Below are positions 1 through 64,000 of a stretch of DNA of 64,000 nucleotides, in pieces. The notes under the pieces were generated by a model, which had not been told where the DNA came from, searched no databases, and saw only the letters and a program-made list of their open reading frames with translations. This DNA comes from Xylona heveae TC161. Its lineage: Eukaryota > Ascomycota > Xylonomycetes > Xylonales > Xylonaceae. Both the position numbers and the translations under genes were made by a program. Every line of letters begins with the position of its first letter. Within the stretch, counting starts at the first letter, position 1. The stretch spans positions 62,001-126,000 of the forward strand of contig NW_017264200.1 of assembly GCF_001619985.1 (NCBI RefSeq), read 5' to 3'.

Positions 1-332
1 TCTTGCGGTTCTCGTAGATGAAAGAATCAGAAGGAAATATGCCCTCCGGTCTCAGTCAAGCAGAGTCCTTCGAAGTGATCAGAGAAATGAAGTCCTAAAT
101 TACAAGTAGGGAAGTATAACTGGAATCTTCCCTGCTGCTGCTTGCAAGAAACGAACAAGGATAATTGAAGAGTTCTCCACATTTGTGCTCCGCTTTTATC
201 CTTTCCATTCCATGCAACATAGCCCGAACGACAGGCCTCGGCTACACTTGTAGTCGGCATGCCGATGCGTCGAGGCAAGGAAAACGTAGACGTTTTATTT
301 CATTTATTTTGGGAAATCCAAGAAGACTAGGA
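1..332. other. 3' flank of zds1, no gene seen
   Basis: This stretch lies downstream of the zds1 stop on the minus strand and probably holds its 3' UTR. The short open frames here lack any recognisable domain. I see nothing else that I can support. Confidence 0.5.
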
Positions 333-3300
333 TCACCACATATCGTCATCGTTATCACCCTCATCCTCTCGGGACAAATTAGGGTTATTTAGCACGGGTG
401 CTTGATATTGATGGTAGTATTGTTGTTGCGGGTAATGCTGCTGTTGAGCGTCGCTACCGCCCTGGTAGTATTGCTCGTATCCTGCTTGCCCATCGGCATT
501 ATTATGTCGTGAAGCGCGGGATTGCGGTCGTGGCCAGTCATCTTGCCCTTGATGTTGCTGTTGCTCTTGGGGATGTTGATGTTGGCTATGGTGATCGTAT
601 TCGTACGCTTGTGAGTCCTCTGCATAGTCTCCTCCGCCACCGTACCCTGAAGTCTGCGATGAGTTAGTTGATTGAGTAGATGATGAGAAAGACTAGGCGG
701 GAAGGGAATGGGTCCTGACCTCTGGATAACCTTGGTATTGATAATGTCCCGCTTTTTGTTGCTGCTGCTGCTGCTGCAATAAGAGTTGCTGCTGTTCTTG
801 TTCCCGTTTGGCCTTTTCTTGTTGCAACTGTTGCTGTTTCCGCTGCGCGGGCGATTGAGGAACTTGCACGTGAGGGTGCATTTGCTGAACCTTTGCAAGG
901 TATGAATACATGAAATTCGAAAGCAAAACTTGCGAATAGAGAGCTCGCCGGGGATTCGCCAGCTTGATATGCGCCATACGATAGATTGCTCGCTCCTCGA
1001 GGATGGAGAAGCGAGTCCAGTTGTAATCGACATCAGGTCGAAGGGGCTTGTACGGGATTTCCGGAGACTGTGCACGGAGAGAATTGCTCTTTTTGCTGGT
1101 CGATTCACGGTCTCCCTTCTTCTTGCTGCCTCCGAAAAGGGATGAGAAAAGGCCGGATTCCTTTTCCTTTTTAGCATCGCCCGAAGTCTTTCTGGTGCTC
1201 TCCTTTTTGCGCTCCTCATCTAACTTGATACTTTCCCGGTCTAGAACAAGACTTTCACGTCCGCGACCACCATCGATTGAGGTTTGAAGGACGTCCAGGC
1301 GAGTATTCTCATGCGGTCGTTCAGAGGATCGACTATGCTTCCCTTTAGAACGTTTATACGCTTCTTTCTCCTCCTTCTTCTCTTCTTTCTTCTCTCGTTC
1401 TCTCTCTTTGTCCCTTTCCTTGTCCTTCTCCTTCTCCTCACTGCCAAGTAACCAACCCCAGCTCGATTTCCGTGGCGTGTCGCCGCTCTCTTTGTCCTTC
1501 TTTTTCTTGTCTGTCTTCTTTTCCTCGGCAAAGGTTGGGATAAAAGACAGACTATCTGTTCTAGTAGAATTACCAGGAAGCGGCGAGGGATTGGCGGCCA
1601 TTTCCTTCAGAGTCTGGGTGGGAGGAGTTTTTGATGAAACTGAAGAAGTGCGAGGGGGCGGCGCCCGCACTGGCGACTGTACTGGTGAAGGAGAAGGGCG
1701 TGAGAGAGCGGGTGGGCCGGCAGATTCCTGTGGCCGTTCGAAAGATGAGGAGCGCTTAGGGTGTTGGTCGTTCTGGACATCCTCTTCTGGCGGGGGTGTC
1801 TCAACGATACGAGGAATTGCCTCATTGGAACTCGGCGGGGACACGCTGGGCTGGTTGCCATGAGAGTCAGGAAGCTTCTCTTCAGGGTGGCCTTGCACTA
1901 TCAGCGCCTGCGCTTCCTTCGTTTCGTCCAAAGATTTCCGAGGAAGCTTTTGCGATTCGTCCTCCAACGTGGGACCAGAAGTTGCTTCGGGTCCTGACAC
2001 GTTCCGCCGAGGTGCAACAGGTGCCTGCGCCGATGCATCAGCTTTGGCCCGAGCGCCGGGAGAAGGGTCGGTCTGTGCTCTTGAAAGCTTGAGATCGTTG
2101 GAGCTGCTTGCAGTAGCCAAAGGCGAAGATGGAGACGGCTCCTCGGCGCCTACACGTGCGGCCCGTTTGGAGAGAGGCACTCTTTCGCCCTTTCGTAAAC
2201 TGCCCCTTCCATAAGCGGTTCGTGTCGACCTTCTCAAAGAGTGTCCCAGCGGCGCGGCTAGGATTGGCCTATCTTCACTGATCGGTACTTCTGTGCTTTC
2301 GGCATCACCACGGTTCTCCGAGTCCAAGCTCAATCGTCGCATGAGATTTGATGGATCACCGACAAGCTCTTCCAGATCTTGAAGACGAGAGATCGAAGAG
2401 GTCCGAGCTGGTTGGCTAGACAAGGATCTTTTCCTTTCAAGCCTTTCAGCGCCATCGGTATACCCCTCTCCTCCTTGACCGCCAGAATTATCGATTTGCC
2501 GGGACAGCATCGATTTCTTTCTTCGAAGTCCACCGGCCGAGCCAGCCCGTTGGAAGCCTTCGGGGGACAGTGAGTTTTCTCCGCTACGTCGCTTGATCTG
2601 ATCCACTCTTTTCTCGAGAAACGACTTGAATTCCTTGGGCGCCAGCTCAGGGTGCACTCGCGCAGGGACCCAGAAGAGCGTGGAAGCATCATCCTCGTCC
2701 ATCGAAGGCCTAGGGGCGAGTGATGGCACAGACTGACCAGTATTGAAGGATGGAAGATCGGGATCGCCGTCTCCAGTTGCATCCATCGACATACGCCGGA
2801 GAGCCTGGAGATTGCTAAGCTCCTGCGCAACGGCGGCCGGGTTGGATTCGTAGTCAATGTTATTCAGAGGAAACTGCGCGGTAGCTGTTTCGGACGGTCG
2901 CCGGGACGCCGCGGGCGATGGGGAATGCGAACTGCCATTCGAACCACCTGAGAGGCTCCTCTCGACAGGCATCTTACCCGAAGCCTCCATCGGAGCGGGT
3001 CGCCGTTCATTTGACACTATCCTCGTTAATGGCGGTCGTGGGCTCGTGTTTCGTGACGTCTCGGCTGACGCGCTTGGGTTAAGGTCCAGAGTCTCGCCAA
3101 ACTGTGATGCGATAAAGCTCAATGGCCTCGATTCGCGCCTATCATAGTCGTTGTAGCCATACAAATCGCCAATCGCTTCGGTAACATGATGGTTTTCGTC
3201 ACTTATCGAGAGATGCGGTGAGTGACCCTGGCGGTACTGGCGACTGTCGCCAGAGTCTCGGATAGTTGATGAAGCCTGCGTATAGAAAGAGCGTGGGACG

Positions 3301-3599
3301 TCAGCGTCGGTTTCCCTATTCGATTCCAAGGCAAGGAGTGAGAAGACAGCGTCTCAGAGTTTTGGTTTCAGCCACTTTCAGTGCATGTGCAACCTGCTAT
3401 CACCCCGCTCAGCTGCCTGCGGATGCAGTCCGAGCCAGGGTTGCAAGCAGCATGCAGGAAATAACACTCTTTGGAGTTGGTTGAAAAAGGGCACAAACCT
3501 GCATGGATTCTGTGTCTGCCCTGATAGAGGGTAATCCGCGTTGAAGGCCCGACTCCGAAGGAGCGACAACTGAGGCGTTTCGGAGAATGACGCGATCAT
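333..3599 (-). CDS. zds1: Zds1-family protein (PP2A-Cdc55 / Cdc14 pathway regulator)
   Basis: Three-exon model: 3599-3499, 3315-720, 653-333, giving 1005 residues. Intron 1 joins in frame at an AGG codon. Intron 2 (719-654, phase 0) has a clear CTAAC branch site and CAG acceptor. The large exon has no usable ATG at its own 5' end, so the start is placed in a short upstream exon; that start is the least certain part. The family signature is seen in the tryptophan-containing block FWVPARVHPELAP near residue 250 and in the Zds C-terminal domain near residues 790-845 (VDYNWTRFSILEERAIYRM). Zds proteins inhibit or localise PP2A-Cdc55 and so promote Cdc14 release and mitotic entry. Most of the chain is disordered, Ser/Pro-rich, with a Lys/Glu/Arg-rich charged stretch near 670-700. 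After the Zds domain come Gln runs and a Tyr/Gln/His-rich tail encoded by the last exon, ending in acidic residues. Confidence 0.85.
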
Positions 3600-5789
3600 C
3601 GAAACATTAGGTTAGATTAGGTACAATGAAGTGAGCCGAATAGTTCTGAAAATAAAGAGAAGTCCGAAAGGAAATGGAAAATTGATCAGACAGAAAGTAG
3701 GGAGTATACCGGGGGTGGGTTTGTTTCAATAATGTGGTAGTTCCCTCTGAAGAGGCCAGGACCGGGTGAGGTTCGCTCGTCTAGTGAGAATGCACGGTCA
3801 TTGGACCAACCCGAGCGGTGCTTATTTCACAAGATGGATGGATGCATCCAATTCTTTTCGCGGCAGATGATCCCTCTACGCGCAGTATCTTCCTCTACTT
3901 GGTAGCCATACGAGATGAATAGCCTTGTTATCGATTTTTATCTAAAAGAAAAAACCATTTATAATTTTTGGGGTTGATTATAGACCCCGGCGGGCAGCAA
4001 GTAGTATTACAAAGCACATATCGGTACAGGGGAGACGTTTTACGCCAGAACCACGCAACAGGCAAAATGGCCTACCGAATACTGAGCACCAGGAACGAAA
4101 GTTACACTAATCTTTCAGGTGGGCAATCATTTCTATTGACAAGCTGCGACCTTTTAGTTTGTGAACGCCGTCTTCTGTAGCATGCAACTCCCATGGGCGC
4201 GGTAAAATAGCGTCAGGAGCAGAATACGTCCTCGCCGACTACCAATGTGCGAATCGAACCCGCGAAAGAGCGAGCAAAAGGCTGCAAGTTAATCGTAAGC
4301 GCTTCTGTCCTGAAAAGGCTACTGTAAGGTACGGGTGGTGAAAGGGTAGTCACAGCGGTTGAGCTAGCTCTTGATTCGAGACCGAGAGACGGATGGCCTT
4401 CCAACGAATGATACCTAAGCGGACCCGCCCTGAGACGGTGCGCAAAGGAGAAACTTTAAAATATAGGGGCGCGAAGCTTCTAGAGGGTCTAGCAAAGAGG
4501 CTTCTCGAGGAGAAATAAATAATCACCCAATGAAATATCTAGTTGTATCGTCCCTTGTGTTCTGCATGCACCATTTACATGTAGTCTGGACAGGAGTGAT
4601 GTTAATAATGAATGGGTTGGTTCATACTTAACTTAGAATTTACTATTGCTTAGCACTTACTAAAACATCAACAATATAATTGTTTTTCAGGGGGTGAGTA
4701 AAATGTTCGCTTACTGGAAATGACAAGCATTTTTGTGTAAGATCAAGCAAACTCTTGAGGGAGGAATAAGGAAAGAATAGCGAGAAGTGACAAGGCAAGT
4801 CACGATGCAAACAAACAATGGATCCGACACTCTGGGGCCTGGAATGTTATTACTATAATCAGCACAGGCACAGCATCTCCACATTCTAAACAAAACAATA
4901 ATATATAGCTAAAATATCAATTTTATATAAATCAATTTATTTCATATAGCCTAATCATCTAATATTCATTATATAAAAAGGAATCACAAAAAATACCCCA
5001 TCCACACTTTTAAATCACATATTTCTTTATCTTTAATTTTTTAATAATATATATTTTATTTCCTTATTTTTATTTTATTTTATTTTATTTTAGAAAATTT
5101 TTTTTAGCATACAATATATCATTTATCAAGACAGCAAAAAGCAACCAGATTACAAAATAAAGATAAACAAGATCTACGTAAAAACAATATAAAGCAACAG
5201 GAAGGAAGACCCCTGTCTGAGAGAGGAAAACACCCAGATCCGGAGGGCTTGAGCGAGTAACAGAACGGAGATGCCGGCGATCGCGGGTGCTAATCGGCGT
5301 TTGACACGCGAACACCCCTCGTCCCCCATCGGCCCCACCGTAGTTGCCGTTTCGCCGAACACGCGGAACTCAGGGATCGTCGGCACCAGAGAAGAGCAAC
5401 TTCTGTTCCTGGCCGGGTGCGTTTCGCTTAAAGCACAAAGAGTTCCTCAGCTGATTAACCTGGAGCTTGTTGCTAACAGAACAAGCAACTGCTAGTTATC
5501 CGATCTACCCTGAGTATTCTTGAATTGTTTCATGGGCAAAGGTTTGCCGGGGTATCTTGCAGTTTTATTATTATTACATCTAGCAGGATCGCCTGCACTT
5601 GTCAACCATTGAGCGCCGTCATGGCTCATTTACTATTATACAGATAGCGCAGTTGACCCAGCGCGTAGAGGCAAAGCAATGAGCCCGCCTATTTCGCTTA
5701 GATAGCAGCAGTGTCACAGATGTGTCGCTGCGAGCCTCCCAAAGCCGTATAATTGATGTTGAGTCACGGCCACCATTAGAAACAGACAT
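3600..5789. other. AT-rich intergenic region upstream of zds1
   Basis: About 2.2 kb without a supportable gene. The zds1 promoter lies in the first few hundred bases. From about 4880 to 5170 the sequence is very AT-rich with short homopolymers, whereas about 5210-5420 is a GC-richer island. Open frames here are short and domain-free. A decayed repeat is possible but I cannot prove it from one copy. Confidence 0.5.
5066..5092. repeat. (TTTTA)n microsatellite
   Basis: About five consecutive copies of a TTTTA pentamer lie in the AT-rich part of the zds1-rrd1 gap. Confidence 0.8.
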
Positions 5790-7325
5790 CTACTTCGCCC
5801 ACGGAGCACGAGTGCCGACGATATCCCCGCTGGATTGAGCCTGAGCATCAACGTCTCGTGCTATACCGCGATTGTGTGTGGACCCCGTCCCTAGTCCCGT
5901 CCGATCAGGGTGTCGAGACCAGGGTGCAGCTGTAGCGGCCATCGGAGGCCTTCCCATTGAGGTGGGTTGTGCCCAAGGCGCTCTTGTACCTTCTTGCACC
6001 GGCTCCCGGGCAGAAGCATAACCCGCCTGCGCGGAGCTAGGACTGGCTCTTGCTGGTTGACTGGAAATGTGGGCCGAAACAGGCGGCGGCATTGCATGAG
6101 GATCTTGTTGCCATTGAAAAAGAGAACCGAATGGAAAATGTTGCACCACTGGGAATTTTGACAGCACTTCCGCATTGTACATCTTGATCATTCCCTAGAA
6201 AGATTTTAAGGTTAGTCATGGATCCGACACTCGTAATTTCTAGGGAATTTGACCTTGTTGATCTTTGCCCAGCCCCCTGGAACACCTGATATATCATAGA
6301 GTATTGGGCTGTGCTCCCAGAAGGGACCCTTTTTGACATCATAGATAAACCCAATAGCGTCAAAATATAGATTGCGGTGTCGCTCTCTTTCCACGATAAG
6401 AGCTTTCACAACCGCAGCTGGATCAGGCGCTCCTGGGAGCGACCCTTCCGATGGCAGCTCTTCTAATTTAGTAATTGGTGGGGACAACTGCGCCGATCCC
6501 AAAATGTACGGAATGAAGGAATGATCGTCCAAACCCCAAACCCCATGCGAGCCGGCCGGTTCTAGGCTGTATGTCTTTATGAGCCGACGTACAAGGGAGA
6601 GATAGCTGATCGAAAGGTTAGTATAGATGAATGCATATGACCGGTGCGCCTGCTCAGATAACATACGGAACGAAAACGCCTAGGACTATGCCCCTTTCCT
6701 CAACACCTGGATCCGTAGTGGCAAACCCATTAAGCTTCCAGATGCCACCCAAGAAGGCTAAAAAGCTTAATTCGTGACCAGTACCGTAGTCCAATCTCTG
6801 AGCGCTACCAAAAGCACCTAAAAGATATGATTCAAGCTCAATTACTGGAGAAGTTTCATCCTGTCCGTCTTGATGAAAGGAGCGCACTTGAGCTGGTAGG
6901 TTTCTTTTTAAGAGCTCGGGAAGTCGAGATTCCACAATCTGATACCATTTTCGAAAGCTTATGTTGCCAAACCTGCGAGGCCCTTGGTCTGGTGGTGCTT
7001 CTGCTATTATTCCTTCAAGATCCTCTAGTAAAACTTTTAGCTTTAAAACCGTATTTGAGAAGACCACGGCATTGGTTCCAGCTTCCCAAGTTTGGATATG
7101 ATTCTTTTCGCCCTCCGGGGTCGGGATCACGGTTGGAAACATCGATGCATTCAATTGCATCAGAAATGTAACAATATCATGATATGCCTCCGAAGTTAGA
7201 AAGTTAGCGATGTCTTGCCCGTCGTTGATCCTTTTTGTTGGCTGTATAAAGGTGTGATTATTTGACGGATTCAACAACGGCAGTCTTGGGCGTGGAGCCT
7301 TGATCTCGGGCCTGCTTGCGGGCAT
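5790..7325 (-). CDS. rrd1: PP2A phosphatase activator (PTPA / peptidyl-prolyl isomerase), Rrd1-type
   Basis: Exons 7325-6667, 6605-6254 and 6194-5790 give 471 residues. Intron 1 has a GTATGT donor (phase 2). Intron 2 has a weak GTCAAA donor but a good TTCTAG acceptor (phase 0). The start is the ATG at 7325, since the open frame further upstream begins only at TTG. PTPA-family blocks are continuous across the joins: the helical N-terminal half, [27 protein letters not shown] and the conserved [36 protein letters not shown] proteins reactivate PP2A catalytic subunits and isomerise a prolyl bond in them, acting in cytosol and nucleus. The tail after about residue 355 is Pro/Ala/Ser-rich and carries the hexapeptide TRAPWA twice, the second copy ending two residues from... 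the C terminus (TRAPWAK). Length and tail favour the Rrd1 rather than the Rrd2 paralogue; this is inference. Confidence 0.93.
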
Positions 7326-7690
7326 TTCGCAAATTTGAACCAAAAAATTATTCAGGGGGTTTGTTTAGCATGGAGTGTAGGCTCCTGTCAAAAAGGTAGC
7401 AGGAGTGAGTATTTATTATTATCATGGTGATGTCAAAATAGTCCATAACTTACCGAAGCTCGCCGTCTGGCCCACCCCGCTATCCACTCGATTAAGGGTA
7501 ATGCCGGGTAACCCCGCACTCTCCAATGCTGGTATATGCGAGGATGAGTCGCATAACACTTGAACACGCTAGGTAAATATCAAAAATATAAGAGCATGCT
7601 CCTTAGTTGCTCTATTGGTCGTGACTGTGTGCAGCTATGAAACCTTGAACTATAAATATTTCTGTCTAATGATCTTTTTCAAGCTTGCAT
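7326..7690. promoter_or_regulatory. Divergent intergenic region between rrd1 and the Myb-like gene
   Basis: 365 nt lying between two divergently transcribed starts, so it should hold both promoters. I see no clear TATA box or operator. Confidence 0.5.
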
Positions 7691-9703
7691 ATGAAGGTCA
7701 AGATGTCTCGCTTACCTAACCGCTATCACAGCGAACCCAGAGACGAAGAAGATGTTGATGCATTGGTTAAACAACAGATATTGACCGAAGTTGAATCATC
7801 ATCACCGATTCGTGATCAGGGAGACAGACAGTCTTTTGAGAGAGATGAATCGGTGTTTCTTTTTCCTCACGACCAAGAAGACTCTTTGTCCCAAGCAGGT
7901 GAGGCTTGCCACGCGTTGAACGCGCATGCGCTTTCGGATTCGCCAAGCAGAACGCGTCAATCAAAGTCCAACGGAGATTTTCGCAGTACAAAGCCGCTCA
8001 AGGTGCTAGGGAAACGACGTCGACAGACCCCTCAAATCATTATAGGCGCGCCAAAGACAAAGATATCAGGGGTTTCTCGCTCGAGAGAGACTTCGGACGC
8101 ATCCGCCGTTCCTAATCATGATAATCATGGCGAAGAAAGGGACCTCCCCTCTCAAGAAGAATCAACAGTATCTGTCCTTGAGAGCGTCTCTGATAAAGAT
8201 AATATTTGTGGTTCTGGAAACTCAATACGAAATACACACGAACGTGAAGCCAAAGACAGCACCAAACTTGACAAGCTCAATGCGCAGACCAAGCGTCTAG
8301 ACATTACGGCATCCAATTCTCGGCCGGAAGAGCTGTTGAATGCAAATGATATTGCTTCTTCTCAGCATGAGCGAGCCTCCGAGTCTCGTGAGAACAGCCC
8401 CGACCACTCCGAAAATGATGCAGCGACAGAAGAATATAGCAGTGACGACAGGGCGCCCAGCCCCATCAGAATAGAACACGAAGGCCGCGTCAAGGGGCTT
8501 TTTGCCAGGCCATTTTTACTTCTCGATGAAATGCTCGAAGTTGCAGAGAAGTATTTCAGTTACGAATTAGCCGGGCCCAAAATTGCGCAACTCCTTCGGT
8601 CTATCGACTGCTGTCAAGAAGCTTTACAAGATTCTAATAGCCACACGCAGCAAGGGTCCAGCCTTGCGGACAAAAATTACGAGTCACAACTTGAAGGAGT
8701 GGAGAGCAATGTTGCTCAAATGTCAGCAAGTCCCACGAATGGAGAACGAAACAAGAAGCTTATTCTGGATATCTTTATGGGTGTTATCCCACGCCTCATT
8801 CGACTCTTGCAAACTGCAGCAGAGTGTTTTCTACGCGAGCCGCCAAAGGAAGACTCCATTAAAAAAGTCCTTCGTATCAATAGGTTGATTCAAGATATTG
8901 AATTGAAAGTGAAAGGGTGGAAGCGCGGAAAACCCCGTGGAGATGAAAGACTGAATGAGATAAGGGAGCAAGTTCTTGCACCTAATGTGGAAATGATAAA
9001 ACTCTTGAAGCGCAGATTGGTAGATCTTACTGAAAGAGAGCAAATGGCAAATCATGCCATCCAAAGGCAGGTTCAAAGACAATACTCTGACAATGAGGCC
9101 GCAACACTGGAAGTGAACGGGCAACAAGACAGGATGGTCAGACTCCAAGAAGAAAAAGAGGAACAAATATCTGCTGCTAGAGCACTCTCCCTGCATTGCC
9201 AGAGGACGATTGTAGAGCTAAAACGGCGACAAAGCGGCTCTGAGAGCATCAATCGCGCATCATCGCTGCAGTCAGCTGGTCTGGTGTCTATTATTTCCTA
9301 TAAAGACATAAATCAGGCTTCCAAAGCTGACCACGTCAGTGACGACGGCATTGATGACGACATTGATGTCCACGTTGTTCCTATGGATAAAATCCCGAGT
9401 AACACAAGGGATGACGCCGAAACTTGGCCAGACCAACAGTTGTTAGCGCTTCTTGATGGATTGCAACAACATTTAGGTATGACCCATATTCATCGAGGTC
9501 CCGGATATTTAATTCTCACAAAAACCACAGGAAGCGACCGTTATGCGGCGATGCTCCATTCACATGGGCAGGCCGGCAAACCTCTGCATGGGATGTCCAT
9601 TGAGCAAATCCAAGGTAAAGCCAAGGAAGTTAAAGCCGGCCTCGAGGCTTATCTACAACGATTTCCTGGCGAAACGTTGCCAGAATGGGTGCTCTCAATC
9701 TAA
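7691..9703 (+). CDS. Uncharacterised nuclear-type protein with C-terminal Myb/SANT-like domain
   Basis: Start at ATG 7691; an upstream TTG is not used. The frame is open to 9703, but I infer a 54-nt intron at 9477-9530 (GTATGA donor, CTCAC branch-like site, CACAG acceptor) whose length is a multiple of three and which contains no stop. Removing it joins HLG to SDRYAAML and restores a three-helix Myb-like pattern: W-PDQQLLALLDGLQQHLG / DRYAAMLHSHG / SIEQIQGKAKEVK. The spliced product is 652 residues. Residues 1-270 are acidic, Ser-rich and disordered. Residues about 280-330 and 360-510 are predicted helical or coiled (for example ARPFLLLDEMLEVAEKYF). Architecture (disordered front, helical middle, C-terminal Myb) recalls Taz1/TRF-type telomere or DNA-binding proteins, but no TRFH homology is visible by eye. 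Function unknown; DNA binding is inference. Confidence 0.7.
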   Translation: MKVKMSRLPNRYHSEPRDEEDVDALVKQQILTEVESSSPIRDQGDRQSFERDESVFLFPHDQEDSLSQAGEACHALNAHALSDSPSRTRQSKSNGDFRSTKPLKVLGKRRRQTPQIIIGAPKTKISGVSRSRETSDASAVPNHDNHGEERDLPSQEESTVSVLESVSDKDNICGSGNSIRNTHEREAKDSTKLDKLNAQTKRLDITASNSRPEELLNANDIASSQHERASESRENSPDHSENDAATEEYSSDDRAPSPIRIEHEGRVKGLFARPFLLLDEMLEVAEKYFSYELAGPKIAQLLRSIDCCQEALQDSNSHTQQGSSLADKNYESQLEGVESNVAQMSASPTNGERNKKLILDIFMGVIPRLIRLLQTAAECFLREPPKEDSIKKVLRINRLIQDIELKVKGWKRGKPRGDERLNEIREQVLAPNVEMIKLLKRRLVDLTEREQMANHAIQRQVQRQYSDNEAATLEVNGQQDRMVRLQEEKEEQISAARALSLHCQRTIVELKRRQSGSESINRASSLQSAGLVSIISYKDINQASKADHVSDDGIDDDIDVHVVPMDKIPSNTRDDAETWPDQQLLALLDGLQQHLGMTHIHRGPGYLILTKTTGSDRYAAMLHSHGQAGKPLHGMSIEQIQGKAKEVKAGLEAYLQRFPGETLPEWVLSI

Positions 9704-10517
9704 TGAAATTTCCTGCTCGACAAAGCGCTTAAGGCTATCACGGCTTATGGCATAGTACTTGATTTTCAACGTCGTTGCTAAAGTTAATGCAGTTAATCGA
9801 CTTAAAATAAATAAGTAACCCTAATGCAAGCAGTACTGATATAAGAATTGCCGGGTTCCTTTTAATCGTTCTGCCCATATAATGTTTTCACTATCAGATT
9901 ACCGTACGTTGATCCTGTCACCTGCTTTGTTACAGGGTTGCGGTAGAAGGCGGTCGGGCGGTCTTTCCATTCGCTTGACGTTGAAAGTGTTTGTAATGTT
10001 CCATTTACGGAAGGAACCTCGGACGCCGCTCTTGCCCAACTTTAGCGGCCAACCGCTTGACGCGTAGCATTAGTAGAAGCGTGTTATTTTTCTGTCACCT
10101 ATTTCCACTCCGTCATTCGTGGATCTTCATAACTTGACGCTTCCATTCTAATGGTATTGGATTTCCATAAAGCTTTTGGAGCCGTTTAAAGCCAGACCTC
10201 ATCCAAAAAAGTGCCGGTAAGTTTGGGCATCAACCTTTTCGCTACTCCCACCTCAGCCCCTCTTCCAAAATGTGCGGAAAGTCTCCGCGCACGCTTTACG
10301 ATCAATAGAGTGTTGATATGTTGGCATAATTAGACCTTTTCCAGACCTGGCACGTTGCGTTTCCTCTTTGGCCCTGAAAATTGACTAACGAGGCTGCGTA
10401 GTAGCTTCTCTGCCGCTTTCTCTCGACCGCTTCGCACAGACTATAACTCCTACTTCTCTGGTCTAATCCTGCGATACGAGTGGCGACCGGAACTGGGCTG
10501 GTCGACCGCTTTTCAGA
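9704..10517. other. Intergenic region, promoter of the coiled-coil gene
   Basis: 814 nt between two plus-strand genes. The last 150 nt are pyrimidine-rich and probably form the core promoter and leader of the coiled-coil gene. No gene seen. Confidence 0.5.
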
Positions 10518-13500
10518 ATGGCGGATCGGGCCAAGGACGCCGGTAACCCTATTTCAGGGTCCCAAACTACTACATCGCGAAAGTCAACTGGTGGAACCCG
10601 CAGTACTCCGGTGAACTTGGAACGAAAAACTTCTAATGCATCACGCCCTGCTCCTGGGGTTACAAGAACATCCACACCTTCAAAACCTCCTGTAGGAACA
10701 TCAAGGCGGCCGACTACGGTTAGTCAACCGTCATACACCAAAGCTACAAGCTCGTCGAGCTCTCGGTCTGCGCCGACAAGCTCTGATCCCAAGCAATCGG
10801 CGCGACCTACTCCGATAGCAGCGCGGAAAACTACTGCTCCGACTGCCACAGCAAGTCAAAGCAGATTAGGCCACAGGTCACGGCCATCCATCAGCTCTGG
10901 GGATGAAAGTAAAAGTTCAGTTGAGACCACTGCTTCAAAACGCTCAAGTCTCTCTGAGCGGAGCATGGTCAAGCCCGCCTCCAACAAAATATCTCGACCC
11001 TCTCCCACCAGCGCACGGTTATCAAGAGACACAATTCCACCTGTCAGTCGAACTGTTGGCTCAACTCGAGCAAACGCTATAAGTTCTGCAAAGAGCATGC
11101 CTAGAGTACAGCCTAGCGCTGTGAAGAACGTTGTCACCCCAAGCATTCGCAAGCCCGGTCCTGCCGCTCCACGTCGCACATTTAGTTCGGATAAAGAAAC
11201 GGATTCAGGGACGTCAACTACGCAGTCTTCTAGGCCGATTATTGATCGCTCCAACGCGCCTGCAGTTCAAACAAGGAGTAACAGCGATTTGCAACGCCCG
11301 GTCTTCGGGAGAAAGCGATCCAACACCGTAAGTGGGGCTCCAACGTTCAACAATAGCGGACTTACAAAGGTGGATGAATCCCCTCACACCAGCGAGGGCG
11401 ACGGCTTCCAGCTGCGCCTCAGAGAGATGGAAGCGGTGAGTGAATTATTGCGTGAAGCAAAAGCACGGGATGTATTGGAAGCTCGTATCAAAGAGCTTGA
11501 ATCTACAAACGAATCTCTTGCGTCTGCATTGTCCAAAGTTGATTCAAAAGTAAATACAATGGAGCATCAACCAAATGTCTCCGATAAAGCAGCTCAGGAG
11601 TTGAAGTTGACCCTAGAACAAACTCAAAAAGAGGTAAGTTCTTTCAACTTATACTTAGCTTTGCTGTTACTTACCGTCATCGTAGTTAGCAAGCCTTCAA
11701 GCGAAGCTTGATTCAACAGAATCGGAGCTGAAGGGAATCCAGGACGCCAAGGTGACCGCCGTTTCTGAGCAACAAAATGAGGTACGTATTATGACGTTAT
11801 ACTCTCAGGATTACTAACATATTTGATGAAGGCTGCCGCCTTACAGCAAAGGCTTCATTCTGCTGAAGCCGAAATCCATGAATTGAAGCAAGAGAGAAAA
11901 GCAAATGACACACTAGCAGCAGAGGTGGGCCACTTAAATCAAATGTTGATGCGTGTCTCTAACTGAAGGCTAGTCCAAGACTCTCAACGAGAAGCTCCGT
12001 CTCGCTGAGGATGAACTTCGTACAGCCACGGAAACAAATGAAAAACTTCGAAACGAAAGCGAGACTCAAGTAAGCGATTCGCAGAAGTCACCGTACCGGG
12101 TTCTAACGTCCGCTACAGAGCAAAACCTCACAGGAACAACTTGATGCTGCAAAGTCGGAGCTGACAGATCTTCGTCAATCTTTAAGCGCAATCCGTGAGA
12201 AATCTGAGACGCAGGTAGGGACTGGATGTTAATCCTTTCTTTAACCAATACTAACTCTATATTCCAGACTCGGGAACTGGAAAGTGCGCTCCAAGCGTCA
12301 CAGCTTGAGTTGCAGCAAACTAGAGACACGCAAGTGGCGGAATCCGAAGAGAATTATAAGATGGTAAGGGATTTCTGGCTTCAGCATTTATACAGTCGCT
12401 AACGAAACATGCAGGTTCTCGCCGTCGAAAAGGAGTTGGCCACACTAAAGAAAGACCTCAGCGATGTGCATGAGGCGCGGTCTGCAGATCAGTCAGCTTC
12501 TCACGAGAAGGTATGGAGCGAAATCAAAAGCTAAAAATACTTACAATACTAACATTGGAATTTAGACAATGAGCGTTCGCAATGAATTGGATCTTTCGAA
12601 AAAACAATTACAGGAAATTCAAGATGCGCACAAGTCTCTCCAAGAGAGCTCTCATGAAGAAGTCGGTGCCTCCAAATCCTTGGGGAATGCAGGAAGCTAA
12701 CTCTTCCAGATTCTGGAACTGCAGCGCAAATTGAGCTCTGCCGAGACTCGATCTCTTGAAGCAGAGCAAAGATTTAAGGAGGCAAGAAATCTCACTTCAA
12801 ATGAAAGCACAAATCAATTATCTGATAATCGCTAGGTGCGGGTGCTTGAAAGAAAACTAGCATCAACAGAAACCGAATTGAATAGTCTCCGTGAGGCACA
12901 TGATGCCAATGAAAAATATTTGAAGACAAGAGTGGGTCAAATGGTATTTGAAGTTATTTGAGTTTGCCATTAACATTGAGCAGATCTCAGACCTCGAACA
13001 GCAGATACAGACGGCCAATGAAGTTTCTGAAAAGCTTCGTCAGTCTCAAGAACTTGACAGAAGTGCGGCGGATGCGGTGAGTCTTCTCTTCAGTCTGTAA
13101 GTGTCTTTGAGAGTACTGACATTGGTACAGATATCCGAGCTTGAAGAGAAATTGAAAGCAGCCCAGTCTGAATTGAAGACATTCCAAGCATCAAGCGAAG
13201 CCACTGAGCAAGAATTGACGGATAAAGTCAGTTTCTCAATGGGAAAAAAGTCACCCTCAATGCTGACCAAATGTTTCTAGGTTGCTTCTTGGCAAGACAA
13301 AGGGGAAGCTGCGGAATCCGAACTCTCCAAAATTCGCGAATCTTATAAAGAATTGGAAAATGCAACAACTCTCAAGGTAATTGGATCACCACTTGGAGCC
13401 CAGATCAGCTCTGACTTTTACTCAGATTTCACATTTACAGTCGGAGCTTGAGAGTGCAAATAATGAACTTGAAAGCTCACGTAAATCATTGATGATCCAA

Positions 13501-15079
13501 TCGACCAACTATGAAAAGAAGATTGATGATCTCAAGGCGGCACACGAGAAAGCTATTAAGAATCTCGAACTCGGGAATGAAGAAAGACTCTCAGCAGCAA
13601 ACGCAAGTTCTGCCAGCACTTTCAACTCTAAACTAAATGAGCTGAGAGCTGCACTTGATGCATCGGAACAGGCAGTGCGAGATTTGCGCGAGGATGCTGC
13701 AAAGGAGAGTGAAAAGTTTCATGAAGGCATGGAGCGTCTCAAGACAGAGCATGATTCGGCCATGAATGAACTCAAATCTTCCAACGAGGATAACACTGTG
13801 ACATTGAAAGCGCAGCTGGAATCTTCCGAGCAGAAGGTTACGGAGATCAATCGAAAATTCCTCGAGCTGCAAGGTTCCCACAAATCAGAGGTTGAAACTC
13901 TGCAGAGTCAATTAAAAGATTTCGAAAACAGCAAGACGTTGGACACCGAGCTCATTGACAAGCTCAGGTCCCAGCACGATAGCGAAATGTCTGTGGTCCT
14001 CGCGAAGCTGGCGGAAGCTGAAAAGAGAGAAAACGAACATAGACAGGAAATCCAAATCCTGGAAACTAATCATCAGAGAAGTCTGCAGGATCGCGATGAT
14101 GAATTCCAGAAATTACTCTCTGGAAAGATTGAGGAGCTTCGAGCCGCTAATCATGCCGCCATTAAGACTGAGAAAGAAGCGGCAGACAAAGAACTCGCTG
14201 AGAAGATCGACCAATTGGAAAGCTCTCATCGTCTCACTCTCGAGCGTATAGAAGAAGATCATCAGCAACAGATCAAATCGCTTACTGAGGGGACTCAGCA
14301 GAATGCAGATACGCCTCCGAGCACCAAATCCGCTCGCCGAAGGCGAAAGCGGAGCAACAAAGCTAAAAAGGTCGCACTCGACACTCGGAACGGCGAGGGC
14401 CACGTAGAAGAAGTCAGTCGGCCTCGCAGCGATAGCGTCCAGACGGAGTCAGCTGTTAGCACGACCTCCGATCTGTCAATGAGTGGATCAACCTCATCCA
14501 GCTCAACTCAATCTTCGGAGGAAAGTTTACGGGATCTTAATGCGCGGTGTATTCAGCAGGTCCTTGCACTGCGCGAGGAGATCAAGGCAGCCAACTTGGC
14601 CCGGGATGCCCTCAAAACCGAGATGCTCGCACAGCAAGAACGGTCTCGTATGCGATTGATTGAAGTTCAGGCAGAATTAAAGGTGACCGCAGCTGAGCTC
14701 ACCGAAATGAAGACACGTAGGGTTAAAAGCCCGGTCGGTAAGTGGGCAGATGGGGAGACTCTCCCGGGAGGAGGAGAGGAGAATAGTCTCTCCATTGAGG
14801 GAACTGTTAGGCTTCCCCCCTCTTGTTCCTCTTTTCCACTCGCGGAGCGACCGTATTTAAGAACCCCAAGCTGACTTTCTCTTCTTATAGATGGCTGGTC
14901 TAAGTCTGCAAGTTACACAGCTTGAAAGTTTAAATGAGGAGTTTTTACTCGAATCTTCCAGGTATGCAATGCGTGCTGCCGAATTGGGGGACTGAGCTAT
15001 GGCCATGCTGACCTTTTGCTTTAGGATGGTGAAGACCCTGTCTGTGGCCACCGAGACGAACGGGCCAAATAACGCATAA
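10518..15079 (+). CDS. Large coiled-coil protein with a tandem 96-nt exon array
   Basis: Sixteen exons: 10518-11633, 11686-11781, 11832-11924, 11974-12069, 12119-12214, 12268-12363, 12415-12510, 12566-12661, 12710-12781, 12836-12931, 12984-13076, 13131-13226, 13281-13376, 13426-14733, 14891-14961, 15025-15079 (1223 residues). All introns through the twelfth small exon are phase 0. The intron at 12782-12835 uses a GC donor. Exon 14 is started at 13426 rather than at the also plausible 13441 because only the former keeps the repeat register. Residues 1-300 are Ser/Thr/Pro/Arg-rich, basic and disordered, like microtubule-binding tails. Coiled coil runs from about 300 to 1040. A basic patch SARRRRKRSNKAKK lies near 1050, followed by a Ser-rich linker and a last short coil. 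The end is ambiguous: donor 14738 (perfect GTAAGT) would stop at 14925 (1194 residues), whereas donor 14734 keeps the coil open to 15079. No catalytic domain is seen. A scaffold or cytoskeletal role is inference. Confidence 0.8.
11686..13521 (+). repeat. Tandem array of 13 diverged exon modules (period about 145 bp)
   Basis: Exon starts fall at 11686, 11832, 11974, 12119, 12268, 12415, 12566, 12710, 12836, 12984, 13131, 13281 and 13426. Nine of the twelve separate small exons are exactly 96 nt; two are 93 and one is 72. The thirteenth module is the first 96 nt of the long exon 14. Translated modules align without gaps to the pattern xxxLxxKLxxAExELxxLR followed by a polar tail. Position 8 is Leu or Ile in all of the first eleven modules plus the thirteenth, and position 15 is usually Leu. 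Nucleotide similarity is low, so the duplications are old. Confidence 0.85.
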
Positions 15080-15589
15080 ATTATTCGTCGCGCCCGAAAG
15101 GAAGCCATCCCCTGTTGAGTTGGTAATTTGCATTGTCAATAGGGCAAAGTTGGGCTTTGTATCGTTTTGTTTATTTATTTTTTAGCACCGCATGGATACC
15201 CAACAACCTTTTCTGCGAATTTGGCATTGTCGCATTGTCTGTCACGGCATTGAGAGAAAAGTAATTGGGCAGGACTTTTTTTATTTTCTTTTTCCTTTCT
15301 GTATCAAGCATAAAATGGTTGGAGACTGTATTATACTATCATCCTATCCAACACAAGAATCCTAACTCCAGTTCCTGATCGCCATTTCCAGCGTTCAATC
15401 TCAAAAGGTTTCCGAGAATAAGTATTTTCAAACCATTGATGGATATACGCATACTCCAGCGACTTCAAAAGATTGTGTCCAAGCCATGTGAACCCATAAA
15501 ATGTAATCCCGTCCAGCTAGTTCTCGATCCAGAGCTCTTTCTTAGCACTTCATGCGAGTCCCATGTGAAAAAATTCCCTCCCATTTAAG
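15080..15589. other. Intergenic region between convergent genes
   Basis: About 510 AT-rich nt between the end of the coiled-coil gene (plus) and the candidate small CaaX gene (minus). Probably two 3' UTRs. No gene seen. Confidence 0.5.
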
Positions 15590-15775
15590 TTACATGATGG
15601 AGCACGGAATAGGAATGCAGCAGCAGTCCACCCCGTCGCAAGAAAAGCATTTATTCTGGCCCGGCGTCACGCCACCAGGCTTCGTGATTGACGAGACCGA
15701 GCTCGCGGCCGAGGACGTGGCAGAAGGCTTGTTGTTCAGCGTCGTCAACGCGTTGGATGTATCGACTGTATGCAT
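15590..15775 (-). CDS. Candidate small Cys-rich CaaX-box protein (61 residues)
   Basis: The ORF starts at ATG 15775 and ends in TAA at 15590. It encodes a Ser/Thr/Asn-rich, apparently disordered N-terminal 40 residues and then a short Cys-rich tail (NKCFSCDGVDCCCIPIPCSIM is the C terminus in outline: one CxxC, a CCC run, then a terminal CSIM). The last four residues fit a CaaX prenylation signal, with Met favouring farnesyl. Upstream cysteines could be palmitoylated. The ORF is GC-richer than its flanks, which suggests selection on coding sequence. Farnesylated short peptides in fungi include a-factor pheromones, but the tail here does not resemble a typical one and no processing site is evident. 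A small membrane-anchored signalling or stress protein is an alternative. A 5' UTR intron (GTGAGT donor near 15905) is possible. The opposite strand is also open across the same bases, so the gene call is tentative. Confidence 0.42.
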   Translation of the reverse strand: MHTVDTSNALTTLNNKPSATSSAASSVSSITKPGGVTPGQNKCFSCDGVDCCCIPIPCSIM

Positions 15776-17033
15776 TTTCGTTTTCTTCTCTTTCTTTGCG
15801 CTAAAAGTACCGTCTTTCAAGTCTTGAATCTTACAACATTGTAAGCCTATTGCTTTTTTCCTTCCCCTCCCTTATCACATTCAAGTAGATGTTTGGCAGA
15901 CTCACTTGGTGCGGATTAGACTGGGTTTGTCTTCTATGTCTTGTGCCGTAGACGACGTAGGTGTGGCTATCGGGATTTGACTTGTATGGAGTGTAGTGTG
16001 GTGTGAGGGACGGATATAAATGTAGGGAGTTTATATATGAGACGATGTATTGCACCCTGGCGCGCAAATCAAGATTTTTTTCTATCTTTCTATTTATTCA
16101 CAGGTTCATTCGTTTACTCTCTATTAATTCCCCACATGGCATACCACTGGAACTGCCCACGTATCGGCGTACAGAGTACGCGTGGAATGTAGGCGGTGCG
16201 GTGCTGTGCGGTGTGCGCACAGACTGGTTTCAAGAGCCGGGTAGTGACGTCAATTGCATTGGGATGTCGTGTGTGCGTCCAAAGGTCTGTTAGCTGGGCT
16301 GGCGTTGAGGGTACTCTGTACGAGCGAGGAGTACTCGGTTGGCCAAGCTTGCAGGCTTGGCAGAGAGAAACGAGGGGTCCAAGGGAAACCGAAAGGGGAC
16401 TTTTACTTGCGAAGTTGGTAATTCGGCTCGCATCTGAGATTCTCCGCGCTAGGCCAGCGGGCCCTCGGGGAGGCTTTTAAAGCCCAACGCCCCAAGGCAG
16501 CCCGCCAGCGGCCAACCAATGGCTGTAATCTGAAGGCAAAGAAAAAGACACACTGTCAGACCGTTCGCGGAAATGGGGGCTAGGATACGGATCTGAGACA
16601 TGTGTAGACGTTCAATGAGGATTTTGCAGAATTTCCTAGTGTAGTAGTACGCTAGCTTCTTTCTTTCATGGTTAATTCGAATCTAATGATTCAGACTAGG
16701 GGAGAATCTAATTACAGTATTTACGATACTTTAGAGGTCTTTGTTTGGGTTTGCGATTGCTATGAGGTTGTTTCGGGGCGTCACATTTATCTGTTTGCTC
16801 GGTGGCTCAGCGTCTTAGGAAAATTAGATTGCCCAATAATTTTTTTTTTAAATCTTTGCTCGTGTTTCTATTGTGTCTAGCTAAACCTAGCAAATGTCTA
16901 AACTTGGATGCTTTTTTTTGCTCGGTGAAGTCGTGAATCGGAAGTCTAGTACCCCACTTATTTGAAAATAAAGCTGCGCTCAACTATGTATTCATCTACA
17001 AGCTCGTATCTGTTGCATTAGGTTTGGAGGCGA
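15776..17033. other. Intergenic region with CCAAT motif
   Basis: 1.26 kb between the candidate CaaX gene and the 3' end of the transporter gene. It contains a CCAAT box inside GCCAACCAATGGC near 16510 and a hairpin-forming GCCAAGC/GCTTGGC pair at about 16342-16362. It may be the CaaX gene's promoter. No further gene seen. Confidence 0.45.
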
Positions 17034-18767
17034 TTACTTCCTGGCGAGGTTGTTGTGCAACGTATGTTCTCGCATCGCGAGGCTCGCGAGGGTGCCTAGC
17101 ACCGCAATACCCAAGGAAGTCACAAAGACGGCTCTCACGGCGTCCATGTAACTGTCCAGCACGCCTTCTTTCCAGCCAGGCGGCAGGTGATGAATCTCGT
17201 CAAAACTGTCTCTGACACGGCGAATGACTTCGGCAGCATTGTCATAGTCGCCGAATTTCTGCCAGAGATCTCGCTTCAAGATGTTCTGAAAGACGGCACT
17301 GGCAACGGTGACGCCAATCGTGGAACCGGTTGAGCGGAACGCATATGAAGCAGAAGTAATGACTGCCTGGTATTGATGATCGACTGCGCTGATCAGAGCC
17401 AGCAGCGTGATGGTGAGCATTCCACCGTAGCTGGTGCCGCAAAGAGCAAAGTAGATAAACGGTGGCCAGTCGGGAGTACCCAGGTTCATGGTGGCAATGA
17501 GCGCACCCCCAAGCAGCAGGAGTGCTTGAATAGCCATGCTGAGGTAATAGTAGCGACCGGTTGCCTTCATGATCATTCCGGATCCCAGAGATCCAATTGC
17601 CGTGCCGATGCTTTGAGGAATCAAACGCGCGCCCGCAGCCGTTGTGGAGAGCCCTTTGATCTGGAAATAGATCGGACCGTAAAAGAGGAGACCGTAGATC
17701 GACATGGTAACGAACCAGTTTGTCAGGCAAGCTGAGAGAACGGTCCTATTGAGCAAGAGGCGGACTGGAATGATTGGTTCCGATGCAACCTTGTCCTCGA
17801 TGTAGATGAACAGCAACAGGAACACCGCGGAGAGTGGTAGTGTGCTCAAGACCAAGGGATGTGTCCATGGAACCAAGTTTCCACCGGAATTAAGCCCGAG
17901 GAGCAACAGCACCAGGCTTGTGACAAGGGCCAATGCGCCGAGAAAATCGATACGCTTGACGCGAGAGGTCTCTGTTTGTTTGACCGGCACCTTGACAGTG
18001 AAAGAGACAAGAAGCCCAGAGACAACCACAAACGGTACCTGCACGAGGAAGGCAATTCTCCATCCCCAGACATCGTTGATCCAGCCACCAAAGACACCAC
18101 CGAGACCACTGCCCAGACCAAAGCTGAGGTTACCGATGCCTTGCCACACGCCTCTTTTTCGTAGAGGAATAAGGTCAGATCCCACAAATGTAGCAATGGC
18201 CACCAACCCGCCGCCGCCCATTCCTGCGACGATTCGGCCCAGTATCATGACCCATTGTTCCTTTGCCAGACCGCAGATTAGATTGCCAGCACAGAAGAAG
18301 ATGTTGGAGAAAACCAAGCCTGTACGGCGAGAGAAGATGTCTGTGAGGCGCCCGCTTATCGGCTGAAGAGCGGCATTTGCGATCAGATAAGCTGATGCAA
18401 GCCAAGAAAGAAGCGATAATGAGTTGAAAGAGGTCGAGATAGGCGCGGTGAGCGTCGCGATAATCGTAGAGTCTGCACATCGTTAGGATCATAGTTATTC
18501 ACGGAATAAGAAAAAAGAAAACAAAGAGATGAACGCACCAAGCGCTGCAAGAAAGACACCGACCCAACAGCTTCCCAGAGTGAGAATTAGTCTCTTATTA
18601 CTCGGTTCGTCCGGGATGGGAATTGCATTTCCATTTCCGTTGCTGGATTCATCTGGACCTCGTTCGATAGCTCCGTTATCAGATGGCGAAGCTGATGTTT
18701 GGCGGAGAAGCGGACTTCTTTCGTGAGCCGCAAAGGATGCGGACGCCCGCCCTGAAGCCTCTGGCAT
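17034..18767 (-). CDS. MFS transporter, DHA2 family, vacuolar basic amino-acid (Vba/Fnx1) type
   Basis: Two exons, 18767-18539 and 18472-17034, give 555 residues. The 66-nt intron (GTGCGT donor, GTGCAG acceptor, phase 1) restores the first transmembrane motif LGSCWVGVFLAALDSTIIATL. The start is the ATG at 18767; the longer frame begins at TTG. The 14-TM DHA2 layout is visible. TM1 carries the conserved LDSTI, followed by SWLASAYLIANAALQPISGRL (motif A region GRLTDIFSRR), then GRIVAGMGGGG and the GWRIAFLVQVPF loop typical of Vba and azole-resistance DHA2 pumps. The N-terminal tail of about 70 residues is hydrophilic, with ERSPLL, a dileucine-type signal consistent with vacuolar sorting. Fnx1/Vba relatives move Lys, His and Arg into the vacuole, but drug-proton antiport cannot be excluded, so substrate is inferred. 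It lies head-to-tail with the PAP2 gene upstream. Confidence 0.88.
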
Positions 18768-19150
18768 TCTTCCAATACGCGGAGAAGTAATCAATTGCTA
18801 ACGCATTGAGAAAAAACTAACTTGGTTATTGTGAAAATGCTTTCAAAATCTGGGGGCAATGGTGTTATTATGCATGACTATCACGATTCGGCTCCACCAT
18901 GACAATGGTTGTTTAGTGTCACGCCGGTGAAACCCAAGAAACCCGAGCGGAAAGTAGCGATAAAGCCGAACTTCGGTAGTTCATTAACGCCGGGGATTTG
19001 TTAGGCGTGAATCCCTGCTTCTGCGCAAGACTTTACCTTCAGGTGCGTTTGCGTGACCCCTACAATAAACTACTGTTGTACAGTGTAGATGAAATTCGAG
19101 GAACGTGGTGTTTGTCATACCACAATAAAACCTAGCTAATAAAACAATTT
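18768..19150. other. Intergenic region upstream of the DHA2 transporter
   Basis: 383 nt between two minus-strand genes. It must hold the transporter promoter and the PAP2 3' UTR. No gene or clear motif seen. Confidence 0.5.
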
Positions 19151-20517
19151 CTAACCTCTCCCATTCTCCCGCCCCAGCTCTGTCAAAGGAACAGCCTCGC
19201 CATCGTCCTCCAGGTCTTCAATGGCAAATTCTCGAGCGCTTCCAATACGTTCCTCTTCATCTCGGTGTTTACTGAGTGAGGCGGACGGGATCCCAGCTGA
19301 ACGGCTTGGAAAGGGCTGGTCGCACTGGATCGATTGGAGGCTTGGGTAGTATCTCCGATACGAGAACCAGGCGACGAACATGCCTAGCAATGAACCAATA
19401 GTGACATCGTATACATCGTGACGGTAGTCTTCACATCGAGATATCGCTATCAGAGTAGCCACCAGCAACGGAGCAAGAGCGATGAGTACGCGTGCTAAAT
19501 CAGTTCGAGGTCTCAGAACGTGCATCTGACCCCCGAAAAACCTGAAGGTTGTTAGCTCCCCACCCTCCTAAGCAGCAAAATGATAAACACCTACAACGCC
19601 AAATAGCCCAGCCCACTAAAGGCGAAACTACTATGTCCACTCGGAAAGCTTCGCCACCCATCGTGAAGGACATGATGATCGGTCTCTGTACATATTTCAA
19701 ACGTAACGAGTGTGTGCTCGGGTGTACCTTTTTCCTGGGTTATCGTCAGCTTGTTCATGTAGTACACACGTGGCAGGGATATACTCGGGGTGCTTACCGG
19801 CTTGCAGCGCGAGATGAGATCTGGTCGTGGCCGTCCCACGGAGTTCTTGACAACCTGGAAGAAAAGAGTGAGTCTTTGATATGCCTCCCTGAAACATATT
19901 AACCACATACGTCGGTGAGGAAAGATGTCAATAAGATACTATGAAGCATTTAGCAAAGACACATCCCTAATTGATTAAGTGACCCGCATACCTAATCAGA
20001 AACCCAAGAATTGTAACGTGAGATTTATGTAGACCTGGACGAAACAAGACAACCCAGACAATTATGATGATCAATGGTAGGGCACCGGCAACGAATAATA
20101 AGTATGCTGTGAAACATTATTAGATTTGCAGGACGCGCATGAGCGGAATGACCGGCATCAAAAAACTGACAGACTGGAACACGCTCGACAGCAGCATGAG
20201 GAAATTTTATTGCGAGATCGTCAAGCGAAAACATGCGGTGGAAAGGCTCAAGGAAGAATTGCACCTGATTGAAGATTGTTAGTCTAGAGCATACGAAAAC
20301 CAATCCAAGACACGTACCAATGCTGAGGCCACCAAGAGCAGTATGATTCCAAGATAGTCTGCAGCATACGATCTCTTCTCCAAATTAGTACCCGATTACT
20401 TGACTTTCGGGGACATTGTCTTCGTACCTGCCAAAATCTAGCAATTGCTCCGAGGATACCTGGCTTATTGGCCAGCTCAGAGCTATGCCTCGCAGAGGTT
20501 GAACCTGAGCGTGCCAT
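19151..20517 (-). CDS. PAP2 lipid phosphatase (diacylglycerol pyrophosphate phosphatase, Dpp1/Lpp1-like)
   Basis: Eight exons rebuilt: 20517-20428, 20377-20318, 20264-20171, 20106-19992, 19938-19911, 19854-19798, 19734-19595, 19541-19151, giving 324 residues. All joins preserve the frame and the family sequence. Exon 5 is only 28 nt. The three PAP2 catalytic motifs are intact: KNSVGRPRP (motif 1), FPSGHSS (motif 2) and SRCEDYRHDVYD (motif 3, with the nucleophilic His and its Asp partner). Six hydrophobic segments fit the usual six-TM fold, and the family block LVQFFLEPFHRMFSLDDLAIKFP precedes TM2. These enzymes remove phosphate from diacylglycerol pyrophosphate, phosphatidate or lysophosphatidate at vacuolar or Golgi membranes. 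The C-terminal 70 residues are acidic and cytosolic-looking. The gene is divergent from MED7, with 248 nt between starts. Confidence 0.9.
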
Positions 20518-20765
20518 TGAGAATTGGTAGATTATTATCCAAGAGATGACATGGTAGACTCTTATGCGGTTTGCAACCAATTCCACGCAGGTTGTGGAAG
20601 CATGGAGTTCTGATAGTTTTGTGAGATGACAGGTTGTTGACAGGTCCGGTGCCTGGGGTTGCGGAGTTGGACCCCTTCGGTCATCGCTCCCCACGCAACT
20701 TCACCTTCCGTCGTAGCTGTCTACCGTCTGTTTAACATCGCTTTGCTTTGAGGGAAGATAGGAAT
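20518..20765. promoter_or_regulatory. Bidirectional promoter region, PAP2 gene / med7
   Basis: 248 nt separate the two divergent start codons, so regulatory sequence must be shared or tightly packed. No TATA box is evident. Confidence 0.5.
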
Positions 20766-21621
20766 ATGGCAGACCAACAACAGAACAATGTTCTCTCAGC
20801 CGTATTTCCGGCTCCAGCGCCATTTTACAAGTATTTTACCCCCGCGAACCTAGCCCGGCTGGAGGAATACCGGCGAGCACACGAGACCAAACGCGCGTCA
20901 GACGAGACCTCCGAAGCTCTGACTACGAGCGATCAGCACGTCGATATCGCAGATCTTTCTCCAGAGCTTCGATTTCTTATCCCACCCGAGCCTCCAGCCG
21001 ACGGTGTCTATCGGAGCTTTGGAGACATATATAATGTAAGCAGTTCTCTGCTCTTTGACGGGGCGTTTTATTTGCTAATACCTTCGCCCAAATCAGATCA
21101 ATGACATACTTCCATCGCTCAGCGACCAAGGCATCGAGCAATTATATCCATCGCACTCGTCTCAGCAACCGCAGTCTCCTCAAGACTCCACTACCCATTC
21201 GGCTTGGACATTTGATCACACATTCTACTTGCGAAAACTCGCGAAATCGCTCTTGCTCAACTTTTTAGAGCTTGTGGGAACGCTCTCTATCGCGCCGGAC
21301 CAATATGGACGCAAAATCGAGGATTTGCGGACACTCTTCATCAATTCTCATCATCTCATCAATGAGTACAGGCCTCATCAGGCGAGAGAGAGCTTAATCA
21401 CAATGATGGAAGAACAGCTAGAAAGCAGCAAGAAAGAGACAGAGGGAGTACGAAAGATGAAGGAGAAGGTGGAAGAAGTCCTGCGGCAACTGGCATCAGG
21501 AGAGTTGGATCTGGCAGACACTGCAGCTCCTAGCGATCAGAAGGAAGGAGAAAGATCGAAGGCAGATCTCGATGAGCAAAGAAATATATGGGCTGCCTTG
21601 GAGGTTGAACCAGGCCCCTGA
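20766..21621 (+). CDS. med7: Mediator complex subunit 7
   Basis: Two exons, 20766-21035 and 21097-21621, give 264 residues. The intron has a GTAAGC donor and a CTAAT branch site, phase 0. The start is the ATG at 20766 (MADQQQNNVL); an in-frame codon upstream is TTG. The Med7 hallmark is the Pro-rich N-terminal motif FPAPAPFYKYFTPANLARL. The elements LRFLIPPEPPADG..RSFGDIYN and LRKLAKSLLLNFLELVGTLSIAPDQY follow, and then a C-terminal coiled coil that pairs with Med21. Mediator bridges transcription activators and RNA polymerase II in the nucleus; Med7 is an essential middle-module subunit. The final 40 residues are an acidic, low-complexity extension. Confidence 0.95.
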
Positions 21622-22449
21622 ATAAGCCACCCTGCAACGAGCCATTTTACTTGCATCTATGGAACACACTGCCGCGTTGTGTTAGGACCTGTGGTTACTC
21701 TTGCGGACAGTCAAGAATTCATCCTGTCGCCTTATCCCACACCGAATAAATTATGGCGTGTATGGAGTGTGACAGGGGCTTTAAAGCTTATCTTCATGCT
21801 CAGGAGCTGCAACTCTCCGCTGCCATCCCGCGAAGGGGAAACCCTCCACACGTCAAGTCATATGCATTCAGCTATTCATGCCTAGCATCTGAGGATGCTC
21901 AAACAACGGCATCCAATGGCATCCAATGCAGCGCGTCAAGAAGTGCCTTTCTTCAAGATATTGTTCATCAGACTATGCATTAAGCATTAAATAGAGATTT
22001 GATCTGCGGATCATCAATTAGTCTATGTCTCTCATATATACCTAGAGAACTCGCGCATTAGATAAAGTAGCTGTCACAGCGGCACACGCCAATCTACAAT
22101 AGCAACAGTCAACATTACGATCTTCTGGATCTTGTGAGAACAATGAACTTTAATGCGTATATTGTTCCAACATAGTTGTGAGTCCAGCATATGAGCCTTG
22201 ATTGCTGGGAACGTTCAGTACAAACAAAGCTTGTTCCGTACTTATCATTCATATTTCATATCGCTACGAATAAAACTCCCAGAAATATTAACCCCTCCAA
22301 AAAATCACACTGTACAAAACAATTATCAAATTAATAAGAGTTGTTTCAGTAAGCATGCTAAACATTCAACATTCTCGGAAATAATGAACAAAATTAAAAG
22401 AAAAAAATAAAAATAAAAATTATTGCTAGGAAAAGTAAGCAAAAAAGAT
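21622..22449. other. Intergenic region between med7 and tRNA-Pro
   Basis: 828 nt, AT-rich toward the tRNA gene. Because the tRNA is on the minus strand, its pol III terminator should lie just below 22450; T-rich runs on that strand are present near 22400-22445. No protein gene seen. Confidence 0.5.
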
Positions 22450-22544
22450 GGGCTCAATCGGGGATCGAACCCGAGACCTGTCACATTTAAGTTATGCCGA
22501 AGCTTATACCCAAAGCGACAATCATACCACTAGACCATTGAGCC
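22450..22544 (-). tRNA. tRNA-Pro (anticodon UGG), intron-containing
   Basis: The minus strand folds as a complete cloverleaf. The 7-bp acceptor stem is GGCTCAA/TTGAGCC with discriminator C, as in eukaryotic tRNA-Pro. The D arm is GTCTAGTGGTATGAT. The anticodon stem is GTCGC/GTGAC, with loop TTTGGG-T giving anticodon TGG. The T arm is TCGGG-TTCGATC-CCCGA. A 23-nt intron (22508-22486) sits one base 3' of the anticodon, the canonical position. The internal A and B boxes are intact, so the gene should be functional. UGG reads CCA and, by wobble, other Pro codons. Confidence 0.96.
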
Positions 22545-22919
22545 GAGCTGATCTGATTACCTGATCATCTGTTAGTGTAGTGAATAAAATACAATATATA
22601 CCTAGCAATTTTTAGATGGAATAGCATGCCGTACGTCTTACATTTCGGCTTTTTGGAGCCTACTCTTTCAACTGCGGCTTGTCAGCTGCTCGAAGCTGGA
22701 CAGACACAACATTATTCACCCTGTTTCACGTTAATCTTAAATGCATATAGCGTCCCGACTTTGCGATAATAGTCTCATGGCGACGTTGAGGCATCTGTCA
22801 TAACTTTCGACAAATCCTCCACTACGCGAATCGGTCCGTATCTGACAAACAGATTCACATTGCTTGCAATTCTGAAGGTCCATGTGATATTTGGAGCGAA
22901 AGCTCCGTAAATATCCAAG
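22545..22919. promoter_or_regulatory. Intergenic region between tRNA-Pro and saf4
   Basis: 375 nt upstream of both the tRNA (which has internal promoters) and saf4. No gene seen; presumed saf4 promoter. Confidence 0.45.
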
Positions 22920-24223
22920 ATGCAGGGCTTTGGTAAGTCTACTTCTACCGCTCTGTCTCATCAACATCTTGCTAACTTGCAATAGGCATGGGACGGTAAT
23001 GATGCCTTTCAAAATAATCAAATCTCACGACGAACCCGCTGACAGAGTACATAAGCTATGTCCCTCCAGAACATGAAGGAACGACATCTGCGAACAAGCT
23101 CGCTGGAAAGTATGTCTCTTTAGAGCACCGTAAATACTACTATATACTCGAGCCACAACCTCGCTGACACAACTCCCGTAGACATGCGCTTGGAGCTCGG
23201 GCACGCAAGGCCGGCCAGGGCGTCCTGGTCGTACGTTTCGAAATGCCGTTCGCTATATGGTGCAACCACTGCCCGAAACCGACAATTATTGGCCAAGGCG
23301 TACGGTTCAATGCGGAGAAGAAGAAAATAGGAGCCTACTACTCAACGCCGATCTATAGTTTCCGCATGAAACACACTGCTTGCGGAGGATGGATAGAGAT
23401 ACAAACGGACCCGAAAAACACAGCATACGTTGTCACCGAAGGCGCCAAGAAGAGGGATACAGGCGAGGATAAAGTCAAAGAAGGCGACTTCGTGATACAA
23501 ACGCCCGAGGAGCGCGAGCAGATGCGCAACGACGCATTTGCGGCATTAGAAGGGAAAGTTGAGGACCGGCGACGGTTTGTCAGCGACAGTCATCGGATAG
23601 AGGAACTCAAGCGTGCTAGTGATAAAGACTGGGAAGATCCCTATGAGAAAAGCAGGAAGCTCCGGCGCACATTTCGTGTGGATCGGAAGCTCCGAGAAAA
23701 GCAAGCGCTGGCTGATGAGGACCTCCGTGATCGTTTGAGTCTGGGCATAGATCTGCTTGAGGAATCTGAAGGAGACCGTCGTCGTGCGGGATTAATTGAT
23801 TTTGGCGTTTCCGAAGCGGATACATCGTCCATTACGAAAGCTACGGCTCGGCCACTGTTCGCGTCTGATAATTCGCAATCCGACATTCAAGTAGCACCGA
23901 AGGGGTCATCTAAGAAAAAACGGAAAGTCGCAAAGGAAGTCGAAATACGAGACAAACTTTATAAAGAACTCAGCAGCAACACAAGGGCTGCTATAGATCC
24001 GTTTTTGAACAGCGAGCGGGACTGGGGCCCTTCGCCAACAGATCGATTTGTTATTTCAGGACTTAAACGCAAAAGGACAGAAGGATCTCCTTCTACGCAA
24101 GATCGTAGCTCTACAACAGAAGAAGAACTAGCTGGTTTCAAGACGCCAGCTGAAGACGAGTCTACTGTGGCTAATTCGGGGCCATCTGCCATTGCGCTGG
24201 TGGATTATGAATCTGATGACTGA
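22920..24223 (+). CDS. saf4: CWC16-family splicing factor, Saf4/CCDC130 type
   Basis: Four exons: 22920-22932, 22986-22995, 23056-23109 and 23182-24223, giving 372 residues. The first two coding exons are only 13 and 10 nt. They are needed to build the family N terminus MQGFGMGRYVPPEHEGTTS, which is broken in any unspliced reading. The zinc-binding core follows: ARKAGQGVLVVRFEMPFAIWC with CxxC (WCNHCPKP), then GVRFNAEKKKIGAYYSTPIYSFRMKH and a second Cys in CGGWIEIQTDPKNTAYVV. CWC16 proteins load onto the spliceosome around the first catalytic step (Yju2) or act on intron retention and splicing fidelity (Saf4/CCDC130). The GARARK and GVRFNAEKKKIG features favour the Saf4 branch. The C-terminal half is charged, with a basic NLS-like KKKRKVAKE near residue 270. 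It is convergent with sup35. Confidence 0.93.
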
Positions 24224-24560
24224 ATGACATACATGATACAAATGATACCTAGCATGAATATACATTTTCAAAGTCGCCTACCAGCACCGTTCCAGTTGCT
24301 TAGTTTGAACATCACACATGTAATGAATAGACCAGCAATAACGATAGCATCATATGCGGTTGCTTGGACTTGATATGCACCATATTTTGACATTCAGCAA
24401 TAATGTAACCAAAAGGAGCAAGATGATCTAATTTTTGCACGTCTTTATTCAACATCGAACAGTCTCAAATGCAATGCACCATAAACAATCAGTTATCGTC
24501 CAAATATTGCCTGGCATCTTTTCTAGCAATCCAGACTCTCCGCGAACGATTCAAAGACAT
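24224..24560. other. Intergenic region between convergent saf4 and sup35
   Basis: 337 nt between two stop codons facing each other. It presumably contains both 3' UTRs. No gene seen. Confidence 0.5.
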
Positions 24561-26816
24561 TTAGTTGGTAATGAGCTTGGTAATCTTTCCAATAGCGATG
24601 GTTTGACCCTTTTCGAGAAAAGTCAGCACGGGCAATCCAGACGATTCAAAGGCATTTGATTTCATGTGTCGCTTACCTGGTCTCTGAGGGTGAAACGTCC
24701 CAGCTGAGCATAGTCCTCGAATCTCTCAACGCACACGGCACCAGCAGCTCCCGTCACCTCCAGGCGAGCGATGATGCTCATTCCCCTCGAGGCAAAGGAC
24801 GGAGGCTTCTTGCTCTTCCTACCGGTACCCTTCTCAAGCTTGTGCAGCAGAGCCGCAAAAGTAACTTCTTCGATGGCAGAGTGCACGTGCAGAACGCAGT
24901 TGTAACCAGCAGTCAAGATACTCTTGAGATCGAGGAGAACAATCTGGGCCTCAAATGCCGAGACGCAGTGGACAGGGCGTCTTGGCGAGCAAAGAACGAA
25001 ACCAGGAAGGATGTCTTCCTCTTCAATTCCCCGCAACTTGATACGGACCTGGTCACCACAAGTGGCAGCAGGGATTTCATCTTCAGATTCTCCATACAGG
25101 CCCGAGATATCGACCTTGTCTCGGTTAGGCATCAAAAGGTAGGTCATTCCCTTCTTGATGACACCAGACTCGATCTTTCCTTCAATCCAAGTTCCCATGT
25201 CACGGTACTTGGCACTGACGGGCATCATGAATGGCGCCTTGATCTTGCGTTCAAGCGTCTGCATCGAATCAAGGTAGTCCAAGAGCGAAGGGCCGTCATA
25301 CCAGGGGCAGACGTCAGAGGGCACGCGGTCCTTGATGCCAACGCAGGTCTGAGCGGAGACGGGCATGATCATGACATCTTCACGAGTGATTAGCATGAGG
25401 ACACATGGTGGCGGGGAAATAAGACTTACCAGCCTTGATGTTGTAGCCAACAGACTTCAAGAATTGGGCCAGTTTGGTAGTGCACTCATCGTACCGCTCT
25501 TTGCTCCACTGGACGGTTGGGTCATCCATCTTGTTCACAACAACGACAAGCTTGTTGACACCCTGAGTCTTGGCCAAGACAGCGTGCTCTCTGGTCTGTC
25601 CACCCTTTTCGAAACCAGTTTCATATTCACCCTTACGGGCAGAAATGACTAGGATACCGACATCGGCCTGAGAAGCGCCGCCAATCATGTTCGGCACATA
25701 TGTCTTGTGACCAGGAGCATCCAGAATAGAATATCTGCGCTTCTCAGTCTCGAAAAAGCCTCGGCCGACTTCGACAGTTTTACCCTTGGCTCGCTCTTCC
25801 TTGGTCAGGTCGAGAGCCCACGAGAGGTACCAGGTCTCTCGACCAGCCTCCTTGGCCTCGCGCTTGTACTTGTCCATTGTCCGTTCGTCGACCATGCCGG
25901 TTGCGTACAAGATACTACCACCAAGAGTGGACTTTCCGGCGTCGACGTGACCAATGAAGATGATGTTGACGTGTTCCTTGCCGTAAATCTCGGCCAGGGT
26001 CTCCTCGTCGACATCTGCGGCCTGTTCCTTGGCAACCGCATCCGCTTCGCGCTCTGCTTGCCTGCGCTCTGCCCTAGAAGATCTGCCGGCATTTGAGGGA
26101 GTAGGCGACGTTCTACCGCTAGTGGCGGGCGCTTCTTCAGTCTTTTCAATGGCCTTGGCAGCAGCAACCTTGGCGCCAGCCTCCGGCGGGGCGGTTGCGG
26201 CAGCAGCGGCAGTTGGGGGAGCTGCAGATGGTGTCTTAGCCGGGGCGGGAGAGGGAGTTGAACCGATGGATAGGACCTTGGGCTTTGGAGCCGCAGATTC
26301 GCCACCAATTGACAACACCTTGGCCTTGGGAGCGGGAGCACCGGTAGATGCGGCAGGCTTCGCCGGAGCTGTCTGACCATCGGGTTGCGGCGATGCGGTT
26401 TCAGGGCGCTTTGCAATCACGGGTGTCTGCCGTTGCTGGGGCTGCTGAGTCTGAGTCTGAGGCTGGTAAGCCTGTTGTTGTTGTTGTTGTCCTCCGTAGG
26501 CGCCTTGTCCGTAGCCACCTTGATAACCCTGACCGTAGTATTGACCGTAACCTTGACCTTGGCCTTGACCATATTGAGGGTATGCGCCGTAGCCCTGGCC
26601 GTAGTATTGCGCATATGCGGCAGGGTCGAAGTTACCGTAGGCCTGGTACGACTGTCCAGGGGTGAAGGAGGCAGCGCCAGGCTGGAATGAGTTCACGCTG
26701 GGACGAAATCCGCCGCCTTGATTGTTGTTGTTCAGATTGAGGCTCTGCTGAGCCTGACGTGAGAGGTTGTCATCCTGAGCGGCAGGGTCGTCCTCCCATG
26801 AGTTGAGGTTTGACAT
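24561..26816 (-). CDS. sup35: Translation termination factor eRF3 (Sup35)
   Basis: Exons 26816-25430, 25377-24677 and 24608-24561 give 711 residues. Intron 1 (GTAAGT) joins NIKA-DVMIMPVSAQ. The second intron leaves a 48-nt last exon, GQTIAIGKITKLITN. The N domain (1-140) is Gln/Gly/Tyr/Asn-rich with YGQGYG/QYGQGQ repeats and a Q6 run, so it is prion-like. It includes FQPGAASFTP at residues 44-53, which fits a PAM2 poly(A)-binding-protein motif. The Ala/Pro/Lys-rich M region holds the hexapeptide KVLSIG twice. The GTPase domain begins near 280, with GHVDAGKST (G1), DAPGHK (G3) and NKMDD (G4). Domains 2 and 3 resemble eEF1A. eRF3 delivers eRF1 to stop codons and drives GTP-dependent peptide release in the cytosol. 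Confidence 0.97.
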
Positions 26817-27392
26817 GTTGAGAGCGGGGAAATGGCAGAACGAAAAAAGACAACGACTTCACAACTCGGAGGAAAAGAAGGCTGGAATAATTGCGATGAA
26901 ACAGCCAAGAATTTTCCCTTGGTCCAGCCTTTATGTGGCCTTAAATCGAAATGAGGGAAAAGAGAGAGAGAAAGAGGACCACGATGACGTTGCGCTAAGA
27001 CCCTCTTGGAGAAATTGTGGTTCTTTTTGAGGATTTAAATTTTGAGGATTTGACGTGGGGCAGAGTCACTTGCGGTTTCCCTTTGAGGCAACATGGAAGT
27101 TTCCGTTAAGGCGGCCAGGTCCAAATCGGAACATCCACCAATCACATTTGAGATTCTTTCAACTTTCCCTTGCTGCCTGGAACTGACGTTGTTACCCGCT
27201 ATCGATATGGCTGGGCGTCACATATATTTGTTTTGGGCTGCAACTACCTACTTCGCTGATGATGAAGGACATCAGTCACCATCGCGTCCTTTTGATTGAA
27301 ACTTCTCAGATAGTGATCTCCGCATCTCTGTAATCATTCTTGCATTAAATTTTCGTGTCCTTGAAAAAGTACACGTGAACTCCCCAGACAAG
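26817..27392. promoter_or_regulatory. Bidirectional promoter region, sup35 / yrb30
   Basis: 576 nt between divergent starts. A canonical CCAAT-type motif, CCAATCA, lies at 27138-27144 on the plus strand. The open frames inside are short and domain-free. Confidence 0.5.
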
Positions 27393-29966
27393 ATGGATAT
27401 CTTTCTGGGGAAGGTGAGCGCCCCTCCAACTTAATATATATATGGACGAGCAAGTCGGGCTGACTATGTGACTATAGATTACGCAGCAAGCGATGAACTA
27501 TGCCATACGGTTGGTTATTTAATGCGTTTTGCCATTTTTGATTACATTTGCTGATTTTCTGAAGCTCTGGCATTACCATAACTAGTACCTATGCCATAAG
27601 ACAGTGCTCCAGATTGCTGAGGGTGAGTCACACACGACCATATTATTACCGTTTTCAGAACATGATTCATTAACCTTCATCTTTAGAACGTCAAAGGCAA
27701 TGAACGTGAGGAATTGGGCGCTTTACAAGACCGTCTTGAAAGCAAGATCAGGGTATGTACTTTAATCTTTAATATCATAGTCCTTTTACGGCAATTTGAT
27801 AGTACCCCTCAAAGTTCCGAAACCGGTGTTCCGATTCTAACGCATTATGAAAATTTAGATAATATCTCCGGCGATTGATATGATAGAATTGATGTAACTG
27901 AACTCAGCTCCTATTTGCTAGGAAATTGCTAAAGCTTTTGCAGCGCAGCACGTGGTAACACGTCATTGGAGTCAGCAGTCTCCCTGACAAAAGCTCTCCG
28001 ATGGGATATTCAAAATCTTGGTTTGAGACTGGCAAATGCTGCTGCTGCCGAAGAGCGAGCACGGCGTGGAAGCAGATCTGCATCTCGAGCCCAGAATGAA
28101 CTTGAGGTGCAACTCATCATTCGAGATATTCGCAAACTCCTCAACAGGATCGAAGATGCAGTACCACTTATCAATCTGGCCATAACAACTTCTGGAGCCA
28201 GCTTATCGACCAGCCTTCCTTCGACAATCTCACCATCACGTTTACTGCAAGCGAGTACATTTCTGACCGCCGGGGATACGCAATATGCCATGTCATCAGC
28301 GAGGGCTTCGCAAATCGGCCCTGCATTCACATTATCCATGTACATGCTCTTTTCAGGCCATACATACAGACCACTGGACGAAGAAGGGATCCGGGAGACT
28401 ACTTGGAAAGAAGTCATACACAAAGCCCGCGTAAAGCTCCTGCGTGTCCCATTAAATGCAACCCAAGATCTGCCTTCGACAGCCTCCAACGACACCGATC
28501 AATATCAAAACCGGGAGGGTGGCAATGCATCGGCTTCCCACATTGCTGGCGATGCCAGAGCCGATGAGTTCGCGTATCAACTCCTGATCATTGAAGATCT
28601 CGATGATGATCGGGTACATACTCTGGAGGATGACGACGCCCAACCTGGGCCGTATGAAGATGTTCGTTTGGCTGGGATCAGGGAAGTTGTGCCTATCCAC
28701 GAAATATCAAAAATCTTCTACGCAGACACCGGCAAGATTCTCAATATTGGCTCGGACGAGGAATCCAACAATCCGATTTTGTTGCTGAAGAGAGACATAC
28801 ACGCCGTCCCGCCGCGTCGCATGATGGAGCGAGTAGCTGTCGAAACTGATTGGAGGGATGATTATTCCGAACCAGACACGGCTGAGGGAGAAGAGAAATA
28901 TTCCTCCTTCGGAGACCCAGAACAGTCAGAACTGGATGCTCAACTTTTGAGAGAGGAAGAGGAAGCTTCCGCGCCTCCTCATGATGACCAAGAAGAATAC
29001 CCACATCTGAAGCCCGACCCATGGCGTCTACCCGCGAACCTCGATCCAGAGTGGATTGCTTTTGAAGTATACAGCGAAGCCACGGATTCGGACACAGAAT
29101 CTGAGCCTCCTGCATCTGACACCAACCAACCCGCTTCCCCTCGACCGTCTCGCCAATCGCGAGAACAGTCACTCGATCCTTCGCTCACGTCCGCTCTTTC
29201 TGCGCTTCAACTAGGCGTCAGTAGCCCGCCTCCTGCAACCCCAACAGGCACGAATAAAAGCGAGTTGATCCCCACCCCTCATTCAGCTTCACCCTCGCGC
29301 ACCACTCTCCCTCCTCCCCGCACCCCGCCACAAACGAATCGTAGCCCGCTACCACCTATCCGGACCTCGCTTTCGCTGCTTGAAACTCTGATCCGCTTGA
29401 CCTCATTGCAACAATTCCAACAGACATCTCACCTGGCCATCAACGACGAGCTTCTCAATTTCTTCCTTCAAGAATCTTCCACGACTGGCGCAGGGAGCGA
29501 CACCGATGCTCGGCGGCGAGCACGCCAGGACGCTCGCCGAAGGGTGGGCTTCGATCCTTACGATGAAAGTCCAGTGAAGCGGCGCGGAGAAGACTACCAA
29601 GCGCACCCTGCTCATTATAGTCGTGGAAATACACCATATGACGATGGAGAATGGGAGGGACAATACTCACAATACGTCCAAGAGTCCTTGCCACAGACTC
29701 CACCACCCCTTTTTCTCCAGCAGCGTCGGCATTCGTCGAGGTCCACTACTCCAGAACGTTACGGTGGTAGCGGTGGTGGCGGTGCTCTCCCAAGCTATTC
29801 CCGGTACATACCTCCTCCGTCGTCCTCCTCTCCAGCCGACAGGGCCAAAGGGCGCCAGGCAGCTCTGCGACGAGATACCCGTCACATCGTTAAGCAGAGT
29901 AGCCCTCTCGGACGACATTCCCCTGAATCAAGTCCTACTCGTCTACCGACTTCAGAAGAGCCATAG
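27393..29966 (+). CDS. RanGTP-binding protein, Yrb30-like
   Basis: Six exons: 27393-27413, 27478-27509, 27565-27622, 27687-27752, 27859-27893 and 27944-29966, giving 744 residues. Five small leading exons encode MDIFLGKITQQAMNYAIR-SGITITSTYAIRQCSRLLR-NVKGNEREELG-IISPAIDMIELIAARGNTS, a block that reads continuously only after splicing. It is followed by SAVSLTKALRWDIQNLG, helices rich in Arg/Glu and the conserved GPTFTLS-like segment (PAFTLSMYMLFSGH). REVVPIHEISKIFYADTGKILNIGSDEE and LLLKRDIHAVPPRRMMERV come next. This matches the fungal RanGTP-binding family defined by yeast Yrb30, which binds RanGTP and blocks RanGAP-stimulated hydrolysis in nuclear export. The last 300 residues are disordered, Ser/Pro-rich. 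I am confident of the family but not of strict orthology. Confidence 0.85.
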
Positions 29967-30546
29967 TACCTGCTTGTCTATGTTAAGCGACCTGCGTAAT
30001 TTTCAGGAATTGGCACAAAGATTTTCTAGGAATACCCTCGCAGCGCCACTTGGCTTTACCTTGTTATTTTCGCATTAGAAGTTGCATATCAACGGCGTTT
30101 TATACCAGTGTTTGAGAAAACGCAATTATTTACTTTGGACAGCGTGCTGGTCTGCTTTGCCCAAATTTGTCTACAGTATTTAGTTTGTTCCACGGATGCA
30201 CATAGTGCCTCCACAGTATGCCCACTTGTATAGTAGCTCATCTCACATGCTCGCGGGGGTCTCAATACGCAAATCGTCAAAGCAGAGAGAAGAATAGAAA
30301 TAAGTAGATTATTAAGTCAACATGATCCTGACCAAAGAAACGCCGTCGCGTCAAAGTGTCCGTGTGACGCAAGCTTGAATAGGTAGGTAGATAAAAAGCA
30401 AAAAGAGAAATCCCAGCTATGACCCAAGAGGCTTTAAAAAAAGCATTGCCAAATCCAACGCCAAAGTATTTGAATGACTGGCGCATGAAAAACCCGTACG
30501 GAGAAACAAGTGATATGATACTTTGCAGCTACAACCTCTGAGCACT
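29967..30546. other. Intergenic region between convergent genes
   Basis: 580 nt between the stops of the Yrb30-like gene and the BSD-domain gene. Probably two 3' UTRs. No gene seen. Confidence 0.5.
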
Positions 30547-31992
30547 TTACTCCCAGTCCTCCTCGTCACTCTCTTCATTGACAGTCTCCCTTCGGTCCTC
30601 CTTGGGGCTGCCCGGAGTTCGGCTCGTGGCACCGCTGACAACGTCGTAGCTCGCGTCGCTGTCGGCTTGCGAGTGTCCGTCATTCGATCGTCGGGGTCCA
30701 GCGACAGGCTTGAGGGTGTCTTTTGGTTCGGCAGCTGTGGCTGCAGTGGGAGCCTGCGATGCTGCAGGAGCTCCAGTCGACGCAGACTGGCTGCTTGCCT
30801 GATGAGGGGTTGTAGCATCCTCTTCCTCAGAGTCCTCGTCCCAGGGGACTTCTTCCTCGTCATCGGGCTCAGCGGCTGTGGTTGCACAGATGATTAGCAA
30901 ATGAATTCACTGGTATTCCGGCAGCGACTGCACTATAAAACGACGTATAATGTTTAAAAAAGTAAACTCACCTCGAAGAAGCTCCTTTCGACGCTTTTCT
31001 TCCGTTTCAACTACGTGCCGCAAAAAGTAATATCTCGTCCAAAATTCGGCATATTCAACCTTCTCCGGAACAAGCTTCTCCATAGCGCGGCGAAGTTCAG
31101 GATACTTCTCGAGGTCAGTCGAGATTTCAGCCGTCTTCTTTTCCACGTCAAAGTCCTTCTTCCAAGGAGCATATTCCGCGCTTGACGGATCTCGCAAGAA
31201 GCTGTCAAGCGACGAGTGAACGACATGTAACTGGGCATCGAAGCGGGTAGTATGGATAACTCGCTTTCCCTCGGGATCTCTGCTTTCAAAAAGCACTTGG
31301 CTCTCGCCAGTTTCATTGCCCTGAGCATCTTCTGATGGCGCAGCGATCGACACCGCATCGCGGAAGAAGTTGCGGATGTTGACACCAAATTTCAGCAGAG
31401 CCTCGTCTGCAGCATCCTCGGCCTTTTCAATCTCTCGAAGCCCCTTTGCAGCTTCGCTTTTGAAGCGGCTGAGCATGCTCTCGGACTGAGACATTATATC
31501 TCCACTGGAGCCAGCCTGTGGTGTCGTAGACCCGTCTGTCCCCGCTTGAGCCGAGGATGATGATGAAGGGCCTTCAGTATCCTGACCGAGAGAGTTAAGA
31601 GAGAGTGACCGCGTGCGATTTATTAAGCTCGAGCGAAGATCTGTGAAGCCCTTGGATGCTTGCTCACTAGCAGCATTGTATTCCTGCTTCGCGCCTTCGA
31701 GATACGTTTCACCCTAATGGTTTCAGAGAATTATGATTAGCCTCAAGCGATGCTCTGGGAAAATTGAGCTACTGGGCTTTACTTGGGGAATGGTTCTTAC
31801 CTGTTTCCTGACATTTCCCCAAATTCCACCGAGACGAGTACCCCAAGGACTTGCGGAGAAGGCCTTGTAAGCTTCCTGAAACTCGGTATTGAGACTACCT
31901 TGTTCTGGCTTCTTCTCGTTCTGGCTCCGCTCGAGAGCAGCTTCATCGGGAATCAGGGCCTCCTCTAGGATATGATCGTAGGCGATATCCAT
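30547..31992 (-). CDS. BSD-domain protein (Dos2-like)
   Basis: Exons 31992-31801, 31713-30972 and 30875-30547 give 420 residues. Introns have GTAAGA and GTGAGT donors and in-frame joins (phases 0 and 1). The start is the ATG at 31992 ([17 protein letters not shown]); a longer frame begins at TTG. The N-terminal segment [19 protein letters not shown] and the helical stretch before the domain resemble the BSD/SYAP1-Dos2 group. The BSD domain lies near residues 240-300 with the conserved aromatic pattern [16 protein letters not shown] and [12 protein letters not shown]. The C-terminal third is acidic ([14 protein letters not shown] and a final EESDEEDWE). S. pombe Dos2 was linked to heterochromatin integrity and animal SYAP1 to signalling; the molecular role here is unknown. 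It is divergent from homoserine dehydrogenase. Confidence 0.85.
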
Positions 31993-33192
31993 TGTGGAAG
32001 ACGGACGCGAGGGGGCACAATAGGACAAGGGTAGGGTTGAAGCTACGTCGAGCTTAATTGAGAGAACGAGGGCTATAGTACGTCTCCGCTGGTTCCTTTA
32101 TTTGATAGCAATACAAAGACAAGTAGCTAATAAGAAGTCATTGAGAGAAGTCGAACACTCTCGCAAATGTTACGCTCACGAGATCAAATGCCCGAAACTC
32201 GTGATGCTCCAGTACCGATCACACTCATCCCGTCCCTTTCTCTCCTCGTTGTGACGCCAGAGCTCTCCACGGACGAATACGGTTAGTGCAGTTTCCGAAT
32301 CCGCTTTCCAATCAAACTGCGGACACCTGAAAAGGGTAACCCCGAGGACGCACGTGCGGTGAGTAGACGCTCTGTATCGATGCATGCAATCGCTTCCTTG
32401 GATTCTCAGTATGCAAGGATCAATGAAGCATTTAAGACAAAGTGGATTTCTACGTAATGGGAAAATTCGGTGCAGCTAGAAAAATAAGCTTTGAGGCGTC
32501 TAATGTGAATCATGCTCTTATTTCCCCAGATATATAAGGTATCGTATTCCCTCAACATGACCTGATATATTCTCATCCGATCCCAATTCTGGACTTTACA
32601 ACATTCAACTGTTCAAAAAGGTTTCTATTCATATGTACAGAAATCCTTATTTCAATGCCACTAAGACATCTTATCTAAATAGTCCAAACCCATTACTCTC
32701 TTTGATCTCGAAAGGTCGGATAGGTGTCCGTAACCATAAAACATTAGAGTCGGCGAAGACTGCTGGTGTTGATACTAAAATATCAACTGATAAAGCGAAG
32801 CGGGCCCTTTACCCGGTGACTAACCCATAGGAACGAATCTGATTGGGTTAACAAGCGGGATGATAGAATCCGCCCCGACCAGCCGGCACGGGCTGGTCAA
32901 AGCGACCGAGAAAAAAGACCAACGGACCCCACCAGAGAGACGAGGGGCAGAAAGAGACTTACAAAACTATGAGAAATGACGATTGATAGCAGTTACTCAC
33001 CCTTTCCTCCCTTATAAAACAGTTGCCCATTGCCAAGCACGTCATTATCAGGCTACATCCGCATATCCGTCCTTGTCCACTCTTCCTTTCTCTTCTTAAT
33101 CGCGTCAATTCTGGAATTGACCGAATTTTGACAAAGAAGTATACAAACGGAAAACAAAAATAGATACAAAACACCACCGCATAACGACCACG
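31993..33192. promoter_or_regulatory. Divergent intergenic region, BSD gene / hom6
   Basis: 1.2 kb between divergent starts, with no supportable gene. A TATA-like TATAAAA lies at 33013-33019, about 175 nt upstream of the hom6 ATG. I looked for a Gcn4/CpcA site (TGACTCA) and saw only near matches such as TGACTAA near 32817. Confidence 0.5.
33013..33019 (+). promoter_or_regulatory. TATA-like box upstream of hom6
   Basis: The sequence TATAAAA lies about 175 nt before the hom6 start codon. The distance is long unless the leader is about 130 nt, so this is a moderate call. Confidence 0.4.
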
Positions 33193-34308
33193 ATGCACCA
33201 CCCTCAGCAAATCTTCGTCGCCGTCATCGGCACCGGCGGTGTTGGCAAATGTTTCCTGAACCAGCTCGCTGCTCTATCTAGCAAGCTTTCTCGCTCAGCC
33301 TCTGCTCAGACTTATGTCTCCGTCATTCTGCTTGCCCGCAGCAACAAGCTGCTCTTCAGCGAGTCGTTCCGGTCACTGAACCTGTCCACATGGGAGAAGG
33401 ACCTCGAGCAGTCCAAAGCACCCGTTCTCTCTCTTCCCCAGATCGCCGAATATCTTGCCATTGCCCCAGCCCCCGTTGTTCTCGTCGACAACACGAGCAA
33501 CGAGGCCGTTGCGCACGCCTACCCCACGTTCCTCCGCAAGGGCATCCACGTCATCACGCCGAACAAGAAGGCATTCAGCAGCGAGCTGGACCTGTGGGAG
33601 GATATCCAGGCTGCCTCGCTGTCCCGCAATGGCGGCATGGTTTTCCACGAGAGCAGCGTTGGTGCCGGTCTGCCCGTCATCTCGACTCTCCGTGAGCTTA
33701 TCGATACCGGCGACGAGGTCACCAAGATTGAGGGTGTCTTTTCTGGAACCATGAGCTACCTCTTCAACACCTTCGCTCCCATTGGCGCCCAGGGCGGCTC
33801 GTGGAGCGCTGCCGTCAAGCAGGCCAAGGAGCTCGGCTTCACTGAGCCCGACCCCCGTGACGACCTCAACGGTCTCGATGTCGCTCGCAAGCTCACCATT
33901 TTGGGCCGTATCATTGGCCTCCCTATCGCCTCTCCCACCAGCTTCCCCGTGGAGTCTCTGATTCCCAAGGATCTCGAGAGCTGTGGCAGCTCAGACGAGT
34001 TCCTGAGCAAGCTGAGCGGCTACGACGGCGAGATGGAGAAGCTGAAGAAGGAGGCCGAGGCCGAGGGCAAGGTCATTCGCTACGTTGGCAAGATCGAGAC
34101 CGCCACCAACCAGGTCAAGGTCGGCTTGGAAAAGTTTGACCCCACCCACCCCATTGCCGCCCTCAAGGGCAGTGCCAACATCATCAACTTCTACACCAAG
34201 CGGTACGGTGATGCTGCTGTTACCATCCAAGGCGCGGGCGCCGGTGGTGAGGTCACCGCTGCTGGTGTCACTGGAGATCTGATCAAGATCCTTCAGCGTC
34301 TCAAGTAA
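33193..34308 (+). CDS. hom6: Homoserine dehydrogenase
   Basis: Intronless, 371 residues, the usual length for fungal Hom6. The start at ATG 33193 lies directly after a pyrimidine/adenine-rich leader. The NAD(P)-binding motif GTGGVG lies at residues 13-18. The substrate-site blocks are intact: VDNTSNEAVA, HVITPNKKAFS (with the catalytic-region Lys), ESSVGAGLPVISTLRELIDTGD, GVFSGTMSYLFN and ELGFTEPDPRDDLNGLDVARKL, which carries the metal- and substrate-binding acidic residues. It reduces aspartate semialdehyde to homoserine, the branch point toward Thr, Met and Ile, in the cytosol. There is no ACT regulatory domain, as expected of the fungal enzyme. GC content and codon bias are markedly higher than in neighbours, consistent with high expression. 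Confidence 0.97.
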   Translation: MHHPQQIFVAVIGTGGVGKCFLNQLAALSSKLSRSASAQTYVSVILLARSNKLLFSESFRSLNLSTWEKDLEQSKAPVLSLPQIAEYLAIAPAPVVLVDNTSNEAVAHAYPTFLRKGIHVITPNKKAFSSELDLWEDIQAASLSRNGGMVFHESSVGAGLPVISTLRELIDTGDEVTKIEGVFSGTMSYLFNTFAPIGAQGGSWSAAVKQAKELGFTEPDPRDDLNGLDVARKLTILGRIIGLPIASPTSFPVESLIPKDLESCGSSDEFLSKLSGYDGEMEKLKKEAEAEGKVIRYVGKIETATNQVKVGLEKFDPTHPIAALKGSANIINFYTKRYGDAAVTIQGAGAGGEVTAAGVTGDLIKILQRLK

Positions 34309-34560
34309 ATAAATACCAAAAGTTATCCTTTCTAGCTAGAACGGTTACGAGCATGAAAAGATGAACTATAGTTTTTAAAATAGAGATATCAAGATTATGA
34401 CTTCATGAATCTAATATCAAGAATTAGATGCGATAAATTTGTTCTTTTGACCCAAAAACCCTGTTTGAATGCGCCGCCTTCCATACGTGCAATAAAATAG
34501 TGCCTAAGGTATATATTTCCGGTTCGTGATAACATGTATAACGCCTTATCAATCCCCATG

Positions 34561-37500
34561 TCAGTCATCGATGAGCCACTCTGGTTCAGCATCTTCATCT
34601 TCCGGATCATGTGAAAGTAGCGAGCCTTTTTCGAGCTCATCGCTTTCCTCGCCAACCGGTTCAGCCTCGTTAGTCGAACCCTCTGCCAGCAGATGTGAAT
34701 TATTTTGAGGCTCATAAATGTTTGCGTCGCCAGGTTTCGGGTTGGCCTCATGATAATCAAGGGAATTATTGACGCCTTCTCCCTGCGGGACGAAACCGCC
34801 ACCAGACCCCTCCGAGACCGCTGAATGAGCTGCGTCTGCAGGGAGGTTTTCCTCGAAAAGAAACCCTCCGCCACCGCCATCATCCTCAGCAAAAAACCCG
34901 CCGCCAGCAGCATATTCGGATTCCACTGCGGGCTGCGTGGTGTAGGAACCCGGAAAATCTTCTCCTAGCGTCAATGTAATTTTGGCCGAACCTTTATCGG
35001 CATTGTCATCGTGGCCGCTCTGCAGCAGAGGGCCAGTCATATGCAATTGTTCATTGAATGGCGGAGCAGTTGGTTCTGCAATCTCGACCTGATCCCTGTC
35101 CATGAAAAAGCCTCCGCCTTCAGCTTCGGCATCGTCTTGCTCATCTTCTAAATCTCGACGATCTTCTTCTTCTTGCATGCCTTCAATATCATAACCGCTG
35201 ATTCTCTCCTTGATTCGAAGCGCAACCAAAAATCTCTTCCACATACGAACAGCTTCGGCGCTTCTTAGAGCTTCTTCGGCTGCGGCTTGTTCATCGCGCA
35301 AACCCTGAATAACGGCTTCAATAGCCTCTTGGTACTCTGCTGGCGCGATGATGCCGCGGACAACCGCGGTTCCTTGACGGCCACGGAACTCGAAACCGGT
35401 AACAGCATCGGCATAGTCTACTCCGACTATACTAGCGGCACGAGCAGCTTCACTATCTTTTTTTTCGGTCAGTCTAACATGGCTCGGTGTTCTGGAGTCG
35501 CAAGGATCAACTTACCAGCAATATGAAAACCGCCTTTAGGTACCATGGTGGGAACGTAAACGTCAAGGTTTCCAAAGGCATTCTTGGGAACACGTCCATT
35601 CACTATTGGAGGAGGCTCATAAAGGGTCGTTTGGAATTCAGCGTAAAGGCCAACGCCAGCATCTTGGGCTGTACGGTCGTCATCATCTTCAAATGATTGA
35701 ACTTGATTGCGACGCGCTGTTACGAATTTGAGAGGTTGCTCTCCGGCCTGTCGCGGCCAAATCATATTAGCAACTGTAGTCTCCGAATGAACAATGAGCC
35801 ATTACTTTTATTTCTCTCCCAAGTCTGTACCATCCGTCCGCACTCTTTACGATGTTCACGTCCCGTCGACGATAGATCGGCTCAAGTGCTTTGCCAGGGC
35901 CTGTCGAGGATGTCCTCCCAACGCTCATTTTACCAACTTCTCGTTTTGGAAAAATTACTTCATTCCGTTTCAAGTGTCGTTCGAGAGCATAATATGGATG
36001 ATCTTTGAAATCCTGTACATTCCGAGGCATTTCCTCAGAAGCTTCTCGAGCAGCTAGCTCACCGTCTTCTACTTGATCACGATCCTGAGGAGGCATTAGT
36101 TTCAAACATTTGACTTGACATTAAAAAGCTTACCAACACCCATCCCCTTCTCAACTTCCTCAAGGCTTTCCACCACCATCTGTCGCCACCTTTGGTAGAT
36201 TCTACCCGGAGCTTTCTCGTCTTTCCATTGTAAGCTTTAGCATAGCGGCGCGTGACATCCTTAACTTCACCCTCGGCCTCCAAACCAACTACATAAGACA
36301 TGGTATTCTCGATATCACTAGCAGGAGGCTCGAATTTGGATGGCTTTGCAATAGTCTTTGTTACCAGCGGGTCAACAGGTATCCATTTTTGCAGTGCCTC
36401 ATTGAAAACCTCAACCCAATATACCGGGAAAGGTGACTCCCGGAATTTCTTCCTCGGTTCTGTCAAAACTGAAATTTAGCGACTGGAAGGGCGTCGGAAT
36501 GGCAGAAGTAAAACCTACGAGGAGCTGGTGGTGGCTTTCCTATGTCCATCCGTCTTGGCTCACCAAAGAATGGTTGCCCTATCCGTCTTATTCGAGGCGG
36601 TAACACCGGTGCTCCTCCAACTCCTTGAGCGGTCGACGAAGCGCCAAAGGCTGGAGATGGCCCATTCAGATCAATTCCATGGTCATCCTCACCACTGCTG
36701 TCAGAACTTCCAGTATCGGCATATATATAATTTGGTGTGGACGGCTGAGCCGTGGCGGATTTCGAGGAGGAGAAAGGTAGAGGTTGAAGTGAGCATACTA
36801 GCCTTGCCGTCACGCCCACAGAACGGAGAAGTGCGCAGAATAGCTGAGCACCGATATCACGAGATCCCTGTAATCGTTTCGCAGCTGATCGAAAATCTGA
36901 TAAGTCCATTGGTGTATCTGTGTCCTCCGGCAATTTATACTGTAATGTTCGTCAGGACAGAACCGTTTTCACTTGAATTATTGAGTCTCACATTCTTGAG
37001 CGTCTCTTCGTTTTCGGCCCAAACAGCATTCCTAAGGCCTCGGGCAGTGATATTAAACTTGTTCCTCCATATTTCACTTGCTTGGGCTAAGCCATCCATG
37101 AATGACCTTGAACGTTGAAATTGTGATAGAGTTGCATTCGGTACAAGGTAGGATTGTGTCTTCTTAGAGAGCAAGACTTGAAGTGACGACTTTGTAGGAA
37201 CAGAAGCATCAGCAAGAGCTAGCATATACATGCGGCAATTGGGGGAGTATTAACCTGCACCTCATCATCATTGCACCAAGTGCTTCGCATACATGCATGA
37301 GCGACAAGGCACAGAAGATGTGTTTTATGAATGTCCAGTCGAGCCTTCTTTTCATAGGCAGTAACGGGCCGCCTCCGAGCAACCTTTCTCTCTGGACCAG
37401 ATCTCTCGCCGCCAATGACAATATCAAGGCCCTTGCTTGGGCCTTCTTCAGCTGCACTGGGAGTTTCCGCTGCGGTGTCCCGGGCCAAATCAACCTCTTC

Positions 37501-37980
37501 CCAATCAAAGTCGCTTTCTTCAGAACTTTCGTCGTCATCGAAGATAATTTGTGGAGGGGGCCGAGTAGTATGGCCAGGCGAATCTTCGGGCACGGAAATA
37601 ACATCATGTTGAGGCTCGTAATCAAGCGACTCAGCTCCTAATCGCGATTCAACTCTTCGCCTTTTTGACGCTCGGTCAGATGGTTCATGTTGACTTAATG
37701 CAGACGCATCATGAAGCATTTCTAGGTAAACATTTGGCATCGCATCATTTTTTGGTGGACTTGAAGCTGGCTTTGTGGTGCGTGGTGCCCGCCTTCGTTC
37801 TTGAGGCTGCGTCGGTTTCACTCTACTGCCTGTCACCACAACAGAGTTATCGCTTTCTTCATCAAGGCTGATGATTTCGTGAACCTCTTCGGGAGCGGGA
37901 CTAATCCGACTGTGTAATTTTGCGAAGCCATTCCTACCGGCACGCCTATTGGGGTAGTTTCCCCGGCTTCTAGGAGGCAT
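34561..37980 (-). CDS. rad4: DNA damage recognition protein Rad4/XPC
   Basis: Seven exons: 37980-37255, 37189-36992, 36939-36519, 36468-36134, 36084-35806, 35747-35516 and 35456-34561, giving 1028 residues. The join at 37255/37189 produces WCNDDEVQSSLQVLL, matching the Rad4 family. An alternative acceptor nearer the donor does not. The transglutaminase-like fold is split between QLFCALLRSVGVTARLV and PFPVYWVEVFNEALQKWIPVDP. BHD1-BHD3 follow (HPYYALERHLKRNEVIFP, PIYRRRDVNIVKSADGW, GNLDVYVPTMVPKGGFHIA, AVTGFEFRGRQGTAVVRGI). Rad4 finds helix-distorting lesions and opens nucleotide-excision repair with Rad23 and TFIIH in the nucleus. The first 200 residues are acidic/basic and disordered. The last 250 residues contain four acidic-flanked GGGF-type motifs. 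It shares a 458-nt divergent promoter with the next gene. Confidence 0.96.
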
Positions 37981-38438
37981 GCTGCCCTATTACTGTATCA
38001 TAAACTTGCCAAGATGGTCATGATTGAACTCTCCGAAAGGCTTTATAATCCAACAAAGCACCGCGCATCAGTTCAAAAAGTGGCTAAATCAGACAGCGAA
38101 AAGTCCGCAAAAATGTTTCGCCATATAATTCCAATCCGAAAAGCGAAATGTAGCAAGTGAAATTTGTTGTATATAAACATATGACTCAGAGACGAATGAT
38201 GTGCTGCATCCTGTGATAAGGCTGCTGTGATGACATCAGCCGAAGGCTTACCTCGCTACGCGCGAAACGCGTGTAGGCGCGTTCCCATTTAGGCCCAATT
38301 TAAGTTGACTATTTGGCTCCACTACATTATACGACCGGGCTAGACGCAGACTATCAAGGAACTACTCAAGAAAGCATTCAAAGGCAATGAAACTGACCCG
38401 GCTGATATAAACGACTCATTGCCTTGATCTTATACATA
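37981..38438. promoter_or_regulatory. Bidirectional promoter region, rad4 / unknown gene
   Basis: 458 nt between divergent starts. It includes the near-palindromic CTACGCGCGAAACGCGTGTAG around 38257-38277, whose CGCG-containing arms could be a cell-cycle (MluI-box-like ACGCGT) element. Confidence 0.45.
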
Positions 38439-39896
38439 ATGTCTGATCCATCTAAGAAGAGAAAAGCTTCGTTCCAAACATATACATCTCCGGCGTATCT
38501 CCATCAGAAGCGTTTCAAGCCTCATGAGAAACGCGTTGCTCATAAAAATCCACTACGAACATTACAGGCAAGACAGCAGACTTTGACACAAATTGATTTT
38601 TTCTTGCCGCTCTCCTCTAGCGATGAAGAGCTGGAGACAGATACTGTGGAAGATTCGGAGATCACACCAAAAGCGACAGCCGGGCCATGTTTAGACCGCC
38701 GTCCACCTTTGTCGACGGTGTCAAACGCCGGATTAAAGCGAGAAAAGAAAGACAGCAATGGAGAGTGCGATAGCCAAAAAGTTGCAATATCATCAGTGGA
38801 ATTGCCAAAAACCCCATCCAAATCTCGACAATCTGAGGTGCCATGCTCACAATCCTCGGCCGGGAGTCCCTTATCAATACGGAAGCTCAGCCGCAACAAG
38901 AGCCCTTTGAGGTCACCTTTGAAGGAAAGAAGTACGAATCGGCCAGTACAGAGCCCAAGTAGCAGCTCTAGAAGAACGCTCAGAAGGGCACCGAAGTTGG
39001 AAATCAAAAGCACATATTCATGGGAAAACGAAAGTACGCTATCGACAACTTCGACACTTGATCCGCATGAATCTCAGACACAGTTTGCCAAGGATGCAAC
39101 GAAATGTTCGCCATATAACATTAGCAATGAGCTTCCGTGCCAAGCAGCCTCGCAACGACGCGAGCCAATAAAACTCGAAATCCAGGATTCAGAGGATGAG
39201 AGTGAAGATGGAGAGTATGAAGATGATACTCACATCAATTACCAGGAGTCACAAGCCTCTTCTCCAGGAGCACTGAAATTGGATCAAGGCTGTCCTGTCA
39301 GGAGATCAAATGATGAAGAGATCAAACAGGAAGCTGGGAGCAATGTAATCGAAGCGCCACCGTTTCATAAAGTGTGTGAAGTGGCGGGACAAGGGCGCCA
39401 ATCGGCTTCACATCTGACTGAAAGGCCGACCTCTGCCGTGGAGGAACAGAGTACCCTAGGCGCAGAAACAGACAGCTGTTACCAGGATGGCGAACATTCT
39501 CTCTCTAACCACCTCTCACAATCCTCTCCCTTACTATCTCGGAGGAGTCTGCAAACATGCAGAGCTCGCAAGGAGCTTGCAAGTGTCGGTCAAGAGCGTG
39601 CAATTCCCGAGGACAGCACGATAAGCGGATTCTTCCGGCTGTCTCAAGCTTCGACTGTGGATATTACTCAACCTTCATCGCAACATCTATTATCCTCATT
39701 TTCTCCGCCTCCAATACCCGCTTCCTCACCGCCACCTATTCGTTTACATCATCATAATCATCGTCACTGGGAAGACGAACTGAAGGGGGATGATGCGATG
39801 TGGACGGTCAGCCAGCTCTTGCCGGATAGTTTGGAGAGAGATAGTCTTATACCCCCTCCCCCTTCCACGTTTATCGACGACTCGGATACAGAATAA
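38439..39896 (+). CDS. Disordered nuclear-type protein of unknown function
   Basis: A single exon of 485 residues from ATG 38439; a longer frame begins at TTG. I do not recognise the family. It begins with a basic patch (SKKRKASF) that could be an NLS, followed by KNPLRTLQARQQTLTQIDFFLPL. The TLTQIDFF element looks like a short linear docking motif, reminiscent of but not matching a PCNA PIP box. The rest is Ser/Pro/Glu-rich and low in hydrophobics, with acidic patches (DSEDESEDGEYEDD near 250) and a more ordered C-terminal piece, HWEDELKGDDAMWTVSQLLPDSLERD. Divergent pairing with rad4 and an ACGCGT-like element between them hint at a replication or repair setting; that is inference. Confidence 0.72.
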   Translation: MSDPSKKRKASFQTYTSPAYLHQKRFKPHEKRVAHKNPLRTLQARQQTLTQIDFFLPLSSSDEELETDTVEDSEITPKATAGPCLDRRPPLSTVSNAGLKREKKDSNGECDSQKVAISSVELPKTPSKSRQSEVPCSQSSAGSPLSIRKLSRNKSPLRSPLKERSTNRPVQSPSSSSRRTLRRAPKLEIKSTYSWENESTLSTTSTLDPHESQTQFAKDATKCSPYNISNELPCQAASQRREPIKLEIQDSEDESEDGEYEDDTHINYQESQASSPGALKLDQGCPVRRSNDEEIKQEAGSNVIEAPPFHKVCEVAGQGRQSASHLTERPTSAVEEQSTLGAETDSCYQDGEHSLSNHLSQSSPLLSRRSLQTCRARKELASVGQERAIPEDSTISGFFRLSQASTVDITQPSSQHLLSSFSPPPIPASSPPPIRLHHHNHRHWEDELKGDDAMWTVSQLLPDSLERDSLIPPPPSTFIDDSDTE

Positions 39897-40165
39897 GGAA
39901 ACGATGCCTATATATCGTCATTAACACTTTTTGAGAGGCCTGCATGCATGGTTCTGTTTGATATCACCAGCAGATTGACGTATTTGATACGACCCTATGG
40001 TGAACATCACTACGGACATGGCATGCGTTGGAAGCTGTAATGCTCTGTTCTTGGAGCCAAAACGTTCAAAACGTTCTCTTGAAATATTTATATATTATTG
40101 GTATGATGCGAAGAAGATAACTTTTAGAATGCACGATTTAGCCCAGTACCTATCTATATAACGCC

Positions 40166-41951
40166 TCAATTTTTGCTCCTGAAAAGCATCAATGCTTCTT
40201 CCTCGTCGCCTTCATCTTCATTCAGCTCCATCTGCTTGCCCAACAGACTACCAAAGAGCTCATCGATTTGGCGATCTTCCCAAGTACCACGATCTTCCGG
40301 TACCATGAAATCTTGGAGCTTCTCGTGCACTGTGTATCTCAACTTCCGGCCTTTGCTAGCCTTTGTGTCGACATTCCTCTTTGTCTTGGCGGAACGAGCG
40401 GCCTCCCATTGGGCTGGAAGGCTAGCACCAGTAAAGGTTTCGGAAGCGGCTGCTGCTGAGTCGGCCATTCGCTGATCTACAAGCTCCTTGAGCAATAAGC
40501 TGTAAAAATCCGCGTCGTCGTAAACCTCTGGAATTTCTTGCGCGCCTTTGCTTGCTTGGAGGGGTGCGCAAGAACGTGGAATCTGCGTGCGCTTGACTAG
40601 TCTTTCAGAGTTTGCCAGATGAGATGTGAGCACGTCAGTGATGGTCTGCTCAGAAGCGGTGTTGAGCTTGCGAGTGACAGGAGCAGCGTTAGCGGAGCGG
40701 ACTTTCGCTGACCATTTCTCGAGGGTCAATTTTCGAGCGGGAAGAAGCTGAGACTCGTGCTCCTGCATGCGGCTCCAAAGACTTTCGGGCGAAGCATTGT
40801 CGATATCGATGGCAGAGTGTTTTCGTTTGCTTCCTGTCCGAGCAGATGACAGAGAAACCCTGAAAGAGTCGAGAGTGTTCCATAGCGAAAGGGCCGCCTC
40901 TTCGGCTGAGCGTACAGCAGCCGCATCGGCTTCGGAGGCATCGTCGGCGGCGGAGAAAGTGTTTGTTGCCACAAGCGCTTTCTGGAGTCGTATACGAGTG
41001 TTGAGAAGGGTGCTGAAAGTCTGACGTTGTTGCTTGACCGCCTCACCCTTTTCAGCATCCACCTTGGCAGCTTGCGATATTATAGCCGTCACATTCTTTT
41101 GCTCTGAGCTCATCATTTCCCTCAAAGCAGCCCGCTCAGAGTCCTCGTCCTTTAATGGTTCATCTTCATCCTCACTTTCTTCTCCATCCTCGCTCTCTTC
41201 GTCCTCGTCATCATCAATTTCGTCTTGATCGCTCTGCGACTCATTTTCAGAATCGTCTTCTCCATTATCATCTTCGTTCGACGCTGAACCCTCGTCGTCC
41301 TGGCTGAGTTCCTCGTCTGAATCAGATTCATGTGACTCGTGTGTAACACCGTTCGCTTTTGCGACGTCGTCTATTTTCCTTTCTCTTGGCTTTGAGCTGC
41401 CTCGGAAAGTAAAGTCTTTGAATTTCTCTGCATCGCTCTCGCCTAATGCCTCGTCGCTGTCAATTTCGTCGTCGGTTTCGGCGGCGTCATTCATCGCTGA
41501 GTCCTCTTCGACTTCATCGGCATCCGATTCAGCAGAACCATTCTCATCCCCACTTCTACCGCTTGCGAAAGGGTCATCATCGCTTTCCTCTCCCTCTAAT
41601 GCAGATCGGCTGACGCGAGCCCCTTCGTACTGAGGACCAAGTGGGACTTCGCCTTTTTTGCGCAATTTGCTCTTACTACAATTCTTAAGTCAGTCATCAG
41701 TTTAATGGCGCTGAAGTAATTAAGCATACTCAACGTTCACGTAATGCTCTCTTCCGTCGAATTCTTCGTCCTCACTGCCAGCCGCTCCATCTTCACTCTC
41801 GCTATGTTCGGCCTGATCTTCCGGGTCGAAATCTTTGCTAAAGTCAGCTTTGGGCCAAGAATGTTGCCATGAGGTCTTCACCTTTGGGAGCAGGGTCCTC
41901 AAGATCCGCAATTTGCTCTGCTAGAGTCTTTGTTCTCTTTGCCTTCGCCAT
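40166..41951 (-). CDS. bfr2: Ribosome biogenesis protein Bfr2 (AATF/Che-1 family)
   Basis: Exons 41951-41882, 41832-41730 and 41675-40166 give 560 residues. The two introns join PAPK-DFDPEDQ and YVNV-DKSKLRKKGEVPLGPQY, restoring the family N terminus MAKAKRTKTLAEQIADLEDP. Residues 60-190 are strongly acidic (long Asp/Glu/Ser runs). AATF and TRAUB domains follow, with LNTRIRLQKALVATNTF, SLWNTLDSFR, DADFYSLLLKELVDQRM and the C-terminal SKGRKLRYTVHEKLQDFMVPEDRGTW..DELFGSLLG. Bfr2 works with Enp2, Lcp5 and Dbp4 in the small-subunit processome during 18S pre-rRNA maturation in the nucleolus. It is divergent from the ind1 gene, with only 169 nt between start codons. Confidence 0.95.
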
Positions 41952-42120
41952 TGTTGATTTCGCAAAATCCGAGGTTTGTCGGAGAAGAAATTTGGGAATT
42001 TGCCGCGAAATAATCTTAGCGCGGAAGTTGCGGGTCGGGTGTACTAAGGTTGCCGTAGAATGTTATTCCCGACGTCAACGCCAGACCAATGCATCTTCGG
42101 CCTACGACATGTGATTGATC
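41952..42120. promoter_or_regulatory. Compact bidirectional promoter, bfr2 / ind1
   Basis: 169 nt separate the two start codons, so 5' UTRs and promoters must nearly overlap. No motif is named with confidence. Confidence 0.55.
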
Positions 42121-43291
42121 ATGAGCAGAAGGCTGTTCTCGACGTTGAGTAGACTGCAGCATGAAAATCCATTGGTATATGATCATCCTTTCACCATGTT
42201 TCAATTCAATTTCCATTCTCATATAATTATAGGGGCTTCCCCGCTCTGGGGCGCCGCCTCAAATCCCACGAATGCAGCGGGGACTTCCGCAGAAGCGGAA
42301 TATAAAGGATGTGCGTAAGGTGATTGCAGTGTCTTCCGCGAAAGGTGGTGTTGGGAAATCTACTATAGCTGGTAGGAAAGAAAGCCGATACAAACCATGA
42401 ATTTGAAATTAATATTGACTTCCTTATAGTAAACCTTGCACTTTCATTCGCCCGCCGAGGCCTTCGGAGCGGCATTCTGGACACAGACATTTTTGGACCT
42501 TCTATTCCAACGCTCCTAAACTTATCGGGCGAACCGCGCCTTTCTTCAAGTACGGACTCTTGGAAACTTGCTTAGCCCTATTGTTAATGATTGCTAGATA
42601 ACCAGCTTATCCCATTATCTAATTATGGAATTAAATCCATGTCAATGGGTTATCTAGTTGATGAAAAGGCAGCGGTAGTATGGAGAGGCCTGATGGTCAT
42701 GAAAGCTCTTCAACAGCTGTTACATGAGGTTGAATGGGGTGGACTGGATATATTAGTCCTTGACCTGCCTCCGGGCACGGGAGATACCCAATTGACCATT
42801 ACCCAACAGGTGAATCTTGATGGTAAGTGGATCGCAATGGCTGTATTTGACGCCTTCGCATGTGGCTAATGATTGATATCAGGCGCTGTCATCGTGTCAA
42901 CTCCACAAGACATTGCCCTCAAAGATGCGGTTAAGGGTATTACTATGTTCAATAAAGTCAATGTACCGGTAAATGTTCTCTGGATAGACCCTTTTATTGG
43001 AAAGCGGGTTTAAATTGACACAGTCGTCTTTAGCTTCTGGGTATGGTACAGAATATGTCAATCTTTACCTGCCCACATTGTAACAAAAGCACCCACATTT
43101 TTGGCTCAGAGGGTGTGACTCGAGAATGCGCAAATCACAACATCGAATTCCTTGGTGATATCCCTCTCCACCCCCGAATTTGCGACGACGCAGACAGGGG
43201 TATTCCAACTGTAGTCGCTGAGCCCGGAAGCGAAAGAGCGGAAACCTTCATGGCCATTGCCGATAAAATACGCGTTAAGCTGGGGCTTTGA
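42121..43291 (+). CDS. ind1: Mitochondrial Fe-S cluster factor for complex I (Ind1/NUBPL)
   Basis: Six exons: 42121-42174, 42233-42371, 42430-42549, 42598-42822, 42883-42968 and 43034-43291, giving 293 residues. All joins restore the Mrp/NBP35 P-loop family: [15 protein letters not shown] (deviant Walker A), [62 protein letters not shown] (Walker B) and [20 protein letters not shown]. The bridging-cluster motif CPHC ([13 protein letters not shown]) comes near residue 218. The N-terminal [12 protein letters not shown] is a typical Arg/Ser mitochondrial presequence, and this separates it from cytosolic Nbp35/Cfd1. Ind1 delivers 4Fe-4S clusters to respiratory complex I subunits in the matrix. 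Its presence implies this fungus has complex I, as expected of a filamentous ascomycete. Confidence 0.95.
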
Positions 43292-44553
43292 TATAAATAC
43301 GCTGGACGGCTTGAAACGATTTAACGAATTGACAAATACCTGGCGCTACTTTGACACTCAGACCATCTTCTACATAAGCCATCCCGGAAGTGGCGACGCA
43401 GAATTAGTATCAGCATCATAGAAATCAATGACAACTTGACGTACGGTAGCTACTACACGAACTCTTGAAGGCGTATGTGCAATTTTCTTGGGTTGAAATG
43501 CTGTCTTCAAAGCCTGGAAAGCCATGCATGAGCCAAGAGGAAAGGGGTTAAGATTTACCGGAAAAAATGTTCACGCCTATCACAATTGAATTGGGGTTTG
43601 AAAATTACAACAAACGAAATTGATTAGCATATGAAACGCCAGCCATTGTGGACATCAGGACATCCAATGCTCGGCAAAGCCGAAGAGGCTAACACGAGTG
43701 GATCAAAAGATCTGCATTTGCGGTTCAGTCGGCTCTGGCTTGTAAGTTTTCGTCGCGCTTTTATCAGCTGGGTGCTCTGGACCAAAATTATCAGTCAAAG
43801 GTCCGATGGTAGGAGAGCATAGATAGGGGAGCATCGCTGTTATCTTGGCCCAATGATAGCATCATTCGAAAGCATGCGGACGCGTCAAACGGATTCTCTC
43901 CCTCGATCGGAGACGATGATTGAAATTGGCCCTGCAGGGTCCCTGGATCTGTCTAAGATGTGGCGAATTCGCGCTACCCTGAAATCGGAAGGACGATGGG
44001 CTTTTCTACATAGCTTCGACTCAGATACTCGATCCGGCTCCCCAGACGGTCGATACACAGCGACCAAGGTGATTTCTCTTTTCCGCAGGCAAGATCACGG
44101 GATTGACGCATTTGGATATTGTCCCCGTGGCACGTTGCGTATGAGGCGACGACGGGTGGAAAGCCTCATCCAGTCTAGGACTCATTGGGCAAGAGAAGTC
44201 CGTCGTTGCCGCAATTGGCCCACTCGGTCGCTTAGCCCCGATGCTTAATGTCTTAAACTGTCAACCTATTGGACGTTGACGTTCAGCCCATAACCAAGCT
44301 TTGAGCAAAGCCATTGGTAGGGTTGATGTTTCTTTTGTATCTTATGGACCGGGGAGGGGGTCACCGCCAGGATCCAATGACAGTAGCCCGATAAAAAAAA
44401 GTGGTGACTTAAGAAAGGCATTTTGGCTCCCAGATATTGCCCGTGCCAGCTCTTTTGCGCCTTCTCACCCGTCGCGCTGCCAGTTTTGTCGCATTCTTCA
44501 CCATCTTCTGGCGACTTTCTGCAAAGCAAGCTCTTTGCTGCCAAGCTGCCAAG
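43292..44553. other. Intergenic region upstream of the Git1-like transporter
   Basis: 1.26 kb. It contains a 131-codon open frame (43853-44248, plus) that is Arg/Ser-rich with no recognisable domain; I judge it non-coding. A CCAAT-type site (reverse orientation, CCATTGG) lies near 44309. The rest looks like promoter sequence. Confidence 0.45.
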
Positions 44554-46423
44554 ATGAAAGACACAATGGCACAGGATAACAGCGCTGCTGCTGTCACTAC
44601 CTCGGACGAACCGGTGGACCGCACTCTTTCCCCGCCCGATACGGAAGCTCTCGCGCACACCAACAAGTCTCGCTGGGAGCGTCTATGGCCGTCGTTGGCC
44701 TGTGGCGCTGGATTATTCTCCGACGGATATCTCAATGGCGTATGTAGAATTTTCTCAGGAATGAATTTTGGTCATGATTTTGCGTCTCGCTATGATGTCG
44801 GAGCTGATGGCAGATTGTGAGGACAGGTCATCGGTCAAGTCAATACGATGCTCTCTCAGATTTATGGTTCCAAATACTCTGATTCCGCAGCATACTCGAA
44901 TGTCGCATCCATTGTATTCGCGGGAACCGTTGTCGGCATGCTCATTTTCGGGTACACTAGCGACCACTATTCTCGAAAATGGTCACTTATGGCGTCAACA
45001 ATCATCCTGATCATCTTTGCCGCACTTGCTGCTGGCGCATGGGGTGCGCATCATAGTCTAGGGGGAATGTTAGCTGCCTTGACTGCCTATCGATTTCTGC
45101 TTGGTATCGGTATCGGAGGTGAGTGTATTCCCCGCTTTCCTATCGCCGTCGATAGACCTAACAACTGAGCTTTTGATGTTTAGGCGAATACCCTGCCGGC
45201 AGTGTAGCTTGCGCTGAGAGTTCGGGCGAGCTCAAGGCCGGAACTCGCAACCGATGGTTCATTCTATTTACGAATGTCCAGATTGATTTTGGCTTCGTCA
45301 TCTCCGCCTTCGTTCCTCTGGTCCTGGTTTGGATTTGCGGAGAAGATCACCTTCGGGCGGCATGGAGAATTTCTCTTGGTCTGGGTGTTATCCCGCCTAT
45401 GAGTCTCTTCTACCTGCGGCTCAAGCTGCAGGAACCTGAGGCTTACAAGCGTGAGACCATGAAACGCGCCAGAACTCCGTGGTTGTTGGTCATTAAGTGA
45501 GTCAAAAATCCGCTCGCAGATTTGATGTGGGGGTGCTGACATTTACAGGTATTACTGGTGGCGCTTGTTCATCGTTTCGGCGATTTGGTTCATCTATGAT
45601 GTATGTTTTACCCAAGTACATTCATGACGCTGGGTGCGTTAGTGCTGATCGAACAATGTTTCTAGTTTTCTGCCTACTCCTTTGGTATCTACTCCTCGAA
45701 AATTGTTGATATCATTTTGGGCAGCAGTCCTCCTCTCTGGAAGTCTTTCGGTTGGACTACAGTCATCTACTTGTTTTACATGCCGGGTTGCATTCTTGGA
45801 TCATTTGTCAGCGATTGGATTGGCCCTCGAGCCACGCTGGCTTATGGTGTTTTGGCGCAGGCCATTGTCGGTTTTATCATGGCTGGCTGCTACAATCTGC
45901 TTGCAACTCCCAGTCACGTGGCTGGCTTTGTAGTGGTTTATGGGTAAAATTGCCCCAGAAGCTTTTGATCTGTGTGCTATTGATCCGCTAACATGGAAAC
46001 AGAATCTTTCTCTCTCTGGGCGAGCTGGGGCCGGGGGACAACATTGGCCTTGCGGCTTCCAAGACGTGTGCGACAAGTGTTCGTGGACAGTACTATGCCA
46101 TCGCGGCGGCTCTTGGTAAAGTTGGAGCATTTGTCGGCACTAAGGTGTTCCCCATCATCATTTCCAACGCGCCAAACGAGGCGACTGGTGGCCAGCATGC
46201 CTTTTGGGTGTCTAGTTCGCTTTGCGTGTTCAGCGCATTCCTCGCCTTTTTCTGCTTGCCTCACATTGCTCAGGACACGATTGTGACCGAGGATATCAGG
46301 TTCCGTGAGTACCTGCTCCAGCATGGCTACGACACTTCCAAGATGGGTGTCGTGGAGCTGCAAGCCGAGAGCGTGATGAATGTAGATCAGGCTGCTGAGG
46401 GCGAGATGACCGAAAAGTCATGA
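44554..46423 (+). CDS. MFS glycerophosphodiester/organophosphate permease, Git1-like
   Basis: Six exons: 44554-44739, 44827-45118, 45184-45496, 45549-45600, 45666-45943 and 46003-46423, giving 513 residues. The start is the ATG at 44554 (MKDTMAQDN). The frame upstream is open but begins at TTG. The MFS layout is visible: WERLWPSLACGAGLFSDGYLNGVIGQVNTML (TM1), GMLIFGYTSDHYSRKW (motif A), YRFLLGIGIGGEYPAGSVACAE (typical of the phosphate:H+ and GIT groups), YYWWRLFIVSAIWFIYDFSAYSFGIYS (diagnostic of Git1 relatives) and GELGPGDNIGLAASKTCATSVRG. Git1 imports glycerophosphoinositol and related phosphodiesters and is phosphate-regulated. Substrate here is inferred from family. The C-terminal tail of about 50 residues is hydrophilic. 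Confidence 0.88.
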
Positions 46424-48817
46424 ATTATGTTGGCCGATGATATATTTTTTTTTCTTTCTGTTCTGTTCTGATATCCTGATCCTGGGGACGACAAGATCAT
46501 CTTAATGACATTGACGAATTGCCGGTGCCTGCAAAGGTTTGCAGCGTACATGTATTTATGATGATTAATGAACGATTCATGGACATGGAATTTGTTAGGC
46601 TAATGTTAACATTATGATTACATTACGTCAGGGGACATGAGCCGATTCGAAGGAACGCATATAGAATTCCAGTGACCATGTACGGACCAAGGGATCATGC
46701 ATCGGCAGGGAATTTGATATTCCATTAAACCACGATACCTCAGGTGGGGTTTAGAGAACCTAGGGAACACTACGGAGTATGAGATGACCAAAAGAACTGA
46801 AGGAACAATGTGTGGCAGCAGGGTTCTGATAATTCGACAGATGGGTCGATGCCAAGTCAAGTGTGGCATGCTTTTGCGTGGATGTAAGTAGACAGACTCA
46901 AAAGCCGGCGAGGTTCCGTGATGGTGATAAGTAAGATGCATAACTGTTTGCTTTTATGAGTCTTGACTGCACAGCACTTATGCCGGCTTTTATGCATCCT
47001 GTGATTATCAGGCCATTGGCCCAGGTAGACCTGGTAGGCCCAGGCTACCTTGAGTAACTTACTTTATCCGAGGAAGCCCAGGCCACAATTTAAGTCATGG
47101 CTTGGATGAAAGTAGCTGAAACCATGGCAACCACGGCAAATAGCGCGAGATGACGAGTCCCATGTACTTTTCATCTACCTCAACCAGATGGAAATCATAT
47201 TCCTCCCCCAAGCCCCCCACATGCTCTGCTCAGCAATCAGTTGATCTCCAGAGCATCTCATACAGTGGTCGTCATCAGCTATAATTTTAAAGAAAGCTTT
47301 CACTGGAGAGTGTTTATCTTGTTCAAATTATTAACCTGTATCAGATGATTCCAGATGTACCTACCCAGCTCTTTTTAACTACTCCGTAATGGGGGTTTCC
47401 ACCTCGTGCTGCCTTCACCTTCCCTAGTTCGTCCACAAACCAAAAACCCACCGTAGACGAATCCCACACGCTCTCTCACCCCTTTCTCCCACCCTCTTTC
47501 TTAACCCACCAAACGAGCTCATCTGGCCTTCTTGCCCCGCATTCAACCATGTCTGCATGCATGCCGCCTAACACACCCTCCCCTCCCTCCCCCTCCCGCC
47601 CAAATCTGCCTCACTTTCCTTTTAGCATTGGCTTAGGTCTTGCCCTTAACCTTGTCTTGACTGGCTCCGATGACCCGAGGTAAGCCAACAGACACGAAAA
47701 CCCCCAACTCGGAGAAGAGCGGCAGGGACCAAGTCATCCGTCACGGACGCCGAGGGCAATAGGCTCGCATCCAACGAACGGCGAGATGGAGAAAGGTCAA
47801 ACAAACGTTGGAGGGGGTAAGAGGGGTGTTACGGCAGATGACTGGACCGGGCGACTGGCAGCGGCGACCAAGTGCCCGTCGTTGCCCAGCATTTACTATC
47901 CGCTGTGGCCTTAATATATCTTGTGGGTGCTGCTCTCTTTTCTCTGTTACGGCTGAGTGAAGCAATTTTTTTCTGTTTAATCTTCTCGCTCTACGTTCTA
48001 TCGCGCTCTTCTCCTTTTCATTGAAATATATATTTGTGCTCGTACTATCTCTCTCGCACTCTCCTGCTTCGCAGAAATACATTTTCTTTGTGAAGTAGTG
48101 GAAATTACGCCGACAACAAGCTCAACGCCGGCTGTCATTGTTTTAAACTTGGTACTTTCCCTGTGACTTTGTTGGGATCTTGATTGCAGCGAATCTGACT
48201 GGCTGCCTTCAGCATCAATTCTTTGCAAGCTCTGAACTTAGCGTCGTGGGTGGAGACGCAGCTGTGGGGTCCTGCACTTTCACGAGCTCCTGGGGGTTCG
48301 TCATCGTTAGCAAGGTATGTGGGACCAGATTTTGGTTTTTTTCTCCCCTGCGCGTGAGGTCCACGGCAGTGTGACCCTGAGGCCATCATATCACCACTGT
48401 CGCAAAGCGCCGATAAGCGGCCCATAGTTTACCAGTTGTTCATCTTCAAAACTATTTGTCTCGCTTTTGTTCTCTGTTCCACCTTTTATCAGTTATGGGT
48501 CATCGGCTTTTTGGTAGCATGGGTCTCATGGCTTGATCGTCATCCCACCGCTACCGTGCGGATGCCGCCGCTGCTTGACCATTCCCCATGGGCTAACGAG
48601 CTTCCCAACATTTAGGACACACCTAAATTGTTTAGGGTCCTTTTCTCATTTCGCCGTGCTGGAGGGGCTTCTCTTTTTCTCCCTTTCCTCTTCCCGCTCA
48701 CACTGATCCTCTGACGTGCGTTGTCCCTCTCTCTGGCTTCAGCAATTCGCCTTTCCGTTCGCTCGAGAGAAAACCAGACGAGGCCAAACGCAACTCAATC
48801 CAGCCCAGCCAGAGATC
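46424..48817. other. Long intergenic region upstream of the mitochondrial carrier
   Basis: 2.4 kb with no supportable ORF. From 47400 to 47640 the plus strand is strongly C/T-rich, like a fungal core promoter. A strong donor (AAG-GTATGT near 48312) and a pyrimidine-tract acceptor (GGCTTCAG near 48742) suggest a 5' UTR intron of the carrier gene. Two copies of the 9-mer TACGGAGTA occur here in opposite orientations (46771 and 47380). A non-coding transcript is possible but not demonstrated. Confidence 0.45.
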
Positions 48818-49921
48818 ATGTCTTCCGCGACGCACGTTGTTGACACTGCCAAATCCCACGCCGAGTCAGCGTACAACACCGCGTCCGACAAGTCGGCGGC
48901 CGCCACCGGTTCGCTCAGATCTGCCGCGGGGTCGGCGGTCAAGGTTGAGACTGATTACCTTCACCACCCCTATGTGCGCGCCGCGCTGCCTTTTATCAAT
49001 GGCGGCTTGGCTGGCATGACGGCGACCACCGTCATTCAGCCCGTGGATATGATCAAGGTCCGCCTCCAGCTTGCCGGAGAGGGCGTCAAGGATGCAGCCC
49101 GCCCGACTCCCTTTACCGTGGCCCGGGACATTGTCTCCCGCGGCAAGGTGTTGGATTTGTATACGGGACTGAGCGCAGGCTTGCTCCGGCAGGCCGTTTA
49201 CACGACGGCACGTTTGGGCTTTTTCGATACCATGATGAAGTCATTGGCGATCGAGGCGGAGAAGAAGGGCCGCAACGTCACTTTCTTTGAGCGTGCAGGT
49301 GCCGGCCTCTGCGCGGGAGGTCTGGCTGCCATGGTTGGCAACCCGGCTGACCTGGCCTTGATCCGCATGCAGAGTGACGGTCTCAAGCCTGCTGCTCAGC
49401 GGGCACACTATACCGGTGTTATCGATGCCCTGGGTCGCATCATGCGCAACGAAGGTGTCTTTGCCCTGTGGGCCGGTGCCATGCCAACGGTTGTGAGAGC
49501 CATGTCGCTCAACTTTGGTCAACTCGCCTTCTTCTCCGAGGCCAAGACGCAGCTCAAGACACACACGGATCTGTCGGTGCGAACCCAGACGCTGACCGCC
49601 TCGGCCATTGCTGGCTTCTTCGCTTCTTTTTTCAGCTTGCCCTTTGACTTTGTCAAGACTCGTCTGCAGAAGCAGCAAAAGGGCCCCGATGGTTCGGTGC
49701 CTTACCGTGGCATGCTTGACTGTTTCCGCAAGGTGGCCAAGGATGAGGGTCTGCTGAGATTCTACCGTGGTTTCGGAACATATTATGTTCGGATTGCCCC
49801 TCATGCGTAAGTTTTTTGTGTTCCCCTTTCCATTTTTGTTTTGTAGGAACTCGTTCATTGACATTTGCATAGGATGGTCACTTTGATTGTTGCCGACTAC
49901 TTGGGCTTCATCACCAAGTAA
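48818..49921 (+). CDS. Mitochondrial 2-oxoglutarate/malate-type dicarboxylate carrier (SLC25)
   Basis: Exons 48818-49806 and 49873-49921 give 345 residues. The join at CAT-GC/G-ATG completes APHAMVTLIVADYLGFITK. Three carrier repeats are clear, each with the Px[DE]xx[KR] signature: PVDMIKVR, PADLALIRMQ and PFDFVKTRLQ. PYVRAALPFINGGLAGMTATTVIQ, LSAGLLRQAVYTTARLGFFD and AMVGNPADLALIRMQSDG are characteristic of the oxoglutarate carrier (SLC25A11) rather than of Dic1 or phosphate carriers. It exchanges dicarboxylates for 2-oxoglutarate across the inner membrane (malate-aspartate shuttle). The first 50 residues are an Ala/Ser/Lys amphipathic-looking extension that most homologues lack. GC-rich, strongly biased codons suggest high expression. 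Confidence 0.9.
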
Positions 49922-50903
49922 ACATGCTCTTCACAAGACGTCCCGCGGTTCTTGTCTGATTAGCTCAATTTTATAATTTGCGTGCGTTGAAATACCACGT
50001 TCAGCACCTGAAGTATTCTGCATGCATTGGTACAATTGCAACTGCATGGCATTATTCTTATCCTCTATATCAACCAATCCTCGTCTGCCACATACAGATG
50101 TCGGTATAATTCATCAGTCACGAAGGAGGGGGCCCAGGTATACTTTGTATCCTGCATTCCCTTTCTCAACATTTTCGCCCACCACGGTAGAACAGTCTCC
50201 GCCTCGTCTTATTGTCTTGAGCACAGCAAGTTCATCCGGGATGTTTCTTTGGGTTCCTTTTTATTTCTCTGAAACGGGATATTCCACATTATCATTCTCA
50301 TTATTGCTGGGAAATATCAGTCATTGATACCCCGCGAGATACCATTCCTTTCTTTTGCGCTCTTGTCTTGTATTTCAAGCAATTGCCATGACCCATTACC
50401 AATTACCCATTATCCATTTTCCATTACCAAGCACCGCCGAATCCACATGGTCGGTCTATAATTCATTTTTACTCTAGCGATGCGTCGCCCTCATATCTTT
50501 TTTGACTGCCGTTTTCAGCCTAGCGATCACTGCACCTGCGTCTCATCCTCCGCTCTTTTTTTTTGTGTGCTGTCCTTTTTTATTATTCCTTATACTTTTA
50601 ATTTCTACGGGCGTCAAAAGGGACTACGGTATTACGCAAAATCAATCCATTATATATCTTTTTGCGGCTTGGAAGCGTCACGGATGCAAAACGGAACTCG
50701 GCATAGAAAACTACAGTCTATTAGGAATGAATCAAGATTATCTTATGCATTTACCATAACCCGGATATATCCATATATGATTTAAAGTATTGATGTGACT
50801 GAATGTAGTTTAATTGGTATACATTTAATCCGTCCCACCGTTGACCCGTTCATACCCTTGACCCGTCAATGTCCATGTCCAGAGACCAACGACCAAGGAA
50901 TTA
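49922..50903. other. Intergenic region between convergent genes
   Basis: 982 nt between the carrier and nse2 stops, AT-rich, with only short open frames. Nothing further seen. Confidence 0.5.
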
Positions 50904-51588
50904 CTACTCAAACTGCGTCCCGGGAACCATGCTCGGATCTCTACCCGCACGTGCACGCGATTCTGTCTTTATTCTTTTTGCTGCAGACTGTTCCTGCGCC
51001 TGTTCCTGTTCCTGGTTCTGGGACTGGGACTCAGTCTGATACTGCGTCTCCAGCACCGAAATGTCTTCGCCCGCAAAACTGTCGTCCGCCGCATGATGTG
51101 CTTGAGACTGAGATTGAGACTGAGACTGAGATTGAGAGCCAGCCTCACGCTTGACGTTCTGCGACTGCGAGGGGCGTTGGGGCTCATCGTAATCGTCCCA
51201 GTCAGGAGCATCGTGTTGTAGTTCGAGTTGCAGGCGTCGCTTGATGCGGCGGATGAGAAGTTGGTCTGAGAAGAAGTCGTCGGTGGAGAGCATCTTTGTC
51301 CGTTAGTTTCAGATTTAAAAAGATCAGAAATTTCTCACTCCTATTCCTCCCGGACTACTTAACATACCTTCTCACAAACAGGACACTTGACAGCGCGTTT
51401 GCCATCACGCGGGACACCGCCGCGTCTGGGCGGTGCGGAGCCGCCGACAAACAAATTGCTCTGGCGAATCATGCTCATGATGGCCTCGCGCTCGAAACTG
51501 TGCGGGCATTTCTTGCTCGTCACGGGGTCGCGGAAGACTTGTTGCGTAAGTGGGCATTTGATGGAAATGACTTCTCGGGCGATGGCCA

Positions 51589-51622
<34 letters not shown>

Positions 51623-52743
51623 TTCTTCGTCTGCGGCGGCGGCGGGGCGGGCAGGTTTTCGGCTTCGTGCTCGAGCAGGACCCGCAGGACCGGGAGCAGC
51701 AGGCGTACTTCCTGCGGTAAGGGTGGCAGAATCCGAGTCTCGTTCTTGTTGTTGTGATGCTGCGGCTGCGGCCGCGAACCATGTGGAGGGATTAGAAAGT
51801 GGAGGGGCGTCTTCACCTGGATTGCGCGCGTCGTGGACCATGCGTTTGAACCCGACGTAGGAGTTGTTCGAGGCGTAGCTGTTTCGATATTAGCATTGAG
51901 TCCATTGCTGTGTATCTAGTCTTGATAATGTATTCTTCACATGATAAACAAACGCCCCAAACCCCCCAACAAAGGAAAGGAAGGAATAAAAAGGAAAAGA
52001 AGGAAAATTAAACAAAGGGAGAGAGAGAGGACTCACCGATTCTGCAACGACAGCCGCTGATACTGCGCGTCCTTTTCATCATACTGGGCATCCCACAGCT
52101 TACTCGGCGCCGTGTCCGCCGCCTGGGCCGCAAACATTCCGTCGACGCGCCAGTCCAGATCGTTCTCGTCCACGACCAGCGCATCCTCGTCCCTCTCTTC
52201 TTCTTCCTCATCGTCTTCAACTCCGCGTCTTTGTCGTGCATGTCGACGGTACGCCGCGCGGGCATTATGCACGTCCATGCTCGTCCGGATAGCGGATTGG
52301 GTGATTTCTTTGAGCACGGCCTCCATGTTCTCGACCGCGGCCTGCGCGTCGATGGCTTTTCGCGTTTCGAGCTCCATCTGGTCCGTCATTGCTTCCACGC
52401 GCTGTCGGATGTCTTCGAGCTCGCGTTCGCGAGCTTCTTCGTCGTCGGGATCGCCTTCGATGCCTTGCGCCTCGTGCCGGGCCTTGCGCCGCTTGTGCTG
52501 GTCTTCTCGTCGGACGAAATTGTCGTTGATTTCGCCCGCCATTTCGGTCAGAGTGTTGTTGGCCGTGTCCAGATGGCGCTTGAGTTTCTCGAGGGAGTGG
52601 ATGCGCTCGATCTGCGCAAGGGCTCTTTGTGAGGAGTCCGTGAGTGGGTATTTGGGCGGTTCATATTCGGGAAGTTCGACGGGCAAGGAGGTGTCTGTTT
52701 GTGTTGCCCGTCTGGTGCCCGTCCGTTTTATTCGAGAACTCAT
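50904..52743 (-). CDS. nse2: SUMO E3 ligase Nse2/Mms21 (SMC5/6 complex, SP-RING)
   Basis: Exons 52743-52037, 51878-51368 and 51293-50904 give 535 residues. Introns have GTGAGT and GTATGT donors. The N-terminal helical half (SSQRALAQIERIHSLEKLKRHLDTANNTLTEMAGEINDNF) fits the Smc5-binding coiled coil. The SP-RING lies near 338-405: ISIKCPLTQQVFRDPVTSKKCPHSFER and KCPVCEK supply the zinc Cys/His set. A poly-Asp run just before the RING comes from a trinucleotide microsatellite, and the last 90 residues are Gln/Ser-repeat-rich and end near a basic KRIKTE. Nse2 sumoylates SMC5/6, cohesin and repair proteins at damaged DNA. The protein is longer than yeast Mms21 (267 residues), mostly because of low-complexity insertions. 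Confidence 0.92.
51589..51622. repeat. (CGT)n trinucleotide microsatellite within nse2
   Basis: About eleven CGT units in tandem, read on the minus strand as GAC and encoding the poly-Asp run of Nse2. It is in frame, so length changes by whole units would be tolerated. Confidence 0.9.
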
Positions 52744-53240
52744 CCTTGGGTTTGTTGTAGATGTACAGAGTAGGTGGGTCTTTGTGTGGATTGTTGTTTA
52801 TGGCGGGTTGGCGGGCGGGAGAACGTGTAGAGTGGAACGCGTGCGCGGCTGGTTTTCCGAACTGGAGTTGATCCTCATCGCGCTTGTGAGCGGTCGGCGT
52901 CGTCGGCGTTTGTTGACCGACACCACAGACAAGGGAAAGGGTTGGAGGTAGAGAATATGAACGAGAATACAAAGTACAATATGCTCATCGTGCTAGAAGT
53001 ATAATAAAAATGACGAGAATTTATGATAGATAGACGCTAGCTCTGACTCAATTCAATTGGTTTGAACTCGGAAAAAAGGCAAATACACGCATCAAGCTTT
53101 AAGCTTTGAAAGTTGGAATGACTTAGTATTGAACTTCATATACTATTTCTAATGCTAGCTAGCAATTAAAATACAATCCGCTGCAACCTTATGCGTTTCT
53201 CCATTGACATATGATGAGATGCTTCCCCAGGGATGTGAAT
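52744..53240. other. Intergenic region upstream of nse2
   Basis: 497 nt between nse2 (start at 52743) and the rpn7 stop. It should hold the nse2 promoter and rpn7 3' UTR. No gene seen. Confidence 0.5.
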
Positions 53241-54832
53241 CTATACTCTCTCGCTTCCTCGTAATCTGACTGCTTGACCATACTTTTGGAGCTTGGTGAT
53301 GAGAGAATCTCCTTGTCTGACCACATCGTTATACTGCTTGTTCTTGTCGTCTGGTCGGTTGGTCTCAATGATGCCGTTGACACGGTCAATTGTGCAGGCG
53401 ATGCGGTCTGCGGCAATAAACTTGGCAAGGTCGCTACGGAGTAGAAATAATAGTCAGCAGCCGACAACAAAATCTAAAAAAAATGAGATACATACCGGTC
53501 GAGATAGTCAATCGAGACGCCAAAGTCGTTTGCCATGCTTGAAAGACCAACAACTCGGTAACTCTGCAATAGCTGCTGGTAGCCTCGAAGACGCATTTCC
53601 CGAACGAACCATCCGCGGTGCTCGTAGAGGTACCTGTCTTGGCTCAAAAAGTTCTCCTCCACAGCTGCGAGAGCGACAAAGAAGGAGCGGTAGTTTCCAG
53701 TGTACAGACTGTTGACCAGGTTCGCCAAGGGTGAGAAGTCGATCGGTGCCTCCACATCCAGCTGACCCTCGATAGACTGGCCAAGCGTGGTGAGGTTAAC
53801 GGCAGTGGAGGCGTGTCCAGGGGTTGCAGTGGTCACGTCCTTCATCTCTTCGTCTCCAGCACCAGCACCAGCAGAGACAGCGCCGGTCAAGGCCGAAAGA
53901 CGATCCTCTCCCTCGCCCAAAATAGCCTTAATCTCCGGAGCATCGACAACCTTGGACTTGAAGTCCACACGCTTCAACGACACCGAACCGGCGAGTACGG
54001 CATAGACAACAAGCGACGAGTATCCGCAAAGCTCATAACTAGTAAATGTCGAAAGACTGTCCAGCAGAAGAGGAGCGGCGAGGTTGTATGATCGGACGGT
54101 GAGAAGGTAAAGGCCGTGGTAGGCTTTTAATCGGTTTCGGCGATCCCAATCACCGCCGCTCTCAACCAGGTTCGTCGCTCTATCGATATTCTTCTTCACC
54201 AGGGTCTTGTCCGCAAAGAAAAGGCCCATGCGGACGATGGCAAGAACGAGATCGATCTTGACTCCGAGGGTAGACGTCTTTTCGAGCAGGGCTTCGTATG
54301 ACGAAATAGCTTTGTCCTGTACAAATCGGATGAGCAAGATATCGTGCAGTCAAACCTTGCAAGAATTGCAAACCTTCTCTCCTATCCGGGCATAAAACTC
54401 AGCTCGGTTGCCTTGTGCGGTCAGAACTTCCACCTCTCCGGCGCTTTCCTCAGCTTCCTCTTCTTCCTTTTGAATGCTTTCAAGCTCCTTTTCGTTCTCC
54501 GCCCTGAGCTCTTCATAGAGGTCCTCATCCCATGTGAGAGAAATCTTATTTGAAGACTTTTTGGTGGCTACCAAATTGGCAGCACCTCCAATCTTCTTCG
54601 GTCCAAAGCTCGTTGACTTTTGAGCTCCGCCCTCGCCCGTAGCGTTCAGAACACCGTTGACCGGATGAGCGAGATGGCGGTAGAGCGGAGCCATCTTATG
54701 TTCCTTGATAACATCTTGTAGAGTATTCAGAGATGTCTGCTGAGACGACTTCGACGCGGAAGGGTTCGTGAGGGTGAAGATATGTTGCGACAATGAGAGG
54801 TCGGGATACTTGAGATACTGAGGATCACCCAT
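53241..54832 (-). CDS. rpn7: 26S proteasome regulatory subunit Rpn7 (PSMD6)
   Basis: Exons 54832-54374, 54316-53496 and 53433-53241 give 490 residues. The start MGDPQYLKYPDLSLSQHIFTL is typical. The TPR-like helical repeats contain GNRAEFYARIGEKDKAISSYE, which is completed only by splicing, and KIDLVLAIVRMGLF. The PCI region follows: SYNLAAPLLLDSLSTFTSYEL, LANLVNSLYTGNYRSFFVALAAVE and REMRLRGYQQLLQSYR. The winged-helix end is MANDFGVSIDYLDRDLAKFIAADRIACTIDRVNGI. Rpn7 is a lid subunit and is essential for 26S assembly. The protein is about 60 residues longer than yeast Rpn7. The excess is mainly an Ala/Gly/Thr-rich, acidic insertion between the helical repeats and the PCI domain (GAVSAGAGAGDEEMKDV and onward). 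Confidence 0.96.
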
Positions 54833-55216
54833 CGTGGGAAACAGGCCGGAAGGTCGGCGAGGGCCACAAAATACAAGATGATCGAAATTGAAGACCTTTC
54901 AAAGGGGCTGCAAGAGGCTGCTGAGTTGAAGTGGAAATGAACGGATTGAAATGTAAGGTTGAATAAGTGATCAGTAGAGCTTCTCTCTGACAGGATTGCG
55001 TTACCTGGTTGGATAGCTTGACGTTGATCGTCTATGCCATCTTACCAACCAGATGTTCACTGGATCTTACCCGGTTACCCTTCGGAGGCCGCAGCTATGA
55101 ATCTTAATTGGACAAATTGGACTGACACAGTCAAGAGCAACAATATCTGAAATTTTACGAAAAAGAATTCGATATCCTGATTTGAATAGCTCAATCATAT
55201 CTCGGCGGAGTTAGTC
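54833..55216. promoter_or_regulatory. Bidirectional promoter region, rpn7 / abd1
   Basis: 384 nt between divergent start codons. No confident motif; I did not see a PACE element (GGTGGCAAA). Confidence 0.5.
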
Positions 55217-57000
55217 ATGTACGATTCTGCACGAGATACATTCACGCCTTCGGATGATGCCCCGACGGGTGAAAATCCTCAAAAGGATGAAGCACCAGCC
55301 GCCGCTCCTCCGAGAAAGGAGCGCTCAAGTGACTACGCATCTCCTATACCAATGACTACAGCGAATTTGCCGCGTTTTGCTCGCAAGAGGCAGGATCATG
55401 GCTCCGATTCGCGCTCGCCGCGCCCTTCACGTCGCTCACCAGACCCGAACGCGAGAAAGCGCAGACGCTCTCCAACACCACCCTCGCGGAGGTCACACTC
55501 ACCTCGATCTGCCCGACGCACTCCAACGCCTCCACCGCGATCACCTCCGCGGAAGTTAAAGCGCCCGGGAGGTGCATCTCGCATCAATGCAGCGGAGAAA
55601 GAAGCTGTCAGGCAGAGACAGGTGCAGCGTGAACAGGAAAAGTTGCGGGAAGCAGAGGTGGCAGCTGCGACCAGAGGAGTGCACGATGTCGTAAGGCAAC
55701 ATTACAATGCAGTCCCGGAGCGAGGCCGAGACTGGCGGAAAACGGACAGCAGAATCAAGGGACTTCGAAGTTTCAACAATTGGGTGAAGAGTACGATCAT
55801 CCAAAAGTTCTCACCAAACGAGGACTATACGCCTGGCGGTGCCGGCAATTCATCATGGGCGGAGGGACTCGAGGGCGGTGGCATGCACGGGGATAGAGGC
55901 ATAATTGTCCTCGATGTTGGTTGCGGCAAGGGAGGCGATCTTGGCAAATGGCAGCAAGCTCCCCAACGCGTTGATCTATACGTTGGAGTGGATCCTGCTG
56001 AGATTTCTATCGAGCAAGCACGAGAGAGATATGCGCAAATGGTTTCTGGCGGTGGGCGTGGCGGAAGGGGAGGACGGGGTGGATTCCGAGGTGGAAGGCC
56101 TCAGCGAGTCCTTCCGGCTGAATTTTTCGTCAAAGATGCGTTTGGAGAGTGGCTTGGGGATATCCCCATAATCCAAGAGGTTGGAATTGACCCCAACAGT
56201 GGTCCCGCAGGGGGGGCAATGAACGCGCGTTGGGGAGGCGGTGGCTTCGATGTGGTGTCGATGATGTTCTGTATGCACTATGCATTCGAAAACGAAGAAA
56301 AGGCTCGTGGGATGCTACGGAACGTTGCTGGATGCCTGAAAAAGGGCGGACGCTTCTTGGGTGTGATACCCAATTCAGACGTGCATAGCGCCAAGGCAAT
56401 TGAATACCACAAGCGCAAGGCGAAGGAAGAACCGAACGGGTCGGGCGGCGGCCAAGGCGCATCCTCCGATGGTCAAGACGGCGCTGCTGAAGATAAGCCA
56501 GAAGAAGGAGAGGTTGAAGAGGGACTCGAGTGGGGTAACAGTATCTACCGGGTGAGGTTTCCCGGCAAGACGCCTGACGATGGCACCTTTAGGCCGCCAT
56601 TTGGCTGGAGGTATAGCTACTTTATGCAGGAAGCAGTCGAGGAAGTTCCTGAATACGTTGTTCCCTGGGAAGCATTCCGAGCGTGAGTGATGATATTTCC
56701 ACTGCTGTAGCTGTAGGGTTCAGAGTAACTGACCAGTCACGTCAGGATTGCGGATGACTACAATTTAGAGCTGCAATACCGCAAGCCATTCCTGGATATA
56801 TGGAATGACGAAAAGGATGATCCTATCCTTGGACCTCTCAGTGAACGCATGGGAGTTAGGGGACGAGGCCGGGGTCCGTTGCTAGTCTCTGACGAGGAAA
56901 TGGAAGCAGCCGGTGAGTGATTCATTTTGAACTTGCAGACTTGTCTACGGTACTGATAAAAGCAGGCTTCTATCATGCTTTTTGCTTTTACAAGGTATAG
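55217..57000 (+). CDS. abd1: mRNA cap guanine-N7 methyltransferase
   Basis: Exons 55217-56682, 56746-56912 and 56966-57000 give 555 residues. Introns have GTGAGT donors and the second exon is 167 nt. The N-terminal 115 residues are Arg/Ser/Pro-rich with many RSP/RRSP dipeptides. The catalytic domain has HYNAVPERGRDWRKTDSRIKGLRSFNNWVKS, SAM motif I VLDVGCGKGGDLGKW near residue 232, GVDPAEISIEQARERY, FDVVSMMFCMHYAFENE, GGRFLGVIPNS and the end PPFGWRYSYFMQEAVEEVPEYVVPWEAF..FYHAFCFYKV. The enzyme methylates the 5' guanosine cap on nascent pol II transcripts. Two insertions are notable: an RGG-rich loop (about 275-297) soon after motif I, and an acidic/Gly-rich loop (about 405-435). Family identity is certain. 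Confidence 0.96.
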
Positions 57001-57641
57001 TGGATAGTATACGATGTTAGGGATTGGCGTTTTAGTCTGGGACGGCATTTTGAAACATTGCAGACAAGGTGATGTCTGAAACGGTGCATCAAATCATGAC
57101 TGTGTATTATCAATGGCTTGCTATTGTCTGTCAAAAATGGATGCTTCAAAGCTTGGGATTCAGATAATATTGTGCTGTGAAATGCCAATGCTTTTATCCA
57201 GCATAGCTATATAGTCATTCCATAGCTTTATGAATGAGTTTACCATTGCAAGAAACCAATCAGTTCAAGTAAAATCCATCTTTTCCCGTCGAGACGTGAT
57301 AATTCTTCTTTTGGGTGACCGTAGTATTATCCTCCGTAGTAACAGAGAGTTAAAGCCTCGGTTGTTCATATGAAGGACAAACAGGCGGAGAAGTCCGATG
57401 AGCCGAGGGAGATTGACGGGTTTAACTGAATTCTGGGGGGGAAATCTAACGGATAAGCTCGGGTTCACTTACCTGACAACACCAGAGAGCTATTGCACAC
57501 GATCAAGCAATTATCTACGGAGTACTTGCCACACGGAATCGAAAACATTTCATATTGTATCTGAGAAAGCAGAAACCAACCCACTCATCCTTTGAAAGAA
57601 TTAAACCGTACCCTGCCGACACCTCAAGATCTCTCGCAATC
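57001..57641. other. Intergenic region upstream of pex11
   Basis: 641 nt between abd1 and pex11, both on plus. A TACGGAGTA 9-mer lies at about 57516-57524. No gene seen; presumed pex11 promoter in its right half. Confidence 0.5.
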
Positions 57642-58729
57642 ATGGTCGCCGACGCAGTCATCTACCACCCCACGGTGGCTCATTATCTTCGCTATGTCGC
57701 GACAACCAGTAAGCTCTTCCATGCGATACACTTGGTTTTTTTCAGTTACGATATCACTTCAAGTCATCTGGATCTATTCTGCATTGGTCATTGAACCTCC
57801 ACTCCAAAAATGATTGCTAACGTATCCCGTCTCATTGTCCAGTCGGCCGCGACAAGGTGCTTCGAACACTCCAGTACTTTTCCCGTTTCCTAGCATGGTA
57901 TCTGCTACGCACCAACGCCTCCAAGGCGTCAATAGCGCCCTTTGACGCGATCAAGAAGCAGTTTGGACTCTCGCGCAAGGTGATGCGCGTGGGCAAGAAC
58001 GTGGAGCACTTCAAGGCCGCGGCGCAAGCGGCCGATAGCAAGTCGATGGATCCCGTGCTCAAGTACTGCGCCGTGGGGCGGCAACTGGGATATGCAGTCT
58101 ATCTCAGCTTGGATATCCTTACATATGTACGTCCATTACTCTTTTGTCTTTTCCTTGCACTTCCCTTTAATTAGCGCAATCCGGTGGCCATTCTATCTAT
58201 AATTGCCTCTACGATTCAAGCAACTAACGCAGTGATACAGCTCGATGCCGCTGGCATTCGTCCCACGCCTGCCGCGAAGAGACTCCAAAAGGAAGCCTAC
58301 CGAGCATGGCTGGTAGGCCTGCTATTCAACACCGTCGCAGGACTGTATACGCTTGTGCAGATTCGCAAGCGGACCGCGTCGATAGACAAGAAGGACGGCG
58401 AGGGCGTCGTTGAAGTGAAGAAACTCGAGCGGTATGTCCTTTTTTTTTTACTTCCTATCTTCCTTCTTCCTTCCCGTGTCCTCTTCGTCCTTCATTCTTC
58501 ATTTTAATTTCATCGTTCAATTCTCGTCCACGTCTTGTCTCGTACTAACAGTCATATCACCTCCAGCGAACGCTCCGCCACAACAACCCAGCTTGTCTCG
58601 GACGTCTGCGACTTGACCATTCCCGCGTCCGCAATCGGATACGTCAATCTCGACGACGGCATTGTGGGTATCGCCGGTACGATTAGCAGTTTGATTGGCG
58701 CGTATGCCACGTGGAAGAAGACGGCGTAA
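57642..58729 (+). CDS. pex11: Peroxisomal membrane-proliferation protein Pex11
   Basis: Four exons: 57642-57708, 57843-58126, 58241-58431 and 58567-58729, giving 234 residues, the usual length. The Pex11 core is MVADAVIYHPTVAHYLRYVATTIGRDKVLRTLQYFSRFLAWYLLR, spliced across the first intron. It includes the amphipathic helix that bends the peroxisome membrane. LSRKVMRVGKNVEHFKAA, GRQLGYAVYLSLDILTYLDAAGIR and RLQKEAYRAWLVGLLFNTVAGLYTL follow. The C-terminal membrane segment is GIVGIAGTISSLIGAYATWKK. Pex11 elongates and divides peroxisomes and is induced by fatty acids. It is convergent with alt1. Confidence 0.96.
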
Positions 58730-58764
58730 TTCTGTTGACTTTATTTATTACTATTTTTCTTCTT

Positions 58765-58779
58765 CCCCCCCCCCCCCCC
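58765..58779. repeat. Poly-C homopolymer
   Basis: A run of about 15 C lies just downstream of the pex11 stop, inside the pyrimidine tract. Such runs are prone to length error in sequencing. Confidence 0.8.
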
Positions 58780-59258
58780 TTCTCTTTTCCTTCGTTTATT
58801 TCTTTTTTAATGTTGTTTTCTAGCTTTCTTTTGAAGCTATTTTATCTTTCCCCCTTATTATCTTCAGAATCGTGTATCTTTCACTCTTCTTACGGGTTCA
58901 GCTTTCGGTTCTTCTATTGACGCTGTGTTCTTCTTTCCTCTTTGCTAAATCAAGCAAAACCTTTTCATCTTTTTCTTCTTCCTTTCTCTCTTTTTTTTTT
59001 CTTTCCTCTTCTTTTTCTTTCTCCTTTTCTACTTTCTCTCTCTCTTTTCCTTCCGGTTTTTATTCTATCTTGGAGGGAAGTGGTTACCCTTTTGAATACG
59101 ATATACTTTCTCCTTTGCCGTTTTCAAATTTCATTCTATTCACATTGACAACGAAGCGTACAATCTGACTTTGTTCTGCGAAATTATATATTCTGATTTT
59201 ATCCACATTTTGATCAGAGTGAGTCCCGAGTCTCGACTGTATGATGTATGATGTATCT

Positions 59259-59297
59259 TGTAGTTGTAGTTGTAGGTGTAGTTGTAGATGTAGATGA
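59259..59297. repeat. (TTGTAG)n-like hexanucleotide repeat
   Basis: Six imperfect tandem units of a TTGTAG/GTGTAG/ATGTAG hexamer. It is not telomeric (TTAGGG). Confidence 0.75.
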
Positions 59298-60069
59298 CTG
59301 CTCGAGGACAATTATGTCAAATAACACATATATTTTATGTTTATTTTCCCGCTCCCCTTCCATTCAAACAAGAAATGAATAAATGAATAACTAAATAATA
59401 ATAGAAAAGAAAAAGGGAAAAGAAAAAGAGACGTAAAGAGGAAGAAGGGAAGAGAGAGAAAAAGGGAAAGAAAAGAAATCAAAGAAAAGAGTGGAAATAT
59501 AAGTCTTCGAGAGATATGTCATTTCAGGATACAAGGTACTTATCACGTTGACTTTCTCACAGCAATGATACGGGCATCATGACGTATAGTACGAAATGGA
59601 GAAAAGAGAGATTAGAGAAAAGGCAGATGGAGAAAAGAGAAATTAAGAAAAGAAATATATAATTGACTTATAAATGTCCTATCTACCATACCATACACCG
59701 CGAATTGCATTGGATGTACTAGACTATACTAGCAGGAAAAGAAAGAGAGAGAAAGAAAAAGATGATGGTGATCCATATGACCGTACGATACACTGACATT
59801 TTACATCAAGGGCCGAGCTACCCAGAGCCAATCAAAGGAGATATACACAAAACCACACGAAAACGCCAGGGCGGTGATAAAAAGTTGAAAGAAGGAGACA
59901 GAATATAAAAGAAAAAAAGAAAAAAAGAAAAAGAAAAGGCTACGCTATACCATGCAGGAAGCGTGCGGATGACCTAGTGGTCAGAGAAAAGTACAACGTG
60001 AGAGACGATACACAACACCGATGAAGATAAAAGAAAAGTGTTCATGGAACGGGAAAGTAGAAGAAGAGA

Positions 60070-61861
60070 TCAGCTTCTGAATTCGTCCATAAACTCCTTA
60101 TGGAACTTGGTGATGCGATTGACCCAGTCGGTTCCGGGCGCAAGGAAAGTGGTTCGGAAATGCAACGTGTTTGGTTTCTGGCCAAAGCCGGAGCCGGGGA
60201 TGACGCAGACTCCAGTGGCGTCGAGAAGACGGAACGCATAGAATTCGTCGGGTGCGCGGCCCTCCTTCTTCGCCTGCTCCACTGCCTTGGGAGGGAGATG
60301 GATCGTGGGGAACAAGTACATGGCGCCCTGTGGAAGAAACGACATTAGCATTGGCATTGATGCATAGAGGAATACGGGATAAAGGAGACGAGGAGGAGGG
60401 GGAGAAAACATACCTGAGGCGGGTTGCATTCGACACCTTCCATTTCGGTAAAAGCCTTGTGCAGCGCGGTCGCGCGCTCATGGAGACCGTTGAAAATGCC
60501 GTCGTACTCCTTCTTATACAGCGGGTAGCTGGGGTCGCCCTCCTGGGGAGGATTGACCATCAGCTCGACCAGGCATTGGCCAACGACGGGCGGGCACAAG
60601 CTGATGCTGACAAGCTTGTAAACTTCAGCAACCACTTCCGGGTCAAAGTTGATAAGCTCAAAGTAGCCGCCACGGTGGCCGCATTCGCCAACCATGCCCT
60701 TGGATGTACTGTGCAGGGAAACAAGCTCGACCTTGTCAAACTTGCCGGGTTGCTTCTTCTGCAGCTCTCGCAGCGTCTTCTTGAACGAGTGGAACTCGCC
60801 CTGGAAGACGTTGGTCTGGTATACTTCATCCGCGATGACGACGATGTTGTTCTCGGCGGCAAGCTCGAGCACGCTTTCAACGTCGTGCGCCGAGAGACTT
60901 TGGCCCGTAGGGTTGCCCGGGTTGATGACAACAATGGCGCGTACGTCGGTGCCCTGTGCCTTGGCGTCCTGGAGCGCCTTGCCAATGGCGTCGTGGTCGG
61001 TTGCCCACTCGTGGCTCTCTTCGAGGTAATAGGGCACACATTGTGCGTTGAGCAGCGCAAGAGTAGCAGTATAGAGAGGGTACTGAGGGATGGGGACAAG
61101 GACGCCGGTCTTAGGGCTTGCGCAGAGGACCTGAAGGACCGTCATCACACCGGCCGAGGCACCGGCGGACAAGTATATGGACTGGGGATCAGCTGGGTAG
61201 CCATCACGCTCTGATGAGAAAAGTACGAGTTAGTTTGATGTGCTTCTTCACCGTTGTGGAGATTACAGAATCCTTCGCAGGTGTACTCACTCTCGATGAA
61301 CCTGGCAATGCTCTCCCGTATTCTACCGACACCAGCGCTCTGGCTGTATGCGCCGACACTCGTCACCTCGTGCAGCAGCCACCGAGCACGATCGATGACA
61401 TCAATCTTATATCCAAGCTGGTTGACGAGGACATCCTCATGCTTGAGCAGTTCAGGATGTTCCAGCAGACTCAGCACTTGACGGAAGAAGGTAATGGGCT
61501 TCTGATCGAGGTGTTGAGGGTTGCCAATGTTTGCAAAGATGACTTCATGAAAGGGAAGCATCTCCTCAGGAGGCGTCGGAGGATATCCTTTGGCAAGCTG
61601 CTGGCGGTATTTTTCGGCGCGAGAAGGAAGCTCTCCTCGGACCGCATACTTGGCGTTCACCACATACTGGTTGATGTTGTTTTTGTTCAGCGTGTGTAGC
61701 CGCGGGGTAGAAGACATATTTCGACGGCCAAGGGTAGTTTTAGACGTAGGAGTTCTGAAATCTGAGGGAATCAAAGCTATCAGCGTCTGGGCCCGTGACA
61801 ATTTATAGACGCCGCGAAGAGAGCATTTCTCCAATTTTGGTAGCACGCCAAATCTCGCCAT
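60070..61861 (-). CDS. alt1: Alanine aminotransferase
   Basis: Exons 61861-61291, 61210-60414 and 60327-60070 give 541 residues. Introns have GTGAGT and GTATGT donors. The aminotransferase class I fold is visible: VNAKYAVRGELPSRAEKY and NIGNPQHLDQKPITFFRQV (ALT-specific), VGAYSQSAGVGRIRESIARFIEKRDGYPADP, YLSAGASAGV, ESHEWATD, VVINPGNPTGQSLS and ADEVYQTNVF. The PLP lysine is in LHSTSKGMVGECGHRGG (Lys near residue 359), and CVIPGSGFGQ and HFRTTFLAP follow. It interconverts alanine/2-oxoglutarate and pyruvate/glutamate. The first 48 residues are Arg/Lys/Leu/Ser-rich with no acidic cluster and look like a mitochondrial presequence. A second in-frame ATG (61717, MSSTPRLHTLNKNN) starts exactly where homology begins, so a cytosolic form is possible. 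Confidence 0.96.
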
Positions 61862-64000
61862 TGTCTGTCAACAGGGCGCTCTGGTGTGGCCAGTTGATGC
61901 TGCGGGGGAAGAAAAGAAACCCTAGTTCCAACGATCATTGTCTAATGCATACCTCGGAGGTTCAAGGCCCAGGGAACCCCGGCGGAGTAAATGCGGCGAG
62001 CATGCATAACAGGGTGCGGAGCTGATGCTGCAGGTGCCGCCACTACAGGCACGCAGGTGGATGCGCGGGCCGCACTTCCATATGCTGAGGACACGGGGAA
62101 GGGCGTCTCAGCAATGTGGGCGGCCACGAGACTCTCTGACGATTGTGCACCATCACTATAGCAGCGCCATGTCGCTTTGGCGGATCGAGGGATGCATGGG
62201 CGGGAACAGGAATTGGTCAAGCTGAGACGACCTCGAGGGCCGGTTAGGCTTCGTGGAGACGGGCGGATGACCATCTGGCCGGAACAGGGCGTGGGCGAAA
62301 ATCAATTTGATGCCGGCCCCCAAACTCTGCGCAGTTGCACTCCTTGGGAGGCAAGACAAAATGACACGAATTGACTTTTTGGAGGATTATTAAGGTGCTC
62401 GACGACGCGTCTGTCGGGATAAGAAAGAGAAGAAGTGATGAAGAAGAGGAAAAAGAAGGTAACGTGGAGGTTTTAGAGCGGTGGGAAGCTGTGGGTGAGC
62501 AGGGAAGAGCTCTCGGATAATTAACCTCAAGAGTTGATGATGATGGTGATAATGATGATGACTCTTACGCTATTCCGGTAGCCCTGAGCCGATCATTTCA
62601 GATGGCTCGGGGCAACTCCTTTCTCTTCCTAGTCAGCAAGAGATAGCTTAGTTCCTCTCTAGCAGCTCTGTCGCATATCAGATAAAAAGACCCACTGTAG
62701 CATCAATGATGAGTGATATTATCAGACATTATCAATCTCGACACGCCTCTGTCTCTGCCCGACAACAACATGACAAGTAAACATTAATGCTGGTGATGTT
62801 CCCTTCTGACCCTTGAAAACCCATCCGTGGCAAACACTTTTCCTCTTAAGTGTCCTTTTCTATGCTTCCTTTCCTCTCCTTTTCTTCTCGTGGTCGTGCG
62901 CAACTATTACAATGGTCCCATCTTGGCCATGATCCACTCTCCAATTGTTCGACCCACAAGTTACCTCTAGAGGTAACCTTTTTGTAATGAATATGGTGGC
63001 ACGGCATTTCGGCACAAAATAACACGTTAAGCATTTTGAAGTATGATTGACCGGGCACAATGCATCGATAACTGTACGGACACGTAATGGGATCAGAATC
63101 CATCATGTAACACATTTGACAGATGAAGTCGTGGAATGCTTCTTGGCTAATTTTTCCGCGAGTTTTTCGCGGGAAACAAATCGATGGAAGTTAGATAGGC
63201 CGGAACACCATCTGATTCAGAGACCTTCTTGGAGATATGAGTCAAATTGGACAGATAAGAACATTCAGGAATATTTTTCACTTATTTTTTATTTTTTATT
63301 TTTTTTCTCGTCGCGATATTCCCTGCTATTGTGCGTCCCCCACAGTTTCTCATTCGTTACTAGAGTTGGAAGATGCATAATGGTAGGGATCGCTGCGAAC
63401 CTAATCATTTGGAGCGCAAGGATTGCTAGATGCAGGGTCAACCTGCTCTTTCGTCTGGTAAGAGACGGGAGCAGCGAACAATGCTCATCGCGCGTGCCGC
63501 CAGAAGCGTAGAAAAGGGATCTTGAAGACGCAGCTCTGGCGTGATTTCTCACATCTAGATCGAGTGAAAGGTAGAAGAGGGATGGAATGAGATACTTTTG
63601 TTTCCGCGTAAATAGCAAAGGAAACAATGTACCGACGTAGCGACAACGACAGAATCACCCCACAATTTATATCTTTTAAGCTTCCCCGCAAATCTGCTTC
63701 CCTCCATTGCCTCCCCGCCTGCCTGCATCTCTGTTTCCCTTCACTGTCCTCGCCGAAATCTTCTCATTTAGACTTCATGCAACATTCCAAGTGATGCTTG
63801 TCATGCTGCGCTGGCCGTTGAGGCTTGTTGGTTCTGATGCGATTTTACCCGACACAACTCTTTCCCGCTGCCGTTGCCGAATTGCGGGGTTATAGGCTGC
63901 TGTCAGGCTGTCATCTTTTCATGTTTCTTCCGATGCACAATTATGTTGACATCAGCTGCACATTGCTTTGATGAATTGCATTGTCTTGGAAACATTTCTT
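61862..64000. other. Intergenic region upstream of alt1, no gene supported
   Basis: 2.1 kb to the window edge. The first 100 nt upstream of alt1 look like a spliced leader: a good donor (CGAG-GTATGC near 61952 on minus) and a strong acceptor (TTCCCCCGCAG near 61910). An imperfect GAT trinucleotide stretch lies at about 62535-62565. An 18-bp perfect palindrome lies at 62960-62977. The remaining open frames are short and domain-free. Confidence 0.5.

Follow-up and report, generated by a model that had tools for sequence, protein, structure and literature searches.

Within one gene of Xylona heveae TC161, twelve short exons of nearly uniform length follow each other at nearly even intervals, and the question was how such a ladder may have come about. 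The window analysed was a whole stretch of 64,000 nucleotides; all positions below are window coordinates.

Gene structure and splice signals

In the rebuilt gene (Table 1), the twelve ladder exons occupied 11686–13376 and were all multiples of 3 in length, nine being exactly 96 nt, two 93 nt and one 72 nt. Under the chosen gene model phase 0 was found at all 13 ladder introns, which measured, in order, 52, 50, 49, 49, 53, 51, 55, 48, 54, 52, 54, 54 and 49 nt. The exon lengths and phase-0 introns of 48–55 nt given in the initial annotation were reproduced exactly, as was the distance of about 145 bp between exon starts (mean 145.0 bp; 142–151 bp, and 126 bp where the unit contains the 72-nt exon). 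The mean spacing is close to the size of a nucleosome. Modules were numbered by exon, 2–13 being the ladder exons and 14 the start of the long exon. The ladder had been drawn as far as 13521, which is indeed the end of the thirteenth 96-nt module; this module has no exon of its own and opens the long exon instead.

Table 1. Features of the rebuilt gene in window coordinates
Feature	Position	Strand	Remarks
Rebuilt gene	about 10518–15078	+	about 1,223 aa; splice borders predicted, not RNA-derived
Exon 1	10518–11633	+	open frame from ATG; ends phase 0
Intron 1	11634–11685	+	52 nt, GT-AG, phase 0
Exon 2	11686–11781	+	96 nt, module 2
Exon 3	11832–11924	+	93 nt, module 3, individually weak
Exon 4	11974–12069	+	96 nt, module 4, individually weak; nearest module 5
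Exon 5	12119–12214	+	96 nt, module 5; nearest module 4
Exon 6	12268–12363	+	96 nt, module 6
Exon 7	12415–12510	+	96 nt, module 7; nearest module 8
Exon 8	12566–12661	+	96 nt, module 8; nearest module 7
Exon 9	12710–12781	+	72 nt, module 9
Intron 9	12782–12835	+	54 nt, GC-AG; retention would give an in-frame stop
Exon 10	12836–12931	+	96 nt, module 10
Exon 11	12984–13076	+	93 nt, module 11
Exon 12	13131–13226	+	96 nt, module 12
Exon 13	13281–13376	+	96 nt, module 13
Intron 13	13377–13425	+	49 nt, final phase-0 ladder intron
Long exon	13426–14733	+	opens with module 14, directly 3' of intron 13
Module 14	13426–13521	+	first 32 residues of long exon, ladder family
Intronless coiled-coil continuation	13522–14283	+	lag-32 tests, module comparison, long helix in AlphaFold2 model
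Basic segment, C-terminal helix and two small 3' exons	14284–15078	+	composition, single-sequence AlphaFold2 model

The ladder introns carry strong splice signals. Donors were GT in 12 of 13 cases and GC in one (12782), and all 13 acceptors were AG. The motif YTRAY was located 10–15 nt upstream of the acceptor AG in 12 of the 13 introns, at a distance range chosen after inspection of these introns; on both strands of the whole window, 381 of 8339 AGs (4.6%) had the motif at that distance. In intron 1, CTTAC was found by eye in its place. An in-frame stop was present in 10 of 13 introns, including all five with a length that is a multiple of 3. Introns 2, 4, 8 and 13 are followed by an extra in-frame AG 15 nt downstream, the CAG codon of the fifth module position; the predicted borders used here agree better with branch distance and register. 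For intron 1, an alternative AG 4 nt downstream would break the frame. On the + strand, 9 of the 26 window matches to a strong intron motif fell in the ladder; outside it, at most 3 occurred per 2-kb bin per strand, and the whole-window total was at shuffle level.

By composition, the N-terminal 300 residues of exon 1 are basic and rich in Ser, Thr, Pro and Arg (pI 11.8), followed by an acidic, probably helical stretch. Proline is absent from 660 residues of coil, ladder included, and in a single-sequence AlphaFold2 model of the long exon residues 63–289 form a helix. The basic segment 3' of 14284 was modelled with low confidence, the C-terminal helix comprises about 73 residues, and gene borders 3' of 14733 are provisional. 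With a long helix in the long-exon model, regular hydrophobic spacing and no proline, the product is best read as a long, probably rod-shaped coiled-coil protein, in which a basic N-terminus is followed by a proline-free coil of about 660 residues, a basic linker and a C-terminal helix, and it may act as a rod or scaffold.

Searches for relatives covered parts of this product. Exon 1 and the long exon were compared with Pfam; exon 1 had no match at E 0.01, and a sub-threshold match of the long exon to cytochrome b562 (23.9 bits, cutoff 30) was taken as chance helical likeness, as was the one PDB entry obtained with the long exon (E 0.055), the name of which suggests a designed protein. In non-fungal collections, which say little on the family, the long exon gave 3 pattern matches among viral contigs and 45 among prokaryote contigs, and the C-terminal 73 residues gave 188 among prokaryote contigs, with 0 confirmed in each case. 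"M protein repeat protein" is a name for fungal coiled-coil proteins; a literature search with this name and Aspergillus found no paper. No paper title on a fungal coiled-coil exon ladder was found either, in a search largely outside subscription journals, which is therefore no proof that such a paper does not exist.

Relatedness and age of the modules

The modules follow one pattern, with hydrophobic residues at positions 1, 4, 8, 15 and 18, Ala frequent at 11, and a mostly polar tail; positions 4, 8, 15 and 18 are hydrophobic in 9–11 of the 12 modules of 31–32 residues. A length of 32 residues comprises three heptads and one hendecad, which allows further units to be joined end to end with the helix unbroken. 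Module 9 aligns with 8 internal residues lost in frame and both ends retained.

The proposal that every exon encodes the same 32-residue module was borne out by a sum-of-pairs score of 1844, compared with 647 ± 78 (maximum 970) in 2000 shuffles keeping the hydrophobic pattern, none of which reached it. The modules also resembled each other far more than other coiled-coil segments did, thirteen long-exon windows with hydrophobic positions 4 and 8 scoring 198, and the likeness persisted on polar residues alone (0/1000 shuffles). When each module was left out in turn, 9 of 13 were matched by no more than 17 of 2000 pattern-kept shuffles, modules 7 and 11 were middling (59 and 60 of 2000), and modules 3 and 4 were individually weak (163 and 282 of 2000); with free shuffles, all 13 were matched by no more than 3 of 2000. 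The exon-encoded modules are thus homologous beyond their shared hydrophobic pattern. The top-scoring pairs were the neighbours 4–5 and 7–8, and adjacent modules outscored random order (p = 0.043, computed without module 9), with no steady fall of similarity with distance (Mantel p = 0.195).

Mean pair identity of the modules was 23% over 24 residues, and silent sites were saturated (155 same codons, 160 expected). Across the ladder no tandem repeat was detected at the DNA level, the longest stretches common to ladder exons being 25 nt at 80% and 17 nt at 88%. Intron interiors had no mutual similarity once the last 21 nt were removed (393/1000 shuffles reached the observed mean), and adjacent ladder introns were not more alike than other ladder intron pairs. 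An initial positive result for intron homology (0/200 shuffles) came with the common branch motif and was gone after this removal. Since silent sites are saturated, intron similarity is not expected even if introns were copied. Judged by these sequences, the array is old; its divergence would be expected at such an age, but leaves no direct trace of an intron copied with its exon.

The 32-residue period returns in the long exon, there without introns, for about five modules, so that the agreement of exon and repeat borders described earlier holds in the ladder and ends with it. The period was detectable in protein residues 811–970 (about 13618–14097), and the lag-32 signal was reached by 15/3000 and 2/2000 pattern-kept shuffles in two tests. 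Strict spacing is lost in these intronless modules. Ladder modules were mutually closer (mean 23.6, 78 pairs) than to the five intronless ones (11.8, 65 pairs), and the split into ladder and intronless modules ranked third of 8568. The ladder profile gave a best E of 0.035 outside the ladder, and the best score in a scan of the long exon was matched by 295/1000 shuffles; single long-exon modules were not significant, and the sum of six matches was reached by 39/1000 shuffles. It is the lag test and this sum that support the continuation into the long exon.

Origin of the ladder

Tropomyosin and collagen genes encode rod proteins with a periodic sequence that is mirrored in gene structure; their repeat lengths and lineages differ from those of the ladder. 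Gene growth by serial exon duplication is an already known process. In Tetrahymena LRR genes, arrays of 90-bp exons are explained by serial exon/intron duplication with unequal crossing-over, and these arrays share with the ladder runs of one exact exon length near 30 codons, a uniform intron phase and, in the oldest array genes, introns of about 50 bp (PMC6564038). They differ in phase (2, with split junction codons), unit (90 bp, LRR), number (tens of thousands of exons genome-wide, here one array in the window) and in that groups II and III are detectable as nucleotide repeats (PMC6564038). With 96-nt units, phase 0 and a coiled coil, the ladder was not assigned to this type. Repeats of EGF, Ig and other domains, as described in PMC1553488, likewise have exon borders, located in linkers, that coincide with repeat borders above chance, and units often duplicated singly; those are extracellular globular domains with exon data from seven metazoan species, whereas the ladder encodes a coiled coil.

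We consider it fairly probable (roughly 0.7) that a single symmetric exon, belonging to an older coiled coil of 32-residue units, was copied serially together with its intron and that the copies then diverged. The initial annotation had named such duplication as the simplest history, and this stands, given one module family and coinciding borders; thirteen phase-0 borders at one module position argue for it as well, as do the relatedness of the modules, the likeness of the neighbours 4–5 and 7–8, the concentration of strong intron motifs in the ladder and the greater closeness of ladder modules to each other than to the intronless ones. The ancestral unit would by chance have been encoded in a 96-nt exon flanked by phase-0 introns on both sides, and repeated rounds of duplication, each copying one or a few units along with an intron, would have produced twelve same-frame exons. 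Later, sequences and introns may have diverged freely while selection kept exon length, phase and heptad register. A finding in Zymoseptoria counts against duplication: introns duplicated by routes other than introner-like elements, tandem copies included, account there for <1% of recent single gains (PMC4457414).

The repeats might instead have been intronless at first and received an intron each at a splice-prone site, as in introner-like gain, which is established in some fungi according to PMC4457414. Exon ends of GAG, AAG or CAG before a GT donor in 6 of 13 cases, with one further GAG before the GC donor, make a recurring site possible. Introner-like elements are described there as near-identical and long (PMC4457414), whereas the ladder introns are 48–55 nt with dissimilar interiors, and no later repeat received an intron. 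In filamentous ascomycetes, gained introns had no significant phase bias or site preference (PMC532390), for which reason thirteen separate insertions at one codon border would be odd; all introns of the ascomycetes in that study lean to phase 0, which makes the uniform phase of the ladder somewhat less striking. Insertion is judged distinctly improbable.

Another account shares the duplication origin: the whole coil (about 18–19 modules) would once have had an intron at each repeat border, and the 3' introns would have been lost together, e.g. when a partial spliced cDNA recombined with the gene, which would have produced the long exon and made the ladder a remnant. The return of the period in the lag-32 tests and the position of the intronless part 3' of the ladder are consistent with this. 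The intronless modules are, however, farther from the ladder modules than those are from each other and have lost strict spacing, and fungal intron loss was found not to have a 3' bias in PMC532390, so that block loss seems unlikely. That selection on a coil of fixed 32-residue pitch imposed the regularity on convergent, non-homologous modules would agree with the low mean pair identity and with the individual weakness of modules 3 and 4, but is hardly credible: the likeness survives the fixed hydrophobic pattern and the polar-only test, neighbours 4–5 and 7–8 are most alike, and the introns are left unexplained.

Rod length and the reading of introns

At the known helical rise, each 32-residue module adds about 4.7 nm of rod length. 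The ladder could act as a length ruler, in which selection preserves a separate symmetric phase-0 exon for every module and lineages or isoforms gain or lose whole units; this we consider improbable. If true, relatives or transcripts would differ in rod length by entire modules. The suggestion that length is tunable today by crossing-over or skipping found no support, the DNA copies being diverged and forming no tandem array. Alternative tuning by exon skipping fared no better: intron retention predominates in two published RNA-seq studies of fungi, skipping having been recorded in 4 of 231 alternatively spliced genes of Fusarium, while intron retention made up 93.4% in Trichoderma, and skipping as a regulator was dropped as a main claim on these figures.

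Located in a genome stretch with strong intron motifs otherwise at chance level, the ladder offers a natural example, compact in size, of a coiled-coil rod whose growth may be read from introns. Since 13 modules of the 32-residue unit come with introns and about 5 more are intronless, orthologues could serve to test copying against later insertion and against block loss of introns.

Gene model and intron signals

The ladder, twelve small exons that each encode one coiled-coil module of about 32 residues, falls inside a single plus-strand gene, and its exon lengths in order (96, 93, 96, 96, 96, 96, 96, 72, 96, 93, 96 and 96 nt) agree in every case with those of the initial annotation. Exon 1 is followed by 13 introns of 48–55 nt; behind the long exon, which begins with module 14, lie two short 3′ exons with provisional borders. 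Pfam families were matched in nine of the ten neighbouring frames scanned (Zds_C, PTPA, MFS, Med7, Saf4/Yju2, translation GTPase, RanGTP-binding protein, Rad4 domain and AATF), and two further frames matched homoserine dehydrogenase and mRNA cap methyltransferase. The source is presumably fungal and probably an ascomycete.

Features of the gene and its upstream neighbour
Feature	Positions	Strand	Remark
Upstream gene	7703–9700		Single-exon open frame, ~666 residues, no Pfam match at E 0.01
Exon 1	10518–11633	+	Frame open from ATG
Ladder exons	11686–13376	+	Modules 2–13
Ladder exons plus introns	11686–13425	+	Mean spacing 145.0 bp, near nucleosome core; may be chance
GC-AG intron	12782–12835	+	Directly after the single shortened exon (72 nt)
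Long exon	13426–14733	+	After the ladder
Module 14	13426–13521	+	First 32 residues of the long exon
Intronless recurrence	13522–14100	+	32-residue period, offset about +5 residues, further on about −10

Donors were GT in 12 of the 13 introns and GC in one (at 12782); in a read-through of this GC-AG intron the first 8 codons are open, and the exon would reach 32 residues. A YTRAY branch motif was located 10–15 nt 5′ of the acceptor in 12/13 introns, against a background at that distance of 381 of the 8339 AG dinucleotides of the window (4.6%). In-frame stops were present in ten introns, including all five with a length that is a multiple of three, and the three introns without a stop had lengths that are not multiples of three. 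Introns 2, 4, 8 and 13 are followed by another in-frame AG 15 nt 3′ of the acceptor, within a CAG codon at module position 5. Across the window, a strong intron motif gave 26 plus-strand and 25 minus-strand matches, which is the level of shuffled sequence (mean 28.3 per strand, 10 shuffles); nine of the plus-strand matches were ladder introns, with at most three on a strand in other 2-kb bins. This strict motif is no count of all introns, since four in the ladder escaped it and one of its nine matches there ended at a different AG.

Relationship of the modules

Modules were compared over 24 residues each, ungapped and aligned at the exon start. The sum-of-pairs score was 1844, compared with −566 ± 88 after free shuffling of each module, 647 ± 78 (maximum 970 in 2000) after permutation within each module's hydrophobic pattern (pattern-kept shuffles), and 198 for 13 control windows taken from the long exon, each hydrophobic at positions 4 and 8. 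At lag 32 the spliced ladder had a self-correlation of 0.62 vs. 0.11 ± 0.08 (0/2000 shuffles), which persisted on polar residues alone (0/1000). In leave-one-out scoring with 2000 pattern-kept shuffles per module, no more than 17 shuffles equalled the score of any of nine modules; the counts were higher for modules 7 (59) and 11 (60) and highest for modules 3 (163) and 4 (282). A profile built from the thirteen modules gave 15–32 bits against each of these same modules, on which it was trained.

Residues of the set LIVMFWY occupy positions 4, 8, 15 and 18 in 9–11 of the 12 modules of 31–32 residues, and position 1 in seven; alanine stands at position 11 in 8/13 modules, and the final third is mostly polar. 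The spacing 3-4-3-4-3-4-3-4-4, which sums to 32, was read as three heptads plus one hendecad. By alignment, the 72-nt exon fits an internal loss of eight residues, with both module ends retained.

Mean pair identity was 23% (first 24 residues), and at 494 module positions sharing an amino acid the codon was identical at 155, vs. 160 ± 10 for permuted codons. Tandem Repeats Finder listed no repeat at the ladder; the longest DNA repeat among its exons, shared by modules 2 and 5, covered 25 nt with 80% identity, modules 6 and 13 shared a further one of 17 nt (88%), and no mutual similarity of intron interiors was found after removal of donor and branch regions. Module pairs 7–8 and 4–5 were the most similar. 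Adjacent modules were more alike than in random order (p = 0.043; 12 modules, short one omitted), and no overall fall of similarity with distance was found (Mantel p = 0.195).

Period in the long exon

For the 254 coil residues behind module 14, the top lag among 1–69 was 32, its value being reached by 15/3000 and 2/2000 pattern-kept shuffles in two runs, by 6/1000 shuffles on polar residues alone, and by 19/500 when any lag from 12 to 79 was allowed. The profile scan of this coil is weaker evidence than these tests: the sum of its six best matches was equalled by 39/1000 shuffles and the best single match by 295/1000. In the block lag-32 test, residues 779–810, adjoining module 14, gave no signal with the following 32 residues; residues 811–906 were clear, 907–938 weak, and the remainder negative. 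Five intronless modules (starts at residues 816, 848, 870, 902 and 934) were picked from the profile scan and by eye, a choice biased toward ladder likeness, and gave mean pair scores of 11.8 against ladder modules and 9.2 among themselves, compared with 23.6 within the ladder. Their register was the best among 33 shifts, and the ladder/non-ladder split ranked third among 8568. From lag-32 tests and module scores, the 32-residue unit thus probably extends past the exon ladder, and the ladder modules are a tighter group than the intronless ones.

Proposed history of the ladder and predicted protein

An old coil of 32-residue units, one unit within a symmetric phase-0 exon, would have been the starting point, and duplications of exon plus intron would next have formed the ladder; this is the economical history. 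Repeated insertion of introns into existing repeats and block loss of the introns of 3′ modules are both weakened as alternatives, because in filamentous ascomycetes intron gains have neither significant phase bias nor site preference and losses have no 3′ bias (PMC532390). Against duplication, the intron complement of those genomes, regardless of age, favours phase 0 (PMC532390), and in Zymoseptoria duplication other than that of introner-like elements accounts for less than 1% of recent gains (PMC4457414).

The principle of repeated exons with borders matching repeat borders is already known. Linkers of EGF and Ig repeats often hold exon borders (PMC1553488) and Tetrahymena LRR genes carry 90-bp phase-2 exons by tens of thousands (PMC6564038), whereas the ladder encodes a coiled coil with thirteen phase-0 borders. 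A literature search by title found no fungal coiled-coil case combining thirteen such borders with an intronless continuation.

The predicted protein has a Ser/Thr/Pro-rich, basic N-terminus (pI 11.8), followed by an acidic coil without proline and another basic linker. The single-sequence model of the long exon (mean pLDDT 76.5, pTM 0.23) contains helices at residues 2–57, 63–289 and 361–433, with low confidence across most of 288–363. Judged from the protein type, the product is likely a putative cytoskeletal or cortical scaffold rod.
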